This document shows, in pieces, positions 1 through 64,000 of a stretch of 64,000 nucleotides of DNA (positions within the stretch are counted from its first letter, which is position 1; each line of letters begins with the position of its first letter). Source of the DNA: Gemmatimonadota bacterium (GTDB lineage Bacteria; Gemmatimonadota; Gemmatimonadetes; Gemmatimonadales; GWC2-71-9); contig VGVQ01000020.1 of the NCBI GenBank assembly GCA_016874005.1, positions 1-64,000 on the forward strand, read 5' to 3'. A program made the position numbers and the translations under genes. Below the pieces are notes generated by a model. It searched no databases and was not told the DNA's origin. It was given only the letters and a program-made list of their open reading frames with translations.

Positions 1-2
1 TG

Positions 3-179
3 AATCAAGTGGAACTCTGGTTCGCGAAGATTGAACGCGATCTCATCCATCGAGGCATCTTCACGTCAACGAAGGATCTGGCCCGTCGGATCATGCGCTA
101 CATCCGTCACTACAACGACGATCCCAGGCCCATCAAGTGGAAGTACCATGACCCCGCGCATCGTATCCGCGTCGCTTAA
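3..179 (+). CDS. IS630-family transposase, C-terminal end (cut by window edge)
   Basis: The open frame entering from the left edge encodes 58 residues beginning NQVELWFAKIERD and ending with TAA. NQVE followed by WF and a conserved KIERD is the end of the DDE catalytic domain of IS630/Tc1-type transposases; the Glu of NQVE is the third acidic catalytic residue in that family. RYIRHYN and the KWKY near the end are also typical of the C-terminus. Only the tail is in the window, so it cannot be told whether the element is intact. The right end of the element should lie in the next few tens of bases, but the matching left inverted repeat is outside the window. Identification is strong; activity is unknown. 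Confidence 0.85.
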   Translation, partial: NQVELWFAKIERDLIHRGIFTSTKDLARRIMRYIRHYNDDPRPIKWKYHDPAHRIRVA

Positions 180-340
180 CGTTCAGGTGGTACAGTCAAC
201 TAGCGAGCACTGGTCGTCCCGCCAGAGATCCGAATCAAACCCGGTCCGTCGAGGCGCTTCGACAACGACCCGGGATCGGCCGGTGCAACCCTGGCCCACC
301 TTCCGGCCACTCACCAACGACCCAATCGCTCGGTTGCCCG
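180..340. other. Gap holding the presumed right end of the IS630 element
   Basis: These bases lie between the transposase stop and the secreted-protein gene. IS630 elements insert at TA, and a TA lies near 204-205 shortly after the transposase stop, so the element boundary is probably close to there. I see no gene, no convincing terminator and no clear promoter for the downstream operon. Confidence 0.3.
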
Positions 341-1000
341 ATGCCCTTCCGGATCCTCACCTCGATGCTCACCTCGATCCTCGTGCCGGCGCTGCTGCTC
401 GGCCAATCCGCTGGCGCCGGCCGACCCGGCAAACGCCCGCTCATGGACCGGGCCGCCGAAGTCGCCCTGGCGAGGAGCGGGGCCCCGGCATCGGTTTCGG
501 CGGGAGCGACCGTCTATGTCTTCACCGATAGCGGATTCGTCGTCGCCGAGCGCGGCGCCACCGACGCGGTCTGCCTGGTCAATCGGAGCTGGCCCGAGTC
601 GCTCGAGCCGGAGTGCTTCGACGCCGAAGCGGCCGCGACCGTGATGCTGATGGAAATGCGTCGCACCACCCTCTATCACCAGGGCGTTCCAACCGAGGAC
701 GTCGAACGCCGGATCGCGGCCGAGCTCGCTCGGGGCGACTTTCGCCTCCCGATGCGACCCGCGGTCGTCTACATGATGTCGGAGGGTCAGAAGTTGATCA
801 GCGACGACGGCCGGCCCGCGGGCAACTGGCGCCCGCACTTGATGATCCACTACCCGTTCCTGACCAATGAGGCGGTCGGCCACCACGGCGAGCCTGGAAT
901 CGACGGGGGGATGGTGATCGACTCGGGTCGCCCGACCGCGAATTTGACCGTGGTTGTCCCCGGGTTCGTCAAGGTCGCGCCCGCTTCGAAGAAGCCGTGA
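341..1000 (+). CDS. Secreted protein of unknown function upstream of an ECF sigma factor
   Basis: This 219-residue protein starts with a hydrophobic segment (residues about 4-22, ending QSAGA) that reads as a signal peptide, so it probably acts outside the cytoplasm. The rest is soluble and contains the words VVYMMSEGQ, PHLMIHYPF and MVIDSGRP, which I cannot assign to a named family. Its TGA stop overlaps the ATG of the sigma factor (TGATG), so the two are translationally coupled and form one operon with the YCII gene after them. A role in the signal handled by the sigma factor is suggested only by this arrangement. The gene is intact; the function is unknown. Confidence 0.7.
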   Translation: MPFRILTSMLTSILVPALLLGQSAGAGRPGKRPLMDRAAEVALARSGAPASVSAGATVYVFTDSGFVVAERGATDAVCLVNRSWPESLEPECFDAEAAATVMLMEMRRTTLYHQGVPTEDVERRIAAELARGDFRLPMRPAVVYMMSEGQKLISDDGRPAGNWRPHLMIHYPFLTNEAVGHHGEPGIDGGMVIDSGRPTANLTVVVPGFVKVAPASKKP

Positions 1001-1530
1001 TGGATCAAAGCGATCGCGAGTTGGTGACTCGGGTCGTCGCGACCGGCGACGAGGCGGCCTTTCGAGCGCTGTACCAACGTCACACCCCGACCTTGTACCG
1101 AACCGCGGTGCGGCTGACCGACGATCGGGACGGCACCGCGGAGGACTTCGTCCACGATACCTGGATTCGAGCATCCGAGCGGTGGGCCGAGTTCGAGTGG
1201 CGCTCCTCGTTGCGCACCTGGCTCACCGGGATCCTGCTAAACCGGGTTCGGGAAGCCCGTCGCCGCTGGGCGCGTCAGCCGACGGATGAACTGGTAACCG
1301 ATATCTCGACGGACTGCCCCGAGCCGGATGACCGCCTCGACCTCGAGGCGGCCGTCGCCAAACTCCCAGCCGGCTACCGGAGCGCCATCGTGTTGCATGA
1401 TGTCGAAGGGTTCAGCCACGAGGAAATCGCCTCGCTGTGCTCGATCGACGTGGGGACCTCGAAGAGCCAGCTCTCCCGCGCCCGTCGGGCGCTTCGGCGC
1501 TGGCTGGAACCTCGTTGGAGCACGACATGA
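1000..1530 (+). CDS. ECF-type RNA polymerase sigma factor
   Basis: A 176-residue sigma-70 factor of the extracytoplasmic-function class. The region 2 helix is at residues about 20-85 (FRALYQRHTPTLY, then AEDFVHDTWIRA and LRTWLTGILLNRVRE). Region 4 is at about 115-170 (LPAGYRSAIVLHDVEGFSHEEIA and a helix-turn-helix SKSQLSRARRAL). Region 3 is absent, as expected for ECF factors. A GTG lies one codon upstream, but the ATG at 1000 that overlaps the previous stop is the natural start. Its own TGA overlaps the ATG of the YCII membrane protein (ATGA). No zinc-finger anti-sigma factor follows; the coupled downstream membrane protein takes that position. Confidence 0.9.
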   Translation: MDQSDRELVTRVVATGDEAAFRALYQRHTPTLYRTAVRLTDDRDGTAEDFVHDTWIRASERWAEFEWRSSLRTWLTGILLNRVREARRRWARQPTDELVTDISTDCPEPDDRLDLEAAVAKLPAGYRSAIVLHDVEGFSHEEIASLCSIDVGTSKSQLSRARRALRRWLEPRWSTT

Positions 1531-2111
1531 CAGACTCAACCGACCGACCGAAGGACCGCCCCGAGTCCCTCGAACGCCTCCAGGATGGCCCGATGCCTCC
1601 AGCTCGTTTGGAAGCCAGAATCACCGACGCCCTGCGCGCCCGTGGCGTCCTCCGGCCGTCGCCCCGCCGGATCCCCCTCTGGCACACGGCCGCGCTCCTC
1701 GCGGCGTCGGCGGGTGCCTTCTTCCTCGGCCGGCTGACCGCGCCCTCGCCCGCCACCGACGCTGTCTCTACACCTCGTTGGATGCTGTTGCTCTACGAGG
1801 ACGACCAGTTCGAGGGGCCGGCGCCCGGCCGAGAGGCGGACTATGTCGCCGAATACCGCCGTTGGGCCCAGACACTCGGCCGCCAAGGGGCTCTGGTCGA
1901 CGGCGCGGAACTGGTGCCTGGTGGTGGCTGGCTCGATTCGGCTGGAGCTGAACTGGTCGAGAGTGAGCGCGAGGTCCCGGGCGCGGGGCGGATCACCGGC
2001 TATTTCGTGATCACGGCCCCCAACGCCGACTCGGCGGCGGCCGTCGCGGCCAGCTCACCGCATTTGCTCCACCGAGGCCGGATCGCGATCAAGCCGCTCG
2101 GGGCGAGCTAG
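1527..2111 (+). CDS. Single-pass membrane protein with a C-terminal YCII-like domain
   Basis: This 194-residue protein has a charged N-terminal part (residues 1-47), one membrane helix (about 50-70, LWHTAALLAASAGAFFLG) and a C-terminal domain starting MLLLYEDDQFEGP and continuing AEYRRWAQTLGRQGALVDG, the pattern of YCII/DGPF proteins. The ATG at 1527 sits in ATGA with the sigma factor stop, which fixes the start and implies coupled translation. Position and topology (short cytoplasmic N-terminus, one helix, outer sensory domain) match an anti-sigma factor, but there is no zinc-finger motif. YCII proteins are known neighbours of some ECF sigma factors (ECF42-type); fusion to a membrane anchor is unusual. 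The anti-sigma role is inference. Confidence 0.7.
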   Translation: MTDSTDRPKDRPESLERLQDGPMPPARLEARITDALRARGVLRPSPRRIPLWHTAALLAASAGAFFLGRLTAPSPATDAVSTPRWMLLLYEDDQFEGPAPGREADYVAEYRRWAQTLGRQGALVDGAELVPGGGWLDSAGAELVESEREVPGAGRITGYFVITAPNADSAAAVAASSPHLLHRGRIAIKPLGAS

Positions 2112-2602
2112 GGAACGTCGAGCGCCGTCAGCGGCACCAATCGAGCCCGGGGCGGAATCCCCGGTTCGAGCTCCATGATGCCGACGGACGCCGGGAACTC
2201 GAACCGCCGGTGGCCAGCGCCGCCGGGGTTCATCACCGTCACCACCTGGTCGACCACCGTCAGGAGCGGCCGGTGGGTGTGCCCGAACACGATCACTTCG
2301 GCTGTCGGGTAGGCTTGGTTGATCGACTCCGGCGTCGGGTCTCGCCCGAACTGGTGCCCGTGCAGGACCAGGAACCGAAACCCCTCGATCTCTTCTTCGA
2401 TGATCTCCGGAACCCGGCGCCGGACGGCAAAGCTGTCGGTGTTGCCCCAAACGGCCCGCACCGGCGCCAGGGTCTCGAGTTCGGTCAGGAGATCCGGTTC
2501 GCCGACGTCGCCGGCGTGGAGGATCAGATCGACCTGGCTGAAGACCTCGAGGACCTCGGGCCGAAGCCAGCCGTGGGTGTCGGAGATGATCCCGAGCCGC
2601 AT
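2108..2602 (-). CDS. YfcE/MJ0936-family metallophosphoesterase
   Basis: A 164-residue calcineurin-like phosphodiesterase. All metal-binding motifs are present in order: SDTHG at the start (residues 7-11), HAGDVGE (about 29-35), GNTD (about 53-56), LHGHQ (about 80-84) and FGHTHRP (about 107-113). Family members hydrolyse simple phosphodiesters and need two divalent metals, often manganese or nickel. The length is typical for the compact YfcE group. The stop overlaps the converging YCII gene by 4 bases, and its start shares one base with the stop of the upstream zinc-ribbon gene, so those two are co-transcribed. Its cellular substrate cannot be read from context. Confidence 0.85.
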   Translation of the reverse strand: MRLGIISDTHGWLRPEVLEVFSQVDLILHAGDVGEPDLLTELETLAPVRAVWGNTDSFAVRRRVPEIIEEEIEGFRFLVLHGHQFGRDPTPESINQAYPTAEVIVFGHTHRPLLTVVDQVVTVMNPGGAGHRRFEFPASVGIMELEPGIPPRARLVPLTALDVP

Positions 2603-3729
2603 CAGTTGGGGACGAGTCGGCGCCCGACGGTCGCTGGCCCGGGATCAAGAACGGTGTAGAGCAGGTGGTCGCTGATCGCCGCGAGGTGCTCGGCCTCTCG
2701 CCAGGCCCGTGCCAGGATCGCCAGCTCGCCTTCGATGGCGCGGCGTTCGGTGTCTTCGTTGGCGGCCATCTCGAGAGCCAGTCGATCGACCAGCGGGAGT
2801 CGCGGAATCGGGGTCGAGGGCTCGCTGCCGAACCCCCCTCGTCCCCAGAACGATCGCTTCGTCAGATGGAGAGCCAGCCGCTCCCCGTCGGTGGCGGCCG
2901 GTTCGGGCGGCAGCTCGCTCGGCGCCTCTTTGACCCGGCCCCACCAGTGGCGCATCGCGATCGCGGCCACCCGGGCGAAATACCCTTCCGGATTGGCGGC
3001 ATCGTCGAGTTTCATGACCGCGTAGCGGATCGCGGCCTCCGGGATCACCCCCCGGTTGATCCGCGACAACAGCCGCCCCGCGGCGGTCAGCCCGGCGTCG
3101 CCAGCGAGGAATGCCGCGCCCCGATCGTGGGTCAACCGCAGCCGCCAACCCTCGCCGGGGGCGGGGCGGACCAGCTCTGTGGATTCGAGGTGCCTGGCGC
3201 GAACCAGGAGCGGTCCGTCCCCACCGTCGACCACGGCGACTACCCGGTCCGGCCGGGCCCGGATTCGCAGCCACATCCCGAGATCGTAGTCGCGCCTGAT
3301 CTTGAGCCCCGCGGCGACCCGCCAGAGGCCGCGATCGACCCAGCGAGTGGCCTCGCCGGCAAGGCGGCGAATCGGTTCCGAGCGGGCGGCCGGTAACCAG
3401 CGATTGAGGTAGCCGCCGTACCGCCACGCCGCGATTTCGGGCCGCAGGGCCGGACCGATCCGGACCAACGCGAGGCCGCCGGGGACGTACCCCAAGCCGA
3501 TGTTCGCCGTCGAGTAGCGAAGTCGAGTGCCTCGAAACAGGGCCTCGCAGGCCTCCACCGTTTCCCAGCGCTCTTCGATCGGAACCAGGTTCCACCGATC
3601 GCACCACCGGCAGATCACCCAGAGTCGGCCCCGCGCCGGATCGAAGGCGAGCCGTTGGCCGATCGGCAGGGACTCGACGATCTCATTGCGGCCCAGATGG
3701 CCCCCGCAGAAAAGGCAGGCGGAGTACAC
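2602..3729 (-). CDS. Conserved hypothetical protein with an N-terminal zinc ribbon
   Basis: This 375-residue protein begins with a four-cysteine zinc ribbon: CLFC at residues 5-8 and CRWC at 40-43. A region containing the words YSTANIGLGYV and AAWRYGGYLNRW follows. The remainder is rich in Arg and Ala and has no membrane helix or signal peptide, so it should be cytoplasmic. I recognise no enzyme motif. Its stop overlaps the start of the phosphodiesterase gene by one base, so the two are expressed together. It begins only 3 bases after the ubiX stop, so it may also belong to the menaquinone transcript. The gene is clearly real (long, intact, tightly packed). Confidence 0.65.
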   Translation of the reverse strand: MYSACLFCGGHLGRNEIVESLPIGQRLAFDPARGRLWVICRWCDRWNLVPIEERWETVEACEALFRGTRLRYSTANIGLGYVPGGLALVRIGPALRPEIAAWRYGGYLNRWLPAARSEPIRRLAGEATRWVDRGLWRVAAGLKIRRDYDLGMWLRIRARPDRVVAVVDGGDGPLLVRARHLESTELVRPAPGEGWRLRLTHDRGAAFLAGDAGLTAAGRLLSRINRGVIPEAAIRYAVMKLDDAANPEGYFARVAAIAMRHWWGRVKEAPSELPPEPAATDGERLALHLTKRSFWGRGGFGSEPSTPIPRLPLVDRLALEMAANEDTERRAIEGELAILARAWREAEHLAAISDHLLYTVLDPGPATVGRRLVPN

Positions 3730-3732
3730 CGG

Positions 3733-4350
3733 TTAGCCGTTCGAATCCCCGCCCCAACGGGGGGCTATGGCTGCGTCGAGGCCGAACTGGTCGAGCACTC
3801 GCTGGGCGATGAAGTCGACCAGATCCGCGACCCCTCGGGGACGGTGGTAGAAGCCCGGAGCGGCCGGCAAGACGGTCGCGCCGGCCTCGCTGACCGCCGT
3901 CAGATTGCGGAGGTGAACGAGGGAGAGCGGGGTTTCGCGGGGCACCAGCACCAGGCGGCGGCGCTCCTTGAGGGTCACGTCGGCGGCCCGCTCGACCAGC
4001 GAACGGCTGGTCCCGTGGGCGATCGCCGCCACGGTGCCCATCGAGCACGGGCAGACGATCATCCCCTGGGTTCGCTGCGATCCCGAGGCCGGCTTCGCGC
4101 CGCGGTCGTCGTCCGAGTAGACGGTCACGGTGGACCAGCCGGAGTCGCCTTCGGTGGCCCGCTTGAGCCCGGCCAGGTCGGCGATCCCGCACTCCTCCGA
4201 GAGGAGCCGCCAGCCATGGCCCGAGACGATCAACCAGGTCGGGATCCGAAGGTGGGCCAGCACGCCTAACACCCGGACGGCGTAGGGCGCGCCCGAGGCG
4301 CCGGTGATGGCCAGGACCAGTGGAAGCGGGGTGTCTCCGCGGGGTGTCAT
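3733..4350 (-). CDS. ubiX: UbiX-like flavin prenyltransferase (candidate MqnM)
   Basis: UbiX enzymes attach dimethylallyl to FMN to make prenyl-FMN, the cofactor of UbiD decarboxylases. This 205-residue protein carries the family signatures LAITGASGAPYA near the start, CPCSMGTVAAIAHG (about residues 100-113) and RETPLSLVHLRNL (about 139-151). The length matches the family. It lies downstream of the ubiD- and ubiA-like genes, which is the expected partnership. In organisms making menaquinone by the futalosine route this trio is called MqnL, MqnP and MqnM, and that assignment is likely here but not proven. A TAGATT element sits 7 bases before the ATG, so the gene may also have its own promoter with no leader. 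Confidence 0.9.
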   Translation of the reverse strand: MTPRGDTPLPLVLAITGASGAPYAVRVLGVLAHLRIPTWLIVSGHGWRLLSEECGIADLAGLKRATEGDSGWSTVTVYSDDDRGAKPASGSQRTQGMIVCPCSMGTVAAIAHGTSRSLVERAADVTLKERRRLVLVPRETPLSLVHLRNLTAVSEAGATVLPAAPGFYHRPRGVADLVDFIAQRVLDQFGLDAAIAPRWGGDSNG

Positions 4351-4357
4351 TGGGAAA

Positions 4358-4363
4358 AATCTA
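4358..4363 (-). promoter_or_regulatory. Candidate -10 element of ubiX (TAGATT, start-proximal)
   Basis: On the minus strand GGGTAGATTTTTCCCA ends just before the ATG at 4350. Seven bases separate the hexamer from the start codon, which would place the transcript start at or next to the A of ATG. No good -35 box is visible. Confidence 0.4.
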
Positions 4364-4392
4364 CCCGCCGGAGCGGGCCCGGGCTACCGCGG

Positions 4393-5283
4393 CTACCAGG
4401 CCCGATCGATCAAGGCGAAGGCGAACACCGTGATACTCATCACCCCGTTCATCGTGAAGAACGCGGCATCGAGGCGGGAGAGGTCCCCCGGCTTGACCAG
4501 ATGGTGCTCGTAGGCGAGCAGTCCCGCGGCGACCACCAGCCCGGCCAGGTACCAGCCGCCGAAGCCGGCCGCCCAGCCGAACAGCGCCAGCGCCGGGATG
4601 GTGACCCCGTGCAGCAACTTGGCGACCAGAATCGCCCGCCGCTCGCCGAGGCGTACCACCGCGCTCTTCAACCCCTCGCCGCGGTCGAAGGTCTCGTCCG
4701 GCAAGGCGTAGAAAATGTCGAAGCCCGCCACCCAGGTCGCCACCCCGGCCGTGATGACCAGCAACAACCACCACGGTTCGCTCCACGAGCCGGTCACGGC
4801 GAGATAACCTCCCACCGGAGCGATCGCCAGGCTGAGCCCGAGCCACAGGTGGGGCCACCAGGTGAACCGCTTCGAGAGGCTGTACGCCATGATCCAGCCT
4901 AACGCCACCGGACTGAGCACCAAACAGAGTCGGTTGAGCGAACCCGCCGCCACCAGGAAGACCGTTCCGGCCACCACCACCGAGGCCCTCGCCTGAGGAA
5001 CCGACAACGCCCCGGTCACCAGCTCCCGGCCCTGGGTCCGGGGATTTCGGGCGTCGAAGTCGCGGTCGACGATCCGGTTGAATCCCATCGCCACCCAGCG
5101 GGCGGCCGAGAAGGCGATGATCACCAGCAACACGGTCTGCCAGCGCAACGGGGTAGTGATCGACGCGGCCAAAACCCCGAGCAGCGCGAACGGCAGCGCG
5201 AACAGGGTGTGGGGCAGCTTGACGAAGTTGGCGTACCGGACCGCCAGCGAGGAACCCTCGAACGTCTGGCCCTCTCGACTCAT
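4393..5283 (-). CDS. ubiA: UbiA-family polyprenyltransferase (candidate MqnP)
   Basis: An integral membrane prenyltransferase of 296 residues. Both aspartate-rich metal motifs are present: NRIVDRDFDARNPRT (about residues 75-89) and DETFDRGEGLKS (about 190-201), which bind Mg and the polyprenyl diphosphate. Seven or more hydrophobic helices fill the rest. It would prenylate an aromatic acid, giving the substrate for the adjacent UbiD-like decarboxylase. The ATG at 5281-5283 overlaps the UbiD stop (ATGA), which sets the start and couples translation. Family members otherwise include 4-hydroxybenzoate prenyltransferases of ubiquinone synthesis; the menaquinone (futalosine) reading is favoured by the methyltransferase next door and the absence of other ubi genes. 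Confidence 0.88.
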   Translation of the reverse strand: MSREGQTFEGSSLAVRYANFVKLPHTLFALPFALLGVLAASITTPLRWQTVLLVIIAFSAARWVAMGFNRIVDRDFDARNPRTQGRELVTGALSVPQARASVVVAGTVFLVAAGSLNRLCLVLSPVALGWIMAYSLSKRFTWWPHLWLGLSLAIAPVGGYLAVTGSWSEPWWLLLVITAGVATWVAGFDIFYALPDETFDRGEGLKSAVVRLGERRAILVAKLLHGVTIPALALFGWAAGFGGWYLAGLVVAAGLLAYEHHLVKPGDLSRLDAAFFTMNGVMSITVFAFALIDRAW

Positions 5284-6758
5284 AATCTGATTCCGAGCTT
5301 CGGCCACATCGCGTCGACCCGCTGTTTCGTCTCGGGGTCCATCTCGATCAGGGGCGGCCAATCCCGGGTGAAGCCCTCTTCCGGCCACTTCCGAGTCCCG
5401 TCGATCCCCATCTTGCTCCCATAGGTGAAGCCGCGGCTCGAGTGGTCGAGCACGTCGACCGGTCCCATGCTGAACCGCACGTCCCGCTCCGGGTCGATGT
5501 TGTTGAGCGCGATCCACCACGCTTCGTCGGGATCTTGGACGTTGACGTGTTTGTCGACCACCACGATGACCTTGGCCAACGACATCAAGCCGGCCCCCCA
5601 CATCGAATTCATCACTTTGTAGGCCTGACCGGGATACTGCTTGTCGATCGACACGAAGACCAGGTTGTGAAAGATCCCGCAGGCCGGCATGTGATAGTCG
5701 ACGATTTCCGGCGTCGTGAGTCGAAGCAAGGGCAGGAAGATCCGCTCGGTGGCATGGCCAAGGTAGTAATCCTCCATCGGCGGGCGCCCCACCAAGGTGG
5801 CTGGGTAGATCGGATCCTTCCGCATCGTCACGTGGGTGATGTGGACCGCGGGGTACTGGTCCGCCAGCGAATAGAACCCGGTGTGGTCGCCGAACGGCCC
5901 CTCGGTCACCAGCGGCTCCGCCGGATCGACGTACCCCTCGAGCACCAGATCGGCCTGCGCGGGCACCTCGAGATCGCAGCTCACCGCCCGGGCCAGCTCG
6001 ACCGGGGCCTTTCTCAAGAACCCCGCGAAGATGAACTCGTCGATGACCGGCGGCAGCGGCGCCGAGGCCGAGTACATCGAGGCCGGATCCGCTCCGATCG
6101 CGATCGCCACCGGCATCTTCTCGCCATTCGCGGCCATCTCGCGCCAATGCGCGGCGCCGACCTTGTGGCGCTGCCAGTGCATCGCAACCGTGTTCCGGCC
6201 CAAGACCTGGACCCGGTACATCCCCACGTTGCGGATGCCTCGGCTCGGGTCCTCGGTGATCACCATCGGAAAGGTGATGAACGGCCCCCCGTCCCCCGGC
6301 CAGGTCACCAGGACCGGAAGCGATTGGAGGTCGACCTCGGCGCCGGTGAGCACCACGTCCTGACAAGGCGGCCTTCCACTCTTGACCCGCGGTGGGAATT
6401 TCGCCACCTCGGCGAGCTTGGGGAGCATGGCCAACTTCCCGAACAGCCCATCGGGAACCTTCAAATCGAGCAGATCGGTAATCCGGTCCCCGATGTCGTC
6501 GAGCCGATCGACCCCCAGCGCCATCCCCATCCGGCGCATCGAGCCGAACAGGTTGATCCCGACCGGGATCGGGCTGGTCCGCCCGTCATCGAGCACCGGT
6601 GCCTCGAACAGCAAACCGGGGCCGCCACCCGGGCTCTTCATGACCCGATCGGCGATCTCCGCAATCTCCAGCCGAGTCCGGACCGGGTGCTTGACCCGGA
6701 CCAACTCGCCGGCCTGGTCGATCTCGGCTACGAAGTCCCGCAGACTGTCGATGGTCAT
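5280..6758 (-). CDS. ubiD: UbiD-family prenyl-FMN-dependent decarboxylase (candidate MqnL)
   Basis: A 492-residue non-oxidative decarboxylase of the UbiD family, which removes the carboxylate from a prenylated aromatic acid using prenyl-FMN and a divalent metal. The diagnostic stretch EGPFGDHTGFYS (about residues 290-301) carries the catalytic Glu. RNVGMYRVQVLG with AMHWQRHK (about 180-205) forms the cofactor pocket. The length is normal. It overlaps the methyltransferase gene before it and the ubiA-like gene after it by 4 bases each. The UbiX-like protein that makes its cofactor is encoded two genes downstream. Together the four proteins cover the last steps of quinone synthesis. Confidence 0.9.
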   Translation of the reverse strand: MTIDSLRDFVAEIDQAGELVRVKHPVRTRLEIAEIADRVMKSPGGGPGLLFEAPVLDDGRTSPIPVGINLFGSMRRMGMALGVDRLDDIGDRITDLLDLKVPDGLFGKLAMLPKLAEVAKFPPRVKSGRPPCQDVVLTGAEVDLQSLPVLVTWPGDGGPFITFPMVITEDPSRGIRNVGMYRVQVLGRNTVAMHWQRHKVGAAHWREMAANGEKMPVAIAIGADPASMYSASAPLPPVIDEFIFAGFLRKAPVELARAVSCDLEVPAQADLVLEGYVDPAEPLVTEGPFGDHTGFYSLADQYPAVHITHVTMRKDPIYPATLVGRPPMEDYYLGHATERIFLPLLRLTTPEIVDYHMPACGIFHNLVFVSIDKQYPGQAYKVMNSMWGAGLMSLAKVIVVVDKHVNVQDPDEAWWIALNNIDPERDVRFSMGPVDVLDHSSRGFTYGSKMGIDGTRKWPEEGFTRDWPPLIEMDPETKQRVDAMWPKLGIRL

Positions 6759-7492
6759 GCCGTCTCGCTTCGAGTCCCCACGTGAATCGCCACGATCCCG
6801 CCGAACAGCCGCCGATATCGGACTTCGGCGAAGCCGGCGTCGACCAGCAGCCCCGCCAGTCGATCCGGCTCGGGAAACGCCAGCACGCTCTCCGGGAGAT
6901 AGCGGTAGGCGTCTTGGTGCTTCGAGACCAACCGGCCCACCAACGGGAGGATCCGGCGGAAGTAGAAAAGGTAGAGCGCCCTCAGTGGCTGCCAGTGCGG
7001 AGTCGTGAACTCGAGAACTACCAGCCTCGCCCCGGTCTTGAGAACCCTGGCAGCCTCGGCGAGTCCCTTCTCGAGATCCATCAGGTTGCGGACCCCGAAC
7101 CCCACGGTGGCCCCATCGAACCGCTCCCCAGCGAAGGGCAAGTCGAGGGCGTCGGCGGTCACCGCCTCGACCTTGGCGCTTTTCCCCCGGCCGAATTCCA
7201 GCATCGGCTTGACGAAGTCGGCACCGATCACCGTCCCGCCAAACCCCTTCCGATTACCCAGCTCGGCGGCGAGATCGAGCGTCCCGGCACAGAGATCGAG
7301 GTAGCATCCCTCCGGCATCCGCTCCCAGCCCAGCGCGTCCACGGCCTGCCGGCGCCATCGCTTGTCGCTGTTGAGGCTCAACAGGTGATTGAGAAAGTCG
7401 TACCGGGTCGCGATCGCGGCGAACATTCCCCGGACGTAGGCTCTCTTCTCGGATCCGCCCACGACCGGGAGCGGCTTCTCGCTGACTGGCAT
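6755..7492 (-). CDS. ubiE: Demethylmenaquinone methyltransferase (UbiE/MenG)
   Basis: A SAM-dependent C-methyltransferase that performs the final step of menaquinone synthesis. Family marks are MFAAIATRYDFLNHLLS near the N-terminus, the SAM loop LDLCAGTLDLA (about residues 60-70), GADFVKPML and VGFGVRNLMDLEKGLAEAARVLK. The frame stays open a further 12 codons upstream, but the ATG at 7490-7492 has a CAGATTTG element 7 bases before it and gives the usual family length (245 residues), so it is preferred. The stop overlaps the ubiD-like start (ATGA). It heads the menaquinone operon and diverges from an ECF sigma operon across 175 bases. Confidence 0.9.
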   Translation of the reverse strand: MPVSEKPLPVVGGSEKRAYVRGMFAAIATRYDFLNHLLSLNSDKRWRRQAVDALGWERMPEGCYLDLCAGTLDLAAELGNRKGFGGTVIGADFVKPMLEFGRGKSAKVEAVTADALDLPFAGERFDGATVGFGVRNLMDLEKGLAEAARVLKTGARLVVLEFTTPHWQPLRALYLFYFRRILPLVGRLVSKHQDAYRYLPESVLAFPEPDRLAGLLVDAGFAEVRYRRLFGGIVAIHVGTRSETA

Positions 7493-7499
7493 TGCGCCA

Positions 7500-7505
7500 A
7501 ATCTG
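7500..7505 (-). promoter_or_regulatory. Candidate -10 element of the menaquinone operon (CAGATT)
   Basis: The minus strand reads GGCAGATTTGGCGCAATG. The hexamer CAGATT, extended by TG, ends 7 bases before the chosen ATG, which would make the transcript leaderless. It resembles the TAnnTTTG -7 element of Bacteroidetes promoters with one mismatch. Confidence 0.35.
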
Positions 7506-7603
7506 CCGACCTCAACCTCCCCCAGCAACCGGCGCGGACCCCGCCCTCGGCCGCCCGGGTCTCCCCGGCTCCCCCGGCCACCCGCGACCGATGGCGATGG
7601 TCC

Positions 7604-7620
7604 GGTGCCAATCTGGCACC
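7604..7620. promoter_or_regulatory. Perfect 7-bp inverted repeat in the divergent ubiE / sigma-factor gap
   Basis: GGTGCCA and TGGCACC are separated by ATC, forming a perfect palindrome in the gap between the menaquinone operon and the second ECF sigma gene. It lies about 30 bases before the candidate -10 box of the sigma gene, an operator-like position. A direct GGCACCC repeat follows. No regulator can be assigned. Confidence 0.4.
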
Positions 7621-7649
7621 CACCGAGGCACCCCCACTGATTCCCCTGC

Positions 7650-7655
7650 TAACTT
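7650..7655 (+). promoter_or_regulatory. Candidate -10 element of the ECF sigma operon (TAACTT)
   Basis: GCTAACTTCC lies 12 bases before the ATG at 7668, which would leave a leader of about five bases. It belongs to the same TAnnTT group as other start-proximal elements in this window. Confidence 0.35.
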
Positions 7656-7667
7656 CCACCCTCAATC

Positions 7668-8276
7668 ATGCCGATCCGCCCGGGCTCCCTCCGCGACAAG
7701 ACCGACCAGGACGTGGTCGCCCTGGCCAAGGAGGGGGAAGAGGAGGCCTACCGGGAGCTGATCCGGCGGTACGAGCGACCCGTCTTTTCGCTGATCTTCC
7801 GGATGGTCAGAAACCGCGAGCTGGCCGAGGATCTGTCGCAGGAGACCTTCGTCAAGGTCCTCAACGCCGTCCAGAGCTACCGGCCCGAGTTCAAGTTTTC
7901 CTCTTGGGTGTTCAAGATCGCCAACAACGCGGCCATCGATCATATCCGCAAACGCGAGCTGGACACGCTGTCGCTCGAGGGCTCGCCTCACGCCGACACC
8001 CCGGAATTGATCGAGGCCACCGCGCTCCAGATCAGCGAACGGGGTGAGTCGCAGCTCGACGAGGTCGCCAACCGCGAGTTGGGAGGCACCATCGAACGGG
8101 CAATCGAAGTGCTCAGGCCCGAGTATCGCGCCTGCATCATGCTGCGCCACGTCGAGGGACGGACCTACGAGGAGATCGCCGAGATCCTCAATCTCCCACT
8201 CGGCACCGTGAAGACCTACATCCATCGGGCCCGAAACGAACTCAGAATCTTGCTCCGTGAGGTGAAAGACGAATGA
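7668..8276 (+). CDS. ECF-type RNA polymerase sigma factor (RpoE-like)
   Basis: A 202-residue ECF sigma factor. Region 2 is at residues about 25-95 (RELIRRYERPVFSLIFRMVRN, then AEDLSQETFVKVL and FSSWVFKIANNAAIDHIRKR). Region 4 is at about 140-195 (LRPEYRACIMLRHVEGRTYEEIAEILNL with helix-turn-helix GTVKTYIHRARNELR). The linker is long and acidic. The next gene encodes a HxxxCxxC zinc anti-sigma factor, the usual partner that holds such factors at the membrane until an envelope signal arrives. The operon continues with a multi-pass membrane protein. The regulon is not visible here; autoregulation from the upstream gap is plausible. Confidence 0.93.
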   Translation: MPIRPGSLRDKTDQDVVALAKEGEEEAYRELIRRYERPVFSLIFRMVRNRELAEDLSQETFVKVLNAVQSYRPEFKFSSWVFKIANNAAIDHIRKRELDTLSLEGSPHADTPELIEATALQISERGESQLDEVANRELGGTIERAIEVLRPEYRACIMLRHVEGRTYEEIAEILNLPLGTVKTYIHRARNELRILLREVKDE

Positions 8277-8331
8277 AGTCGAATCGCTCTGAAACCGCGT
8301 TGATGACAGTGCCGTACGAGGGGGGCGACTT

Positions 8332-8913
8332 ATGACACCGTGGCCCGCGAAGCACCTCACCGCTGACGACCTCGACGCGTTTCACTCTGAAGCGCTGACG
8401 AAAGAGATGCAGTTGCATCTCGAAACGTGCGAGGACTGCCGCTACCTCGTGGCGGCAGATCGGGAGTTGGTGGAACTTCTCGGCCGGTTGCCGGTCCTCG
8501 AGCCCCAGGCGGGGTTCGTGGATCGGGTGATGACACGGGTGACGATTGCCGAACCCGTGCCGGTGCCGGTCCTCTCGTTTCCCAGGCTTACTCGATCCCG
8601 AGTCGGCGGCCTTCTGGCCGCCGCGGCCGGGATTTGCCTGAGCGTGGCATGGTCCGCGACCAATCGCGCTGCGCTGGACGGGTGGCTCATCGCCGCTCAG
8701 TCCACCGCGGTCGATTCGGTCACGGCCCTGGCCCAGGCCACCATGGCGAACCTGGCTGGTCAGTCTTGGTACGAGAGTGCGCGACAGATCGTGGGGTCAC
8801 CTCTTCGAACGGCCGTCGTTGTGGCTGCGAGCGGGGTGTTGTACCTCACCGGGATCGTCGCGCTTCGCCGGCTCATCACCCCGTCGGGCCCGGTGTCCAA
8901 TGCTCGCGCTTGA
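8332..8913 (+). CDS. Zinc-finger (zf-HC2) anti-sigma factor
   Basis: This 193-residue protein has the anti-sigma zinc motif HLETCEDC at residues about 30-37, with an upstream His completing HxxxCxxC coordination. It has a membrane helix near residue 85-103 (GLLAAAAGICLSVAW) and a second hydrophobic segment near the C-terminus (VVVAASGVLYLTGIVAL). The cytoplasmic N-terminus would bind the sigma factor encoded 55 bases upstream. Having two membrane segments rather than one would bring the C-terminus back to the cytoplasm. The last 14 bases overlap the next gene in another frame. Identification is firm from motif and context. Confidence 0.88.
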   Translation: MTPWPAKHLTADDLDAFHSEALTKEMQLHLETCEDCRYLVAADRELVELLGRLPVLEPQAGFVDRVMTRVTIAEPVPVPVLSFPRLTRSRVGGLLAAAAGICLSVAWSATNRAALDGWLIAAQSTAVDSVTALAQATMANLAGQSWYESARQIVGSPLRTAVVVAASGVLYLTGIVALRRLITPSGPVSNARA

Positions 8914-9607
8914 TCTCCTGGCCCAGCTGGCGGATTCACCGACGGGGTCGGGACCTGCCAAAACGCTGACCAATCTGGCCGGGGTCGTCGGGGTGTTCTT
9001 CTCGTTGGCCCTTCTCGGATCCGGTCTGGTGGTGTTCGCCAAGCCCAACCTGGAAACGGTCTCCGACACGGCGGGGCACAGTTTCTTGCGCTCGTTCGCC
9101 GTCGGCCTGATCGCTCAGGTGCTCCTGATCCCGACCCTCTGTCTCGTCGTCATCGGGCTCGTCGTCAGCGTCGTCGGGGTCCTTCTGGTTCCATTCGTCA
9201 TGGCGGTCGGGGCCTTGCTGGTGCTCGCCGGTTTGTTGGGTGGAGTGATCGGCGTCGCCCACGCGATGGGCGAAGCGCAGACCCGCCGGCGAATGGCCCG
9301 TGGCGAGGCGCTCTCGCCCAACAGCTTTCGCTACCTCTTGGTTGGTCTCGGCGCGATCATGAGCGTCTGGCTGGCGTGGGCGGTGTTTGGATGGGTGCCT
9401 GTCGCCGGGACCGTGACGTTGGCGGCCGCCGTAGTCGCGACCTGGCTCGTCACCACGATCGGGCTCGGCGCGGCGCTGTTGAGCCGAGGCGGCATTCAGC
9501 CGACCTTCTCCGGACGCTACCTGCCGATGGAGATGCTCACCGACGAATACCTTTGGGCGACCCCGAAACAGGGCGTCCCGGCGGTCAAGCGGCCCAAAGC
9601 ATCCTGA
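8900..9607 (+). CDS. Multi-pass membrane protein in the sigma / anti-sigma operon
   Basis: This 235-residue protein has about six hydrophobic helices, for example near residues 22-42 (VVGVFFSLALLGSGLVVFA), 55-100 and 135-175, with a soluble C-terminal tail. The ATG at 8900 lies inside the end of the anti-sigma gene, a 14-base overlap implying coupled translation. No catalytic motif is visible. Its position third in an ECF sigma operon suggests a role in the envelope response, either as an effector or as part of signal relay, but this is inference from context only. Confidence 0.7.
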   Translation: MLALDLLAQLADSPTGSGPAKTLTNLAGVVGVFFSLALLGSGLVVFAKPNLETVSDTAGHSFLRSFAVGLIAQVLLIPTLCLVVIGLVVSVVGVLLVPFVMAVGALLVLAGLLGGVIGVAHAMGEAQTRRRMARGEALSPNSFRYLLVGLGAIMSVWLAWAVFGWVPVAGTVTLAAAVVATWLVTTIGLGAALLSRGGIQPTFSGRYLPMEMLTDEYLWATPKQGVPAVKRPKAS

Positions 9608-9665
9608 CGGCCACGCGGTGAAGGTCGGGGACCCCGGACGCGAAACCCGCCCGAACGACTGAACC

Positions 9666-10781
9666 CTACTGGTTGATGACGGGCAGCTGCATCGAGCGGC
9701 TGCCCGCTTCCGTTTCCAGCCGGCGGGTAATCGCCACCAGCGCCAGTGCCGCCGCGCTTTCGGGAGCGCCGATGGCGACCGGGACGCCGCGGTCGGCCTC
9801 GAGGGCCAGTCCCGGCTGCAACGGGACCTCCCCGAGTAGCGGGACCCCCAGTTCGTCGGCCAGCCGCTGCCCCCCGCCCGACGAGAAAAAGTCGACCCGG
9901 CGGCCCGTCTCGGGATCGAGGTACCCGCTCATGTTCTCGACCACGCCCAGCACCGGCACGTTGACCCGCTCGAACATCTTGGCGCCCCGCAACGCGTCGC
10001 CGACGGCCACTTCTTGCGGTGTCGTCACGATGACCGCGCCGGCAACGTGGACCGACTGCACCAAGGACAGCTGCGCGTCGCCGGTACCGGGAGGCATGTC
10101 CACCAGGAAGTAGTCGAGTTCCCCCCAGTCGACATCCCGGAGAAACTGCTGGATCACCTTCATGATGATGGGCCCGCGCCAGATCGCCGGGGCGTCACGC
10201 TCGACCAGAAACCCGAGTGACATCAGCCGAACTCCGTGGGCCTCCAGGGGCTGGATCCGCCCTTCGCGGACCAGCGGGCGTTCGTAGATCCCGAACATTC
10301 GGGGGATGTTGGGACCATAGACATCGGCATCCATGAGCCCGACCCGTTTCCCGGCCCTGGCCAGCAGGGCGGCGAGATTGGCGGCCACCGTGGACTTGCC
10401 GACCCCGCCCTTGCCCGACGAGATCGCGATCACCTTGCCCAGGTGCGGGAACTCCGCGGCGCTCGGCGCCGGCGGGGCACCGGTCGACTGCGGCATCGCC
10501 CCGCCGGTCGGCGGGCCGTGGGTCGGTCCGGTGCCACCGCTCGGGTCGACTACCGTGATCTTCACCTCGCTCACCCCGGCGATGGCCTTGAGGGCGGAAC
10601 GGGCTTCGCGGACGAGCGTTGCGGGGTCGGCCCGGCCGAGGAGAAAAGTGAAGGTGACTCGGCCGTCGGCCGCGACCGCCAAGTCGCGGACCATCCCCGC
10701 CGAGATCAGGTCGTTATCGAGCCGGGGGTTCCGAATTCGAGCGAGGGCCGCGCCAACTTGGGCCGCGAGGGATTCCGCCAC
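9666..10781 (-). CDS. mrp: Mrp/NBP35-family Fe-S cluster carrier ATPase
   Basis: Mrp proteins are P-loop ATPases that carry and insert iron-sulfur clusters. At about residue 125 this 371-residue protein has the deviant Walker A GKGGVGKSTVAANLA, then MDADVYGPNIPRMFG and VDMPPGTGDAQLSL. The N-terminal 90 residues match the MIP18/DUF59-type domain (VRDLAVAADGRVTFTFLL), joined by a Pro/Gly-rich linker. No metal-binding CxxC is evident in the ATPase domain. The start chosen is the GTG at 10781, preceded by GGAG at 8 bases; a GTG three codons earlier is possible. It lies just downstream of the NifU-domain gene, forming a small Fe-S assembly operon. Confidence 0.9.
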   Translation of the reverse strand: MAESLAAQVGAALARIRNPRLDNDLISAGMVRDLAVAADGRVTFTFLLGRADPATLVREARSALKAIAGVSEVKITVVDPSGGTGPTHGPPTGGAMPQSTGAPPAPSAAEFPHLGKVIAISSGKGGVGKSTVAANLAALLARAGKRVGLMDADVYGPNIPRMFGIYERPLVREGRIQPLEAHGVRLMSLGFLVERDAPAIWRGPIIMKVIQQFLRDVDWGELDYFLVDMPPGTGDAQLSLVQSVHVAGAVIVTTPQEVAVGDALRGAKMFERVNVPVLGVVENMSGYLDPETGRRVDFFSSGGGQRLADELGVPLLGEVPLQPGLALEADRGVPVAIGAPESAAALALVAITRRLETEAGSRSMQLPVINQ

Positions 10782-10858
10782 TGACGTCACTCCGATGAAC
10801 GCTGTCGTCGCGAACCGAGTGCGGGGCGCTGCGCCATGGCGCGGGGGCCCCGCCTGGA

Positions 10859-11089
10859 CTAGATCGCCTGGACCGTCTTGACCTCGGGAACGTTCTGCTT
10901 GAGGCGGACTTCGATCCCTTGCCGGAGGGTAATGGTCGACGCCGAGCATCCGTGACAAGTTCCGCCAAGGCGCAGGGTGAGCAGCCCCTCATCCTCGTCG
11001 AAATCGACCACTTCCACGGTGCCCCGGTGTGATCCGATGTAAGGTCGCAACGAATCGAGGGTTTGCTCGATTCGGTCCATGGTGTCCAT
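10859..11089 (-). CDS. NifU C-terminal-domain Fe-S scaffold protein
   Basis: This 76-residue protein is a stand-alone NifU C-terminal domain, a scaffold that transiently holds an Fe-S cluster. The motif GTCHGCSAS carries the two cluster-binding cysteines (CxxC) at about residues 42-45 and is followed by TLRQGIE, as in the family. MDTMDR offers two start codons three codons apart; the first gives the full domain. The mrp gene follows after about 77 bases on the same strand, so the scaffold and the carrier ATPase are probably made together. An AT-rich block upstream on the minus strand (11122-11127, TATATT) could be its -10 box. Confidence 0.88.
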   Translation of the reverse strand: MDTMDRIEQTLDSLRPYIGSHRGTVEVVDFDEDEGLLTLRLGGTCHGCSASTITLRQGIEVRLKQNVPEVKTVQAI

Positions 11090-11121
11090 TCCGCCGTCCG
11101 TCCGACGAGCCAGGTGGCGGC

Positions 11122-11127
11122 AATATA
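11122..11127 (-). promoter_or_regulatory. Possible -10 box for the nifU-mrp operon (TATATT)
   Basis: CCTTATATTGCCG on the minus strand is the only AT-rich block in the short gap before the NifU-domain gene, about 33 bases before its ATG. No clear -35 box is visible. Confidence 0.3.
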
Positions 11128-11139
11128 AGGCGACTCGTC

Positions 11140-13899
11140 TCAGTCCGCTTTGAGCGCGGTGACCGGCTCGATGCGCCCGGCTCGCCGGGCCGGCAGGTAC
11201 GCGGCGACGGCCGTCACCGCCACGATCACCACTGGTACCACCGCGAAGGTCACCGGATCGGCCGCCGGTACCCCGACCAGCAGCGACCCCAACAACCGAC
11301 TCAAAGCCAAGGCGAGGGCCAGTCCGATCGCGGCGCCGATGGTCGCGAGCTTGAGGCCGCTCAGCAACAGCAGGCGAATCACCGCCACCCGGTCGGCTCC
11401 CAGCGAGAGCCGGATGCCCACCTCGCGGCTCCGTTGAGCCACCGAGTAGCTCACCATGCCGTACAGCCCGATGCTGGCGATCGCGAGCGCCAGCACGGCG
11501 AACCCGCCTAACGCCATTGCCGCCATCTTGAGGGGCAGCGACATGGTCTCGAGGTGTCGCGCCATCGTCCGACTCTGGAGCACGAAGACCTCGGGCTCGG
11601 TCTCGCGGATCAGGGCCAGGGCCGACCCCAAGGTCTGTTCGGCGTCGCCGGTGGTTCGGATCACGAACCACGGCTCGGCCGTGGGAGCTTGGCTGAACGG
11701 CCGGTAGATGAACGGTTGGGGGGCTTCGGCGAGGCTGCGGATCTTGGCGTTGCCGGCAACCCCCACGACCTCGATCGACTGTCCGCTCGGTACCCGGAAC
11801 CGCTGGCCGAGCGGATCCCGGCCGGCGAAGTATTGGGAGGCGAAGGCTTCGTTGACGATCGCCACCGGCGCCGAGCTGTCGGTATCGAAGACCGTGAAGG
11901 TCCGCCCCGCCACCAATCGAACCCCGGCGGCCGTGAAGAAGCTCGAGTCGACGCCAGCCGACTCCGCGTTGAGATAGCGCTCGCCGGGGAGGGGGTCCAC
12001 GCCATCGACCGAGAAATCGGCCCGGGTCGAGTTGACCAGGTTGAGGTGGATGTTCGAGATCAACCCAACCCGGGTGACCCCGGCCAGTTCGCCAAGGCGC
12101 CGCTGCACCCGCTCGATCGACACCTCCGGGTTGCCCTGGTCCCTGACCGCGGCCCACAGCAATGCCGCGCCGACCCGGCCGAAACCGGGGTCGGCCCGGC
12201 GGGTCACGTCGAAGCTCCGGGCGAACAACATCGCGGCGACGAGCAGGACCACCGAGACCGCCACCTGGCCGCCAAGCAGCACCGACCGCAACGCCCCTTT
12301 CGACCGACCTCCACCGGCACTCTCGTCGCGGATGATCGACGCCAGGTCGAGCCGGGTCGATTGCAGCGCCGGCGCCAGGCTGAACAGCACCCCGGCGAGG
12401 ACCGAGATCAGCGCCGCGAATCCGATCACCCGCCAATCGAGGGCCAGCTCCAACGTGATCGGGAACGGAAGGGGGAGATCGAGCGCCAACACGGTGGCCA
12501 AGAGCGACCGCCCCAGCCAGACCCCGACCGCGCCTCCCAGCGCCGATACCAACACGGTTTCGACCAGCAGCTGCGACACCAGCTGGGCCCGACTGGCGCC
12601 TAACGCCAGGCGGACGGCAACCTCCTTGCGGCGATCCACCGCCCTGGCCAGCAGGAATCCCGCCAGGTTGGCGCAGGCGATGACCAACACCAAACCCACC
12701 GTCACCATCAGCATCCAGGCGGCCGGCACCAGGAGCCGGTCGATCGGTGGGTAGATGATCACGTCCGAGGACGGGATCAGCCGGAACCTGGTTGCCTCGG
12801 TCCAGTCCGGAACCTGCCGGGCTCGGAAATCCGTGGCGATCCGCTCCAGCGCTCCCTCCGCCTCGGCCAGCGACACCCCGGGCCTGAGACGGGCCCGCAC
12901 GAACACCGAGTGGTTGAGGTAACTGTTCAGCTCCTCCGGCGAGGTGCGCTCGAGCTGCGGCATCATCGTCACCGGCAGGAAGAGATCCGGGGCGAGACCC
13001 CGATTGGTGCCGAGGTAGTCGGGTGGTGCAATCCCGATGACGGTGTAGCCGGCACCCGACAGTCGGATCGGCTGGCCCAGAACTGTCGGGCTGGCACCGA
13101 AGGCCCGCCGCCAGTATCGGTCGCTCAATACCGCCACCGGCTGCTGCCCGATCACCGGAGCGTCGGACGAGTCGATCAACCGCCCCAGCTGAGGCCGCAA
13201 CCCGAGTACCGCGAAGTAGTCGCCGTTGACAGCCTCCGCGGGGAGCATCTCCGGCCCCCCCTCGCCGTCGCGAGGCGCGAAGGCATACCGGGCTCCCCCG
13301 AATCCCGAGAACACCGCGCGGGTCTCCCGGCGGACTTCCTCGAGTTCCGGGTAGGAAAACACGTTGAACGGGTAGGTCGGCGAGGAGATGTAGATATTGA
13401 CCAGCCGCTCCGGTTCGGCAACCGGCGGCGGGCGGAGGATGACGTCATTGACCAGGGTGAAGATCGCCGCGTTCGCTCCGATGCCGAGCGCCAGCGAGGC
13501 GACAGCCGTCAGGGTGAACGCCGGCCGAGCGAGCAGGCGGCGGGCCGCGTATCGGATATCGCGCAGCAGCCGCCGGAACCACCCCTCACCCGACCCGGCA
13601 CCGCCAAGAGCCTCCGGAGTCGTCAACCGTTTCTCCTCTCGAATGAGCCTAGCGGCCACGGTCCGATCGCCGAAGCGCGCGATCAGCTCATCGGGCGAGC
13701 GGCCAGCGGCCAGGCCGTCATGAAAATGACCCACCAACTCGGCGAACACCTCGCCCCGCCGTTCCTCCGCCAATCCAGCCCGGGTGACGACCTCGGCCAC
13801 CAAGGCCGATAGCGGCGTCGGCAGGCCGGCTGACCTCGCCAGTCGTTCCACCTCGAGCCGGTCGAGCCGCCCGAACCACTCCTCCCGCGCGTCGGCCAC
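11140..13899 (-). CDS. ADOP-family ABC-type permease (MacB/FtsX-like), copy 1
   Basis: This 919-residue protein has the ADOP layout. A cytoplasmic prefix (residues about 1-95, ERRGEVFAELVGHFHDGLAAG) is followed by two MacB-periplasmic-core plus FtsX modules. The first core begins after the helix AFTLTAVASLALGIGANAAIFTLVND; FtsX helix triplets lie at about residues 390-490 and 790-910, the latter with SIGLYGMVSYSVAQRSREVGIRLSLGA. Such permeases lack their own ATPase and are usually encoded beside PadR regulators, as here. The cargo is unknown; export or envelope roles are typical of the superfamily. The start is GTG at 13897-13899, 6 bases after the stop of copy 2, so both are co-transcribed. 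Confidence 0.88.
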   Translation of the reverse strand: MADAREEWFGRLDRLEVERLARSAGLPTPLSALVAEVVTRAGLAEERRGEVFAELVGHFHDGLAAGRSPDELIARFGDRTVAARLIREEKRLTTPEALGGAGSGEGWFRRLLRDIRYAARRLLARPAFTLTAVASLALGIGANAAIFTLVNDVILRPPPVAEPERLVNIYISSPTYPFNVFSYPELEEVRRETRAVFSGFGGARYAFAPRDGEGGPEMLPAEAVNGDYFAVLGLRPQLGRLIDSSDAPVIGQQPVAVLSDRYWRRAFGASPTVLGQPIRLSGAGYTVIGIAPPDYLGTNRGLAPDLFLPVTMMPQLERTSPEELNSYLNHSVFVRARLRPGVSLAEAEGALERIATDFRARQVPDWTEATRFRLIPSSDVIIYPPIDRLLVPAAWMLMVTVGLVLVIACANLAGFLLARAVDRRKEVAVRLALGASRAQLVSQLLVETVLVSALGGAVGVWLGRSLLATVLALDLPLPFPITLELALDWRVIGFAALISVLAGVLFSLAPALQSTRLDLASIIRDESAGGGRSKGALRSVLLGGQVAVSVVLLVAAMLFARSFDVTRRADPGFGRVGAALLWAAVRDQGNPEVSIERVQRRLGELAGVTRVGLISNIHLNLVNSTRADFSVDGVDPLPGERYLNAESAGVDSSFFTAAGVRLVAGRTFTVFDTDSSAPVAIVNEAFASQYFAGRDPLGQRFRVPSGQSIEVVGVAGNAKIRSLAEAPQPFIYRPFSQAPTAEPWFVIRTTGDAEQTLGSALALIRETEPEVFVLQSRTMARHLETMSLPLKMAAMALGGFAVLALAIASIGLYGMVSYSVAQRSREVGIRLSLGADRVAVIRLLLLSGLKLATIGAAIGLALALALSRLLGSLLVGVPAADPVTFAVVPVVIVAVTAVAAYLPARRAGRIEPVTALKAD

Positions 13900-13905
13900 C
13901 GCCGG

Positions 13906-16650
13906 TCATTCTCCCCGGAGCACCGCGATCGGCGACAACCGCCCGGCCCGGCGCGCCGGCAGGTACGCCGCGAGCGCCGCCACCGCGACCACCACCACCG
14001 GCGCCCCAGCCAGCGCCACCGGATCGAAGGCCCCGACGCCAAACAGGACCCGCTCGAACAACCGACCGGCCAACGCCGCCAGCGGAAGGCCGATCGCCGC
14101 ACCCACCAGGGCCACCCGGAGCCCACCCCACAACAGCAGCCGAATGACCGACCCGCGATCGGCGCCTAACGAAACCCGAATCCCGATCTCCCGCGACCGC
14201 TGAGCGACCGAGTAGGCGACAGCTCCATAGAGCCCGATCGCCGCCAAGACGAGCGCCAGCCCGGCGAACCCGATCAGCGCGTTGGCCCCCATCCGAAGCG
14301 GGAGCGACAACACCTCGATGTGAGCTTCGAGGCTCCGGGCCTGGAGCACGAAGAACCGCGGGTCCGTCGCGACGACCTTGGCCACGGCCGCCGCGACCGC
14401 CGCGCCGTCCCCTCGGGTCTCAGCCACGAGCCACACGTTGCCGTACCTGAACCGGGAGTTGGCGAGGTACACGAATGGCCGGCCCTCCTCGGCCAGGGTC
14501 CGCACCTTTGCCGTCTCGACCACACCGACGACGGTGACCTCCCGCCCCGCGTTTCGAAACCGCCGCCCCACCGCGTCGCGTCCGGGCCAGAACTTCTCGG
14601 CAAACGCCTCGTTGACCAACGCGGCCCGCGGGACCGAATCATCGTCGGCCCCGGTCAGCAAACGGCCGGACCGAAGCCCGATCCCCATCGCCGTGATGAA
14701 CCCGGAGTCCACGTCGGATCGGTCGATCAGGAAGAACGGTTCGCCAGGCGGCGGCTCCACCCCGTCCACCGTCACCGCGATGCTCTGATCGCCCAAGGTG
14801 TTGAGATGGATGTTGCCTCCCAGGCCCACCCGAACCACGCCCGGCACCGCGGCCGCGAGTTCTCTCAGCCGATTGGTCACGCCCGGTTCGGCCGATCCAT
14901 CATCCAACCCGATCCACACCAGGCCCGCTGGATTTCGGCCAAATCCTGGATCGACCCGACGAACCTGGTCGAGACTGCGGATCAGCAGCCCGGCCACGAC
15001 CATCAACACCATGCTGACCGCCACCTGGGCCCCGACCAACCCGTTGCGCAACGACCATCTGGCCCGGCCCCCGCCGGTTGCCTCATCGCGGATGACAGTG
15101 GCCAGATCGAGCCTCGTCGACTGAAGCGCGGGAAGCAGCCCGAAGACCAGTCCGGCCGCGACCGAAACCCCGACCGAAAAGGCCAGCACCCGAGCATCGA
15201 CCGCGAGTGCCAGGGTGATCGGCATCGGAAACGGTAGCTCCGAGGCCAGCACCGCCTGGAGCGCCGCCCGGCCGAGGTACAACCCCATGGCTCCGCCGAA
15301 GAGCGCCAAGAGAACCGTTTCCACCAGAAGCTGACTGATCAGTTGGCCGCGAGTCGCCCCGAGGGCCAGTCGCACCGCGATCTCCTTCCGACGCTCCACC
15401 GCCCGGGCCAACAGGAAGCTCGCGAGGTTCGCGCAGGCAACCAGGAGCACCAGCGCCACCACGACCAGCAGCATCGCGCCGAGTGGCTTGAGCAAGCGGT
15501 CGAGCGGTGGATAGACGATCACCTCGCTCACCGGGAGCAGGACGGGCCTGGCGCCGAATTCCCACTGACCCACCCGCTGAGCCGACAGATCGGCGGCAAC
15601 CCGCTCGACCTCCACCCGAGCTTGGACGATCGTCGTCCCCGGGGCGAGCCGGCCCCGAACGAAGGTGCCCTGGGTATTCCGATCGACCAGTTGATCGGTT
15701 GACCCGGGCTCGAGCTGATTGACCAACGTGATCGGCAGGTAGAGGTCGGTCGCCATGCCCCGGAGGCGACCCCCGTAGGACGTCGGAACCACCCCAATCA
15801 CGGTGTAGGGAGCACCCCGGAGTCGGATCGTCCGCCCCACGATCGACTCGTCCCCGCCAAACAGCCGCCTCCAGGCCCGCTCGCCCAGAGCCACCACCGG
15901 CGCGGCGGTTCCTCGGTCGCCGTCGGCGGCAACGAATAACCGACCCACCTTCGGCCGAACCCCGAGTACCTCGAAGTAGTTGCCCGATACCAACTCCACG
16001 CTGAGCCGCTCGACCCGACCGTCGATCTGATAGGGCACGAGCGAAAACTTCGAGGCCGCGAGTCCACTGAAGGCCCGGACCTCCCGAGCGAAATCGAAGT
16101 AGTCCGGGGTCGAGAAGACGTTGAACGGGTACTCCGCGGTCTCCGCGTAGAGGTCCACCAGCTCCCCGGGCCGCTCGACCGACTGGCCGGCGAGTACCAC
16201 ATCGTTCACCAGCGTAAACATCGCCGTGTTCGCCCCGATCCCGATGCCCAACGACGCGACCGCGATCGCCGTGAAGAGCGGACGGGCCGCGAACCGTCGG
16301 ATGGCGTATCGAACGTCGCGCCCAACTCGCCGTGGCCAGGCGTCGCGAGGGCCGTTCCCACCCATCTCCACGGCCGTGACGGTCCGCTCCGACCGCCCGA
16401 TCGCCCGAGCCGCGATGCCCGCCTCGCCGAACCGAGCCACCAACGCCTCCGGGGAGTGGCCGGCCGCCAAGCCGTCCTGGAAGTGAGCGACCAACTCGTC
16501 GAACACCTCGCCCCGCCGATCCTCCGGCAAGCCGGTGTTCACGACGACGTCCGCGACCCTGGTCGCCAACGCCTCCGGCAAACCCCTCGATCGCGCCAGG
16601 CGTTCGATCCCGAGCCGATCCATCCGCCCGACCAACGAATCGCCGCTCAT
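13906..16650 (-). CDS. ADOP-family ABC-type permease (MacB/FtsX-like), copy 2
   Basis: A 914-residue paralogue of the downstream gene with the same order: a prefix domain (DRRGEVFDELVAHFQDGLAAG), the first helix FTAIAVASLGIGIGANTAMFTLVND, a periplasmic core, an FtsX helix block (LLVACANLASFLLARAVERRKEIAVRLALGATRGQL), a second core and a terminal FtsX block (AIGLYGAVAYSVAQRSREIGIRVSLGADRGSV). The ATG directly follows the PadR stop, with the ribosome site GGAGGGG inside the PadR C-terminus. No ATP-binding subunit is encoded nearby. The two copies plus the regulator form one three-gene operon driven from the promoter at 17030-17058. Confidence 0.88.
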   Translation of the reverse strand: MSGDSLVGRMDRLGIERLARSRGLPEALATRVADVVVNTGLPEDRRGEVFDELVAHFQDGLAAGHSPEALVARFGEAGIAARAIGRSERTVTAVEMGGNGPRDAWPRRVGRDVRYAIRRFAARPLFTAIAVASLGIGIGANTAMFTLVNDVVLAGQSVERPGELVDLYAETAEYPFNVFSTPDYFDFAREVRAFSGLAASKFSLVPYQIDGRVERLSVELVSGNYFEVLGVRPKVGRLFVAADGDRGTAAPVVALGERAWRRLFGGDESIVGRTIRLRGAPYTVIGVVPTSYGGRLRGMATDLYLPITLVNQLEPGSTDQLVDRNTQGTFVRGRLAPGTTIVQARVEVERVAADLSAQRVGQWEFGARPVLLPVSEVIVYPPLDRLLKPLGAMLLVVVALVLLVACANLASFLLARAVERRKEIAVRLALGATRGQLISQLLVETVLLALFGGAMGLYLGRAALQAVLASELPFPMPITLALAVDARVLAFSVGVSVAAGLVFGLLPALQSTRLDLATVIRDEATGGGRARWSLRNGLVGAQVAVSMVLMVVAGLLIRSLDQVRRVDPGFGRNPAGLVWIGLDDGSAEPGVTNRLRELAAAVPGVVRVGLGGNIHLNTLGDQSIAVTVDGVEPPPGEPFFLIDRSDVDSGFITAMGIGLRSGRLLTGADDDSVPRAALVNEAFAEKFWPGRDAVGRRFRNAGREVTVVGVVETAKVRTLAEEGRPFVYLANSRFRYGNVWLVAETRGDGAAVAAAVAKVVATDPRFFVLQARSLEAHIEVLSLPLRMGANALIGFAGLALVLAAIGLYGAVAYSVAQRSREIGIRVSLGADRGSVIRLLLWGGLRVALVGAAIGLPLAALAGRLFERVLFGVGAFDPVALAGAPVVVVAVAALAAYLPARRAGRLSPIAVLRGE

Positions 16651-16998
16651 CTACCCCTCCTGCGGAACGCTTTGAACCAGCCCGAGGCCCATCATGGCCT
16701 CGAACAGCTCCTGCCACTGGGCCCGTTGCTGTTCGAGCGCGGCAAGGCCCTTGTCGGTGATCCGGTAGTAACGGCGCTTTCGACCGGTCGGAAGCTCGAC
16801 CCATCGGCTTTCGACCTGGCGTTTGGCTTCGAGGCTGTAGAGGAGCGGATAGAGCGTCGATTGGCCAAGGGCGAGCACGTTCTCGGTCCGGCGGGAAAGC
16901 GCCTCGGCCAGTTCGTAGCCGTACATCTCGCGGCGCCGGAGCAGCTCGAGGACCGCGACCGGTCCGGCTCCCCGAATCAGTTCGCGCTTGAGTTCCAC
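16651..16998 (-). CDS. PadR-family transcriptional regulator
   Basis: A 115-residue winged-helix repressor. The PadR core reads PVAVLELLRRREMYGYELAEALS, then GQSTLYPLLYSLEAKRQV and GRKRRYYRITDKGLAALEQQRAQW, followed by a dimerisation tail. An upstream ATG (17076) is in frame, but the GTG at 16998 has an ideal ribosome site (GGGGAGGA, 5 bases away). The promoter at 17030-17058 predicts a transcript start near 17023, which excludes the longer reading. It precedes two ADOP permeases on the same strand; PadR-type repressors commonly control such pairs and respond to small molecules. The effector is unknown. Confidence 0.9.
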   Translation of the reverse strand: MELKRELIRGAGPVAVLELLRRREMYGYELAEALSRRTENVLALGQSTLYPLLYSLEAKRQVESRWVELPTGRKRRYYRITDKGLAALEQQRAQWQELFEAMMGLGLVQSVPQEG

Positions 16999-17029
16999 GC
17001 GTTCCTCCCCAAGTGATACATCGTCCACA

Positions 17030-17058
17030 ATAGTAAGATGAACACACCAAAACGTCAA
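17030..17058 (-). promoter_or_regulatory. Sigma-70 promoter of the PadR-ADOP operon
   Basis: On the minus strand TTGACG (17058-17053) and TACTAT (17035-17030) are separated by exactly 17 bases. This gives a transcript start near 17023 and a leader of about 25 bases that contains the ribosome site. Confidence 0.7.
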
Positions 17059-17088
17059 TAATTGAAACGTCGCCATCAAACCGGGCGC

Positions 17089-17124
17089 TTGATTCTGTTG
17101 CAACAAATTGTTACTCTTGTTGCA
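17089..17124 (+). promoter_or_regulatory. Promoter and palindromic operator of the RES-Xre toxin-antitoxin operon
   Basis: TTGATT (17089-17094) and TACTCT (17112-17117) are 17 bases apart and could be the promoter. An 8-base perfect inverted repeat, TGCAACAA (17099-17106) and TTGTTGCA (17117-17124), spans the -10 region, and a smaller palindrome AACAAATTGTT lies between the arms. This is a natural binding site for the Xre antitoxin, which in this family represses its own operon. The block is markedly AT-rich compared with its surroundings. Confidence 0.55.
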
Positions 17125-17144
17125 GTAGAACACCGGACAGAACC

Positions 17145-17513
17145 GTGGCCGCTCCAATCATCGAACCCGAACCAGCGGCGGTCCTTTCGACCGCAGTCGT
17201 CCGAGCGGCGCAGCTGCTCGATCTCAGCCAGGCCGAATTGGCCCGGACCCTCGGGGTGAGCCGAGCATCGATCAGTCGGCTACACGCCGGCCGCTATCGA
17301 ATCGATCGAGCCGGCAAGCAGTGGGAGATGGCCCTCCTCGTGGTGCGGTTGTTTCGATCGCTCGCGGCCATCGTCGGAACCGGCCCCGAACTCGCCGAAT
17401 GGCTTCGGAGTCCGAACGAGGCCCTCGGCGGGGCCCCGATCGAGTTGATCGCGTCTGCGGAGGGCTTGGTCAGAACGGTGGACTACCTCGATGCGGCCCG
17501 GGCCAGGGTTTGA
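17145..17513 (+). CDS. Xre/MbcA/ParS-type antitoxin
   Basis: This 122-residue protein has a Cro-like helix-turn-helix (LDLSQAELARTLGVSRASISRLHAGRYRID, residues about 25-54) followed by a DUF2384-type toxin-binding tail (WLRSPNEALGGAPIELIASAEG, about 85-106). That order is diagnostic of the antitoxin half of RES-Xre systems. The start is GTG with a weak ribosome site. The RES toxin gene follows with a 23-base overlap in another frame, so the two proteins are made from one message, antitoxin first. The palindrome over the promoter fits autorepression. The assignment is strong from both domains and the partner. Confidence 0.9.
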   Translation: MAAPIIEPEPAAVLSTAVVRAAQLLDLSQAELARTLGVSRASISRLHAGRYRIDRAGKQWEMALLVVRLFRSLAAIVGTGPELAEWLRSPNEALGGAPIELIASAEGLVRTVDYLDAARARV

Positions 17514-18207
17514 CCCGAAGCCCTTCGAGGGATCGGCGTGGCGCGCGGTCGAGGCGCAGCACGTCGCCGCGACCATGATGCTGGTTGATTCACTCGAGGA
17601 GCAACGGGTCCTCGAGCACCTTCTCGACCAGGCCAAGCCGAGACTGCCGGAAGGCGTCCGCCACCTGCACTACCTCCTCGCGACCCCGTTTCGCTACCCG
17701 CCGCCCCCCGGCGGCTCCCGGTTTCGAGGACCCCGCGATCCCGGCGTCTTCTACTGCGCCACCGCCGTCCGAACGGCCTGTGCGGAACTCGGTTTCTGGC
17801 GCTGGAAGTTCCTCGAGGCCAGTGGCCTCGTCTCCATCCCGCCGGCCCCCCATACTCTCTTTCGGGTCCGCCTCCAGGGCGCCGCCATCGATCTTCGGGT
17901 CGCGCCGTTTTCGAGCCGAGGCCGACGGTGGACCCACCCCACCGACTATGCTCCCTGTCAGGCCCTGGCCCGGGAAGCCAGAGCCAGCCGAGTCGAGTTG
18001 ATTCGCTACCAGTCGGTTCGCGATCCCGAGCAGGGGGCGGCGATCGCGGTGCTCGCGCCGAGCGCCTTCGCCGAGCCCGCTCCCGTTACCGCCGAGACCT
18101 GGTATCTGGGGGTCAACCGAACCGCGGTCTGGTGGGTCCGCGACCACAGTCACGGACCGGACCAGATGTTACGCTTCGAGATGCGACGCTGGCGGAGTTC
18201 CGCCTAA
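17491..18207 (+). CDS. RES-domain toxin
   Basis: RES toxins deplete NAD+ by hydrolysis or phosphorolysis. This 238-residue protein has the RES pattern RFRGPRDPGVFYCATAVRTACAEL at about residues 78-101, with the conserved Arg, Tyr and Glu of the active pocket, and ends with a VWWVRDHSHGPDQMLRF segment. It is longer than many family members, with about 50 extra N-terminal residues. It overlaps the antitoxin gene by 23 bases. The TAA stop lies within one copy of the GCCTAACG octamer and overlaps the convergent nrnA stop by 4 bases. The toxin reading frame is intact, so the system may be functional. Confidence 0.88.
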   Translation: MRPGPGFDPKPFEGSAWRAVEAQHVAATMMLVDSLEEQRVLEHLLDQAKPRLPEGVRHLHYLLATPFRYPPPPGGSRFRGPRDPGVFYCATAVRTACAELGFWRWKFLEASGLVSIPPAPHTLFRVRLQGAAIDLRVAPFSSRGRRWTHPTDYAPCQALAREARASRVELIRYQSVRDPEQGAAIAVLAPSAFAEPAPVTAETWYLGVNRTAVWWVRDHSHGPDQMLRFEMRRWRSSA

Positions 18208-19226
18208 CGATCCGCGGCGAGGTGCCGGCGAGCCGCCTCCAAGACGGTCGACTGCACCGCAGCCATCGGGCCTTCGAGCGACATGCCGGCGGCCTTGGCG
18301 TGGCCCCCGCCGCCGAACGGCTGGGCAAAGGCGGCGACATCCACCTCGCCGACCGACCGTAACGAGACCTTGATCCGGCCCTGCGCGATGTCGCGGAACA
18401 GCAGCGCCATCCGGATGCCCGCGATCGACCGGGCGTGTTCGACCACGCCGTCGAGATCGTCACTGCCGACCCCGAACCGCTCGAGCGCCCCGGGCGGAAC
18501 CGTCACCCACGCCAACCCCGCCTCCGGCTCGACCACGAGGGTCTGCAGCACTTCGGCCAGGAGCCGGACCCGGCCTTCTGGAGCCCCGGCGTAGACATCG
18601 AGGTAGATCGCCTCCGGGTCGATGCCGCGCTCGAGCAGCTCGGCCGCCACCCGGAGGGTCCGCGGGTGGGTGTTGCTGAAACGGAATCCACCGGTGTCGG
18701 TCACCAATGCCACGTACAGAGCCCGGGCCGCCTGGTGGGAAATCGGCCACTCGTTCGCCATGGCGATCTCGACGATCAACTCTCCGGTGGCCGCGGCGCT
18801 CGGGTCGACGTACCGCGGACCGACTGGGAGGGTTCCCGGACTCGCGTGATGATCGATGCAGCCGACCGGCACCGTCGCCCCGCGTTCGCGGACCGCGTCG
18901 GACAGCATCCCGAGCCGGCCCAGGTCGCTGATGTCGAGGACCACGATCGCATCGGCGCGGCGGATTTCCTTGACGGCCTCGCCGCTCCGATCGACGCCGG
19001 GGAGGTCGCGAAACAGAAACCCGAAGCGGGGCGGCGTCGGCGTGGGGTTGGCGATGGTCGCCGTCACCCCGATTCCCTTGAGGAGGTGCACCAGCCCGAC
19101 CTCGCTCCCGAGTCCATCGCCGTCGGGATTCACGTGGGTGGTGAGCACTACTCGGCTCCGCGGTGTGAACAATCCCGCCAGGCCGACGGCAGCCGTCAGC
19201 TTCTCGCCAGTGAGGGTGATCGCCAT
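18204..19226 (-). CDS. nrnA: DHH-family oligoribonuclease / PAP phosphatase (NrnA-like)
   Basis: NrnA enzymes degrade nano-RNA and dephosphorylate pAp. The 340-residue protein shows the DHH phosphoesterase motifs: LTTHVNPDGDGLGSE (about residues 27-41), VVLDISDLGR (about 94-103), CIDHHASP (about 122-129) and LVTDTGGFRFSNT (about 175-187). The C-terminal DHHA1 domain carries GGGGHAKAAG. Length and motif spacing match the family. The start is ATG two bases after the guaB stop, so it is co-transcribed with guaB. Its TAG overlaps the convergent RES toxin stop. Confidence 0.92.
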   Translation of the reverse strand: MAITLTGEKLTAAVGLAGLFTPRSRVVLTTHVNPDGDGLGSEVGLVHLLKGIGVTATIANPTPTPPRFGFLFRDLPGVDRSGEAVKEIRRADAIVVLDISDLGRLGMLSDAVRERGATVPVGCIDHHASPGTLPVGPRYVDPSAAATGELIVEIAMANEWPISHQAARALYVALVTDTGGFRFSNTHPRTLRVAAELLERGIDPEAIYLDVYAGAPEGRVRLLAEVLQTLVVEPEAGLAWVTVPPGALERFGVGSDDLDGVVEHARSIAGIRMALLFRDIAQGRIKVSLRSVGEVDVAAFAQPFGGGGHAKAAGMSLEGPMAAVQSTVLEAARRHLAADR

Positions 19227-19228
19227 CG

Positions 19229-20686
19229 CTATTTGCTGTAGTTCGGCGCTTCTCGGGTGATCGTCACGTCATGCGGATGGGATTCCCGCAACCCCGCCGA
19301 GGTGATCTGGAGCAGCTCGGTATCGCGTTGGAGGGCGGCGATGTCTTCGGCGCCGCAGTACCCCATGCCACTCCGGAGCCCGCCCACCATCTGGTAGAGC
19401 ACGTCGGCGACGGGGCCGCGATACGGCACCCGCCCCTCGATTCCCTCGGGCACCAGCTTCGACGGCGCCAACTCACCATCTTGGAAATAGCGGTCGGCGG
19501 ACCCGTCCTGCATGGCGGAGAGGCTGCCCATGCCACGGATCATCTTGTACCGGCGTCCCTCCGCCAACACCGACTCGCCGGGGCTTTCCTCCGTCCCCGC
19601 CAGCATCGATCCCATCATCACCGCCGAGGCTCCGCAGGCGATCGCCTTGACGATGTCACCCGAATACTTGATGCCGCCATCGGCGATGACCGGCACCTCG
19701 CCGGCGCCACGAATGCTGTCGAAGATCGCGGTGATCTGGGGCACCCCGACTCCCGTCACGACCCGGGTGGTGCAGATACTCCCTGGCCCGATGCCGACTT
19801 TGATGCCGTCGACCCCGCGGCGGACCAACTCCCGCGCCCCGAGCTCGGTCGCCACGTTCCCCCCGACCAGCTGGGCATCGGGGAAGGTCTCTCGCAACCG
19901 AGCGACCGTCTCCAGCACCCCCTCCGAGTGACCATGCGCGGAATCGACCACCAGCACGTCGCAGCCGGCGTCGAGCAGCGCCTTGGCCCGGGGAACCGAG
20001 TCGGCGCCGGCGCCGACGGCGGCCGCGACCCGGAGCCGGCCGTGCTGGTCTTTGTTGGCATCGGGATGCTGCTGCCGCTTGAAGATGTCCTTGATGGTGA
20101 TGAGGCCTTTGAGCACCCCCTCCCCATCGACGACCGGGAGTTTCTCGATCCGGTGCGTCGCCAGGATCCGTTCGGCTTCGTCGAGCGTGGTACCCACCGG
20201 CGCGGTGACCAGATTGTCCTTGGTCATCGCCTGGTGAATCGGCCGGTCGAGCGCCCGCTCGAACTGAAGATCGCGATTGGTGATGATGCCGATCAGTTTG
20301 CCCTGGCCATCCACGATCGGGACCCCGGAGATCCGGAAGCGCTTCATCAGCGTCGCGGCTTCGCGGATGGTCCGTTCGGGCCCGAGCGTGATCGGGTTCA
20401 TGATCATCCCGCTCTCGCTCCGCTTGACCCGATCCACCTCGGCGGCCTGCCGGTCGATCGTCATGTTCTTGTGGATCACCCCGATCCCGCCGGCCCGCGC
20501 CATCGCGATCGCCATTTCCGCCTCCGTGACGGTATCCATGGCGGCCGAGATCAACGGGATATCGAGGCGGATTTCCCGGGTGAAGCGGGTGGCGGTGGAC
20601 ACCGACCGAGGATGGACGGCGCTGTATCGGGGGACCAGCAACACGTCATCGAACGTCAGCGCCACGCTCGGGCGGAGCGTGCTCAT
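19229..20686 (-). CDS. guaB: IMP dehydrogenase
   Basis: IMP dehydrogenase makes XMP from IMP with NAD+, the committed step of guanine nucleotide synthesis. The 485-residue product has the barrel start [16 protein letters not shown], two CBS domains at residues about 95-205, the catalytic loop [15 protein letters not shown] with the active Cys near residue 302, and [14 protein letters not shown]. The ATG at 20684-20686 gives the usual N-terminus; the frame stays open upstream but lacks family sequence. NrnA follows 2 bases later. A TAGATT element at 20745-20750 would give a leader of about 50 bases. The gene is intact and typical. Confidence 0.95.
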
Positions 20687-20744
20687 CGAACCATGGTCCA
20701 GTGGGGGGGTATCGGGTTGGGAACAGCGACGATTGCCATGGACG

Positions 20745-20750
20745 AATCTA
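20745..20750 (-). promoter_or_regulatory. Candidate -10 element for guaB (TAGATT)
   Basis: CGTCTAGATTCG on the minus strand lies about 58 bases before the guaB ATG and matches the TAnnTT elements seen before other genes in this window. No convincing -35 box is visible. Confidence 0.3.
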
Positions 20751-20806
20751 GACGGCGGGGTCTCACCGATCAAGGCGAGGGGCCACCCACGCCGCGTGTT
20801 AGGCGA

Positions 20807-21157
20807 TCAGCCGGCCGGGCGCTCGCCGGTCGGATCGGCCGGCGGGACGGCCGGCTTCGTCTGGGTGGCCTGGACCGCCTCATCCACGACCGCCTGGGCG
20901 GCCGCGACCACGCCCTTCATCATCTTCCCGGCCGAGTCCATGATGCCCATGGTACCCGAGATCGCCTTGACCGGGAGCTTCCCCGCTCGCATCACGTCCT
21001 CGACGGTTTCGGTGACCTTGGCGAAGAGGTTGTCGGGTACCGCACGCTGGGCGTATTTGCTCTCGAGGAATTCGACGTAGTCGAGCACCTGATAGCCTCG
21101 CTCGTCGGTCATCGATTCGAGACGCCGGAGTATGCGTTGCTTGAGGACGTCGTTCAT
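20807..21157 (-). CDS. Small hypothetical protein, DUF2281-like N-terminus
   Basis: A 116-residue cytoplasmic protein. Its first 35 residues (LKQRILRRLESMTDERGYQVLDYVEFLESKYA) resemble the short DUF2281-type helix pair found in small regulatory or antitoxin-like proteins. The middle is amphipathic (LFAKVTETVEDVMRAGKLP) and the end is Pro/Ala-rich. The ATG overlaps the stop of the SH3-type gene upstream (ATGA), so the two are translationally coupled. I cannot name a function. A GTTAGGC octamer core lies directly after its stop. Confidence 0.6.
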   Translation of the reverse strand: MNDVLKQRILRRLESMTDERGYQVLDYVEFLESKYAQRAVPDNLFAKVTETVEDVMRAGKLPVKAISGTMGIMDSAGKMMKGVVAAAQAVVDEAVQATQTKPAVPPADPTGERPAG

Positions 21158-22266
21158 GGCGATCTCCCGGCCAGCGAGCGGAACTCGAGGACTGGTGTCG
21201 GCAGGTACTTGGTCCGCCCGGCGCGGACCACGGCTTCGACCGCCAGCTCGTCGAGGGGCGACCTGGCCCGGAACTCCTCGGCCTGTTCCTTGGTGACCAT
21301 CAGGTAGACGAAGCCGGGTTCCGGCAGGGGGCCGCGGGCCAGCACGTACGGCTGGCCGCGCGGAATCTCCGGGCGCAGGTCGTCGGCGGTCTGGACCGAG
21401 AGGTACTGCAGTCGCCACACCAACGTCCGGCCGACGTAGCGGTCCGGCTGGGCGCGGACCATGGCACCGGTCACCTGAGGCGACTCGTCGACGGCCTCGA
21501 CCACTTGCTCCGACCGGAGCCACCCTTCGACCGCGACTCGGACCCAGTCACGCCGTCGCTCCAGCACCTGGACCGAAGCCTCCTCCACCCTGGCCACCGC
21601 GGGACCGTCCGGGGCCGCCGAGAGGACCGCCCCTTTGCGGACCCGCCCGCGGCTCGAGACCATCTCGCCCCCTGGGACATCTTTGCGAGCGGAATCCGGC
21701 TCGCCCCGCCCCGCGGATGTCACGACGGGCGGACTGGCAGTCGAGGCTGGCCCGCGAGCGACGGTCGATGTCTCCCTCGGGGCCGTCGGCGGAGGCGCGG
21801 GCGGGGGCACCTGGGCCACGGCCGGCGCGGTCTCGAAGGAGCCTCGGGCGACCCACCCCGAGCGGCGAACTCTGATCCACGAGCCCCTGGCACCCACCCG
21901 ACTGAGCAAGGTGCCTTCTTGAACCCGGGCGACGATCGCGCCCGATGGCGCGGATCGCAGCGCCTCGCCACCGCTCGAGGTCACGATGAGATCGAACCCG
22001 TCGCGCGTCGTCGGATTGGTCGATGCCACCGGCATCCACCCCTCGACCGTGGTCTCCAAATGTCCGGCGTTGGTCCGGCCGGTGGGGTACGTCACCCCAG
22101 CCACGAGCGAACCCAGTCGAATTCCGGAGGGGTCCTTCAGCAGCGCGGCCGGGCCGGCAGCCTTCTGGCGATTCTGGGCCAAGCTCGGCGCGGCGAGGCA
22201 CGCCAACAGCAGGGCCAGGCAGGCTGGTAGGCGACTTCGCCCAGGACTAGATTGCGGCAAGTCCAT
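21154..22266 (-). CDS. Secreted protein with bacterial SH3-like repeats
   Basis: This 370-residue protein has a signal peptide (residues about 14-32, LPACLALLLACLAAPSLAQ). Two SH3-like modules are separated by a Pro/Thr-rich linker. The first is near residues 85-140 (GGEALRSAPSGAIVARVQEGTLLSRVGARGSWIRVR); the second (KGAVLSAAPDGPAVARVEEASVQVLERRRDWVRVAVEGWL) is at about 205-250. Such modules often bind cell-wall peptides. A C-terminal domain (VGRTLVWRLQYLSVQ) is unassigned. The start is the ATG at 22264-22266, about 4 bases into the transcript predicted by the consensus promoter at 22278-22306. It diverges from gpmI. Confidence 0.7.
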   Translation of the reverse strand: MDLPQSSPGRSRLPACLALLLACLAAPSLAQNRQKAAGPAALLKDPSGIRLGSLVAGVTYPTGRTNAGHLETTVEGWMPVASTNPTTRDGFDLIVTSSGGEALRSAPSGAIVARVQEGTLLSRVGARGSWIRVRRSGWVARGSFETAPAVAQVPPPAPPPTAPRETSTVARGPASTASPPVVTSAGRGEPDSARKDVPGGEMVSSRGRVRKGAVLSAAPDGPAVARVEEASVQVLERRRDWVRVAVEGWLRSEQVVEAVDESPQVTGAMVRAQPDRYVGRTLVWRLQYLSVQTADDLRPEIPRGQPYVLARGPLPEPGFVYLMVTKEQAEEFRARSPLDELAVEAVVRAGRTKYLPTPVLEFRSLAGRSP

Positions 22267-22277
22267 CACTGATTCGC

Positions 22278-22306
22278 ATTGTAGACGGCGCCCCAACCCA
22301 TGTCAA
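22278..22306 (-). promoter_or_regulatory. Consensus sigma-70 promoter of the SH3-protein operon
   Basis: On the minus strand TTGACA (22306-22301) and TACAAT (22283-22278) are exactly 17 bases apart, close to the ideal sigma-70 promoter. The -10 box ends 11 bases before the ATG at 22266, giving a near-leaderless message. The -35 box overlaps the start codon region of the divergent gpmI gene. Confidence 0.7.
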
Positions 22307-23844
22307 ACCGCATCCCACCCGTGGCCCTCGTGGTACTCGATGGGTGGGGCTATCGGGCCGAAAAGACCCACAATGCGATCGAGTTGGCCCGGACGCCGGT
22401 CTGGCACCGGCTCTGGGCAACGGCTCCGAAGACCCTCCTCGAGGCGAGCGGCCTTCGGGTCGGATTGCCCGAAGGCCAAATGGGCAACAGCGAGGTCGGC
22501 CACATGAATCTCGGGGCCGGCCGGGTGGTGATGCAGGACTTGGTCCGGATTTCGGAGAGCATTCGCAGCGGCGACTTCTATCGGCTGGAGCCGTTCCGGG
22601 CGCTGGGAGCCCATCTGGCTCGGACCGGTGGCACCCTCCATCTCGCGGGCCTGGTGGGCTCGGGCGGAGTCCACGCGATCGACAGCCACCTGGTCGCCTG
22701 CCTCGAGCTGGCGATGCGGCTCGGGGTGCCAGCCGTCGCGGTGCACGCGTTTCTCGACGGTCGCGACACCCTCCCGACGTCAGCCCACGGGTATGTCCAG
22801 ACCCTCGCCAGCGATGTCGCCCGAATCACCGGGGCCAAGGGATCGATCGCGACCTTGGTCGGCCGCTACTACGCGATGGATCGCGACAAACGCTGGGACC
22901 GCACCAAGCTGGCCTACGACCTCTTGGTCCACGGGATCGGCACGGTCGGAACCGACCCGGTGGCCGCGGTGGCCGAGGCGTACCAGCGCGGCGAAACCGA
23001 CGAGTTCGTCAAACCGATCGCGATCCACCGCGAGGGCAAGCCGATCGCCACCCTTCGCGACGGCGACGCGATCATCTGGTTCAACTACCGGAGCGATCGG
23101 ATGCGCCAGATCGTCGCGGCGCTGATGATCGACCGCTTCGACGGCTTTTCGGTGGCCGACCGGCCCGCCCTCGCCGGGGTCACCATGACGCAGTACGACC
23201 AGACCTTCGGGCTGCCCCAGGCGTTTGCGCCCTTCAACCTGGCCCGGATGATCGGCGAGGTGCTCGCCGACCGCTCGTTGTCGCAGTTCCGCACCGCGGA
23301 AACCGAGAAGTATCCCCACGTGACCTACTTCTTCAACGGCGGGGTCGAGCCGCCGTATCGCGGCGAAGAACGGGTCCTGGTGCCATCGCCCAAGGTGGCG
23401 ACCTACGACCTGATGCCGGAGATGAGCGCGCGCGGCATCACCGACGCCCTGGTCGCGGCGATCCGCCGGCGGGAGCACGCCTTCTACCTCTGCAACTTCG
23501 CCAACGCCGACATGGTAGGTCACACAGGCGTTGCCGGGGCGATCATCAAGGCCGTGGAGACCATCGACGAGTGCCTGGAGCGGATCCTGGCCGCCGCCGA
23601 AGCCACCGGCACGCGGTTGCTGGTGACCGCCGACCACGGCAACTGCGAGCAGATGGTCGACCCGGTGTCGGGAGGCCCCCACACCGCCCATACCACCAAC
23701 CCGGTTCCCTTCGTGGCGTTGGGGACACCGTTCCGCACTCTCCGCTCGGGAGGCGCCCTCTGCGACGTCGCCCCGACCATCCTCCAACTCCTTGGCGTCG
23801 ACTCCCCGGCCGAAATGACGGGCCGATGTCTTCACGCCGGATGA
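22300..23844 (+). CDS. gpmI: 2,3-bisphosphoglycerate-independent phosphoglycerate mutase
   Basis: GpmI interconverts 3- and 2-phosphoglycerate in glycolysis, using two manganese ions. The 514-residue protein starts PVALVVLDGWGYR with metal-binding Asp, and has the nucleophile motif LPEGQMGNSEVGHMNLGAG (Ser near residue 67), DGRDTLPTSA, NYRSDRMRQI and the C-terminal metal motifs NFANADMVGHTG and VTADHGNCEQM. Length and order are typical. The final TGA overlaps the ATG of the barrel protein (ATGA). As a Mn-dependent enzyme it may be physiologically related to the manganese riboswitch operon at 30 kb, though nothing links their regulation directly. Confidence 0.95.
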   Translation: MSNRIPPVALVVLDGWGYRAEKTHNAIELARTPVWHRLWATAPKTLLEASGLRVGLPEGQMGNSEVGHMNLGAGRVVMQDLVRISESIRSGDFYRLEPFRALGAHLARTGGTLHLAGLVGSGGVHAIDSHLVACLELAMRLGVPAVAVHAFLDGRDTLPTSAHGYVQTLASDVARITGAKGSIATLVGRYYAMDRDKRWDRTKLAYDLLVHGIGTVGTDPVAAVAEAYQRGETDEFVKPIAIHREGKPIATLRDGDAIIWFNYRSDRMRQIVAALMIDRFDGFSVADRPALAGVTMTQYDQTFGLPQAFAPFNLARMIGEVLADRSLSQFRTAETEKYPHVTYFFNGGVEPPYRGEERVLVPSPKVATYDLMPEMSARGITDALVAAIRRREHAFYLCNFANADMVGHTGVAGAIIKAVETIDECLERILAAAEATGTRLLVTADHGNCEQMVDPVSGGPHTAHTTNPVPFVALGTPFRTLRSGGALCDVAPTILQLLGVDSPAEMTGRCLHAG

Positions 23845-24554
23845 GCGTGTCAATGAAGGCTTTCGGTTTCATCGTCGCGGGCGGCTGCCTGGCGACGACC
23901 GCCCTGGCGCAAGTGGGCCACGATCCGGCCAAGTCGCCGTACCGTGACCTCCGCTACGGCCAGTTCGTCTCCCTGACCGTGGGCAAGGTCTTCGGCAGCG
24001 GGGGCGATCTCGGCATCAGCCCCCACAACGGTCAGTTGGCCATCCTGCGCCACGACTTCCTGGCCGACCGACCGCTGTCGATTTCGTTAGGCGGCGGCTA
24101 CGCCAAGCTCGACCGGAACTTCCCGATTTTCGGAGCGACCCGCAATCAACTTAGCGGCCCGGTCGAGCACGACGTCTGGTGGGGTGAGGGCACCGTCCAG
24201 CTCAACCTGACCGGCGGGAAGAGTTGGCACAACCTCGCCCCATATCTGTCGGCCAGCATGGGAATCGCGGTCGCCGAACGGGTCCCCGCCGACACCAGCG
24301 GCTATAAGTTCGGCACCAAGTTCTTCCTCGCCCCGGCTGCCGGCGTCCGGATCTTCCTGACCAGGCGGCTGTTCGCGCGAGTCGAAGCCCGGGCGAACTT
24401 CTGGAGCGTGACCTACCCCAACCGGATCCGCGACGACCCCGACGGTCCGTTCGGCCCCGAGGTCCCGCTGTTCGCCGGCGAGCTCAAGTCGTGGATCCCG
24501 ACGCCCATACTCCATGCCGGGCTCGGATTCGCCTTCCGGCGGCCGTTCTTCTAG
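23841..24554 (+). CDS. Probable outer-membrane beta-barrel protein
   Basis: This 237-residue protein has a signal peptide (residues about 5-22, AFGFIVAGGCLATTALAQ). The rest is an alternating pattern of aromatic and polar residues typical of small outer-membrane barrels (LSISLGGGYAKLDRN, GEGTVQLNLTGGKSW, APAAGVRIFLTRRLFARVEARANFWSV) and ends in an aromatic residue (RPFF), the usual signal for barrel assembly. Three ATGs are possible; the one at 23841 overlaps the gpmI stop. The function is unknown. The coupling to gpmI is probably a matter of operon packing rather than shared metabolism. Confidence 0.65.
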   Translation: MSVSMKAFGFIVAGGCLATTALAQVGHDPAKSPYRDLRYGQFVSLTVGKVFGSGGDLGISPHNGQLAILRHDFLADRPLSISLGGGYAKLDRNFPIFGATRNQLSGPVEHDVWWGEGTVQLNLTGGKSWHNLAPYLSASMGIAVAERVPADTSGYKFGTKFFLAPAAGVRIFLTRRLFARVEARANFWSVTYPNRIRDDPDGPFGPEVPLFAGELKSWIPTPILHAGLGFAFRRPFF

Positions 24555-24558
24555 CCCC

Positions 24559-24978
24559 ATGGGTTCGGCACTCCGGCTGATTCGGACGGTGAGCTTCCGG
24601 GCGGTACACCGCCTGGCGCTGCCGGGTGCCGACGCCGAGGCCAACCGGCGACGGTTTGGCTGGACCGCCGAGCCCCATCATCACGACTATCGCTGCACCG
24701 TCACGGTGGCGGCTTCGCTACCGGATCACGAGGCCATGGTGATCGACCTCGCCGCGCTCGACAGCCTCCTGGCCGAGGAGGTCGTCGACCGGTTCGACGG
24801 CCGGCGGCTCGACCGAGACGTCTCGGAACTCGCCTCGGTCCCCACCACCTGCGAAGCGATCGCCCGACTGGTCTTTCAACGCCTGGCGCCCCGAGTGCCG
24901 CCCCCCGCTCGGCTGGTGAGCGTCCGGGTGGCCGAGGACGAGGGGTTGGCCGCCGAGATCGTCGCGGACGGCGGGTAG
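24559..24978 (+). CDS. QueD/6-pyruvoyl-tetrahydropterin synthase-like protein with degenerate active site
   Basis: This 139-residue protein has the T-fold layout of QueD/PTPS: VSFRAVHRL with one zinc His, EPHHHDYRCTVTV with the HxH zinc pair, MVIDLAALDSLL, and PTTCEAIARLVFQRL followed by the Glu-bearing VRVAEDEG. In the family, a catalytic Cys lies just before the HxH motif and a catalytic His follows the LDH motif. Here the first position has no Cys (RRRFGWTAEP) and the second reads FDGRRLD, so both are missing while zinc binding is kept. The gene is 8 bases upstream of mobA. A non-catalytic or altered pterin role in the molybdenum-cofactor cluster is possible but unproven. Confidence 0.75.
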   Translation: MGSALRLIRTVSFRAVHRLALPGADAEANRRRFGWTAEPHHHDYRCTVTVAASLPDHEAMVIDLAALDSLLAEEVVDRFDGRRLDRDVSELASVPTTCEAIARLVFQRLAPRVPPPARLVSVRVAEDEGLAAEIVADGG

Positions 24979-24986
24979 CCCGACCG

Positions 24987-25589
24987 GTGCGATGCGCCAT
25001 TATCGCGGGCGGACGGTCGAGCCGGATGGGTGGCACGCCCAAGGGACTACTGGCGCTCGGCCGTCGCCGGATCCTCGACCGGATCGTCGAGCAGGCCAGC
25101 GCCGCGTTTCCGACCCCACCATTGCTCGTCGCCAATCACCCGGAGGCGCCCGGCTGGGTCCCCGGGCTCGCCACCGTGGCGGATGTCCTTCCCGGGTACG
25201 GCGCGTTAGGCGGGCTCTACACCGCGGTGATGGCGACGCCCGCGCCGGTCGTGGTGGTCGCCTGGGACATGCCCTTCGTCACCGGGGAGTTCCTTCGATA
25301 TCTGGGCGACCAACTCACCGGCTGGGACGCGGTCGTTCCCGCCAGCCCCGGCCCGCGAGGAACGGAACCCCTCTGCGCCGGGTACGGGCCCGCCGCCGGC
25401 CCGGCGATTCGAGCGGCGATCGACCGGGGAGACTTCCGAGCCGTGTCCTTCCACGACAGCCTCCGAGTCAAGGTGGTGGGGCCCGAGACCACCGCGAGGT
25501 TCGGCGATCCCGCCAAGCTCTTCTGCAACGTCAATACCCCTGCCGACCTCCGCGCCGCCGAGTCCTGGCTGGAAGGGCCCGCTCGGTGA
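24987..25589 (+). CDS. mobA: Molybdenum cofactor guanylyltransferase
   Basis: MobA attaches GMP to molybdopterin to make the bis-MGD cofactor precursor. The 200-residue product begins CAIIAGGRSSRMGGTPKGLLAL, the nucleotide-binding signature, followed by ADVLPGYGALGGLYTAV, VVVVAWDMPFVTG and CNVNTPADL near the end. The start is GTG, only 8 bases after the QueD-like gene. It is followed by mobB and moeA on the same strand, completing a cofactor maturation cluster. An in-frame TTA codon within GCGTTAGGC (25206-25208) is one of the repeated octamer sites. The assignment is firm. Confidence 0.9.
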   Translation: MRCAIIAGGRSSRMGGTPKGLLALGRRRILDRIVEQASAAFPTPPLLVANHPEAPGWVPGLATVADVLPGYGALGGLYTAVMATPAPVVVVAWDMPFVTGEFLRYLGDQLTGWDAVVPASPGPRGTEPLCAGYGPAAGPAIRAAIDRGDFRAVSFHDSLRVKVVGPETTARFGDPAKLFCNVNTPADLRAAESWLEGPAR

Positions 25590-25676
25590 TTCCATCGGGC
25601 GCCTTCCGGGAAACGAGCCGGCTGGGTATTCTCCCGCGAGGACCCGGCCGACGTTCCCCCGGCCCATCGCGACCAC

Positions 25677-26198
25677 ATGCGGATCATCTCGATCGTCGGA
25701 CTCAAGAACGCTGGGAAAACGACGCTGCTGGTGGCCCTTGCTCGCGAGTTCCATCGCCGAGGGAAGCGGCTCGCCACGATCAAGCATGCGACCCAGCCGG
25801 TCGAGATCGACCGACAAGGCACCGATAGCTGGCGCCATCTCAACGAAGGGCTCGCCGACGGCGTCTTGGTGGCGAGCCCCGACCTCCGGGTCGTGGTGGA
25901 GCGGCGCTCCGACGACACCGGCCCCGAGGCGCTGGCGCACCGGTATTTCGCCGACCGCGACCTCGTGCTGGTCGAGGCATTCCAACGTTCGGACTTGCCG
26001 AAGATCGAGATCTATCGGCTGGCCGTGGGGCCGAGCCCCTTGATCAAGACCGCGGGAATCGAGGGCCCCTGGGTCGCGGTCGTGTCGGACACCGCCATTG
26101 CCGACACCCCCTGCCCGGTGCTCCGGTTCACCGACACGATGTGGCTCCAGCTCCTCGCCGCGTTGGCCTGGGACCACGCCAAGCCGATCGATCCTTGA
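25677..26198 (+). CDS. mobB: Molybdopterin-guanine dinucleotide adaptor GTPase MobB
   Basis: MobB is a P-loop GTP-binding protein that assists MobA. The 173-residue protein has Walker A GLKNAGKTTLL at residues 8-18, the family words TIKHATQPVEIDRQGTDSWRH (about 38-58) and VLVEAFQRSDLPKIEIYR (about 100-117). ATG start. It is separated from mobA by 87 bases that may contain a weak promoter (TTCCGG, 17 bases, TATTCT), and its stop lies 3 bases before moeA, so those two are one unit. Confidence 0.9.
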   Translation: MRIISIVGLKNAGKTTLLVALAREFHRRGKRLATIKHATQPVEIDRQGTDSWRHLNEGLADGVLVASPDLRVVVERRSDDTGPEALAHRYFADRDLVLVEAFQRSDLPKIEIYRLAVGPSPLIKTAGIEGPWVAVVSDTAIADTPCPVLRFTDTMWLQLLAALAWDHAKPIDP

Positions 26199-26201
26199 GC
26201 C

Positions 26202-27452
26202 GTGTTGACGGCCCTCTCGGCCCGGGACGCCGCGCTCCGGATCCAGAACTTCGTTAGGCAGCAGCCACCCCTTCGGGTCCCGCTCGACGACGCACTCGGC
26301 AGTATCCTCGCCGAACCGGTTGCGAGCCCGATCAACGTCCCCTTCCGCGCCAACTCCGCCATGGACGGCTACGCCGTTCGGGCCGCCGACATCGCCGGCG
26401 CCTCACCGACCAGACCGGCGCGCCTCCGGGTCGTCGATCGCATCGCCGCCGGCAGCATGCCGAGCCGGGGCATCGAGGCCGGGGAATGCGCCCGAATCTT
26501 CACCGGAGCCCCACCCCCGCCCGGCGCCGATTCCGTCGTCCGCCAGGAAGACACCGACCTCGGGGAGCCCCTGGTCGCCATCCACTCGGACCGCGACGCC
26601 CGGGCCAACATCCGGCCGGCCGGCGAGGACCTCGTGGCGGGTAGCCTGGTGCTTTCCCCGGGCCACCGGCTCGGCCCGGCGGAGCTCGGGATCCTTGCTT
26701 CGATTGCGCGGGACAGCGTGGTGGTCTACCGGCGGCCCCGGGTGGCGCTCCTCGGCAGCGGTGACGAAGTGGTCGACGTCGACCGACCGGAGGAGATTCT
26801 CTCGGGCCGCAAGGTCGGCAGCTCCAACAGCCACAGCATTCGGGCCGCGGTGCGCGAGGCCGGCGGCGAGCCAGTCGACCTGGGGATCGCCCGGGACGAC
26901 CCGGAGGACCTCTGTCGGCGGCTGGCGGCGGCGGCCGGATGCGACCTGCTCGTGACCACGGCTGGCGTCAGTGTGAGCGAGCACGATCACCTTCGCCGCT
27001 CGGTGGCCTCACTCGGCGGCAGGCTCGATTTCTGGCGGATCCGGATGCGGCCCGGCGCCCCGGTGGGGTTCGGCGCCATTGGCGAGACACCATGGATCGG
27101 GCTGCCAGGGAACCCGGTGAGCGCGTTGGTGACCTTCGAGTTGCTGGTCCGCCCGGCGATCCGAGCCATGATGGGGCACCCGCGGCCGTTTCGTCGATTG
27201 CGCGCGGGTCGCACGGTCGAGCCGATCCGACTGGTGCCCCGGCTGCAGCACTTCCTTCGGGCGGTGACGAGCGACGATTCGGAGCCGACCATCCGCCTGA
27301 CCGGACCCCAGGGATCGGGTATCCTGAGTTCGCTGGTCCAGGCGAACAGCCTCGCGGTCGTCCCCGAGGGTCAGCACGACACGCCGGTCGGAGCGATCCT
27401 CGGCGTCATCCGTCTCGACGACCCCGGAGATCAGGCCCAGCCGCCGTATTGA
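26202..27452 (+). CDS. moeA: Molybdopterin molybdenumtransferase MoeA
   Basis: MoeA inserts molybdate into adenylated molybdopterin. The 416-residue protein shows the family start LSARDAALRIQNF, the signature VPFRANSAMDGYAVRAADI (about residues 45-63), EDLVAGSLVLSPGHRLGPAELGILASI, LGSGDEVVDVD, TTAGVSVSEHDHLRR (where most relatives read TSGGVSVGDYD) and WIGLPGNPVSALVTFELL near the C-terminus. The GTG start at 26202 is immediately after mobB. The last gene of the cluster; its stop converges on the TerB/DUF697 gene across 4 bases. Confidence 0.92.
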   Translation: MLTALSARDAALRIQNFVRQQPPLRVPLDDALGSILAEPVASPINVPFRANSAMDGYAVRAADIAGASPTRPARLRVVDRIAAGSMPSRGIEAGECARIFTGAPPPPGADSVVRQEDTDLGEPLVAIHSDRDARANIRPAGEDLVAGSLVLSPGHRLGPAELGILASIARDSVVVYRRPRVALLGSGDEVVDVDRPEEILSGRKVGSSNSHSIRAAVREAGGEPVDLGIARDDPEDLCRRLAAAAGCDLLVTTAGVSVSEHDHLRRSVASLGGRLDFWRIRMRPGAPVGFGAIGETPWIGLPGNPVSALVTFELLVRPAIRAMMGHPRPFRRLRAGRTVEPIRLVPRLQHFLRAVTSDDSEPTIRLTGPQGSGILSSLVQANSLAVVPEGQHDTPVGAILGVIRLDDPGDQAQPPY

Positions 27453-27456
27453 CTCG

Positions 27457-28371
27457 TTAGGCACTCCGGAGCTTGCCGAGGGCCTCGGAGAGTTTGAGGG
27501 TGGCCGCCTGCTGGCGGATCTCGGCCTCGACCTTGGGATACAGGTCGGTGGCCTCCGCCCGGAGCCGCTGGAACAAGGCTTGGAGGTCGTGGCGCGAAAG
27601 CGAGCGACCCTTGGCGTAGTATTCGTCGGCGACGCGGCCCAGCGCGAAGGTGGTCGCGAAGCTGAGGCCAACCCCGGCGGCGGCACCCGCCGCACCGCCG
27701 GCAACGCCCCCCAACCCGCGCCCCAGCGCACCCCTGGCGATCCCGCCCAGCAGCCGCCGGGCGACGCCCTCCAGCACCTGGCCCGCGGCCCCGATCCCCA
27801 AGGCACCAACGAGGTCTTTGACCTGACCGGCTCCCGGCGTCTGCCCGTGGGCCACTCCGATCCGATAGACCATGCGAAGCTGGAGCGGCACGATCGCCAG
27901 TGAGGCCAGGTTCTGCGGCAGCAGCTCGAGCGCCCCGGCGAGCATCGCGCTGCGGAGAATCATCTGCTCGGCGCTGCCGCCACCGCCTTCTTCCACCTCG
28001 GGGCCGGCGACCGGGGCCACCGCCAACCCGGTCGCGGCCGACTCGACCTCGAGACCGCCTTGGCCGAGTTGGGTTTTCAAGTCCGCGAGGAACGCCTTCT
28101 CTCTGTCGTTGGCGGAGCCATCGGCGTGACAGACCAGCACGGCAGCCTCGTATGCTTGCCGTCTCGCCTTCGGCGTTGAGAGCTGAGAGACCACTTGGTC
28201 GAGCCGCACCTGGCCGGCCAGGATCCGGCCGGCCAGCGTGTCGAACGCCGTTCCCCCCACGTCCCGGGCAATGCGTTCGAGCTGCTGCTGCTCTTCAAGG
28301 CCGCGATCACCATCCGCGAGCGACGCGATCAGCGCGATGGCGGCGATTCCCGATCGGTCGTGCTCTTGCAT
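27457..28371 (-). CDS. TerB-like / DUF697-like two-domain protein
   Basis: This 304-residue protein joins two parts. Residues about 1-110 resemble TerB/DUF533 helical domains (AALIASLADGDRGLEEQQQLERIA, then VLVCHADGSANDREKAFLADLK). Residues about 150-240 match the DUF697 pattern (ELLPQNLASLAIVPLQLRMVYRIGVAHGQ) with a Gly/Ala-rich hydrophobic stretch (GGIARGALGRGLGGVAGGAAGAAAGVG) that may lie in a membrane. The combination is seen in envelope-stress proteins of unknown activity. The DUF2911 gene lies 21 bases upstream on the same strand. The TAA stop falls inside a GCCTAACG octamer. Confidence 0.65.
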   Translation of the reverse strand: MQEHDRSGIAAIALIASLADGDRGLEEQQQLERIARDVGGTAFDTLAGRILAGQVRLDQVVSQLSTPKARRQAYEAAVLVCHADGSANDREKAFLADLKTQLGQGGLEVESAATGLAVAPVAGPEVEEGGGGSAEQMILRSAMLAGALELLPQNLASLAIVPLQLRMVYRIGVAHGQTPGAGQVKDLVGALGIGAAGQVLEGVARRLLGGIARGALGRGLGGVAGGAAGAAAGVGLSFATTFALGRVADEYYAKGRSLSRHDLQALFQRLRAEATDLYPKVEAEIRQQAATLKLSEALGKLRSA

Positions 28372-28392
28372 CCCTGCCTCCGGCCTCGAGCC

Positions 28393-28905
28393 TCACTTGC
28401 TCGCGATGGTGACGGATGACGCCGTCTGGTCCCAAGCCAGCTTGAGCCGGCCGCTCTCGATGGAAATCGTGGACTTCTCGACCACGGCCGGCAACGATTC
28501 CATCGTCATGTCGACCCGGCCGAGATCCTGCTTCTCGTCGTACTGCGTCCCCCACTGCCCGGTCTGCTTGTTGACGATCAGTTTCCAGGGAGCGTCCTTG
28601 TTGAGCTGGGTATAGAGGGTGTAGGTCCCAGCCGGGACCTCGAGCGCGCCGATCGTCAGCGGTTTGTCGGTCACCAGCGTGGTCGCGGCGTTCGCCCCGG
28701 TCCGCCAGACTTTGCCGAACGGTTCCAGGCCGCCGAAGATCACCCGGCCCCGTTTCGAAGGCCGACCGTAGTCGATCAGCACCATGGCGCTCCCGACCGT
28801 CGCCCGGGTGGTATCCCGAGGTGAGGCCACCGGTTGCCCCTGGGCCACCAGCGTCGAAGCCGCCAACACCGCAATCACACCCGCCGCCATTGCCGAATGC
28901 CGCAT
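28393..28905 (-). CDS. Secreted DUF2911-domain protein
   Basis: This 170-residue protein has a signal peptide (residues about 1-23, MAAGVIAVLAASTLVAQGQP). A single DUF2911 domain follows, with typical words LIDYGRPSKRGRVIFGGLEPFGKVWRTGANAAT, VPAGTYTLYTQ and WGTQYDEKQDLGRV. The family is widespread in Bacteroidetes, Gemmatimonadetes and Acidobacteria, and its function is unknown; the extracytoplasmic location is clear. The gene for the TerB/DUF697 protein follows 21 bases downstream and is probably co-transcribed. No good promoter is visible in the 84-base gap before it. Confidence 0.85.
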   Translation of the reverse strand: MRHSAMAAGVIAVLAASTLVAQGQPVASPRDTTRATVGSAMVLIDYGRPSKRGRVIFGGLEPFGKVWRTGANAATTLVTDKPLTIGALEVPAGTYTLYTQLNKDAPWKLIVNKQTGQWGTQYDEKQDLGRVDMTMESLPAVVEKSTISIESGRLKLAWDQTASSVTIASK

Positions 28906-28989
28906 GAGTTCGTCCCCGTCGTGTCAGAGTGTTTTCTGTTCGCTCCCGCACGGCCCGGGTTCCAGGACCGGGGGCGGCGGCCCGAGAAA

Positions 28990-30135
28990 TTAGTCGGTCG
29001 TGGCGGCTGCCGCAGCGATCGCCGGCTGAACCAGGGTCTGCGCGTACCGCGGCCAGCGAGCTTCGAGGACGTACTCCGCGACCGCCTCGGCCGCGGCCAG
29101 GGCGGACGGAATCGAACCACCGTGACCGGCCGTGACGACCAGCTGGCCGAGCAGCCCGACCACCGGGCGGCCCCCTGGGCCGGTCCGAACCGTGGATACC
29201 CCCGTGGAGAACCACAGGCCGTCCGCGACCCGCCCGATGAGCCGAGCGGCCTGGCGACATTCCACGGCGACCCGATCCGGTAGCGAACCGATTGCACCCA
29301 CCGGCGTCCGCCACACGGCGGTCCAGCCCTGGCTCGCCGGCACCAGCTCGAGCCAGTCGCCGGCCGTACCGCGGCAGCGCAGTGCGGGCGTGTCGCCGAC
29401 GGCGGCCGTGGCGGACAGGGTTGCCGACACCCGAGCCCAACCTTCCAGAGGAAGGCCGGCTCCATGCGCGAGGATCAGAGCACCAGCGGACATCGAGCGC
29501 CCGCCACCGAGGCGAAGGCGCTGGAAGCCGCCGAACTCATCGAGCCCCACAGGCTCTGCCTCGTCCCGGGTGACACCCTCCGCCGCCAGCACGCCATCGA
29601 GCCAGCGACCGAACCGATCGCCATCGACCGCTCCCGCCCGCCGGACGTGCAATCCCCCAGCCGCTTGGAGCTCGAGCTTTCCAAAGGCGGCCCGAAGCGC
29701 CGACCCGCCCTCGATCAGATCGAGCCCGCCGGGGCTGCCCGCAAGCCCGGTCGGCGGGCTGGGCAAATACCACTCGTGCGAGGTGTGCTCTCGGAGCGGG
29801 CCGACCCCGAGCGGCGTGGCCCGCCCCGCAGCCGCGCGGAGAAACTCGAGATCGGGCGGGTCGCCCGCAAGCCACAACTCGCCCCGCCGGTCCATGTCGA
29901 ACCCGGCGTGGCTCTCCTCCCAAAGGGCCTCGAGAAGGTCGATCCCCCGACTCAAGAAGGGTGTCAACGCGGGCTCTTGGCCCGGCCACCAGGCCCGGTA
30001 CCAAGATTCCGGCGCCTCGTCCGTCCGAGATGGTCCCACCAACACCACCGGCAGGCCTCTGCGCGCCAAGGCCAGTGCCGCGAGACGGCCACCGAGCGAG
30101 GTCCCGGCCACGACTGCCTCGCCCAGGCGTTTCAT
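28990..30135 (-). CDS. FAD-dependent oxidoreductase (DAO-like)
   Basis: This 381-residue flavoprotein has an N-terminal Rossmann FAD-binding motif in slightly unusual form (EAVVAGTSLGGRLAALALARRG, residues about 6-27). Its C-terminal FAD-contact region is VVGLLGQLVVTAGHGGSIPSALAAAEAVAEYVL, as in D-amino-acid oxidase or glycine oxidase relatives. The middle substrate domain is not recognisable enough to name a substrate. A strong ribosome site (AGGAGG) precedes the ATG. It diverges from the manganese riboswitch operon across 249 bases. No catalytic partner is encoded with it, so it appears to be a single-gene unit. Confidence 0.72.
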   Translation of the reverse strand: MKRLGEAVVAGTSLGGRLAALALARRGLPVVLVGPSRTDEAPESWYRAWWPGQEPALTPFLSRGIDLLEALWEESHAGFDMDRRGELWLAGDPPDLEFLRAAAGRATPLGVGPLREHTSHEWYLPSPPTGLAGSPGGLDLIEGGSALRAAFGKLELQAAGGLHVRRAGAVDGDRFGRWLDGVLAAEGVTRDEAEPVGLDEFGGFQRLRLGGGRSMSAGALILAHGAGLPLEGWARVSATLSATAAVGDTPALRCRGTAGDWLELVPASQGWTAVWRTPVGAIGSLPDRVAVECRQAARLIGRVADGLWFSTGVSTVRTGPGGRPVVGLLGQLVVTAGHGGSIPSALAAAEAVAEYVLEARWPRYAQTLVQPAIAAAAATTD

Positions 30136-30159
30136 CCTGCCCTCCTTTCGGAAGCTCCC

Positions 30160-30189
30160 TTGCCCGCCCCCAGATAAGCCGACTAAATT
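30160..30189 (+). promoter_or_regulatory. Promoter of the manganese riboswitch - htpX - alx operon
   Basis: TTGCCC (30160-30165) and TAAATT (30184-30189) are 18 bases apart. A transcript starting 6-8 bases after the -10 box would begin at about 30196, just before the first paired strand of the riboswitch aptamer. Confidence 0.55.
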
Positions 30190-30199
30190 GATCCCCTTA

Positions 30200-30316
30200 G
30201 AAGGGGAGTAGCAAATCCGGCCATTTGCCGGACGGTGCCATCGTCAACACTGTCGTGGCCAATCGGCTCGGCACGGTGGCTCCGGGCGGAGGAGACTCCG
30301 CTACAGCGAGACCTTC
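30200..30316 (+). promoter_or_regulatory. yybP-ykoY manganese riboswitch aptamer
   Basis: The leader carries the conserved blocks of the yybP-ykoY Mn2+ riboswitch in order: AAGGGGAGTAGC (30201-30212), CGTCAACA (30242-30249), GGCTCCG near 30278-30284 and GCGAGACCTT (30306-30315). The outer helix P1 can form between GAAGG (30200-30204) and CCTTC (30312-30316). These blocks match the published consensus as I know it. In Escherichia coli the same motif controls alx, a TerC-family gene, and a TerC/Alx homologue is the second gene here. The 3' end overlaps the 5' arm of the terminator at 30305-30358, so aptamer folding and termination exclude each other, making an ON switch with Mn2+. Confidence 0.85.
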
Positions 30317-30358
30317 GTCACCTGCCCTGTGGGCGATATGACGAGGTCTCGCTTTTTT
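30305..30358 (+). terminator. Rho-independent terminator of the manganese riboswitch
   Basis: AGCGAGACCTTCGTCA (30305-30320) pairs with TGACGAGGTCTCGCT (30339-30353) with a single bulged base and is followed by six T (30353-30358). The left arm contains the aptamer's GCGAGACC and the P1 3' strand. The hairpin lies 27 bases before the htpX ATG. Confidence 0.85.
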
Positions 30359-30384
30359 CTTGCACAGCAAGGAGACGCGCAACG

Positions 30385-31215
30385 ATGCTGCACACCAAGA
30401 CATTCATGCTGATGGCCGGCCTGATGGCCTTGTTCCTCGGGCTCGGAAACTTGCTCGGTGGGGAGCAGGGGCTGGTCATGGCCCTCGTGATGGGCTCGGC
30501 AATGAACGCGATCATGTATTTCTTCTCGGACAAACTGGTCCTCCGGATGTATGGGGCGCAGGTGGTGTCCAAGGAGGAAGCACCGGAGCTGTACCGGATG
30601 GTCGACCGGCTGCGGCAACGGGCCGGGCTGCCGATGCCGGTGGTCGCGGTGACCAATCAAGACCAGCCCAACGCATTCGCCACTGGCAGGAGCCCGTCCA
30701 AGGCCGTGGTCGCGGTGACCACGGGCCTCCTTCGGGCTCTTCCGGCGGAGGAGATCGAAGGCGTCATCGCCCACGAGCTCGCCCACATCAAGAACCGCGA
30801 TATGTTGATTTCGACGATCGCGGCGGGGATCGCCGGCGCGATCGGCTACCTGCCCTACCTGCTGATGTTCGGGCAGCGCAACGATGACGAGGGTGGGGCC
30901 CACCCAGCGGCGGCCCTCGGGTTAGCCCTGATCGGTCCGATCGTGGCGATGATCCTCCAGTTCGCGGTATCCCGCCAACGGGAGTTCGAGGCCGACCGGG
31001 TTGGTGCCGAGATCCTCGGCCGATCGGTCCCGCTGGCCAGCGCCCTGCGCCGGCTCGATGCACTGGCCCACCAAATCCCGATGCACATCCCGCCCGCGGC
31101 CGCCCCGTTGGCCCAGGTCAATCCGCTGTCCGCCATGGGCGGGGGCATGATGAAAATGTTTTCGACCCATCCGCCCACCGAGGAGCGAGTCGCGAAACTG
31201 TTGGCGATGCGATAA
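30385..31215 (+). CDS. htpX: M48-family membrane zinc metalloprotease HtpX
   Basis: HtpX degrades misfolded membrane proteins at the inner membrane. The 276-residue product has two N-terminal membrane helices (residues about 6-50), the zinc motif GVIAHELAHIKNRD (about 125-138), two more hydrophobic segments, and the third zinc ligand in REFEADRVGAEIL (about 205-217). The ATG at 30385 has an AGGAGA ribosome site and follows the riboswitch terminator by 27 bases; the frame upstream of it is only leader RNA. The alx gene follows 9 bases later. Control of htpX by a manganese riboswitch is unusual and suggests that this protease serves metal stress here. Confidence 0.92.
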   Translation: MLHTKTFMLMAGLMALFLGLGNLLGGEQGLVMALVMGSAMNAIMYFFSDKLVLRMYGAQVVSKEEAPELYRMVDRLRQRAGLPMPVVAVTNQDQPNAFATGRSPSKAVVAVTTGLLRALPAEEIEGVIAHELAHIKNRDMLISTIAAGIAGAIGYLPYLLMFGQRNDDEGGAHPAAALGLALIGPIVAMILQFAVSRQREFEADRVGAEILGRSVPLASALRRLDALAHQIPMHIPPAAAPLAQVNPLSAMGGGMMKMFSTHPPTEERVAKLLAMR

Positions 31216-31224
31216 CGTTGACGC

Positions 31225-32148
31225 GTGGCCTCGCCTCAAACCGGCTGGATCGTTTTTGGAGCGCTCGCGGCGCTCCTCTTGGCGGCAGATCTCTTCATCC
31301 TGAATCGACGGGCCCACGTCCTGTCGATTCGGGAGGCAACTCGCTGGAGCGCCGTGGTGATCACCACGGCGCTCTCGTTTGGGGTCCTGGTCTGGTGGCT
31401 CTACGGCTCGACCCGGGGACTCGAGTACTTCGCCGGTTACCTGGTCGAGCTCTCGCTGTCGGTCGACAACCTCTTCGTCTTCATCCTGATCTTCCAGTAC
31501 TTCGCGGTCCCGGCCGAGGCCCATTCCAAGGTGCTCAACTGGGGTATCTTCGGGGCCGCGATCATGCGGGGTATCATGGTGGTCGCCGGCACCGTGGTGC
31601 TGGGCCGATTCGAGTGGCTTTTCGTCGTTCTCGGGGTCGTCCTCCTCCTGACGGCGGCCAAGATGTTCCGGGCCGAGGAGGAGCGGATCGAACCGGAGAA
31701 GAACCCCCTGGTCAAGTTGGTCCGCCGGTTGATCCCGATGTCGGGGGCTTACGAGGACACCAAGTTCTTCGTCCGGACTCACCGGGGTTGGCTCGCCACG
31801 CCGCTGCTGCTAGTGGTGATCGTGGTGGAGTGGACCGACCTGGTATTCGCCATCGACAGCATCCCGGCGGTCTTCGCGATCAGCCGTGATCCGTTCATCG
31901 TCTACACCTCGAACATCTTCGCGATTCTCGGGCTGCGAGCTCTCTTCTTCGTCTTGGCCGACGCGCTCGATAAGTTTGCCTACCTCAAGAAGGGTGTTGG
32001 GATCATCTTGGGCTTCGTCGGCGTCAAAATGATCTTTAGCCAGTGGTATCATCTCCCGATTCTCCTGTCCCTCGGGATCATCTTGGCGGTACTGATCGGG
32101 TCGGTCGCGTTGTCGATCGCCAAGACCCGGCGGGAGGCGGCGGCGTGA
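31225..32148 (+). CDS. alx: TerC/Alx-family membrane protein (manganese export candidate)
   Basis: This 307-residue protein has about nine membrane helices and the TerC-family signatures ELSLSVDNLFVFILIFQYF (about residues 75-93) and VVIVVEWTDLVFAIDSIPAVFAI (about 195-217), each with the intramembrane Asp thought to bind metal. Alx homologues lower cytoplasmic Mn2+ and are classic targets of the yybP-ykoY riboswitch, which lies upstream of this operon. GTG start, 9 bases after htpX. Its TGA overlaps the GTG of the M20 peptidase gene (GTGA). Naming it Alx rests on family, length and riboswitch context. Confidence 0.88.
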   Translation: MASPQTGWIVFGALAALLLAADLFILNRRAHVLSIREATRWSAVVITTALSFGVLVWWLYGSTRGLEYFAGYLVELSLSVDNLFVFILIFQYFAVPAEAHSKVLNWGIFGAAIMRGIMVVAGTVVLGRFEWLFVVLGVVLLLTAAKMFRAEEERIEPEKNPLVKLVRRLIPMSGAYEDTKFFVRTHRGWLATPLLLVVIVVEWTDLVFAIDSIPAVFAISRDPFIVYTSNIFAILGLRALFFVLADALDKFAYLKKGVGIILGFVGVKMIFSQWYHLPILLSLGIILAVLIGSVALSIAKTRREAAA

Positions 32149-33161
32149 AGGCCCGGGTCACGCCTGACCCGATCGAGCTGACCCGGCAACTCGTCCGGAT
32201 TCCTTCACCGACGGGCCATGAGGGGCCGGTGGTCGACTTCGTCGAGGCAGTGTTGAAGAGCCTCGACTATCGAGTCACCCGGCAGTCCGTCTCGGACGGC
32301 AGGGCCAATCTCTACGCCTATGCCAGCCCACCCGAGGTGGTGCTGTCCACCCACCTCGACGTGGTTCCGCCCCACCTCGATTTTGCCGAGGACGACGAGT
32401 GGATCTACGGGCGGGGCGCCTGCGATGCCAAGGGAATCGCTGCGGCGATGATCGCCGCCGCCAGTCGGCTCCGCGATGGCGGCGAGTCGCGGGTTGGCCT
32501 CCTCTTCGTGGTGGGAGAAGAGACTGGTGGCGAAGGCGCCCAGCTTGCCAACGCCTTGTCGCCCAAGGGCCGATTCCTGATCAACGGCGAACCGACCGAG
32601 AATCTGCTCTCGATCGGCCAGAAAGGGGCGGTGGCCTACCGACTCACCGCACGGGGCAAGGCGGCCCACTCGGCCTATCCCGAGGAAGGCCGCTCGGCAA
32701 CGGAGCTATTGCTGGACGCCATCGCCGCGATCCGACGTTTCGAGCTCCCGGCCGATCCGCTCCTCGGGGACACGACCCTCAACATCGGCCAGATCTCCGG
32801 AGGGGTCGCCGCGAACGTCATCCCGGACTTGGCGAGCGCCACCCTGATGTACCGGACTGTCGCCGATCCCGCCCCCCTCGAAGCAGACATCCGGCGGGTT
32901 GCCGGCACCGCCATCGCGGTCGAGCGGCTCTTCGGATTTGGCCACGTTCGCTCACCAGGCTTGCCGGGATGGGACACCACGACCGTGAAATTCGCCTCCG
33001 ACCTGGCCCATTTGGGTTCCTGGGGGGTCGGCTACCAGCTCGGACCGGGTACGATTCGCGTTGCCCACACGATGCACGAGAAGGTGAGGAAATCGGAGTT
33101 GATCACCGGGGTCGAGCGCTACATCCAACTCGTCAACCATCTCTTGGCGAGGACGGGCTAG
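32145..33161 (+). CDS. M20-family zinc peptidase (ArgE/DapE-like)
   Basis: A 338-residue amidohydrolase of the M20 family. Metal ligands appear in order: STHLDVV (about residues 64-70), GRGACDAKGIA (about 91-101), GEETGGEGA (about 127-135), NGEPTEN and a C-terminal AHTMHEKV. A dimerisation or lid domain lies at about residues 165-270. M20 enzymes remove acyl or amino-acid groups from small substrates (acetylornithine, succinyl-diaminopimelate, LysW-lysine); which one cannot be decided. Relatives are often activated by Mn2+, Co2+ or Zn2+, so placement in the manganese operon could be meaningful. The GTG start at 32145 overlaps the alx stop. Confidence 0.87.
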   Translation: MKARVTPDPIELTRQLVRIPSPTGHEGPVVDFVEAVLKSLDYRVTRQSVSDGRANLYAYASPPEVVLSTHLDVVPPHLDFAEDDEWIYGRGACDAKGIAAAMIAAASRLRDGGESRVGLLFVVGEETGGEGAQLANALSPKGRFLINGEPTENLLSIGQKGAVAYRLTARGKAAHSAYPEEGRSATELLLDAIAAIRRFELPADPLLGDTTLNIGQISGGVAANVIPDLASATLMYRTVADPAPLEADIRRVAGTAIAVERLFGFGHVRSPGLPGWDTTTVKFASDLAHLGSWGVGYQLGPGTIRVAHTMHEKVRKSELITGVERYIQLVNHLLARTG

Positions 33162-33354
33162 CCCGGCGTCTCCCCGACCCGGGTCTCGTGTCGGACCGAC
33201 TCCAACTCGGTCGAGATCGTGTCAGAACGTCACGTTGGGCGCCGGGGGCGTTAGCGGCTCAAAACCTTACCAGACAATGACTTGGACGGTCGCATTCGGG
33301 TAGGGTATGTCGCTTGCTTGCAACGGACGGTGGGGCACCCGGGCCGCGATCCCA
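33162..33354. other. 193-base gap between convergent genes, no feature found
   Basis: The M20 peptidase and GGDEF genes converge here. I see no gene, no strong terminator hairpin and no RNA. A GTTAGCG variant of the repeated octamer lies near 33250. Confidence 0.5.
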
Positions 33355-34566
33355 TCACCGTGGGAGTGCGGCCGCACCCAAGCCGCGGTCCGGACCGCCC
33401 TCCCCCTCAGCCATTCCCCCAACCACGCGGTTGCGACCCCCACTCTTCGCCGCGAACAGCCGCTGATCGGCTTTGGCGAGAAGGCCCTCTGCGTCGCGGC
33501 CATCTTCGGGCCAGTTGGCGATGCCGGCGCTGACGGTCAGGCGAGTCGGATATGACTGGCGGCTGATCGGGAACGCGTCGGCCGCCAGGCTGCGGCGGAT
33601 CTGCTCGACTCGGTCGAACGCCTGTCCCGGATCGGACTCGCGGAGAATCAGCACGAACTCCTCGCCGCCATATCTCGCCACGATGTCGCTCCGGCGGATG
33701 GCTCGCTGGAGCGATCGGGCCACGGCGCGAAGGACCCGGTCGCCGGCGGCGTGTCCATAGGTATCGTTGAACCGCTTGAAGTGGTCGACGTCGACCATCG
33801 CCACCGCGAACGGGCGCTGATACCGCTCGGCCCGTTGGACCTCGTTGGCGAGGTGATCGTCGAAGAACCGGCGGTTGAAGATCCCGGTCAGGGGATCGCT
33901 GGTGGAGAGCCGACGCTGCCGTTGCATTCCCCGAACGATGTGGGTGTTCAACGCGGTCGCGGCGCCCAGCAACACCAGCCGGGCGACCTGGTCCCCCCAC
34001 TGGAAAGGGGCGTGGGGCCGTTCGAGACTGGGTGTCAGATCGGTGGTGAGGGTGACGAGGAAGACGACCGCGAGATACTGCGAGATAGCCACGAGTCCGG
34101 CAAAGACGGAGATTCGCGGGTCGAACCTGAGACAGGTCGCGCCTAACGCAAGGAAGTAGGTCGGGAAGGTGACCAGGCTGTTGACCGCCTCGTGCGGGGC
34201 CACCCGATAGGCGTAGACCAGGAGCGCGAAGCTGATCAACGAAACGTCGAACACCGTCGTCACGAAGGGAAGCCACGGCTGCCGGCGATCGCGAAGGGCG
34301 GTGAGGTAGACCAGCACCGATCCGAGCAACGCGACGACGGTGATCAGGAGTCCGATCAGATGCTGGCTTCGTTCGGCGGCCGGATCGAGGACCAGGCTGG
34401 CGAGCGGCACCAGCATGAGAACCATCACCACCGAGATCCGGATCCGGGCGACCAGAATCTCGCCGTGCTTGCCGGCGTCGACGAGGAATTCGTCGGGCGG
34501 CTCGAACGAGGCTCGCAACCAGCCTCTGAGGCTGGTTTCCGAGGGCGCGGGCGCCGAGCCCGTCAC
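33355..34566 (-). CDS. Membrane-bound diguanylate cyclase (GGDEF)
   Basis: This 403-residue protein makes the second messenger c-di-GMP. Residues about 40-215 contain five or six membrane helices with short loops, resembling MASE-type membrane sensors. The GGDEF domain (about 235-385) has DPLTGIFNRRFF, VDVDHFKRFNDTYGHAAGD and the active-site motif ARYGGEEF. RRSD five residues before GGEEF fits the RxxD inhibitory site, so product feedback is likely. No EAL domain is present. The GTG at 34566 overlaps the stop of the ETF dehydrogenase gene (GTGA), placing it last in the fatty-acid/electron-transfer operon, an unexpected partner. Confidence 0.9.
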   Translation of the reverse strand: MTGSAPAPSETSLRGWLRASFEPPDEFLVDAGKHGEILVARIRISVVMVLMLVPLASLVLDPAAERSQHLIGLLITVVALLGSVLVYLTALRDRRQPWLPFVTTVFDVSLISFALLVYAYRVAPHEAVNSLVTFPTYFLALGATCLRFDPRISVFAGLVAISQYLAVVFLVTLTTDLTPSLERPHAPFQWGDQVARLVLLGAATALNTHIVRGMQRQRRLSTSDPLTGIFNRRFFDDHLANEVQRAERYQRPFAVAMVDVDHFKRFNDTYGHAAGDRVLRAVARSLQRAIRRSDIVARYGGEEFVLILRESDPGQAFDRVEQIRRSLAADAFPISRQSYPTRLTVSAGIANWPEDGRDAEGLLAKADQRLFAAKSGGRNRVVGGMAEGEGGPDRGLGAAALPR

Positions 34567-36206
34567 ATCACCCGGTACTTCGGTCCGCTGCCCCCTTCGC
34601 GGGGGGTCCACCTCGGCCCGAGCACGTCGGTCGCCTTGCAGTCGACACAATTGGGCGGGTTGACGCGCAACTCGTCGCCGACCCGTTCATACACGCCCGC
34701 GGGGCACAGGTGGCTGTAGAACTCCGCGACCTCCGCCGACACGTCGCGCCCCACCACGAGGTGGGTCGGGATGGTGTCCCGGGTGGCGTTGCCCGATTTG
34801 AACACCGCGTCGACCTTGCTGAAGGTGAGGGTATTGTCGGGGACGAAGGCTGTCCTGGCGCGGATCGTTCGCTCCTCGTTGGCGTCGGGTTCGATCCGAA
34901 TCTGGCGGCCCGGGAAAGCGCCGTTGGTGAGTGTCATCAGCACGCTCTCGGCCCCACCCAGGAAGAACCCATGCTTGAAGGCGAGGCGCATGTTGCGCCG
35001 GCGTCTGAGGTCGCTCGCGACATAGCTGCCCCGCAGCATCGCGTCGTACCCGTTCAGCGACTCCGGTCCGGTGTCGCCCGACTTGAGCGCTTGGGCGATG
35101 GCACGGGCGGCGAACATCCCCGATTGCATGGCATAGTGAATGCCCTTGAGGCTGGCCACCTCGACGGTACCGAGGGTGTCGCCCGCCATGATCAGGCCGG
35201 CGCCGGAGAACCGATCCGGGAGACTGTAGTAGCCGCCCTCGGGAATGGTCTTGGCGCCCCACTCGACCAGTTCACCTCCCTCGAGGTAGGGCCGGACCAG
35301 CGGGTGGAGCTTGAGGCGTTGGAGCATTTCGTGGACGTCGGTACCGGCATCCTTGGCGTCGAGCCCGACCACCAGCCCGACGGCGATCTGGCTGGCTCCC
35401 ATCGGGTAGATGAAGGTGCCGCCGAAGGCGTCCCGCGGGAGGGGCCACCCGAGGGTGTGAATGATCCGGTCGAGCGGCTTCTTGACGTTCCAGACCTCTT
35501 TGACGCCTAACGCGAATATCTGGGGGTTGGGCGAGCCGACGCCACGCCATTCTCGCCAGGCCTGAGCCAGCGGCCCCCGGGTACCCTCGGTCAGCACCGT
35601 CACCTTGGCGGTGAGGTCGGTCGGCTCGGCGTAGCCCTCGCCGGGATTGCCCTCCCGATCCAACCCCGACGGGGTGGTCAGCACCCCGATGACCCGGTCT
35701 CCGTCGACCAGCAGGGCATCGGCCGGGAACCCGGCGAAGATGTTGACGCCCAGTTCCTCCGCCTTGCCTCCCATCCACCGGACCATCTCGCAGAGCGAGG
35801 CGACGTGGTGGCCGTGGTTCTGCATCGTCGGCGGCGTCGGGATCCGAAACGAACCGCCCTCGGTGAGGAGGTACACCGCTTCGCCGCCAACCGGCTGGCG
35901 GAACGGAAGCTCGGCAACCGGGACATCGGGGAACAGCTCGCGAAACGCCCGCGGGTTGACCACCGCGCCCGACAAGCAATGCTCCCCGAGACTGCCGGCC
36001 TTCTCGAGCACCCCGATTTGGAGGTCGCCGAGCGTCGGATCGGCCTTGGCCAACTTGGCGAGCTCGATGGCCCCGGCCAGCCCGGCGGGGCCGGCCCCGA
36101 CGAACAGAACGTCCATCTCGATGGCCTCGGCGCTCGGCGCTTCGGCGCGAATCAGCCGGTCGGTCGGCAGCTTGGCTTGATACTTGATCGGAAGGATGCG
36201 AGTCAC
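34563..36206 (-). CDS. Electron transfer flavoprotein-quinone oxidoreductase, one Fe-S cysteine missing
   Basis: ETF dehydrogenase passes electrons from reduced ETF to the membrane quinone. The 547-residue protein has the FAD motif VLFVGAGPAGLAGAIELA (about residues 33-50), GEHCLSGAVV, the quinone-region words and YSLPDRFSGAGLIMAGDTLGTV. The C-terminal 4Fe-4S ligand region reads HLCPAGVYE then NCVDCKATDVLG. In the family the second part is CxxCxxC; here the third cysteine of that group is Thr, leaving three of four ligands. It lies in one operon with gcdH, etfB and etfA, its direct electron donors. Menaquinone from the genes at 4-7.5 kb would be the acceptor. Confidence 0.9.
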   Translation of the reverse strand: MTRILPIKYQAKLPTDRLIRAEAPSAEAIEMDVLFVGAGPAGLAGAIELAKLAKADPTLGDLQIGVLEKAGSLGEHCLSGAVVNPRAFRELFPDVPVAELPFRQPVGGEAVYLLTEGGSFRIPTPPTMQNHGHHVASLCEMVRWMGGKAEELGVNIFAGFPADALLVDGDRVIGVLTTPSGLDREGNPGEGYAEPTDLTAKVTVLTEGTRGPLAQAWREWRGVGSPNPQIFALGVKEVWNVKKPLDRIIHTLGWPLPRDAFGGTFIYPMGASQIAVGLVVGLDAKDAGTDVHEMLQRLKLHPLVRPYLEGGELVEWGAKTIPEGGYYSLPDRFSGAGLIMAGDTLGTVEVASLKGIHYAMQSGMFAARAIAQALKSGDTGPESLNGYDAMLRGSYVASDLRRRRNMRLAFKHGFFLGGAESVLMTLTNGAFPGRQIRIEPDANEERTIRARTAFVPDNTLTFSKVDAVFKSGNATRDTIPTHLVVGRDVSAEVAEFYSHLCPAGVYERVGDELRVNPPNCVDCKATDVLGPRWTPREGGSGPKYRVM

Positions 36207-36219
36207 GCGAAGCGTTCTC

Positions 36220-37071
36220 CTAGACCAACTCGAGAGCGATGTCGGCCGCCTTGACGCTGTGGGTCAGGGCGCCGACCGAGACGTAGTCGGCGCCGGCATC
36301 GGCGTAGGCACGGACATTCTTGAGAGTGATCCCGCCGGTCGCCTCGATCGCGACCGCCGGGCTCAGCTCGCGGGCAACCTTCGCCCAGGCCGCGACGGTC
36401 TTGGGCGTCTGGTTGTCGATCATCAGCCGGTCGGCGCCGGCTCGGCAGGCATCCCGCACCTGCTCGACCGTTTCGACCTCGACCTGGCACGCCTGAGCGC
36501 CGCGCGCCCGCGCGGCGGCCAGCGCGTCGACGAGGCTCCGCTTTTCCCTGGCCAAGGCCCGCCAATGATTGTCCTTGACCATCACCGTGTGGGCCAGGTC
36601 GAGCCGATGAATCGCGCCCCCTCCGGCGACCACCGCCGCGACGTCGAGAAGCCGGAGCCCCGGCGCGGTCTTCCGGGTGTGGAGCACCCGACACGGGGTA
36701 CCCTCCAAGACGACAACGAATTCGCGGGTGGCGGTCGCGATCCCGCAGGCTCGCTGGAGAATGTTGAGGACCGGACGCTCGGCCCGAAGGAGATTGGCCA
36801 GGTCGCCGCGCATCTTGCCGAGCACCCCGGGTTCGGCGGCCCCGCCCTCCTTGACCAGCCAGGTCACGCTGCAGCCGGCCGCGCGAGCGGTCGTTTCCGC
36901 GTAGACCAGTCCGGAAACCACGCAGCGCGTCCTGGCTTCGATGGTGGCCTCGCCGGAGACCGGCTGACGAACCGACACCGCGGTGGTCAGGTCGACGAGT
37001 CCGTCCTCGGCCAGGGCGTTGGCGGCAACCCGGGTCGCGTCGATCGAAAGGTCCGGCAATGATTCTGGCAT
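36220..37071 (-). CDS. nadC: Nicotinate-nucleotide pyrophosphorylase (quinolinate phosphoribosyltransferase)
   Basis: NadC converts quinolinate and PRPP to nicotinate mononucleotide in NAD synthesis. The 283-residue protein shows LAEDGLVDLTTA near the start, ERPVLNILQRACGIAT (about residues 97-112), LHTRKTAPGLRLLD (about 128-141), HRLDLAHTVMVKDNHW and the C-terminal IEATGGITLKNVRAYADAGADYVSVGALTHS. Length and motifs are typical. It sits between the ETF dehydrogenase and etfA, 3 bases after the latter; NAD synthesis has no direct link with ETF, so the placement looks like operon packing. nadA and nadB are not in the window. Confidence 0.93.
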   Translation of the reverse strand: MPESLPDLSIDATRVAANALAEDGLVDLTTAVSVRQPVSGEATIEARTRCVVSGLVYAETTARAAGCSVTWLVKEGGAAEPGVLGKMRGDLANLLRAERPVLNILQRACGIATATREFVVVLEGTPCRVLHTRKTAPGLRLLDVAAVVAGGGAIHRLDLAHTVMVKDNHWRALAREKRSLVDALAAARARGAQACQVEVETVEQVRDACRAGADRLMIDNQTPKTVAAWAKVARELSPAVAIEATGGITLKNVRAYADAGADYVSVGALTHSVKAADIALELV

Positions 37072-37074
37072 GCG

Positions 37075-38043
37075 CTACTCCGCCCGGAGCTTCGTCACCT
37101 CGGCCGTCAGTCGGGGGACCACTTCGAACAGGTCGCCAACGATCCCGTAGTCGGCGACCTTGAAGATCGGGGCATCCTTGTCCTTGTTGATCGCCACGAT
37201 CACCTTCGAGGTTCGCATGCCGGCGAGGTGCTGAATGGCACCCGAAATCCCGACGGCCACGTACAGCGATGGCGCCACCGTCTTACCGGTTTGCCCCACC
37301 TGCGCTCCATGCTCCCGCCAGCCGGCGTCGACGACGGCACGGCTCGCCCCCACCGCCGCGTTCCCGAGCGCCGCCGCGAGGTCCTCGAGGAGCTTGAAAT
37401 TGGCCGGCTCCCTGAGCCCCCGGCCCCCGGACACCACGATCGGCGCTTCGGTGACATCGAGCGAGGCTTGGGCGGGAGCCTTGACCGCCGTGACCGTTAC
37501 CCGGGCCGTGAAGGCGGGAACGGCGAGCGGCTGCAGGGTCCCCGCCTTGGCCGCCGATCCGGTCGCGAAGGTGTTCGGCCGAATCGACAGGACGGCGGTG
37601 GCCCCGGTGAGCCTGACCTGCTGGATCGCTTTACCGGCGTAGACCGGACGAGTCACCACGACGGCGCCACCCTCGGTGCCAAGCCCGGTGACGTCGGTGG
37701 CACACCCTACCCCGAGCTTGGCGGCGACCCGGGGCGCGAGATCGCGGCCCATCGCGGTCGCGGCGAACACGATCGCGGCATAGCCTCCGCCGACCGACGC
37801 GATCGTGGCGGCAAAGCCGTCGGGATTGTAGAGGGTGAACGTCTCGTGGCTGGCGTGACGTACCTGGTCGGCGCCGGCGTTGCCTAACGCCGCTACCCCC
37901 TCGACCGGTCCGCTCGAGCAGACCACCGCGTCGACCGTGGCACCCATGGCGTCGGCCAGCTGCCGGGCGGCAGCGACGACTTCGAGCGAGACTTTGCGCA
38001 AGCTACCGCCGCGCTGTTCGGTAACGGCGAGAATGGCGGCCAT
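37075..38043 (-). CDS. etfA: Electron transfer flavoprotein alpha subunit
   Basis: EtfA holds the FAD of the soluble heterodimer that shuttles electrons from acyl-CoA dehydrogenases to the quinone pool. The 322-residue protein ends with the FAD domain: VVSGGRGLREPANFKLLEDLA (about residues 205-225), GQTGKTVAPSLYVAVGISGAIQHLAGM and VAINKDKDAPIFKVADYGIVGDL. The N-terminal domain is the usual ETF Rossmann-like fold (VVAAARQLADAMGATVDAVV). etfB is 2 bases upstream. An in-frame TTA codon in GCGTTAGGC (37882-37889 region) is one of the repeated octamer sites. Confidence 0.94.
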   Translation of the reverse strand: MAAILAVTEQRGGSLRKVSLEVVAAARQLADAMGATVDAVVCSSGPVEGVAALGNAGADQVRHASHETFTLYNPDGFAATIASVGGGYAAIVFAATAMGRDLAPRVAAKLGVGCATDVTGLGTEGGAVVVTRPVYAGKAIQQVRLTGATAVLSIRPNTFATGSAAKAGTLQPLAVPAFTARVTVTAVKAPAQASLDVTEAPIVVSGGRGLREPANFKLLEDLAAALGNAAVGASRAVVDAGWREHGAQVGQTGKTVAPSLYVAVGISGAIQHLAGMRTSKVIVAINKDKDAPIFKVADYGIVGDLFEVVPRLTAEVTKLRAE

Positions 38044-38045
38044 GA

Positions 38046-38795
38046 TCAGATCACTTTCGCTTCGGTGCGGAGCAACTGCGCCAGGACGGCGGCGGCGTCG
38101 GGTCCCTCACCGACGATCCGACCGGCCTGCCGCTCCGGCGGCAATGAGAGACCGGTCACGACCATGGTGCCAGCGCCCAGACTCACCGGCTTGACCTCGA
38201 GCGGCTTCTTCTTGGCCGCCATGATCCCTTTGAGGGACGGCAGCCTCGGCGTGTTGACGCCCTTGTCGGTGGTCACGACGGCGGGAAGCGCGGCCGCGAG
38301 GACCTCGACACCGCCTTCGATCTCCCGTTCACCCCCGACCGTGCCACCCTCGACCCTCAACGCCGAAACCGAGGACAGCACCGGGAGGCCGAGGATCTCG
38401 CCCACCATCACGCCGACGGCGTGATGGTAGTCGTCCACCGCCATCTTGCCGAAGAGAATCAGATCGTAGCCGCCACCGTTGAGTTCGGCGGCCAGCACTC
38501 GCGCCACCTCGAGTCCGTCGGCGGAGCCGTCACCCTTGAGCAGCACCCCGCGGTCGATCCCCATGGCAAGGGCCGTTCGGATGGTCTCCTGGGCCGCGTC
38601 ACCGCCCAGCGAGACCACCACGGTTTCGCCGGCCCCCGCCTTTTCCTTGAGGGCGATGGCCGCTTCGACGGCGTATTCATCGTAGGGATTGGGGACGAAC
38701 TTGACCCCGGCCTCGTCGATCGACTTGCCACCGGCTCCGACCACGATCTTCGTCGTGGTGTCCGGGACCCGCTTGAGACATACCGCGATCTTCAC
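38046..38795 (-). CDS. etfB: Electron transfer flavoprotein beta subunit
   Basis: The AMP-binding partner of EtfA, 249 residues. Family sequence begins MKIAVCLKRVPDTTTKIVV, then NPYDEYAVEAAIALKE (about residues 37-52), ALAMGIDRGVLL, DLILFGKMAVDDYHHAVGVMVGEILGLP (about 110-137) and PRLPSLKGIMAAKKKPLEV near the C-terminus. The usual GKQAID reads GKMAVD here, a mild variant. It is encoded between gcdH and etfA with 20- and 2-base gaps, giving the order donor enzyme, carrier, membrane dehydrogenase in a single operon. Confidence 0.94.
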   Translation of the reverse strand: MKIAVCLKRVPDTTTKIVVGAGGKSIDEAGVKFVPNPYDEYAVEAAIALKEKAGAGETVVVSLGGDAAQETIRTALAMGIDRGVLLKGDGSADGLEVARVLAAELNGGGYDLILFGKMAVDDYHHAVGVMVGEILGLPVLSSVSALRVEGGTVGGEREIEGGVEVLAAALPAVVTTDKGVNTPRLPSLKGIMAAKKKPLEVKPVSLGAGTMVVTGLSLPPERQAGRIVGEGPDAAAVLAQLLRTEAKVI

Positions 38796-38814
38796 GCGAA
38801 CGACTCCTTGTGGC

Positions 38815-40011
38815 TCAGAACGCCCCGAACCCGGTGATGTCCTGCCCGAGAATCAGGGAGTGCATGTCGTGGGTTCCCTCGTAGGTATAGACCGATTCGA
38901 GGTTCGCCATGTGGCGCATCGAGTGGTACTCCGCCAGAATCCCGTTGGCTCCCAGCAGGCGGCGTGCTTCCCGAGCGATGTCGCAGGCGATGTTGCAGTT
39001 GTTGCGTTTCGCGAGCGAGACGTGCTGCGGGGTCATCGTCCCGGCGTCCTTCATCCGACCGAGCTGCAACACCAGCAGCTGGGCCTTGGTGATCTCCGTG
39101 AGCATGTCGGCGAGACGCACCTGCTGGATCTGGGTCGCCCCGATCGGCTTGCCGAACATCACCCGGTTCTTCGAATACCTGACGGCCTCGTCGTAGCAAG
39201 CCATGGCCGCACCGAGCGTGCCCCAGGAGATCCCGTACCGGGCTTGGGTCAGGCACATGAGCGGGCTCTTGAGCCCGCCTGACTTGGGCAGGAGGGCATC
39301 CTTGGGAAGGTGGACGTCCTCGAGGTGCAACTCGCTCGTGTCCGAGGCCCGAAGCGACAGCTTGCCCTTCTGGTCCTTGCCAGTGAAGCCTTTGGAATTC
39401 GTCGGCACGATGAACCCACGAATCGACTTCTGGTCGTCAACCGCACCGGTCTTGGCCCAGACCACCGCGACCGTCGCCTGAGAGCCGTTGGTGATCCACA
39501 TCTTGGTGCCGTTGAGCACCCACCCGTCCTTGGTCTCCCGCGCCGTGGTGATCATGCCACCTGGATTGGAACCGAAATCGGGTTCGGTCAGCCCGAAACA
39601 GCCAATCTCTTCGGCTTTGGCCAGCCTGGGGAGCCAGTACTTCTTCTGCTCCTCGGACCCGAACGCGTAGATCGGGTACATCACCAGGCCGCCCTGAACC
39701 GACGCGAACGAGCGGATCCCGCTATCCCCCCGCTCCAGTTCCTGCATGATCAGGCCGTACGCCACGTTGCCCAGCCCGGCGCAGCCGTACTCCTCGGGGA
39801 GGTTGGCGCCGAGCACCCCCAATTCCGCGAGACCGGGAATCAATTGCTTGGGGAACTTGCCGGTGACGTAGGCGTCGCCGATCACCGGAATGAGGTTCTC
39901 CTCCACCCAAGTGCGGACCGTGTCGCGGATGGCGCGTTCTTCTTCGGTCAGGAGGCTATCGACTTGATAGAAATCGACCCCAGCGTAGCTGGCGGCGGAA
40001 GCAACCGACAT
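38815..40011 (-). CDS. gcdH: Acyl-CoA dehydrogenase, glutaryl-CoA dehydrogenase-like
   Basis: This 398-residue FAD enzyme oxidises an acyl-CoA and passes electrons to ETF. Motifs include GCFGLTEPDFGSNPGGM (FAD and substrate binding, about residues 135-151), KMWITNGSQA, RYGISWGTLGAAMACYDEA and the C-terminal catalytic base in YTYEGTHDMHSLILGQDITGFGAF. The YEGTHD with the extended GQDITG ending is typical of glutaryl-CoA dehydrogenases, which also decarboxylate; general acyl-CoA dehydrogenases remain possible. It heads the operon with etfB, etfA and the ETF dehydrogenase. A TACCTTTG element at 40050-40057 may be its promoter. Confidence 0.88.
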   Translation of the reverse strand: MSVASAASYAGVDFYQVDSLLTEEERAIRDTVRTWVEENLIPVIGDAYVTGKFPKQLIPGLAELGVLGANLPEEYGCAGLGNVAYGLIMQELERGDSGIRSFASVQGGLVMYPIYAFGSEEQKKYWLPRLAKAEEIGCFGLTEPDFGSNPGGMITTARETKDGWVLNGTKMWITNGSQATVAVVWAKTGAVDDQKSIRGFIVPTNSKGFTGKDQKGKLSLRASDTSELHLEDVHLPKDALLPKSGGLKSPLMCLTQARYGISWGTLGAAMACYDEAVRYSKNRVMFGKPIGATQIQQVRLADMLTEITKAQLLVLQLGRMKDAGTMTPQHVSLAKRNNCNIACDIAREARRLLGANGILAEYHSMRHMANLESVYTYEGTHDMHSLILGQDITGFGAF

Positions 40012-40049
40012 TGGGCCAACCCCTTGTAGACGCAGCAGTTAAGAGCCCC

Positions 40050-40057
40050 CAAAGGTA
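40050..40057 (-). promoter_or_regulatory. Candidate promoter element of the gcdH-etf operon (TACCTTTG)
   Basis: On the minus strand GGCTACCTTTGGGG matches the TAnnTTTG -7 element of Bacteroidetes-type promoters exactly. It lies about 38 bases before the ATG, leaving a leader of about 33 bases. Confidence 0.4.
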
Positions 40058-40090
40058 GCCGAATTCGGGCCCGATCGGTAGGCCACCGGG

Positions 40091-41119
40091 TCACTCTCCA
40101 ACCGGCCGTCTCGTCGATGCCAGGCGCCCCCTCGCGTCGAGGCGACTGGCCCGGTCGCCAAAGATCTTTTCACCATCGAAACGACCGTTTTCGATGAAGA
40201 CCTCGGAGATCCGGCTGCCGGCCGTCAAGCTCCCCGCCAGGTAGACCCCCGGGACGTTGCTTTCGAGGGTCTCGGGATCGTGGGCGGGGCGCTTGGATTC
40301 CGAATCGAGCTCAATGCCCAGGGATTGGAGCAACCCGAAGTCGGGCTGGTAGCCGGTGAGCAGTAAGACTCGGTCGGCCAGCAGGCGCTCGACCCCCAGC
40401 GGATCTCTGACGAGCACCGCATTCGGCTCGATGGACTCGACCACGGTGTTCCAGCGCGCCGCGATCTCCCCTGCCTTGACCCGATTATCGAAATCCGGTC
40501 GCAGCCAGTATTTGATCGTCGGCTTCAGTGCGGCTCGTCGATGCACCACGGTCACCCGAGCGCCGGCCCGAAAGGCACCTAGTGCCTGCTCGATGGCGGA
40601 GTTCTTGGCCCCCACGATCACCACCGACAGGCCGCCCAGTCGATGCGGCTCCTCGGGATAGTGGCTTACATGGGGCAGCGTCTCGCCGGGAATACCGAGG
40701 AGGTTGGGCCGGTCGAAATACCCGGTCGCCAGCACCAGTCGCTGGCATCGGATCGCGGCCGGTTCGCCGCTCAAGGTGTTGACGAGGGCGCAGTCGATGC
40801 CGCCGGGAGCGCGGGTGGCGCCCTCGAGCCGAAGGAAGGGGCGGACCCGGATACCCTCGGCTCGGGCAACCCCGCGGTAGTACATCAGGGCGTCCTCACG
40901 GGTTGGCTTGGCCCCCGAAGCAACCAGAGGGTGCCCACCGATCTCGAGTCGCTCCGGGGTAGTGAAGAACACCATGCCGACCGGGTACCGGACGATCGAG
41001 TGGGCGATCGACCCTTGGTCGACAACCAGCGGGTCGAGTCCGCGTCGCTTGGCGGAGATGGCACACGCCAACCCGATCGGCCCGGCACCGACGATGAGGA
41101 CCTCTTCTTGGTGATCCAT
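40091..41119 (-). CDS. ypdA: YpdA-family bacillithiol disulfide reductase (putative)
   Basis: This 342-residue flavoprotein has the FAD motif VLIVGAGPIGLACAISAKRRG (residues about 7-27), the YpdA-type block YPVGMVFFTTPERLEIGGHPLV (about 45-66), and a second nucleotide motif for NADPH (VVIVGAKNSAIEQALGAFRAGARVTVVHR, about 170-198). YpdA reduces oxidised bacillithiol, which implies that this organism makes that thiol; no bsh genes are in the window to confirm it. It is a single-gene unit with a TAGCTT element 6 bases before the ATG, suggesting a leaderless message. It diverges from a thioesterase gene. Confidence 0.85.
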   Translation of the reverse strand: MDHQEEVLIVGAGPIGLACAISAKRRGLDPLVVDQGSIAHSIVRYPVGMVFFTTPERLEIGGHPLVASGAKPTREDALMYYRGVARAEGIRVRPFLRLEGATRAPGGIDCALVNTLSGEPAAIRCQRLVLATGYFDRPNLLGIPGETLPHVSHYPEEPHRLGGLSVVIVGAKNSAIEQALGAFRAGARVTVVHRRAALKPTIKYWLRPDFDNRVKAGEIAARWNTVVESIEPNAVLVRDPLGVERLLADRVLLLTGYQPDFGLLQSLGIELDSESKRPAHDPETLESNVPGVYLAGSLTAGSRISEVFIENGRFDGEKIFGDRASRLDARGRLASTRRPVGE

Positions 41120-41125
41120 TCCAGC

Positions 41126-41131
41126 AAGCTA
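41126..41131 (-). promoter_or_regulatory. Candidate -10 element of ypdA (TAGCTT, start-proximal)
   Basis: GGAGTAGCTTGCTGGA on the minus strand; the hexamer ends 6 bases before the ATG, consistent with a leaderless transcript. Confidence 0.4.
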
Positions 41132-41227
41132 CTCCGCCCGACGACAGGCGCCACCTCGTTCGTGGTCGCGGCCGAGCGGGGTGGCCCGCCGGGCTTGGCG
41201 GGGTTCGCCGGTTCGACGAGTTGGCGG

Positions 41228-41233
41228 TAACTT
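41228..41233 (+). promoter_or_regulatory. Candidate -10 element of the thioesterase gene (TAACTT)
   Basis: GGCGGTAACTTCCGC lies 26 bases before the ATG at 41260. This would leave a leader of about 20 bases that contains the GGAG ribosome site. Confidence 0.35.
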
Positions 41234-41259
41234 CCGCGCCCATCGTTCGGAGCGACGAC

Positions 41260-41664
41260 ATGCGGCCCAGTTTGCAGACCGGCCTCGCCACGACGGGACG
41301 GATCGTCGTCGACCCGCCTCGGACCATCGGGTTCATGGGGGACGAGGGCCGGGTCTACGCCACTCCCGAGTTGGTCCGGGACATCGAGATGACCTGCCGC
41401 GCCCTGCTGCTGAGCCACCTCGATCCGGGCGAAGACTCGGTCGGGGTGCGAATCGAGTTGGATCACCTGGCGGCCACACCGCTCGGCCTGTGGGTGGACA
41501 TCACCGCGACCATCGTCGAGGTCGACGGGCGTCGGGTCAGCTTCGAGGTCACGGCGCGGGACCCGGTCGACCAGATCGCCCGGTGCATGCACATCCGCTT
41601 CGTGGCCAACACCGCGAAGAGCATCGAGCGGATCAGAGCCAAGTTGGCCGCCGCGCCGAAATAA
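41260..41664 (+). CDS. Hotdog-fold thioesterase, FlK-like
   Basis: This 134-residue protein matches hotdog thioesterases of the fluoroacetyl-CoA thioesterase type: VFATPELV-like sequence here as VYATPELVRDIEMTCRALL (about residues 30-48), VGVRIELDHLAATPLGLWVDITATIVEVDGRRVSFEV (about 63-100) and a His-containing end (ARCMHIRF). The real FlK acts on fluoroacetyl-CoA, but most homologues act on ordinary or toxic acyl-CoAs. The frame is open further upstream through a TTG, but the ATG at 41260 has GGAG at 7 bases and follows the TAACTT element, so it is chosen. The DinB-like gene follows 46 bases later. Confidence 0.78.
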   Translation: MRPSLQTGLATTGRIVVDPPRTIGFMGDEGRVYATPELVRDIEMTCRALLLSHLDPGEDSVGVRIELDHLAATPLGLWVDITATIVEVDGRRVSFEVTARDPVDQIARCMHIRFVANTAKSIERIRAKLAAAPK

Positions 41665-41706
41665 CCAGAGCGTATTATTCTCGGACCCCACTTCCAACCA
41701 GAGCGT
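41663..41706 (+). promoter_or_regulatory. Direct repeat flanking a TATTAT box before the DinB-like gene
   Basis: AACCAGAGCGT occurs at 41663-41673 and again at 41696-41706, 33 bases apart, which puts both copies on the same face of the DNA. TATTAT (41673-41678) lies just after the first copy and the second ends 4 bases before the ATG. This looks like a small operator pair around a -10 box. Confidence 0.4.
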
Positions 41707-41710
41707 CGAA

Positions 41711-42211
41711 ATGGTCTACTCGAAGCCGGAACTCATCGCCGGGATGCAGAACGAAGTCCGGATCCTCCTCCATCTCGCCAGCAAGATCGATCCGGCCCAG
41801 CAGGACTACCGGCCCACCCCGAAGCAGCGCAGCACACTCGAGTTGCTCCGCTACCTCACGATGATGGGGCCGGCGCTGGTTGGCGCCGCCAAGGCCGGCG
41901 TATTCGACGAGGCCGCCTGGGGAGCGGCCGAGCAGAAGGCGGCTGGCCAGTCGCTCGCGGAGGTCGTCGCCTCCATCGCGGCCCTGTCGGACTGGTATGG
42001 CAAAGAGCTCTCATCGCTCAGCGACGCGGATTTCCGGGCGGAGGTTTCTCTTTTCGGGGCACCGATGAGCCGAGGTGCCTGGCTGGTAACCTGGGTCCTG
42101 GCGGGTCACGCCGCCTACCGAACTCAGCTGTTCTTGTACCTCAAGGCGTCGGGGCGCGAGGAACTCGGCACCATGAACCTCTGGGCGGGGATGGACGCAC
42201 CGGCCGCCTGA
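41711..42211 (+). CDS. DinB-like four-helix protein
   Basis: This 166-residue protein has the four-helix pattern of the DinB/YfiT superfamily, with the C-terminal word WVLAGHAAYRTQLFLYLKASGREELGTMNLWAGMD matching many DinB-type proteins. The family usually binds a metal with three His; here one is clear (AGHAAYR), while the first expected position in the helix after residue 45 reads LLRYLTMMGPA without His. Some members are thiol transferases (bacillithiol or mycothiol), others are unknown. The proximity of a YpdA gene makes a thiol link tempting but unproven. A repeat pair lies directly before the start. Confidence 0.65.
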   Translation: MVYSKPELIAGMQNEVRILLHLASKIDPAQQDYRPTPKQRSTLELLRYLTMMGPALVGAAKAGVFDEAAWGAAEQKAAGQSLAEVVASIAALSDWYGKELSSLSDADFRAEVSLFGAPMSRGAWLVTWVLAGHAAYRTQLFLYLKASGREELGTMNLWAGMDAPAA

Positions 42212-42342
42212 GGCTCGGCGGCTCCGTGACCCAAGGGTAGCGGATACCGAGCCATTGCCACACCAGGCCATCCTGGGGCGGCGTCACCGGCGAACCGGCC
42301 GCGATCGCGACGGCAACCTGGCGAGCGGAGAGCCAGGCCACG
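42212..42342. other. 131-base gap between convergent genes
   Basis: No gene, clear terminator or RNA is recognised between the DinB-like gene and the end of the D-aminoacylase frame. Confidence 0.4.
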
Positions 42343-43816
42343 CTACCGTTGGGCCAACGGCGCTCGAACCGCCCGGCCGGGCAGCGCCCCCGACACCAAA
42401 CGTCCATCGCGCACGACGAAGCTCCCCGCGACGAGCACGTGTGGGATACCCGTCGAGGTGAGGGTCGGCTGATCGAATGTCGACCGATCCACCACGGTAG
42501 CCGGATCGAAGAGGGTGAGATCGGCATCGGCGCCGACCGCGATCCGTCCTTTCCTGGCCATCATCGGGACGTGGCGCTCGAGGCGACGGGCCGGCAGGAT
42601 GGTCATCCGTGAGAGAGCGTCCATGAGCCCCAGAACGCGCTGCTCCCGCACGTATCGGCCGAGGATGCGGGCGTAGGTACCGGCTCCGCGGGGATGGCCC
42701 GTGCCATCGACGAACGGGACACCGTCGCTCGCGATCATCACCCCCGGATGGCCGATCGCCTTGGCGACATTCTCCTCTTTCATCATGTGGATGACCACCC
42801 AGCCCCCCTGACGGCGGTAGCGGCTCGAAGCTCGCCCTGGTGAGCCGCTCGCCGGTCAACGGCCAGGCAAGGTCGCCGTAGTCGAGCCGGAGATTGCGCT
42901 GCCAGCCGGGGTTGAACATGGCGGACTCGAGTCGGGTCGAGCCGGCGGTGTAGGGGTACACTTCGGTGGTCACGTCCTGGCCGGCAGCCCGGGCCGAGTC
43001 GAGCAGGGTCAACGCCGCCGGCAGGTCGCCTAACGAACTCGAACCGACGTGCACCAGGTGCAGCGCGGCTCCGGTCGCCTTGGCGGTGACCACCGCCTCT
43101 CGAATCGGCTCGAGCCCGAAGGCGCGAGTGTGGACGAAGACCGGCACCCCGCGCCCCGCCGCGACGGCGAAGAGCCGGGTGATCTCCTCGGCGCTCGCCG
43201 CGGGGGAGTAGTTGATTCCGAATCCCACTCCCAGCCCGCCCTCGTCGAGGCCTTGCCGGATGACGCCTTCGAGGGATTCGATCTGCGCCGGCGACGCCGC
43301 CTGATTGGCCCCCGCGGGAAGCGGGCCCAGCCCGGTGATGGCCGTCGGGTTGGTGGCACCATGGAGAACCTCGACACCATGGAAGACGAAGAACCGAGCC
43401 GGCCGATGCCCAACGGTCGCGCCGTAGTTGATCGGGGCCTGGCCCGTGCGTGAGGCGTACCACTTGGCCACCGGAAACACCCCGGCTTCCATGTCGAGCG
43501 CGGTGGTCACGCCGTCCTGCGCCTGGATCCCCATGTCGCCGCGAGTCTGTCCGTGGGCGTGGAGGTCGATGAAGCCCGGTGCCACGACCAGACCGCTGGC
43601 GTCGATGGTATCCAGACCAGCCAACGGTTTCGCCGACAGCGCGGCGATGCTGTCCCCGACGATGCCGAGATGCAGGGTCGAGTCGACGCCGGAGGCTGGG
43701 TCCATCACCCGTCCGTTGGCGATGACCAGATCGTACCGAGTAGTTTTCTGACAGGCGGTCAGCGCGATCAGACCGATCGCCGCGAGGCCGTGCCATCCAC
43801 GTGGTCGCATTCGCAT
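42343..43816 (-). pseudogene. Frameshifted N-acyl-D-amino-acid deacylase (lipoprotein amidohydrolase)
   Basis: Two frames together make a complete D-aminoacylase. The N-terminal part has a lipoprotein signal with lipobox LTAC (residues about 18-21), then YDLVIANGRVMDPASG, the metal motif GFIDLHAHGQ and GVGFGINYSPAASAEEI. The C-terminal part contains VVIHMMKEENVAKAIGHPGVMIASDGVPF, HPRGAGTYARILGRYV and a GRIAVGADADLTLFDP end. The shift lies at about 42821-42825, where removing one base turns FEPLPPS into FERYRRQGGW and rejoins the reading frame. Either the gene is inactivated or the read has an indel. The enzyme family removes N-acyl groups from D-amino acids using zinc. A TAGCTTTG element lies 6 bases before the ATG. 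Confidence 0.8.
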
Positions 43817-43822
43817 CCGACA

Positions 43823-43828
43823 AAGCTA
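43823..43828 (-). promoter_or_regulatory. Candidate -10 element of the D-aminoacylase gene (TAGCTT)
   Basis: GAAGTAGCTTTGTCGG on the minus strand matches TAnnTTTG and ends 6 bases before the ATG at 43816, again suggesting a leaderless transcript. Confidence 0.4.
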
Positions 43829-43875
43829 CTTCCGGCTCGGAGCGAGCCGCCACCGCATCCACGGAGCCGACTTCA

Positions 43876-44412
43876 GTGCCTCAGGTGACGATCCGCCGCA
43901 TTGCCGACGCCGGCGCGGTCCCGCTCGCCGGCCTCGCCTCGCTCCTGATCGACGCCGTGGACGGCGGAGCATCGGTGGGGTTCCTTGGACCACTGTCACC
44001 CGATGAGGCCACCGCCTACTGGCGCGAAACCGCCGCCGCCGTCGGCCGCCATCTCCATCTCTGGGTCGCCGAAGACGGCGAGGCGGTCATCGGCTCGGTC
44101 CAGATCGCCCGGTGCGAGAAGCCCAATGGCCGACACCGTGCCGAACTGCAGAAGCTCCTGGTGGCCAGATCGGCCCGGGGCCGCGGCGTCGCCACCCGTT
44201 TGATGGATGCCGCCGAACAGTATGCCCGCTCCATCGGGCTCCGGTTGTTGGTCCTCGATACCCACGCCGGCTCCTTGGCCGAGGCCGTCTACCAGCATCG
44301 AGGGTGGATCAAGGTGGGCGAGGTCCCGGAGTATGCCGGGCTGCCAAGCGGTGACCTCATCGCCACGGCGTACTACTACCTGCTCCTGACTCCGCCGCCG
44401 GGCCCGCGATGA
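43876..44412 (+). CDS. GNAT-family N-acetyltransferase
   Basis: This 178-residue protein has the GNAT acetyl-CoA fold. Motif A is LQKLLVARSARGRGVATRLMDAAEQYAR (about residues 92-119) with the RGRGVA pyrophosphate loop, preceded by strand LHLWVAEDGEAVIGSVQIA and followed by LLVLDTHAGSLAEAVYQHRGWIKVGEVPEYA. The substrate is unknown. The frame remains open to a GTG at 43801, but that would overlap the divergent lipoprotein gene; the GTG at 43876 with GGAG 9 bases upstream gives the usual family start. It converges on the SprT-like gene with a 56-base antisense overlap. Confidence 0.82.
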   Translation: MPQVTIRRIADAGAVPLAGLASLLIDAVDGGASVGFLGPLSPDEATAYWRETAAAVGRHLHLWVAEDGEAVIGSVQIARCEKPNGRHRAELQKLLVARSARGRGVATRLMDAAEQYARSIGLRLLVLDTHAGSLAEAVYQHRGWIKVGEVPEYAGLPSGDLIATAYYYLLLTPPPGPR

Positions 44413-45064
44413 CGGTCCGAGCGCGCGGGGCGATCCCGACTTCGAGCGCCTTCTTGCGAAAGGCCGGGCCGTGGTCCACCGGCAGCCGACTCCAATCCTG
44501 CCATTGATGAACCATCTCGTGCAGCAGCGTTTCGGCCGCCGCGATCCAGCCGTGGCGGACGATGTGGCGCCGGCTGATCGCGATCGCGGGGCCGCCCTCC
44601 GAGGCCGGCTCATAGTGCCCGAGCTTGCGCCGCATCCGACCCGAAAGGCAGATCTCCACCTGAGGTAGCTCGCCCCCGAACCATCGCGCGGTGAACTCGC
44701 GGTGCAGTTGGCGGAGTCGAAGGAGCCGCGCCTCGTCGCCGGCGGCCGGGGGCTCGCGACGCCGCTGGCGCGGCCGAACCGGCGGCACGAAATCGTGGAC
44801 CGGAAAGGCGAGGAACCGGCTCGCCAGCATCCGCCGTTCGGGGCGGGTGAGTCGCCGAGCGGTGGCCCAGCGCACCAGGGCCGCGATGACCTCCTCGGGC
44901 GCATGGGCGTAGCCCCGGTGCACGCGGAGGAGCCCCGGCCTCGGCATCGAGATCATCACTCGGCGATTGGCGTGGGTTTCGACCCCGATGGCTCTGGGCA
45001 ACCCCGATTGCCGGAGCCGGGCGGTGAGCTCGGGGAAATCGAATATCAGCGGCAGCTGCGTCAA
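44357..45064 (-). CDS. SprT-like zinc-metalloprotease-fold protein
   Basis: This 235-residue protein has an SprT-like domain: residues about 125-215 with ARLLRLRQLHREFTARWFGG, then the zinc motif AAETLLHEMVHQWQDW and a further His in DHGPAFRKKALEVGI. The family includes the DNA-protein crosslink protease SPRTN and bacterial SprT. The N-terminal half (about residues 1-110) is not assigned but contains VMISMPRPGLLRVHRGYAHAPEEVI. The proposed start is TTG at 45062-45064, overlapping the phosphoesterase stop (TTGA); no ATG is available in the open part. It is the last gene of a six-gene operon. Confidence 0.72.
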   Translation of the reverse strand: MTQLPLIFDFPELTARLRQSGLPRAIGVETHANRRVMISMPRPGLLRVHRGYAHAPEEVIAALVRWATARRLTRPERRMLASRFLAFPVHDFVPPVRPRQRRREPPAAGDEARLLRLRQLHREFTARWFGGELPQVEICLSGRMRRKLGHYEPASEGGPAIAISRRHIVRHGWIAAAETLLHEMVHQWQDWSRLPVDHGPAFRKKALEVGIAPRARTVIAGPAAESGAGSSTPWR

Positions 45065-45879
45065 CGCGGCCGTCGGGGGAATCGTCGAGACGGGCCGGCC
45101 GAGAACGCTCCAGCGGCCCGGTCCCAGCACCAGTGGGTTACGGTGATGTGGTCGTCGGTCACCGCGATCCGATTGAACGCCGATGGCCGCCCGCCCCGGG
45201 TCCTGCTGGTGTGGGTGCCGGCGGTGGCCACCACCGCGCCACCGTCCACCACCCCCGAACCTTCTTGGTGGTCGTGGCCGCAGAGGATCAGGTCGGCTCC
45301 GGTGGTGCCTAACGCCTGCTGCGCGGCCCGCCACCGCGCCAACCCCATTCGCTTCGAGATCTCGCCCCGCAAGACGTTGTGATGGAGGGCGACGACTCGG
45401 ACCGAGTCGGCCGCGTCGGCCAGGAGGTCGCGGGCTCGGGCCACCTCGGCGGCGGGGAGATGACCTTTGACGGCGGTGTCGCGCCAGAACTTCCAGGTCA
45501 TCGACCCGGCGGCGACGCCGTGGCTGGTCAGGACCGAAGTCACCACCAGACCGGGCAGCCGGAGCGTGGGCCTCAACTCGCCGAAGTAGCGCCGATACTT
45601 GCGATGCGGGAGGTCGCCGCCGAGCAGCCCGAACGGCGAGACCCACCACTCGACATCGTGGTTCCCGGGAATCACCATGGTCGGCGCGAGACGACCGAGA
45701 TTTTCGACGAACACCAGGGCCCGCTGATACTCGCCGTGTCGGGAGCGCTGGGTCACGTCGCCCGAGATCACCACCGCGGACGGCGGCTCGGCCGCCACGA
45801 ACGCCTCGATCGCGGCGACCTGGAGCAGGTCGACGTCGCGGCCGAAATGAAGATCCGAAACGTGAACGAGCGTCGTCAC
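45061..45879 (-). CDS. Calcineurin-like metallophosphoesterase
   Basis: A 272-residue phosphoesterase with the dinuclear metal motifs VHVSDLHFGRD (residues about 5-15), VVISGDVTQRSR (about 36-47), MVIPGNHDVEWW (about 67-78), LHHNV (about 165-169) and LCGHDHQEGSG (about 200-210). Class III cyclic-nucleotide phosphodiesterases and related enzymes share this order; the substrate here is unknown. Two GTG codons stand in tandem at the start; the second (45879) overlaps the DUF4139 stop (GTGA) and is preferred. It overlaps the SprT-like gene by 4 bases. Confidence 0.8.
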   Translation of the reverse strand: MTTLVHVSDLHFGRDVDLLQVAAIEAFVAAEPPSAVVISGDVTQRSRHGEYQRALVFVENLGRLAPTMVIPGNHDVEWWVSPFGLLGGDLPHRKYRRYFGELRPTLRLPGLVVTSVLTSHGVAAGSMTWKFWRDTAVKGHLPAAEVARARDLLADAADSVRVVALHHNVLRGEISKRMGLARWRAAQQALGTTGADLILCGHDHQEGSGVVDGGAVVATAGTHTSRTRGGRPSAFNRIAVTDDHITVTHWCWDRAAGAFSAGPSRRFPRRPR

Positions 45880-47237
45880 CACACCACGCGGACGCGATAG
45901 CTGACGGTGCCGTCGCCTTTGGCGGGTACCCGCACCCGAAACCGAGTGATGGTGCTCGACACTTTCTCCGGGGGAATCGAACTCGAGATCACCGACCATT
46001 CCCCAGCCCGCTGCTCGAGAACGTCGACGACGACCGCCGAATCCTTGGCGTTGCTCACGACGACCGAGTAGCTCGCCGTGGCGACGGTTCGCCGACCTTC
46101 CTGGCGAGTCTCATACGTGGTTTGCGTCCGCCGCGCGGTCAGATCGAAGGCCGATCCGGCATCGACCCGGAGGTCTTGGCCCGCGGCCGAATGCCCCACG
46201 TTCGCCTCGCCAATCAGTTGGGCTCGGCCCTGACCATACCGCTCGTAGAGCCGGACGATGCCGGCGGGCACCGGGCGGTCGCCGAAGTCGGTCTTGAGCG
46301 GACGTTTGAGCAGGTAGGTCACGACGACCGGTTCGGTGGCCTCTTCGCCGTACTGCGGCAACCCGCCCCAATAGGGCAGCTGGCCTCGGACGGTGTAGCT
46401 GCGCTCGTAGCTCGTCGTGGCCGGATCGAACAACAAGGCCGTGGTCTCCACTCCCGGCACGAACGTCAGCCTGGCCGGCAGGGTGTAGAGGTGCGCCTCG
46501 CCAACCTGCTCGGCGGTCGCGGCTTGCTCCATGGTCGGGGTCGCCGCCCGAAGCACCATCCCGTCGGCCATCGGCCGGCCCTTCGCGGCCTGGCCCACGT
46601 TCCCCGCGAGCAGCTGGACTTCGGCGTCCGCCAAGCGGAGCGATCCCGGCTGAATGGCGGCGTACCCGGCGATTCGTGCCGCGTTTCTGCTCCCGAGCAG
46701 CACCGAGTAGTTCGCGCTCCAGGAAGCCCCACTGCTGAAGAAGCCGAGCCCGAACCCTTGCCGCGCTCGGTCGCTCCGCACCGCCACGGAGAGCGACGGG
46801 TCGAGCAGGACCAGCTCCGCGGGAAACAGCGGTGTCCCGGGCCGCTCGAAAGCGATCCGGCCATTGCCGAGGCGATATCGCTCGGGATCGACGCCGATGA
46901 CCTCCGCGGTTACCGTGTCGCGGGTCCCCGTGGCGCCTCGGACGGCGAAGGTGAGTCGCTGGCCAATGGACCGCCGGAGCGTATTGCTCTCGTCGACCGC
47001 GGCATCGTAGCTCGCGCCGGTGACCACGACACCCTCGTCGAGCGCCACCAATGACCCTGGATCCATTTGCCCGAGTTCGAGGCGGTGGGTCGATACGCCG
47101 GCGGGCAATCGGACCGGGAGGTTGCGACGGTGGAGAACGCGGCCGTCGCTGTAGATGGTGACGCTGGATTGGGCTGCGATCGTCACGGCCATCCCCGCGT
47201 TGAGGCACGAGAACAAGAGTAGGGCGCGTCCAGTCAT
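45876..47237 (-). CDS. Secreted DUF4139-domain protein
   Basis: This 453-residue protein has a signal peptide (residues about 3-22, RALLLFSCLNAGMAVTIAAQ) and a DUF4139 region across the C-terminal two thirds. Its words include GLGFFSSGASWSANYSVLLG, YAAIQPGSLRLADAEVQLLAGNVGQA, TTALLFDPATTSYERSYTVRG, TYLLKRPLKTDFGDRPVPAGIVRLYE and NAKDSAVVVDVLEQ. The family is extracytoplasmic and of unknown function. The ATG at 47235-47237 overlaps the zinc-ribbon protein stop, and its own stop overlaps the phosphoesterase start. Confidence 0.78.
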   Translation of the reverse strand: MTGRALLLFSCLNAGMAVTIAAQSSVTIYSDGRVLHRRNLPVRLPAGVSTHRLELGQMDPGSLVALDEGVVVTGASYDAAVDESNTLRRSIGQRLTFAVRGATGTRDTVTAEVIGVDPERYRLGNGRIAFERPGTPLFPAELVLLDPSLSVAVRSDRARQGFGLGFFSSGASWSANYSVLLGSRNAARIAGYAAIQPGSLRLADAEVQLLAGNVGQAAKGRPMADGMVLRAATPTMEQAATAEQVGEAHLYTLPARLTFVPGVETTALLFDPATTSYERSYTVRGQLPYWGGLPQYGEEATEPVVVTYLLKRPLKTDFGDRPVPAGIVRLYERYGQGRAQLIGEANVGHSAAGQDLRVDAGSAFDLTARRTQTTYETRQEGRRTVATASYSVVVSNAKDSAVVVDVLEQRAGEWSVISSSIPPEKVSSTITRFRVRVPAKGDGTVSYRVRVVW

Positions 47238-47605
47238 TTCGGATCCTCGGCGTTCTGGTCCTGCCGGCTTTCGACGGATCGGTTCCGCAGTTCCTTGGGC
47301 AGGTACTCGATCAGCAGGCGGGAGACGAGTCGGCGGGCCACGAAGTACACCAGCAGCACCGAGGCAGCCGCGAACACCCGCTGGGTGAGATTGGGAGGCG
47401 TTCGCCAGAGGTGCCAGGCGGCCATCAGCGCCGCGGCGACGATCCCGACGCGTTTGGCGACCCGATCGGCCCGGATCCGGCGCTCTTCCCGGCAGATCGA
47501 GCAGAAGTCGCCCCAGGAGAGTCCATACTCCCGGCGATCGCATTGAACGCAGGGTACCCTGGTTGGCTCGAGGCCGGGCAGCGAAGCGCGCTTGAGTCCC
47601 AGCAT
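47234..47605 (-). CDS. Small membrane protein with zinc ribbon
   Basis: This 123-residue protein has two CxxC pairs in its first 40 residues (PCVQCDRREYG and FCSICREERR), forming a probable zinc ribbon. Two hydrophobic helices follow (VGIVAAALMAAWHLW, about 53-67, and VFAAASVLLVYFVA, about 78-91), with a charged C-terminal tail. It starts 9 bases after the isocitrate dehydrogenase gene and overlaps the DUF4139 gene by 4 bases, so it bridges the two halves of the operon. No function can be assigned. Confidence 0.65.
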   Translation of the reverse strand: MLGLKRASLPGLEPTRVPCVQCDRREYGLSWGDFCSICREERRIRADRVAKRVGIVAAALMAAWHLWRTPPNLTQRVFAAASVLLVYFVARRLVSRLLIEYLPKELRNRSVESRQDQNAEDPK

Positions 47606-47614
47606 CCCCTCACC

Positions 47615-48631
47615 TCAGCCAGCGGCCCGTTCCGCCACCCGGCGGCCGAACTCGGAGGTGCCGGCCGTGCCGCCCAGATCGCGGGTTCGAACCCGATCGA
47701 CGACGATCGTATCGATCACCGCGTTTCGGAGCCGAGCCCCGGCGGCCGGCTCCCCGATGTGCTCGAGCATCAAGGCGGCGGCGAGCATCTGCGCGCTCGG
47801 GTTGGCCAGGTCCTGGCCGGCGATGTCCGGCGCGCTGCCGTGAACGGCTTCGAAGATCGATGCCGTGGTCCCGATGTTGGCGCCGGGCGCGAGGCCCAAC
47901 CCGCCGACCAGACCCGAGATCTCGTCGCTCAGGATGTCACCGAACAGGTTGGTCGTGACGATCACGTCGAACTGCTCCGGCTTGAGGACGATTTGCATGG
48001 CGCAGTTGTCGACGATCATGTCGTTGGATTCGATCCGGTCCCGGTACTCCTCGGCGACCGCGCGGCCCGTCTCCAGGAACAGACCGCTCACCATCTTCAG
48101 GATGTTGGCCTTGTGCACGATGGTGACCTTCTTGCGGCCCCGGGAAATGGCGTAGTCGAAGGCGTAACGGATAATCCGCTCGCAGCCGTGCCGGGTGGTC
48201 ACGCCAGTGGTCACCCCGGCGGCGCGGGGGTCGTCCTTGGTGGCGATCCAGTGCTCGATCCCGGTGTAGAATCCTTCGAGATTCTCCCGAACCAGCACGA
48301 TGTCGATGCCGTCGTAACGGCCCGGGAGGATGGTCTTGGCGGGCCGGACGTTGGCGAACAGCTCGAACTCGCGCCGGAGGGCGACATTGACCGATCGGTA
48401 CCCTGACCCCACCGGGGTGGTGAGCGGCCCCTTGAGGGCGACTCGCCGTTCCCGGATGCTGGCGACGGTCGCATCCGGAATCGGAGTGCCCAGCTGAGTG
48501 ACGCCGGTCATCCCGGCGATCTGATAGTCCCATTCGCACCGGACCCCGGTGGCTTCCACCGCCGAGGCGGTGACCTCGCTGATCTCGGGCCCGATTCCGT
48601 CACCCGGAATGAGCGTGATCCGATGGGTCAT
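47615..48631 (-). CDS. Isocitrate/isopropylmalate dehydrogenase family, probable NAD-isocitrate dehydrogenase
   Basis: A 338-residue decarboxylating dehydrogenase. Motifs include TLIPGDGIGPEIS (residues about 6-18), KGPLTTPVGSGYRSVNVALRREFELFANVRP (about 72-102), VLVRENLEGFYTGIEH (about 115-130), KVTIVHKANILKM and NLFGDILSDEISGLVGGLGLAPGANIG. The SxNVALR loop and YTGIEH are the pattern of short NAD-linked isocitrate or homoisocitrate dehydrogenases rather than LeuB. It therefore may serve the citrate cycle. The ATG overlaps the upstream secreted-protein stop (ATGA). Its neighbours are not citrate-cycle genes, so context does not confirm the substrate. Confidence 0.85.
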   Translation of the reverse strand: MTHRITLIPGDGIGPEISEVTASAVEATGVRCEWDYQIAGMTGVTQLGTPIPDATVASIRERRVALKGPLTTPVGSGYRSVNVALRREFELFANVRPAKTILPGRYDGIDIVLVRENLEGFYTGIEHWIATKDDPRAAGVTTGVTTRHGCERIIRYAFDYAISRGRKKVTIVHKANILKMVSGLFLETGRAVAEEYRDRIESNDMIVDNCAMQIVLKPEQFDVIVTTNLFGDILSDEISGLVGGLGLAPGANIGTTASIFEAVHGSAPDIAGQDLANPSAQMLAAALMLEHIGEPAAGARLRNAVIDTIVVDRVRTRDLGGTAGTSEFGRRVAERAAG

Positions 48632-49278
48632 GGCGCGGACGGGTTCGTCGGATCGGCGCCTTCGATCGGGAAGATGGTGGCGACCGCTTTGCCGAGCACT
48701 TGGTCCGCGGAGCCACCGGCGCCCTTGGCCATCGATCGCCAGACCACCCGCCCGGTCCTGGTATCGGCCAGCAGCACCGAGAGGTTGGCCGCGAGGACGC
48801 CGGTGGAATCGGTGGTGAACACGAGGGCGGCCGGGATCAAGGCATACCGCCACCCACCCGCGACCGCGACCAGCTTTCGAAGATTGGACCGCAGCGGATC
48901 CGGCACCGAGGTGATCGACCAGCCCCGCATGACCGACTGGCCCATCTGGTCCGGATTGGGAACCAAACCGCCACCGCGCCGGGCGATCCGGCGAAGCTCC
49001 ACGGGCGACACCCAGTTGACCTCCGGCGCCCGCGTCAATGCCCCGTCCGTGATCAACGAATCGACCCACCGCCGGATTGTCGGCCGATCGCCTGGCACCG
49101 TGTTCGGGGCGACCGATGGATCGACCACGACCATCTCGATCGGAATGATGGCGACGCCCTGCCCCGCGACGGCGGCGGTGACGAGGCCCTGGGTGATGGG
49201 CTTCTTTTGAGCGGCGAGCGGCGAAATCGATCCCGCGGCGACGACGGTCAGCACTGCATAACGGCAAAGGTTCGGCAT
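48628..49278 (-). CDS. Secreted hypothetical protein at the head of the IDH operon
   Basis: This 216-residue protein has a signal peptide (residues about 6-24, RYAVLTVVAAGSISPLAAQ) and a soluble domain containing IIPIEMVVVDPSVAPNTVPGD, VSPVELRRIARRGGGLVPNPDQMG, YALIPAALVFTTD and LLADTRTGRVVWRS. The last words resemble lipoproteins in which a property is compared with an environment value, but I cannot name the family. A TAGATT element ends 8 bases before the ATG, consistent with leaderless transcription of the whole six-gene operon. The stop overlaps the isocitrate dehydrogenase start. Confidence 0.65.
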   Translation of the reverse strand: MPNLCRYAVLTVVAAGSISPLAAQKKPITQGLVTAAVAGQGVAIIPIEMVVVDPSVAPNTVPGDRPTIRRWVDSLITDGALTRAPEVNWVSPVELRRIARRGGGLVPNPDQMGQSVMRGWSITSVPDPLRSNLRKLVAVAGGWRYALIPAALVFTTDSTGVLAANLSVLLADTRTGRVVWRSMAKGAGGSADQVLGKAVATIFPIEGADPTNPSAP

Positions 49279-49286
49279 AACGCCAT

Positions 49287-49292
49287 AATCTA
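49287..49292 (-). promoter_or_regulatory. Candidate -10 element of the IDH operon (TAGATT, start-proximal)
   Basis: CCGCTAGATTATGGCG on the minus strand; the hexamer ends 8 bases before the ATG at 49278. Confidence 0.4.
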
Positions 49293-49306
49293 GCGGAACG
49301 CCGGGC

Positions 49307-50173
49307 CTAGCGGTATTCGAGCGACAAACCCCCGTCGACCACGATCACTTGACCCGTGATGTGGCGCGCTTCGTCCGAACACAAGAACGACACCACCTGG
49401 GCGATGTCCTCCGGTTCGGCCAGGCGACCGAGGACCGTGCTCGCCTTGGCGCGGTCGATCACCTCGGGGGGGAGCTCGAGCAGCCGTTCGGTCCGGACGA
49501 AACCGGGCGCCACCGCGTTGACGTTCACGTTGCTCGGCCCCAGCTCCACCGCGGCGGCCCGAGTCAAACCCTCGAGACCGGCCTTGCTGGCCGCGTAGCT
49601 GGTGACGCCGAACCCGGGGCGGCTCGCCTGATGCGAGCTGACGTTGACGACCTTGCCGAACTGCTGGGCGCGGAAGAGCGGCGCCACGGTCGCGAGGCAG
49701 TTGTGGGCCCCGATCAGGTTGGTGTGGATGACCTCGCGCCAGTCCTCTTCCGAGAGCCGCCACAAGGCGCCGTCGTTGGCGATGCCGGCATTGTTGACGA
49801 GATAATGGATGGTCTCGAAGCGTTCCTGCACCGCGGCGACGAACCGGGCCACCTGGGTCCGATCTCGAACGTCGCAGGCGTCGGCGTACACCTTGGTTCC
49901 CATGGCCGCGAGGGTCGTCTCGGTCAACAAGGCGGTTTCTCGAATGGCCCGGCCGGGGAGATTGACGAAGCAGAACGCCACGTTGCAGCCGAGTCGCCCG
50001 AACTCGAGCGCCGCGGCCCGGCCGACGCCGGTGGCGCCGCCGGTGACCATCGCCGTCTTGCCCTTGAAACCCGTGGGAACGGTCGCCTGGGCCTTCGTCT
50101 CCGGCATGACCGCCGAGCGAGCGCGACTCGCCAATTGCCACGACGGTGGTTTGCCGAATTCCGGGAACGGCAT
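49307..50173 (-). CDS. Short-chain dehydrogenase/reductase
   Basis: This 288-residue SDR enzyme has the NAD(P) loop TAMVTGGATGVGRAAALEFGRLG (about residues 41-63), LVNNAGIANDG (about 125-135), the active-site Ser in VNVSSHQASRPG, the Tyr/Lys pair in VTSYAASKAGLEGLTRAAAVELGP and the C-terminal HITGQVIVVDGGLSLEY. It is closest in style to FabG-like 3-oxoacyl reductases, but the substrate is open. The ATG at 50173 lies 9 bases after a TAGCTT box with TTGCGG 17 bases further up, which favours this start over an internal ATG at 50107. It is a separate unit ending before the divergent-looking but same-strand MFS operon. Confidence 0.85.
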   Translation of the reverse strand: MPFPEFGKPPSWQLASRARSAVMPETKAQATVPTGFKGKTAMVTGGATGVGRAAALEFGRLGCNVAFCFVNLPGRAIRETALLTETTLAAMGTKVYADACDVRDRTQVARFVAAVQERFETIHYLVNNAGIANDGALWRLSEEDWREVIHTNLIGAHNCLATVAPLFRAQQFGKVVNVSSHQASRPGFGVTSYAASKAGLEGLTRAAAVELGPSNVNVNAVAPGFVRTERLLELPPEVIDRAKASTVLGRLAEPEDIAQVVSFLCSDEARHITGQVIVVDGGLSLEYR

Positions 50174-50182
50174 AGAAGGGCC

Positions 50183-50211
50183 AAGCTACCGGCGGTCTGG
50201 GGGCACCGCAA
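50183..50211 (-). promoter_or_regulatory. Promoter of the SDR gene (TTGCGG-17-TAGCTT)
   Basis: On the minus strand TTGCGG (50211-50206) and TAGCTT (50188-50183) are 17 bases apart. The -10 box ends 9 bases before the ATG, giving a message with almost no leader. The -35 box abuts a GTTAGGC octamer core at 50212-50218. Confidence 0.5.
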
Positions 50212-50212
50212 G

Positions 50213-51400
50213 TTAGGCGGGGGCCCGCCGTTCGGAGGCGAGCCAACCGGCCAAGACCAGGATAGAGAGCCCGGCGGCCCCAGCAAACGCCAACGGGGCG
50301 CCGGCCCGCTGATACACCAGTCCGAATCCGAGGCCCGCGACCAACGACCCCACACCGGCCATGGCCTGAAATCGCCCGTATCCCGACCCCCGCCGGCCCG
50401 GCACGACCCGGGCAACCGCCGCTCGTTCGCTCGGCTCGGTAATGCCGGCCACGACGCCGTGGAGCAACACCAGTCCGACCGCGGCCGCCGGCGCCGTGAC
50501 GAAGCCGATCGCCAGCAGGACCGCGGCGTGGAGCACGCCACCGGCCGCGAGCGCGGCCCAAAGCCCGATCCGGTCGGCCATGAGGCCGGCCGGGTACGCC
50601 GTGACGCTCCGGACGACGTGGATCAGCGCCCAGACCAGGGGCACGGTCGAGACCGGGGCACCTAGTTCCTGGAGCCGGTAGAGCATCAATGCCTCGGGAA
50701 GCCGGCAGGCGGCCAGGGCGGCGAGCCAGGCCAGGCGGCGGAGCCGGGGGGCCTCCTCGGCCGGCCGATCACCGGTTGCCGAGTCCTCGGTTCGGGCGTC
50801 CTCGGTTTGCGGTTCGGCCTCGGGGCCCTGGCGCGCGGCCAGCCTCAGGGCGATGCCTAACGTTGCGAGGGCCACCAGGCCCGGCCACACGCTGGCCGCG
50901 ATCACCTCGGTAACCGCCCAGCCCCGACGTACCAGTTCGAACGCCAGCAACGAACCGATGACCGCGCCGAGGTGGTCGGCGCTGCGATGGAGCCCGAAGG
51001 CCCGGCCCAGCGACTGCGGCGGGCTCAGGTCCGCGATCATCGCGTCGCGTGCCGGCGAACGGAGGCCCTTGCCGACCCGGTCCACGACCCGGACCATCAC
51101 GACGTGCCAAGCCCGCTCCGCGAACGCCGACACCGGCCGGGCCAGGACCGCCAAACCGTACCCCAAGACGATCAGTCGAGACCTGGTCCGGGGCCGATCG
51201 GCCCGGCGACCGCTCCACCACCGGAGGGCCGACGCCGCGAGGTCGGACGCCCCGTCGAGCACACCCAACGCGGCTGGCCCGCCCCCCAGGCCCATGGTGA
51301 CCAGGGCCGGCAACAACGGATAGACCATCTCGCTGGCCACATCGTTGGCGAGGGAGACCACCGCCAACGCGCGAACGGCGGGGGCAACCCGGCTGGACAC
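50213..51400 (-). CDS. Major facilitator superfamily transporter
   Basis: This 395-residue membrane protein has about twelve helices in two halves with a charged central loop (residues about 190-225, rich in Glu, Asp and Arg). The first half carries DRVGKGLRSPARDAMIADL, the loop 2-3 type signature, and the second YPAGLMADRIG. The pattern GKGLRTPARDALI is typical of a group of MFS exporters found in heavy-metal or drug contexts; the cargo is unknown. The GTG at 51400 overlaps the previous gene's TAG, and its own TAA stop is inside a GTTAGGC octamer core. It ends an operon of six minus-strand genes. Confidence 0.82.
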   Translation of the reverse strand: MSSRVAPAVRALAVVSLANDVASEMVYPLLPALVTMGLGGGPAALGVLDGASDLAASALRWWSGRRADRPRTRSRLIVLGYGLAVLARPVSAFAERAWHVVMVRVVDRVGKGLRSPARDAMIADLSPPQSLGRAFGLHRSADHLGAVIGSLLAFELVRRGWAVTEVIAASVWPGLVALATLGIALRLAARQGPEAEPQTEDARTEDSATGDRPAEEAPRLRRLAWLAALAACRLPEALMLYRLQELGAPVSTVPLVWALIHVVRSVTAYPAGLMADRIGLWAALAAGGVLHAAVLLAIGFVTAPAAAVGLVLLHGVVAGITEPSERAAVARVVPGRRGSGYGRFQAMAGVGSLVAGLGFGLVYQRAGAPLAFAGAAGLSILVLAGWLASERRAPA

Positions 51401-52512
51401 TACCCCAATCCCAGACGCCAGGCGGCGAGCGCGGGATGGAGCAGGCCGTGACCCATCGCCGCGGTGACGAGAGAGGCAGCCTCGCCGCCAAACCGGCCCT
51501 GGACCGCCTCCCATTCGAGGGCGATGAGGGCCGTCTCGAGCGCTTCGAGCGGGCGTCGAATCGCGGCCGGGACGTCACGGTTGCCGATCAGTTCCGCCGG
51601 CGAAAGCTGGCCGAGTTGGTAGCTGGCGTCGACCAGGCCACGCCGGCACCATCGAACCAGGCTACCTCGGGCTCCGGGATCGGTCGCTTCCGCCACGAAC
51701 AGGGCGAACCCCGCGAGCCAAGAGGGTTGCCCGATCCGGCGACGAACCTCGGACTGCCGCGACCCGAGGGCCTGGCGGTAGGCGGTCGCCGCCCCGAACA
51801 AGTCGGTATCCCCGGTTCCAGAATCGTCCCTGTCATCGGCCCGCCGCCGGAGCCGCCGAAGCGCCTCGGCGGTGCCGACCTCGATCAGCGCGCCATGATG
51901 GAGCTGCCAGGCCATCGACTCCTCGTCGAGCTGGGGCCCGGCTGGGTCGGGATCCGGAGTAACCTCATGACGGAGGAAGCTGTCGAATCGGTCGATCGCC
52001 GCGGCCGCCGCCGCGAGCCGGTCTTTGTGGGCCTGCCACCACTCGGGCCGCTCGACCTGGGTTCGGGCGGCGGCAAGGTCGTCGAGGGCCACTTGAGTGG
52101 CCACGGCGGGCGGGGCCGATACCATCGCCCGCCCCGCGTCGACCCAGTTCGGGATCGACTCGAGGGCGCCGTCCTGACCGGGACGCTCGGCCAGCACCGC
52201 GAGCAACCGTCCGGTCCAGAAGGTCGGCAACCGCTTTCCGGGGTGATCCCGCTCCCACGCCTTGATCCGGGGCCGGATGGCCGCGAGCAGGATGGTGCGG
52301 TCGATCTCGTCGTCGAGCTCGGTCAGCTCGAGGTCGAGTACCGCGCTCTCGATCGCGCGGCACCCCGCCGCGTGCTGCCGGAACTCGTTCCGATCGAACG
52401 GCCGGAGCGCCGCCGACGGGCCGGCCGGGTCGGTCCGTTTGGCCTCGACCCCATCGACGTGGTGCCAGAGATCGAGAAACGACTGCCCGAGCGTCCCAAG
52501 GCCTGCGGCCAT
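51400..52512 (-). CDS. Hypothetical protein, mostly helical
   Basis: This 370-residue protein is predicted soluble and highly helical (AVLDLELTELDDEIDRTILLAAIRPRIKAWE, LAAARTQVERPEWWQAHKDRLAAAAAAIDRF, VRWCRRGLVDASYQLGQL). The overall pattern recalls the N-terminal helical part of DUF885 proteins, but the catalytic half of that family is absent, so I do not name it. No signal peptide or membrane helix is visible. It lies 7 bases after the nucleotidyltransferase gene and directly abuts the MFS gene, so it is part of the same operon. The function is unknown. Confidence 0.6.
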   Translation of the reverse strand: MAAGLGTLGQSFLDLWHHVDGVEAKRTDPAGPSAALRPFDRNEFRQHAAGCRAIESAVLDLELTELDDEIDRTILLAAIRPRIKAWERDHPGKRLPTFWTGRLLAVLAERPGQDGALESIPNWVDAGRAMVSAPPAVATQVALDDLAAARTQVERPEWWQAHKDRLAAAAAAIDRFDSFLRHEVTPDPDPAGPQLDEESMAWQLHHGALIEVGTAEALRRLRRRADDRDDSGTGDTDLFGAATAYRQALGSRQSEVRRRIGQPSWLAGFALFVAEATDPGARGSLVRWCRRGLVDASYQLGQLSPAELIGNRDVPAAIRRPLEALETALIALEWEAVQGRFGGEAASLVTAAMGHGLLHPALAAWRLGLG

Positions 52513-52519
52513 CGGGCCG

Positions 52520-53494
52520 CTAGCTCACGATCTCGGAATCGTCGGTAACGCTCAAGCTGCCCCGGAAACCGCGGACGGTCACCCGGTTCCCCAACATGCT
52601 GTGGTGCAGGGTGGATTGAACGATGGAGCATTGCTGTCCCACCAGGGCGTGGCTCACGGTGGAATCTTCGATTCGCGTCCCCTTCTCGACCGTGACGTTC
52701 GGCCCGATGGTCGACCGTTCGATCGAGACGCCGTCCTCGATCAAGACCGGGTCGACGAAGGTGACGCCTGGGAACACACCCCGCCGAGCCGCACCCTTGT
52801 CGAGCAGCACCTGATTGGTCTCGAGGAAGGTGTCGAGCTTGCCGCAATCGTACCACCCACCGACCTCGGCGGTGAGGATCTTCTTGCCGTGGTCGATCAT
52901 CCATTGAAAGGCGTCGGTGAGATAGAACTCGCCCTTGTTGGGTGGCGCCGCGAGGGTGTGGTCGATCCACCGCCAGAGCGAGTCGACATCGCGGATGTAG
53001 TACAAGCCGATGTTCGCGAGCTTGGAGATCGGCTCGGAGGGCTTCTCCACGATCTTGGTCATGAAGCCCCGCCCGTCGGTGACGACCACGCCGAAGCGCT
53101 GATAGTCCTCGACCTCCTTGGCCCAGATGATCCCGTCGGCGTCGGTCCGGTTGATCAAGGTGAGGTCGGCTTCGAACACCGTATCCACGAAGATGATCAA
53201 CACCGGCTCTCGGACGAACGGCCGGGCGAGGTTGATCGCCCCGGCGGTGCCGTCCTGGACTTTCTGCTCGACGAAGCGGCAGGGAATCCCGTAGCGTCCG
53301 CTGGCATAAGCTTCGACCTGGGCCTTGAGGTGGCCGGTGATGACGATCAACTCCGACACCGCGAGCCCCTCGAGCCGGTCCATCACCCAGTCCATGACCG
53401 GTCGGCCGGCCACCTTGAGCATCGGTTTCGGCACCAGGTGGGTGTGGGGACGGACCCGAGTCCCTTTGCCGGCCAGCGGAACGATCACTTGCAT
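52520..53494 (-). CDS. Sugar-1-phosphate nucleotidyltransferase
   Basis: This 324-residue enzyme couples a sugar phosphate to a nucleotide. The N-terminal signature VPLAGKGTRVRPHTHLVPKPMLKVAGRP (residues about 5-32) carries the GxGTRxRP loop and PKP lysine, followed by ITGHLKAQVEAY, VQDGTAGAINLARPF, FVDTVFEADL and VEKPSEPISKLANIGLYYI. The last 80 residues have hexapeptide-like repeats (VTFVDPVLIEDGVSIERSTIGPNVTVEKGTRIEDS) forming a beta-helix. It resembles thymidylyl- or guanylyltransferases of surface-polysaccharide pathways; the sugar is not known. A cupin gene lies 2 bases upstream. Confidence 0.85.
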   Translation of the reverse strand: MQVIVPLAGKGTRVRPHTHLVPKPMLKVAGRPVMDWVMDRLEGLAVSELIVITGHLKAQVEAYASGRYGIPCRFVEQKVQDGTAGAINLARPFVREPVLIIFVDTVFEADLTLINRTDADGIIWAKEVEDYQRFGVVVTDGRGFMTKIVEKPSEPISKLANIGLYYIRDVDSLWRWIDHTLAAPPNKGEFYLTDAFQWMIDHGKKILTAEVGGWYDCGKLDTFLETNQVLLDKGAARRGVFPGVTFVDPVLIEDGVSIERSTIGPNVTVEKGTRIEDSTVSHALVGQQCSIVQSTLHHSMLGNRVTVRGFRGSLSVTDDSEIVS

Positions 53495-53496
53495 TG

Positions 53497-53850
53497 TCAG
53501 GTCCTCCCGTAGCGATCCTTGAGTCGGACGAGATCGTCCAGTTCCGGCGTCGAGGCTTCCAGCACGTCGCTGTCGACCACGGCCTCCATTTGGTGGATCA
53601 AGAGCGGCGGCACGTGGAGCGACTCCCCAGCCTTGTAGCTCCGACGGACCGGCGCCTCGCCCGGCCGCTCGGTCGTGATCACCACTTCGCCGGTCAAGAC
53701 GTGCAGGGTCTCGTCCTTGACGTGATGATACTGGCAACTCAGTCCGTGGCCCGCCTTGACGTGGAGCACTTTGCCCACGTAGCGGTCGGTCCTGGCCCAG
53801 ATCAGTTCGTGGCCCCAGGGCTTTTCGACCCGGTAGGGGACCTGGCTCAT
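53497..53850 (-). CDS. Cupin-domain protein, phosphomannose isomerase-like
   Basis: This 117-residue protein is a single cupin barrel. YRVEKPWGHELIWART at the start is typical of the mannose-6-phosphate isomerase / GDP-mannose pyrophosphorylase C-terminal cupin. The metal motif LSCQYHHVKDETLHVLTGEV (about residues 38-57) and the second His box in LHVPPLLIHQMEAV complete the fold. With the nucleotidyltransferase gene 2 bases downstream it may work on the same sugar phosphate. The ATG at 53850 has GGAGG upstream and overlaps the ferredoxin stop. Small cupins without a partner are also known, so the isomerase reading is moderate. Confidence 0.75.
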   Translation of the reverse strand: MSQVPYRVEKPWGHELIWARTDRYVGKVLHVKAGHGLSCQYHHVKDETLHVLTGEVVITTERPGEAPVRRSYKAGESLHVPPLLIHQMEAVVDSDVLEASTPELDDLVRLKDRYGRT

Positions 53851-54431
53851 CTGCCCTCCAAAGACTTGAACTCGAACGAGGACGGGGTCGTTACGCATTC
53901 CCGTACGCAGACCCCGCACCCTACGCAGCCTTCGTGCCTCAGGACCGGGTGGCCCGCTTCATCCTGGCCGAGTGCCGTGACGCCGATCGGGCAGGCATCG
54001 ACGCAGACCCGGCACGGCGACCCGGCGAAGGTAAGGCAACGCTCGGGGACGAACTCGACGGCGCCCAAACGGTAGCCGACCCAGCCATGGGCCGGTAGCG
54101 TCAGGGCTCCCGTCGGGCAGGCCTTGACGCAGGGCATCTCGGGGCACGCGATACAGGGCTGGCTGGCCGGATCGAGAAACGGGGTCCCCGCCGCCAACCC
54201 ACCTGAGGGGAGAACCGTGCGAATTGCCTGCACCGGACAGACCGGCAGGCATTGGCCGCAGCGGGTGCACGCCGCCAGGAAGGCGACCTCCGGCAGGGCC
54301 CCGGGCGGCCGCTGGTACCGTTGCTGGACGATCCGCTCTTCCGTGCGTTCGGCGACCCGGCGTACCAACTCGCCGAAACTGTCCTTGAAGAACGTCCGTC
54401 GGTCGCCGGGGCCAGCCGGGGGAACGGTCAT
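53847..54431 (-). CDS. Poly-ferredoxin with four 4Fe-4S motifs (NapF/NapG/MauM-like)
   Basis: This 194-residue iron-sulfur protein has four cysteine clusters in order: CTRCGQCLPVCPV (about residues 55-67), CIACPEMPCVKACPTG (about 93-108), CLTFAGSPCRVCVDACPIG (about 131-149) and CVGCGVCVRECV (about 168-179). The middle two have widened spacing, as in NapG/MauM-type electron carriers. No twin-arginine signal is visible at the N-terminus, so it is probably cytoplasmic, as NapF is. It overlaps the serine hydrolase gene upstream and the cupin gene downstream by 4 bases each. No partner oxidoreductase is encoded nearby. Confidence 0.85.
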   Translation of the reverse strand: MTVPPAGPGDRRTFFKDSFGELVRRVAERTEERIVQQRYQRPPGALPEVAFLAACTRCGQCLPVCPVQAIRTVLPSGGLAAGTPFLDPASQPCIACPEMPCVKACPTGALTLPAHGWVGYRLGAVEFVPERCLTFAGSPCRVCVDACPIGVTALGQDEAGHPVLRHEGCVGCGVCVRECVTTPSSFEFKSLEGR

Positions 54432-55633
54432 CGGCGGTACAGGGGGAAGACCCCCTCCGCGAGGCGGGTGAGAAGCCCACCGAAGATCATCTGGATTCGA
54501 GGTTTGCCGGGCCCCTGATCGGTTGGGTTCCTCGGGTCATCCTTGGGGGCGGTATTCATTACGGCGACCACCCCGACGCCGGTGCTCGGATCGATCCAGA
54601 AAAAGGAACGAAAGGCCCGTTGCGACCCGGTGTGACCCACCAAGGAGATGCCCTTGACCACCGACCGGAAGAACCCGAGCCCGATGTCGCCGCCCTCCGG
54701 TCCCCCGAGCGGCAGCCTCGGCTGCCACATCCGCTCGAGAGTCGAGCGGGCAAGCACGCCCTTCGCGGCAGGGTCGCGACTCGAGCCGGCCAGAAAGCCG
54801 AGATAGCGGGTCATGTCGTCGAGCGAGGCGTTGAGGCCCCCGTTGGACACCGTGATCCCGGTGTCGAAGTCGAGCCCGTTGGCCGTGGCCACTCCCTGGT
54901 CGACATCGTAGTTGTTGCTCCGGTACGGCAACAAATGGTACGGGGTCCGATCGAAGTACGCCGACCGCATCCCGAGCGGCCGGAGCAGGTTCTTCTCCAG
55001 GTAGACCTCGAAATCCTCACCCGCCAGGGTCTCGACGGCGCGGCCAACGAACACTAACCCAGGGTTGGAGTACCGGAATTTGGTCCCCGGCTTGAACTGG
55101 ATGTCGGTGTACGGCATCATGGCCACCAGTTGCGACCATTGGGTCGGCTCGAACGGGTGCCACGGCTGATCGCCGCCCCACGGCCAGGTGCCGCCCCGGA
55201 ACCCGGCCGAGTGCGACAGCAGGTGACCCCAGGTGATCTCTTCGATCGGGCCGAATGGGTTGTGGGCCAGCCGCAGTTCGGGCACCAGGCGCACGGCGGG
55301 GTCGTCGAGCGACACCGCCCCCCGCTCGACGAACTGCATCAGCGCGATCGCGGTAAAGGTCTTGGTGATCGACGCCCAGTGGAAAATGGTCTGCTCGTTC
55401 ACCGGGCGGCGCGAATCCCGGTCCGCGAACCCGTGGAACTCTCGAGCCACCACCGAATCGCCGTGGACCAACGCGACCGCTCCACCGACCACCCCCTCGG
55501 CCGCCAGGGTTTCGTGGAAGTACTTGGCCACTGGCGCCCACGCCGCGGTCGGCGACGGCCGGGGGGACTGCGCCCCCGCGGCGGCGGCAGCCGTGCTCGC
55601 GATTAGGGCGATGAAGCAACTGCGGGCGATCAT
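54428..55633 (-). CDS. Secreted serine hydrolase (class C beta-lactamase / PBP fold)
   Basis: This 401-residue exported protein has a signal peptide (residues about 4-20, RSCFIALIASTAAAAAG) and the penicillin-recognising fold: nucleophile motif HWASITKTFTAIAL (SxxK at about residues 88-91), the second motif in KFRYSNPGLVFVG (YxN near residue 190) and the third motif VGHTGSQRAF (HTG) near residue 340. Many such proteins are esterases or peptidases rather than true beta-lactamases. A TAGATTTG element lies 25 bases before the ATG. Its stop overlaps the poly-ferredoxin start, an odd partner for a secreted hydrolase. Confidence 0.85.
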   Translation of the reverse strand: MIARSCFIALIASTAAAAAGAQSPRPSPTAAWAPVAKYFHETLAAEGVVGGAVALVHGDSVVAREFHGFADRDSRRPVNEQTIFHWASITKTFTAIALMQFVERGAVSLDDPAVRLVPELRLAHNPFGPIEEITWGHLLSHSAGFRGGTWPWGGDQPWHPFEPTQWSQLVAMMPYTDIQFKPGTKFRYSNPGLVFVGRAVETLAGEDFEVYLEKNLLRPLGMRSAYFDRTPYHLLPYRSNNYDVDQGVATANGLDFDTGITVSNGGLNASLDDMTRYLGFLAGSSRDPAAKGVLARSTLERMWQPRLPLGGPEGGDIGLGFFRSVVKGISLVGHTGSQRAFRSFFWIDPSTGVGVVAVMNTAPKDDPRNPTDQGPGKPRIQMIFGGLLTRLAEGVFPLYRR

Positions 55634-55658
55634 GGACCTGGCCTGGTTTCGACGCCCA

Positions 55659-55664
55659 AATCTA
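55659..55664 (-). promoter_or_regulatory. Candidate -10 element of the serine hydrolase operon (TAGATT)
   Basis: CGCTTAGATTTGGGCG on the minus strand matches TAnnTTTG. It lies 25 bases before the ATG at 55633 and is arranged back to back with the promoter of the DUF5916 gene. Confidence 0.4.
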
Positions 55665-55678
55665 AGCGATACATCGAC

Positions 55679-55707
55679 TTGGAGCCCAAACCACCGCCGA
55701 CTAGATT
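55679..55707 (+). promoter_or_regulatory. Promoter of the first DUF5916 gene (TTGGAG-17-TAGATT)
   Basis: TTGGAG (55679-55684) and TAGATT (55702-55707) are 17 bases apart. The -10 box ends 8 bases before the ATG at 55716, so the message should be nearly leaderless. Confidence 0.5.
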
Positions 55708-55715
55708 CCCTGGCG

Positions 55716-58367
55716 ATGCTGGTTGCGCTCGCCCTTTTGGTCCAGTTGCAGGATACCGCCGCTTCGAGCCGGTCCCACTCCAACTTGACCCATCGCAACG
55801 GCCGGATCCCCCCGGCCGTCACCGCCGTCCGGGCGAGCGCCCCGATTCGTCTCGACGGGACCCTGGACGAAGCGGATTGGGAACGGGCCACGCCCGCCAC
55901 CGATTTTCGCCGAGACGTTCCGGCCGACGGCAAGGAGGCGGCCGAGCCGACCGAGGTGCGAATCCTCTACGATCGGGACGCGCTCTACGTCGGCGCCCGA
56001 CTCCACCACCGCTCGACTCCGATCTCGAAGCGGCTCAGCCGCCGCGATTCCTTCGGGGTGTTCAACGACGTGTTCTTCGTGATGCTCGACTCCTACCACG
56101 ATCACCGAACGGCCTTCGTCCTCGGCGTCACCCCGGCCGGCGAGCGGCGGGACATGGCCACCACGGGCGACGGGGGCAACCGCGACGCGTCGTGGGACCC
56201 GGTCTGGGAGGCCGCGACCGAGGTCGATTCGTTAGGTTGGACCGCCGAGCTGCGGATCCCGTTCTCGCAGCTGCGATTCCCGCCCAGCGACGAGCAGGTC
56301 TGGGGAATCCAGTTCCGGCGCGACATCCGAGCCGCCGGCGAGGCGGTGGACTGGGCTTGGACCCCGCGCACCGAGTCGGGTCAGGCATCGAAGTTCGGCC
56401 ACCTGCTCGGACTGCGCGGCATCCCCGCCCCCAAGCGGCTCGAACTCCTACCCTATTCGGTGGCGCAACTCAGGCTGACCGACGGCGCCGACCCCCGAAG
56501 CCCGTTCGACGACGGCCGAGTCGCTTCGCAGTCGGGGGGGCTCGACCTCAAGTATGGCCTCACCTCCGACCTCACCCTCGACGCCACCGTGAACCCGGAC
56601 TTCGGGCAGGTGGAGGCCGACCCCGCGGTAGTGAACCTCACCGCCTTCGAGACCTTCTTCGAGGAACGCCGACCGTTCTTCATCGAGGGGGCCGGCATTC
56701 TCGAATTCGGCGTCCGCGACCAAGGACAGAATTTCTACTATTCGCGCCGCATTGGACGAGCCCCGAGTCTCTCGGCGAACGGAGCCGCGCCCTTCGTCGA
56801 CCAAGCGCCCGCGGCGTCCATCCTTGGCGCCACCAAGCTCACCGGGCGAACCCGGTCGGGCTGGTCGATCGGCGCGATCGCTGCCTTGACCGGTCGCGAG
56901 TTCGCTCGGCTCGCCGATTCGGGGGCTCGGCCGCTCCCCAAGGTGGCCATCGAGCCGCTGGCCGGATACGGGGTGCTCCGCATCAAGCGCGATTTCCGCG
57001 ACGGCGCGAGTGGGATCGGACTGCTCGGCACCACGGTGGCGCGGGACCTCTCCGATCCGAGCTTCGCGGTCTTGCGGTCGTCCGCCGTCGCGGGCGGCCT
57101 CGACTTCTTCCACCGCTTCGGCGGCGGAGCGTTCGAGATTCGCGGCGGGTTCGGTGGTTCTCTCATTCGCGGCGACACCGCGGCGATCAACCGGGCTCAA
57201 CGCGCCTCGACCCGGTATTTTGCCCGGCCCGATCAGGAGTCGGCCCGGTTCGATTCGACCAGAACTTCGCTCTCCGGTGCCGCCGCCGAACTCAGTGTCG
57301 GCCGAATCAACGGCAGCTGGACCTACAACGCGTCGGCCAACGTCATCTCGCCGGGGCTCGAGCTCAATGATTTGGGTTTTCAGACCCAGGCCGATCGGCT
57401 GGTGCTCTTCGGTCGCGTCAACCGCCGCTGGCTCACCCCGACCCGGACGTTCCGCAGTTTCAACGTCGACTTCTCTGCCGCCCACGGCCAGAACTTCGAC
57501 GGGGACGCGCTTCGCCGGGAAGCGGAACTGAACCTCAACGCCGAGCTGGCCTCGTTCTGGGGCTTCCGCGTCAACGTGGAACGCGGCTTCCGCTCCTTGG
57601 ACGACCGGGCCACCAGAGGTGGCCCGGTCATCGAGCGGCCGGCGGGATGGGAACTCTCGATCGGAGGCCGGAGCGACGGCAGGAAAGTGGTCTCCGCCGG
57701 CATTGGCCTCGACTCCGACTGGAACGAGAGGGGCGGCTGGTCGTTTCGGTTCAACCCGGAAGTGACCGTGCGCTCGGGCGGGGCGTTCTCGTTCACCCTG
57801 AGCCCGGGCTATCGGCGAAGTCGCGAGGCGGCTTTCTATGTCGGGACCTTCGGCGACCCCTCGGCGACCGCCACCTTCGGGGCGCGGTACCTCTTCGCCG
57901 GATTGGACCAGAACACCCTGAGCCTGACGACCCGAATCAACCTGGTGTTGACGCCGCACCTGTCGGTGCAAGTCTTTGCGCAGCCGTTCGTCGCCTCAGG
58001 CGACTACGCCGGCTACAAGCTCCTCTCGGCCGCCCGGTCATTCAGGTTCGGGACGTTAGGGACCAATGGCTCCACGATCGCTTACGATCCCTCGACGCTA
58101 TCTTATCACTCGGACCCCGATGGGAGCGGCCCGGCCGCAGCGTTCACCTTCAGGAACCCCGACTTTTCGGTGAGGTCGCTGCGGAGCAACGTGGTGGTCC
58201 GCTGGGAATACCGACCTGGTTCGACCCTGTTCGTCGTCTGGAATCAGAATCGGGCCTTTGCGGGTTCGGATCCGCGGTTTCGGGCCTTACGGGATCTGCG
58301 CGACGTCTTCGGGGACGACCAGCGCAACGTGTTCTTCTTGAAGGGGAGCTACTACTTTACCCTTTGA
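55716..58367 (+). CDS. DUF5916 / carbohydrate-binding-family-9-like outer-membrane protein, copy 1
   Basis: This 883-residue exported protein starts with a short hydrophobic leader (MLVALALLVQLQ). Residues about 30-240 form a CBM9-like domain (IRLDGTLDEADWERA, VRILYDRDALYVGARL, SWDPVWEAATEVDSLGWTAELRIPFSQLRF). Next comes the DUF5916 hallmark NPDFGQVEADPAVVNLTAFETFFEERRPFF (about residues 300-330), and a long C-terminal region of alternating strands ending in aromatic YYFTL, which reads as an outer-membrane barrel. The ATG at 55716 follows a TAGATT box. A paralogue follows 23 bases downstream. The ligand is unknown; an uptake or surface role is inferred. Confidence 0.82.
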   Translation: MLVALALLVQLQDTAASSRSHSNLTHRNGRIPPAVTAVRASAPIRLDGTLDEADWERATPATDFRRDVPADGKEAAEPTEVRILYDRDALYVGARLHHRSTPISKRLSRRDSFGVFNDVFFVMLDSYHDHRTAFVLGVTPAGERRDMATTGDGGNRDASWDPVWEAATEVDSLGWTAELRIPFSQLRFPPSDEQVWGIQFRRDIRAAGEAVDWAWTPRTESGQASKFGHLLGLRGIPAPKRLELLPYSVAQLRLTDGADPRSPFDDGRVASQSGGLDLKYGLTSDLTLDATVNPDFGQVEADPAVVNLTAFETFFEERRPFFIEGAGILEFGVRDQGQNFYYSRRIGRAPSLSANGAAPFVDQAPAASILGATKLTGRTRSGWSIGAIAALTGREFARLADSGARPLPKVAIEPLAGYGVLRIKRDFRDGASGIGLLGTTVARDLSDPSFAVLRSSAVAGGLDFFHRFGGGAFEIRGGFGGSLIRGDTAAINRAQRASTRYFARPDQESARFDSTRTSLSGAAAELSVGRINGSWTYNASANVISPGLELNDLGFQTQADRLVLFGRVNRRWLTPTRTFRSFNVDFSAAHGQNFDGDALRREAELNLNAELASFWGFRVNVERGFRSLDDRATRGGPVIERPAGWELSIGGRSDGRKVVSAGIGLDSDWNERGGWSFRFNPEVTVRSGGAFSFTLSPGYRRSREAAFYVGTFGDPSATATFGARYLFAGLDQNTLSLTTRINLVLTPHLSVQVFAQPFVASGDYAGYKLLSAARSFRFGTLGTNGSTIAYDPSTLSYHSDPDGSGPAAAFTFRNPDFSVRSLRSNVVVRWEYRPGSTLFVVWNQNRAFAGSDPRFRALRDLRDVFGDDQRNVFFLKGSYYFTL

Positions 58368-58390
58368 CCTAACGGACGGTTGCCGTTCCG

Positions 58391-61030
58391 GTGCTTCTCG
58401 TCGCGCTCCTGCAGGTGGCCCAGCCCGGCGACTCGGCGTCGCTCGTTCACGCTAACGGCCGGGTGCCTCGGGCGGTCACCGCCGTCTTCGCGGAACGCGC
58501 TCCAGCCATCGATGGCAAGCTGAACGATCCCGCCTGGCAACTTGCCGCTCCCGAGCGCGGATTCCGACGGGACAGTCCGAGTGACGGCAACCCCGCGACC
58601 AACGACGTCGAGGTGCGGGTCGTCTACGACCGCGATGCGCTCTATGTCGGCGCCCGGATGTTCGACGACCGGCCAGACCTGATCTCGCGCCGCCTCAATC
58701 GCCGTGATTCGTTCGGTGACTTCAATGACGTCTTCTTCGCGCTGATCGACTCGTACCACGACCATCGCACCCAATTCGTCTTCGGCGTCACACCCGCTGG
58801 GGAACGCCGGGATGGCTCGGCCTCGGACGACACCAACCTGACGCTCGATGCGGGCTGGGACCCGGTCTGGGAGGCCAAGACCTCGATCGATTCGCTCGGG
58901 TGGACCGCGGAGTTTCGGATTCCCTTCTCGCAGCTCCGCTTCCCTCCGAGCGACCGCCACGTCTGGGGCGTTCAGTTCCGCCGCGACAACCGTCGAGCCG
59001 GCGAGGCCGCGGATTGGCAGTGGTCCCCGCGCACCGAGCCGGGACAAGTCTCGAAGTACGGCCACCTCATTGGCCTGGCCAACATCCCGGCCCCGAAACG
59101 CCTCGAGATCCTCCCCTACAGCTCGAGTCAGGCCCGCCTGACGGAGGGGCTCGTCGCGGGCCACCCCTTCGACGACGGCAGCGAAACGTCGTTCGGCGGC
59201 GGGGTGGACCTCAAGTACGGGGTGACCAGCGATTTGACGTTGAACGCCACCATCAACCCCGATTTCGGCCAGGTCGAGGCCGACCCGTCGGTGGTCAATC
59301 TCACGGCGTTCGAGACCTTCTTCGAGGAACGGCGACCCTTCTTCGTGGAAGGGTCGAACATCTTCGGCTTCAACGCCAACTTCGGGCAAGACCGGTTCTT
59401 CTACACCCGCCGAATCGGTCGAGCTTTCTTTCAGTCTGCGTTAGGCAGCGCCGCCTTCGTCGACGAGCCGAGCGCCACTTCCATCCTTGGCGCCGCCAAG
59501 TTGTCCGGGCGGACCAGGTCCGGCTGGTCGATCGGGGTCCTCGACGCCGTCACCGCTCGGGAGCACGCCCGAGTGGCCGACCTCCCCACCGGCACCGTCC
59601 GGGAAGTCCCGGTCGAGCCCCGTTCCAACTACGGCGTGCTCCGGGTCAAGCGGGACCTGAGCCAGGGCCAGAGTGGTTACGGCTTCATGGCCACCACGGT
59701 CAACCGCGCCGCGACCGCCACCGACTTTCCCTTCGTCAACCGGTCGGCCTACCTTGGCGCGACCGACTTCTACCACCGCTGGGGCCAGAACGCCTACCAA
59801 ATCGATGGATACCTGGCGGCCTCGTCGATCGCTGGCCCGCCGGAAGCGATGGTCCTGGCCCAGACCTCGTCGGCCCGCTACTACCAGCGCCCCGACCAGA
59901 GCTACTCGCGCTTTGATCCCACCCGGACCAGCCTCCGGGGATGGGCAAGCCAGTTCCAGTTTTCCAAGACCCAGGGCAACCTGGTGGCCCAACTCGTCGC
60001 CAACGTCACTTCGCCGGGATTCGAGGTCAACGACGCCGGGTTCCAACAGGAGGCCGACCGGATCCGCCTCGCCGCTCTCGTCACCCGCCGCTGGGTCAGT
60101 CCGGGGCGGCTCGGTCGAGGCGGCTCGCTGTCGGTCAATCCCACCCAGATCCTCAACTTCGGCGGCGACCGCCTCGCCACTCAGTTGAACCTGGCGGCCA
60201 GCCTCGAAACCCACAGCTTCTGGTCGATCAACCTCGATTTCAGCCTCCGACCTTCGTCGCTCGACGATCGAGAGACCCGCGGCGGCCCGTTGCTCGAGAA
60301 GCCGGCCGGTGCAGCGGCCTTTCTGCACCTGGGGACCGACGGCCGTAGGCGACTCAGTGCCTTCGTCGGAGGAGGCTATCAGGGACTCGGCGAGGCCGGC
60401 CGGCAGTTCAACACCTTCGTTCGTATCGCGGTCAGAGACGGCGGGCGGTTCACCTTCTCGACCACCCCGTCGTACCAGAACAACCGAGCTACCCGGTTCT
60501 ATCTCGGAGCCTACGCCGATCCGACGGCCACCGCGACCTTCCAGTCTCGCTATCTCTTCGCGCCGCTCCAGCAGCACGTCTTCAGCCTGGCAACCCGGCT
60601 CGACTACTACTTCACCCCGTCGCTTTCGCTCCAGCTCTACGCCGAGCCGTTCGTGGCGACTGGAGATTACGACAACCCGTTCAGTTTCGCGGCTCCGAGG
60701 ACCTTCCGTTTCCTCCGCTACGGCGACGGCAGTTCGACCCTGAGCATCGATCCGACCACCAAGGCGGTCACCGCCGACGCCGATGGTGACGGTCCAGCTC
60801 CCTCATTCAGCTATCCCAACCCGGATTTCAGGGTCCGGGCCCTCCGGAGCAACCTGGTGCTGCGGTGGGAGTATCGGCCCGGCTCGACCCTGTTCCTGGT
60901 CTGGAATCAGAATCGTTTCGGGGCCGGTGCCGACCCCCGGTTTCGCCTCTTCGACCACCTGGGCGGAATTTTCGACGAGCCGATGCAAAACGTCCTGCTT
61001 CTCAAGGCCAACTACTACTTCTCGTTCTGA
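58391..61030 (+). CDS. DUF5916 / carbohydrate-binding-family-9-like outer-membrane protein, copy 2
   Basis: This 879-residue paralogue of the gene before it has the same order: a short leader (MLLVALLQVAQP), CBM9-like domain (IDGKLNDPAWQLA, VRVVYDRDALYVGARM, FSQLRFPPSDRHVWGVQFRRD), the hallmark NPDFGQVEADPSVVNLTAFETFFEERRPFF, and a barrel-like C-terminus ending YYFSF. Long stretches are near-identical to copy 1 in the first 330 residues and diverge in the barrel, suggesting duplication followed by change of the membrane part. GTG start. Its stop lies 6 bases from the convergent S9 peptidase. Transcription is probably read-through from copy 1. Confidence 0.82.
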   Translation: MLLVALLQVAQPGDSASLVHANGRVPRAVTAVFAERAPAIDGKLNDPAWQLAAPERGFRRDSPSDGNPATNDVEVRVVYDRDALYVGARMFDDRPDLISRRLNRRDSFGDFNDVFFALIDSYHDHRTQFVFGVTPAGERRDGSASDDTNLTLDAGWDPVWEAKTSIDSLGWTAEFRIPFSQLRFPPSDRHVWGVQFRRDNRRAGEAADWQWSPRTEPGQVSKYGHLIGLANIPAPKRLEILPYSSSQARLTEGLVAGHPFDDGSETSFGGGVDLKYGVTSDLTLNATINPDFGQVEADPSVVNLTAFETFFEERRPFFVEGSNIFGFNANFGQDRFFYTRRIGRAFFQSALGSAAFVDEPSATSILGAAKLSGRTRSGWSIGVLDAVTAREHARVADLPTGTVREVPVEPRSNYGVLRVKRDLSQGQSGYGFMATTVNRAATATDFPFVNRSAYLGATDFYHRWGQNAYQIDGYLAASSIAGPPEAMVLAQTSSARYYQRPDQSYSRFDPTRTSLRGWASQFQFSKTQGNLVAQLVANVTSPGFEVNDAGFQQEADRIRLAALVTRRWVSPGRLGRGGSLSVNPTQILNFGGDRLATQLNLAASLETHSFWSINLDFSLRPSSLDDRETRGGPLLEKPAGAAAFLHLGTDGRRRLSAFVGGGYQGLGEAGRQFNTFVRIAVRDGGRFTFSTTPSYQNNRATRFYLGAYADPTATATFQSRYLFAPLQQHVFSLATRLDYYFTPSLSLQLYAEPFVATGDYDNPFSFAAPRTFRFLRYGDGSSTLSIDPTTKAVTADADGDGPAPSFSYPNPDFRVRALRSNLVLRWEYRPGSTLFLVWNQNRFGAGADPRFRLFDHLGGIFDEPMQNVLLLKANYYFSF

Positions 61031-61036
61031 CCGCCG

Positions 61037-63175
61037 TCAGCCCGCCACGTTGCCTTGACCGCCCTTCAGCCAATGCTCGAACCACTGCCGAAGCCGGCCC
61101 AGCCGATCGACCAGCAACCACGGCTCGCCTGTTCGTGACAGGTCATGCGTCGAACGGGGATAACGGATGAACTCGACGGGAATCCGATTCTTCTGAAGGG
61201 CCTGGAACCATTGCTCCGCGTCTGCCATCGGGGTGCGGTGATCCTCCTCCGATTGCACGATCAAGGTCGGCGTCTTGACCTTGTGGACGTGCCGCATCGG
61301 TGACAGCGAGTCGTAGAGCGCCGCCCGTTCCCAGGGCATCCCGAAGAACTCGAACTCGGTGAGCCCCGGGACATCCGATGTCCCCCACCACGACCACCAG
61401 TTGCTGATCATCCGATCGGCCTGGGCGGCCTTGAATCGATGGGTCCGGGTGGTCACCCAGGCCGTCATGAAGCCGCCGTACGATCCGCCGGTCACGCCCA
61501 TTCGGGTCGAATCGACATCGGGACGTTTCGCGGCGATGTCGACGGCCTTCATCAGGTCCTGGTAGTCCTCGAGGCCCCAGCGACCCCGGGTCGAATAGGT
61601 AAAGGCCGCTCCATACCCCGAGGAGCCCCGCGGGTTGGTGAACAGCACCCACATCCCCGAGCCCGAGATGTTGTGGAACTCGTCGAACCAGTTCTCCCCA
61701 TAGGCGCTGTGGGGGCCCCCGTGGATGTAGAGGACCAGCGGGTACCTCTTCCCTGGTTCGTAGCCGTGCGGCTTCTGGAGCCATGCCTCGATCTCGAGTC
61801 CACCCACGCTCCGGTAGGTGAACCGCTCCGCCTCTGGCCAGCCGATTTCCGTGTTGAGCTTGGCGTTGAACCGGGTCAGCTGGCGTTCGCCCGATCCGTC
61901 GCCTCGGGCCAGGTACAGCTCGGTCGGGGACGTTATCGAGGTGGCCACGTATGCCATGACTTGGCCGGCAACGTCGATGTCGGTGCCCGGGAGACGGCGC
62001 CGGCCGCTGACGATCTCGATGAGCCGCTTGGTGGTCAGGTCCACGGTAAAGACCGCGTCGCGGCCTCCGACCGCGGCGCCCATCAACAGCGCCCCGGTCG
62101 GGAGCCATCGAAACCAATTGGGTTCGTACTGCCAGTCGCCCAGGACGTTGACCGGTTCGCCGCCGGCCGCCGGCACCACCCAGAGCCTCACCGGCGCGGT
62201 CCGAGCGCGCTGGGACAGGAAGCCGATCCGGCTCCCGTCCGGCGAGAACGCCAGCGAGTTCTCCGAACCGGCCGCCGAGGTGAGCTGCCTCGGCGGGCCG
62301 CCCGCGGCTGGCATCACGAAGATGTCGTGGTCGTTGCGGGGGGCCTCGCTGAGCTTGGCGTCATAGCGCGCTCGCCGGAGGGAGTCCTGCTCGGCCCGCG
62401 CCAGCGAATCGGACCTGAGCTTGCTGTCGGCGACGAACGCGACCCACTGGCCATCTGGCGACAACGCGACGCTCTGGTGGGAGTAGACGGCATTGGTCAG
62501 CTGCCGTTTCTCGCCGCCGCCGGTCGAGCGGAACCAGACCTGGCTCGGGTTCCAGCGGGGCGCCCAGCGTGGCGCCGGAATGAACCCGGGACCGTTGAAC
62601 TTGTAGCCCAGGTCGAGAATGTGGCGGCCGTCGAATCGGGCCGGGTCGAGGGGCTTGGTGACCGCCCGGTACGGCGGCCGCGCCATCGGCGTCATTTTTT
62701 CGTAGCCGTCGGGCCGGGTGGTATCGGCTTTCCACTCGACGGTGTCGGCCCAGGCCACGGTCCGGCCGTCGGCGGAATAGGAGCCGTTAGGCAGGCTATC
62801 GACCTCGACCGCCTCGCCGGCGGGCTGGTCGATCCGAAGTCCCCAGGTCCTCGCCTTGCTCGAAGGGCGGGTCGAGGTGAACAGCAGCATCTTGCCGTCC
62901 GGCGACCACCGCGGATTGGAACTCTCCACGCTCGGTGACGTCATCCGGATCGGCTCGCCTCCCTGGCCGGAGACCATCCAGACTTCGCTGTGGCGCTTGT
63001 TCTCGGCCTCGCGGACCGTCGTTACGGTGAAGGCGATCCAGCGGCCGTCCGGCGAAACCGCCGGGCCCGAGACCGTGTTGAGCCGATACCAGTCCCGGGG
63101 AGTGAATGCCCGGCCTTGGGCGTCGAGGCTTCCGGCTCCGAGCAGAATGGCCGCGCCCAACATGGTGGCCCGCAT
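61037..63175 (-). CDS. S9-family prolyl oligopeptidase-like serine peptidase, secreted
   Basis: This 712-residue exported peptidase has a signal peptide (residues about 3-20, ATMLGAAILLGAGSLDAQG), then a beta-propeller with repeated SPDGRWIAF-type blades (residues about 40-420), and a C-terminal alpha/beta-hydrolase domain with the nucleophile GVTGGSYGGFMTAW (Ser near residue 560), acid in SEEDHRTPMADAEQW and His in PRSTHDLSRTGE. The order and length match acylaminoacyl peptidase or S9 family members that degrade peptides outside the cytoplasm. The ATG at 63173-63175 has GGAG at 8 bases and a TACCTTTG element about 34 bases upstream. Confidence 0.9.
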   Translation of the reverse strand: MRATMLGAAILLGAGSLDAQGRAFTPRDWYRLNTVSGPAVSPDGRWIAFTVTTVREAENKRHSEVWMVSGQGGEPIRMTSPSVESSNPRWSPDGKMLLFTSTRPSSKARTWGLRIDQPAGEAVEVDSLPNGSYSADGRTVAWADTVEWKADTTRPDGYEKMTPMARPPYRAVTKPLDPARFDGRHILDLGYKFNGPGFIPAPRWAPRWNPSQVWFRSTGGGEKRQLTNAVYSHQSVALSPDGQWVAFVADSKLRSDSLARAEQDSLRRARYDAKLSEAPRNDHDIFVMPAAGGPPRQLTSAAGSENSLAFSPDGSRIGFLSQRARTAPVRLWVVPAAGGEPVNVLGDWQYEPNWFRWLPTGALLMGAAVGGRDAVFTVDLTTKRLIEIVSGRRRLPGTDIDVAGQVMAYVATSITSPTELYLARGDGSGERQLTRFNAKLNTEIGWPEAERFTYRSVGGLEIEAWLQKPHGYEPGKRYPLVLYIHGGPHSAYGENWFDEFHNISGSGMWVLFTNPRGSSGYGAAFTYSTRGRWGLEDYQDLMKAVDIAAKRPDVDSTRMGVTGGSYGGFMTAWVTTRTHRFKAAQADRMISNWWSWWGTSDVPGLTEFEFFGMPWERAALYDSLSPMRHVHKVKTPTLIVQSEEDHRTPMADAEQWFQALQKNRIPVEFIRYPRSTHDLSRTGEPWLLVDRLGRLRQWFEHWLKGGQGNVAG

Positions 63176-63208
63176 GGGGTGCTCCTTGGATCGTGGAATG
63201 GTCCGAGA

Positions 63209-63216
63209 CAAAGGTA
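63209..63216 (-). promoter_or_regulatory. Candidate promoter element of the S9 peptidase (TACCTTTG)
   Basis: GGTACCTTTGTCTCG on the minus strand is an exact TAnnTTTG match, located 33 bases before the ATG. Confidence 0.4.
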
Positions 63217-63244
63217 CCACCGGGCCCGACAGGGTGGGAAAGCA

Positions 63245-63275
63245 GAACGCCCCGGCCAAGCTGGCCGAGGCGTTC
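63245..63275 (-). terminator. Hairpin after the PEP-CTERM gene
   Basis: Arms of 14 bases (GAACGCCCCGGCCA and TGGCCGAGGCGTTC on the plus strand) enclose a 3-base loop with one mismatch. The hairpin lies just after the PEP-CTERM stop on the minus strand and before the S9 peptidase promoter. The following T-run is weak (TTCTGCTTT), but position and stem strength suggest a terminator. Confidence 0.5.
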
Positions 63276-63294
63276 GCGGGGCGACGAGCGACGG

Positions 63295-64000
63295 TTACTT
63301 CTGCTGCTGGCGGCGGCGGCGAATCTGCACCGCACCCAGGCCGACCAAGCCGGTCGCCATGAGCACCATGGTCATCGGCTCAGGCACCACGTTGGTGTTG
63401 AACTTGCCCTCTTGACAGGGATAGGGCAGCGGGGTGGTAGCGCCGGCGGCGATGCATTCATACCCCGTCGACTGGCCATTCGGGCCGCTTTGGACATGGA
63501 GGCCCAGGATCGCATTCGTCAGGGTTGACTTGGGCCGGCGACAGGGTGCAGACCTTTTTATTCCCATTACCAGTGCAAATCTGCGTGAACACGTCGAACT
63601 GGAACTGGACGTAACCACTTCCGAACTGGTTCGGGCCGGCCCAGTTGGTCACGGCCGGGTTGCCGTTACCGGGAATGCTGGTCGCCCACTGGCTGAAGAT
63701 CGCGTCGTTGATCCCGTTGATCACGACGCCGCTCGACTGCGACGGCCCGGGGATCCCGCCGCCGCCGGTGGAGAATGACCAGCCGCTGTAGGTCCCCCCG
63801 CCGACTCGAGTCGCGACCAGGTTTTGGAAGACGAGCCCGCTGCCGATGTTGCCAAGGCCCACCGCGGTGAACCCGGCGTTGTTGAACGTGGTCGAGCCAG
63901 GCAGGCCGGCCAAGTTCCAGATCCGCAAGGTCACGGTGCTGCCGCTCACGTCGACCCACGCCGACGCGCAGGTGTTGAACGTCCACCCCCCGTTGGTGCA
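63295..64000 (-). pseudogene. PEP-CTERM sorting-domain protein, frameshifted and cut by window edge
   Basis: Two minus-strand frames join into one secreted protein whose N-terminus lies beyond the right edge. The first frame (from 64000 to about 63524) encodes a beta-rich domain (VTLRIWNLAGLPGSTTFNNAGFTAV). The second carries the C-terminal PEP-CTERM signal VVPEPMTMVLMATGLVGLGAVQIRRRRQQQK-type end: VPEP, a hydrophobic helix and an Arg-rich tail, which targets the protein to exosortase. The frames meet at about 63522-63524, where dropping one base of the GGG turns VNPDECD into VNLTNAILG and restores the reading. This is either an inactivating change or a sequence error. No exosortase gene is in the window. 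Confidence 0.8.

Follow-up and report, generated by a model that had tools for sequence, protein, structure and literature searches.

A manganese-type riboswitch leader before htpX and alx in a Gemmatimonadota genome and its recurrence before htpX in other phyla

Manganese riboswitches have been described as a defence against Mn that acts by way of exporters, and alx is the classic target of the yybP-ykoY class. In E. coli and B. subtilis, HtpX is known to be controlled by regulators of the heat and envelope-stress responses. Mn stabilises helix P1.1 of the L. lactis switch and keeps the terminator from forming (PMC11087558). In B. subtilis, meeY is under a Mn riboswitch, both HtpX and FtsH were found to co-purify with MeeF, a TerC protein, and FtsH is essential once MeeF and MeeY are absent (PMC10550928). 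For Deinococcus, the genes listed as changed in a mur mutant under Mn include htpX (PMC4171365). The RNA class of the leader described here is already known; what appears to be new, judging from the literature searched, is a recurrent type of target, htpX.

The locus lies in a stretch of 64,000 nucleotides of Gemmatimonadota DNA, here called the window, on which an earlier note had been made from the letters alone. That note had recognized the yybP-ykoY blocks at 30200-30316 and, following them, a terminator whose left arm overlaps the last strand of the aptamer, an htpX gene shortly after the terminator, a TerC/Alx homologue and a gene for an M20 peptidase. The corresponding features, in window coordinates, were assigned as follows.

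30160..30189, + strand: putative promoter, TTGCCC (30160-30165), 18-base spacer, TAAATT (30184-30189)
30200..30316, + strand: predicted yybP-ykoY-type aptamer, from the RNAalifold consensus, covariation on 16 relatives and a match to model R1 of 98.7 bits
30200-30204/30312-30316, + strand: aptamer helix P1.1, RNAalifold consensus
30211-30212/30306-30307, + strand: aptamer helix P1, RNAalifold consensus
30216-30220/30228-30232, + strand: aptamer helix P2, RNAalifold consensus
30233-30244/30273-30284, + strand: aptamer helix P3, RNAalifold consensus
30252-30257/30267-30272, + strand: aptamer helix P4, RNAalifold consensus
about 30285-30303, + strand: aptamer hairpin P5, RNAalifold consensus
30203..30212, + strand: L1 loop block GGGGAGTAGC, one side of the presumed metal site
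30241..30252, + strand: L3 loop block TCGTCAACACTG, other side of the presumed metal site
30305..30358, + strand: intrinsic terminator, its stem 30305-30320/30339-30353 interrupted by a single bulged base and followed by TTTTTT ending at 30358
30369-30374, + strand: ribosome site of htpX, AAGGAG, from the sequence
30385..31215, + strand: htpX, M48 membrane metalloprotease, PF01435 126 bits, active site HELAH
31225..32148, + strand: alx, Mn exporter or metalation protein of the TerC/Alx family, TIGR03718 and PF03741
32145..33161, + strand: M20 peptidase/deacylase, PF01546

By reading the sequence, each block was found where it had been placed, namely AGAAGGGGAGTAGC at 30199-30212, ATCGTCAACACTG at 30240-30252 and GCGAGACCTTC at 30306-30316, with GAAGG at 30200-30204 and the CGTCAA of the second loop at 30242-30247. 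The overlap between terminator and aptamer was likewise borne out by sequence and fold.

The putative promoter ends about 10 bases 5' of the aptamer and is a weak match to the consensus (8/12). In relatives, TTGAC and a -10-like box, judged by eye, stand at the same place just 5' of the aptamer, so that the start of the transcript is probably the start of the aptamer. Neither the promoter nor the terminator of the leader appeared in the list of a promoter/terminator scanner, because the promoter scores too low for it and the terminator loop exceeds the length that it accepts. The same intergenic region is shared with a divergent gene for an FAD-dependent oxidoreductase (window 28990-30135, - strand), relatives of which also lie upstream of the leader within the same genus.

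Folding of the 186-base leader gave -95.7 kcal/mol versus a shuffle mean of -64.2 (z -6.9). Sixteen homologous leaders from the window's family, picked up by nucleotide search, were aligned and used to build covariance model R1; no known Mn riboswitch entered the model. From these 16 leaders, RNAalifold returned unaided the yybP-ykoY layout of P1.1, P1, P2, P3 and P4 (helix names after PMC11087558). Paired cells amounted to 96.7%, 11 of the 30 pairs had changed on both sides, and doubly changed cells numbered 44, whereas shuffles gave 12.8 and slid structures no more than 13. Structure and covariation support a multi-helix junction with two conserved loops, which are predicted to face each other. 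The GGAGUAG and UCGUCA blocks are invariant among the 16 relatives. The L1 block is (nearly) invariant and E. coli mntP carries identical letters, while in the L3 block TCGTCA and ACTG are invariant. We take these loops to be the metal site, a role transferred from established knowledge of the riboswitch class.

The covariance model RF00080, named in the earlier note as a check, found no match in the window, neither at the gathering score nor with E relaxed to 10, and none in the whole source genome at E≤1; taken literally, this check fails. The same model gave no gathering-score match for the known E. coli alx riboswitch (L031:1873-2000), passed its own cut-off in only 2 of 14 control genomes and found almost nothing in the window's family, yet it did match the leader of one relative (L010, 28 bits, E 5e-4). 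The miss is therefore ascribed to weakness of the model and not to absence of a riboswitch. In place of RF00080, covariance models R1 and R2, built from homologous leaders, were used. R1 found two E. coli leaders at full length and in the right place, that of mntP with 34.2 bits (E 2.4e-7) and that of alx with 24.8 bits (E 9.3e-5). On this reciprocal test, and not on RF00080, class membership is based; we regard it as nearly certain, from sequence comparison, that the leader belongs to the yybP-ykoY (Mn2+) riboswitch class. In high-GC phyla, many Mn riboswitches escape RF00080, and annotation by Rfam cut-off will under-count the class. Rfam matches to mir-1976 and mir-2058 in the leader (E 3 and 9) were discarded as chance.

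The left arm of the terminator (30305-30320) includes the 3' strand of P1 and the whole 3' strand of P1.1 (30312-30316), so the closing helices of the aptamer and the terminator are mutually exclusive, the same strand-sharing design as in the L. lactis switch (PMC11087558). In all 57 homologous leaders examined, the P1/P1.1 3' strand can be taken up into a downstream hairpin that competes with the aptamer helix. At least four T occur in the eight bases after the hairpin in 30 of 39 htpX-linked leaders; the other 9 have fewer than four, and the mode may therefore differ there. The leader is very probably an ON switch that works by antitermination. Manganese as the ligand, the direction of switching, co-transcription and the task of HtpX are what we infer in the following scheme. 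At low Mn, the 3' strand of P1.1 (30312-30316) would be taken into the terminator at 30305-30358 and transcription would end before htpX. At high Mn, a metal ion bound between the GGAGUAGC and CGUCAA loops would dock the aptamer, P1.1 would be stabilised and the terminator blocked, and read-through would allow htpX, alx and the overlapping M20 gene to be expressed together. Alx would then export Mn or pass it to exported proteins, and HtpX would remove membrane proteins that are mis-metalated or stuck in export at high Mn. As an account of the whole, it is likely that Mn acts through the leader at 30196-30358 to turn on both Mn export and the upkeep of membrane proteins.

The ATG of htpX stands at 30385, 26 bases past the T-run, and the M48 domain and HELAH motif of the product agree with the HtpX recognized earlier. 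HtpX models were its best NCBIfam matches (331 bits, under the equivalog cut-off of 369); membrane segments were judged by eye. Following a gap of 9 bases, alx starts; its product scored 380 bits with TIGR03718 (R_switched_Alx), far above the curated cut-off of 246.4, so that the TerC/Alx assignment stands. The M20 gene overlaps alx by 4 bases and is likely an operon member in the window. Its place as third gene was confirmed here, but its adjacency is kept in only some genomes: it adjoins alx in G090, G092 and G093, is near alx in G069 and is not beside alx in several others. The M20 gene as a core member of the riboswitch unit was rejected as unsupported for that reason.

Using R1, the element was found in 30 of 102 genomes of the window's family. 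First genes were called from hit coordinates, HtpX and Alx searches and fetched loci; contig edges and the weakest hits were left out, and model matches of about 18-28 bits (G026, G066, G126, G352, G374, G408) were not counted as riboswitches. All counts are subject to the draft state of the genomes and to possible misses of divergent members by the models. The first gene after the 27 readable family riboswitches was htpX in 24 cases, alx in 2 and a SNF symporter gene in 1, and htpX followed by alx was seen in 20 family genomes. The order riboswitch-htpX-alx, proposed earlier as something to look for in relatives, is thus conserved. Where htpX and alx stand together with readable upstream DNA, the riboswitch was present in 20 of 20 cases; where alx (G092, G089, G054, G064, G069, G083, G094, G095, G096) or this type of htpX (G056, G075, G097) stands apart, an intact riboswitch was seen in 1 of 12. 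A plain hypergeometric calculation, which ignores shared descent, gives about 1e-7 for this difference. The single exception is G064, in which htpX was lost and the riboswitch still precedes alx. In loci L074, L073 and L076 (G089, G092 and G054), alx was kept, htpX is gone at the locus and the aptamer has decayed; the terminator or remnants of its arms persist before alx, the aptamer core being gone.

In total, R1 matched 73 of 395 Gemmatimonadota genomes. Outside the family, 54 leaders were readable, with htpX as first gene in 22, alx in 20 and a SPFH/Band-7 lipoprotein gene in 7; the remainder were single or few Usp, OmpH-like and unknown genes. The commonest first gene among readable Gemmatimonadota leaders is htpX (46/81). 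The cultured strain Roseisolibacter sp. H3M3-2 (L141) is among the bacteria that have the riboswitch before htpX. At L137:1649-2918, two Mn-type riboswitches follow each other, the one preceding alx and the other htpX. R1 and R2 were also run on 80 HtpX loci from many phyla, and a riboswitch directly precedes htpX in 5 Gemmatimonadota, 4 Nitrospirota and 1 Peptococcaceae locus. R2 matched 35 of 246 genomes of the Nitrospirota phylum; of the 30 loci fetched, 13 have htpX as the next gene. Three Mn riboswitches occur in the Peptococcaceae genome: one stands before htpX, the others before a TerC-like gene and a Na/Ca-exchanger-like gene. Outside the window's family the riboswitch often stands with htpX alone, and many HtpX genes, some within Gemmatimonadota, are without riboswitch. 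In a tree of 130 HtpX proteins, 60 of them with riboswitch, the label is spread over separate groups of Gemmatimonadota, Nitrospirota and Bacillota and needs at least 13 changes, 5 of which are forced by starred branches; labels were covariance-model matches, several of which were missed by a regular-expression label. Gain or loss of the coupling has therefore happened repeatedly, the counts on the tree being compatible with either. A Mn-type riboswitch before htpX, as claimed earlier, was upheld, but its restriction to "this lineage" proved too narrow, since other Gemmatimonadota families, Nitrospirota and one Peptococcaceae genome have it too.

Several other genes were seen behind leaders of this type. 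In seven Gemmatimonadaceae loci (L113, L118, L121, L123, L124, L126, L227), a Mn-type riboswitch precedes the SPFH/Band-7 lipoprotein gene (PF01145, 99 bits), which in some Gemmatimonadaceae holds the position of htpX and which reads as a second membrane-upkeep type of target. The leaders of this gene keep the competing hairpin without a T-run and may therefore use another mode. A riboswitch-like leader (L132:1223-1337, 38.9 bits) stands before a gene for an OmpH/Skp-like periplasmic chaperone (PF03938), and two more (L119 and L122, 39 and 35 bits) stand before a secreted protein of about 250 residues with no Pfam match. In Nitrospirota, Mn-type riboswitches precede non-htpX genes in L242, L243, L245, L250, L252, L253, L255, L260, L263, L265 and L267; by reading, these include P-type cation ATPases, small CPxCG-motif proteins, which adjoin ATPase or TerC genes, carbonic-anhydrase-like genes and others. 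At L246:1507 onward, also in Nitrospirota, the riboswitch is followed by an htpX-like start with a stop after about 10 codons (ATGAACACTTTAAAAACAATGATATTAACCTAA), a possible htpX remnant.

The presence of the riboswitch before htpX in several phyla suggests that bacteria link Mn overload to membrane-protein upkeep. On the simplest reading, an excess of Mn puts membrane and exported proteins at risk, and the response of the cell is a TerC protein together with a membrane protease. That HtpX acts in membrane or translocon upkeep under high Mn has, in our estimate, about an even chance of being right. We are similarly evenly divided on the broader proposal that the Mn riboswitch regulon across several phyla includes membrane-protein quality control beside Mn exporters, through HtpX most often, also through the SPFH/Band-7 protein of Gemmatimonadaceae and possibly through the OmpH/Skp-like chaperone. 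If this is true, excess Mn would serve as a signal of membrane-protein stress, with HtpX as a permanent partner of TerC proteins at the translocon.

Under the same riboswitch, HtpX might instead destroy Mn importers (Nramp/MntH) at high Mn, export being turned on and uptake off together. In its favour, a membrane protease is placed behind a switch class that activates genes at high Mn, and pairing export with importer removal would be economical. Against this, several riboswitch-htpX genomes (e.g. G042, G045 and G063, each at least 93% complete) gave no Nramp match, and a single distant Nramp-like match (60.6 bits) was all that the source genome gave. The Nramp-less genomes weaken the proposal as far as Nramp/MntH, the importer family searched for, is concerned, and we consider the proposal as a whole unlikely. 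HtpX could also itself be a Mn-using or Mn-sensitive enzyme, the supply of which must follow Mn, as might befit an M48 metalloenzyme whose gene alone follows the riboswitch in many genomes. M48 proteases are, however, regarded as zinc enzymes, and the SPFH protein, for which no catalytic metal site is expected, takes the same position in some Gemmatimonadaceae, which favours membrane upkeep over metal demand; this explanation, too, seems improbable. It is very unlikely that the leader is a related RNA for Ca2+ or another metal rather than a Mn sensor: RF00080 scores are low and the yybP-ykoY element of streptococcal mgtA binds Ca2+ too, according to a review (PMC9495176), but the two loops presumed to form the metal site hardly vary and agree with those of the E. 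coli mntP and alx switches, and the downstream genes include a Mn exporter family. The idea that htpX is a passenger of a riboswitch serving alx only, which would fit the standing of alx as target and the riboswitch retained with alx in G064, is largely refuted by the stand-alone riboswitch-htpX units in many other Gemmatimonadota, in Nitrospirota and in the Peptococcaceae genome and by the second riboswitch of L137, which serves htpX alone, and it also fits poorly with the aptamers decayed in G089, G092 and G054, making it an extremely slim prospect.

With upkeep of membrane proteins as the preferred role of HtpX, the locus can be set against the known systems. It resembles the yybP-ykoY switches (RF00080; E. 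coli mntP and alx; L. lactis) in helices P1.1, P1, P2, P3 and P4, in the GGGGAGUAGC and CGUCAA loops, in the closing strand GCGAGACC, in an outer helix whose 3' strand is common to an intrinsic terminator and in having alx among its targets; it differs in that the window leader scores under the RF00080 thresholds and in that the first gene is htpX. No report of htpX as a Mn-riboswitch target was found in the literature searched, and an earlier mention in the gene-context tables of a 2015 Mol. Cell paper is possible. The window HtpX is like that of E. coli and B. subtilis in its M48 domain, HExxH motif and membrane segments, whereas a metal-type riboswitch, which has no place in the known control of the latter, precedes its gene. 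As for MeeF/MeeY (TerC) with FtsH and HtpX at the Sec translocon of B. subtilis, a TerC-family protein is in both cases tied to HtpX and membrane quality control (PMC10550928). A membrane protease as recurrent direct target is an independent genomic counterpart to that TerC-translocon-protease report (PMC10550928), and it makes testable both the effect of Mn excess on membrane proteins and the part of HtpX as partner of TerC there. The tie in B. subtilis is physical and genetic, htpX not being reported as riboswitch-controlled (PMC10550928), whereas the tie described here would be regulatory, through shared or separate riboswitches.
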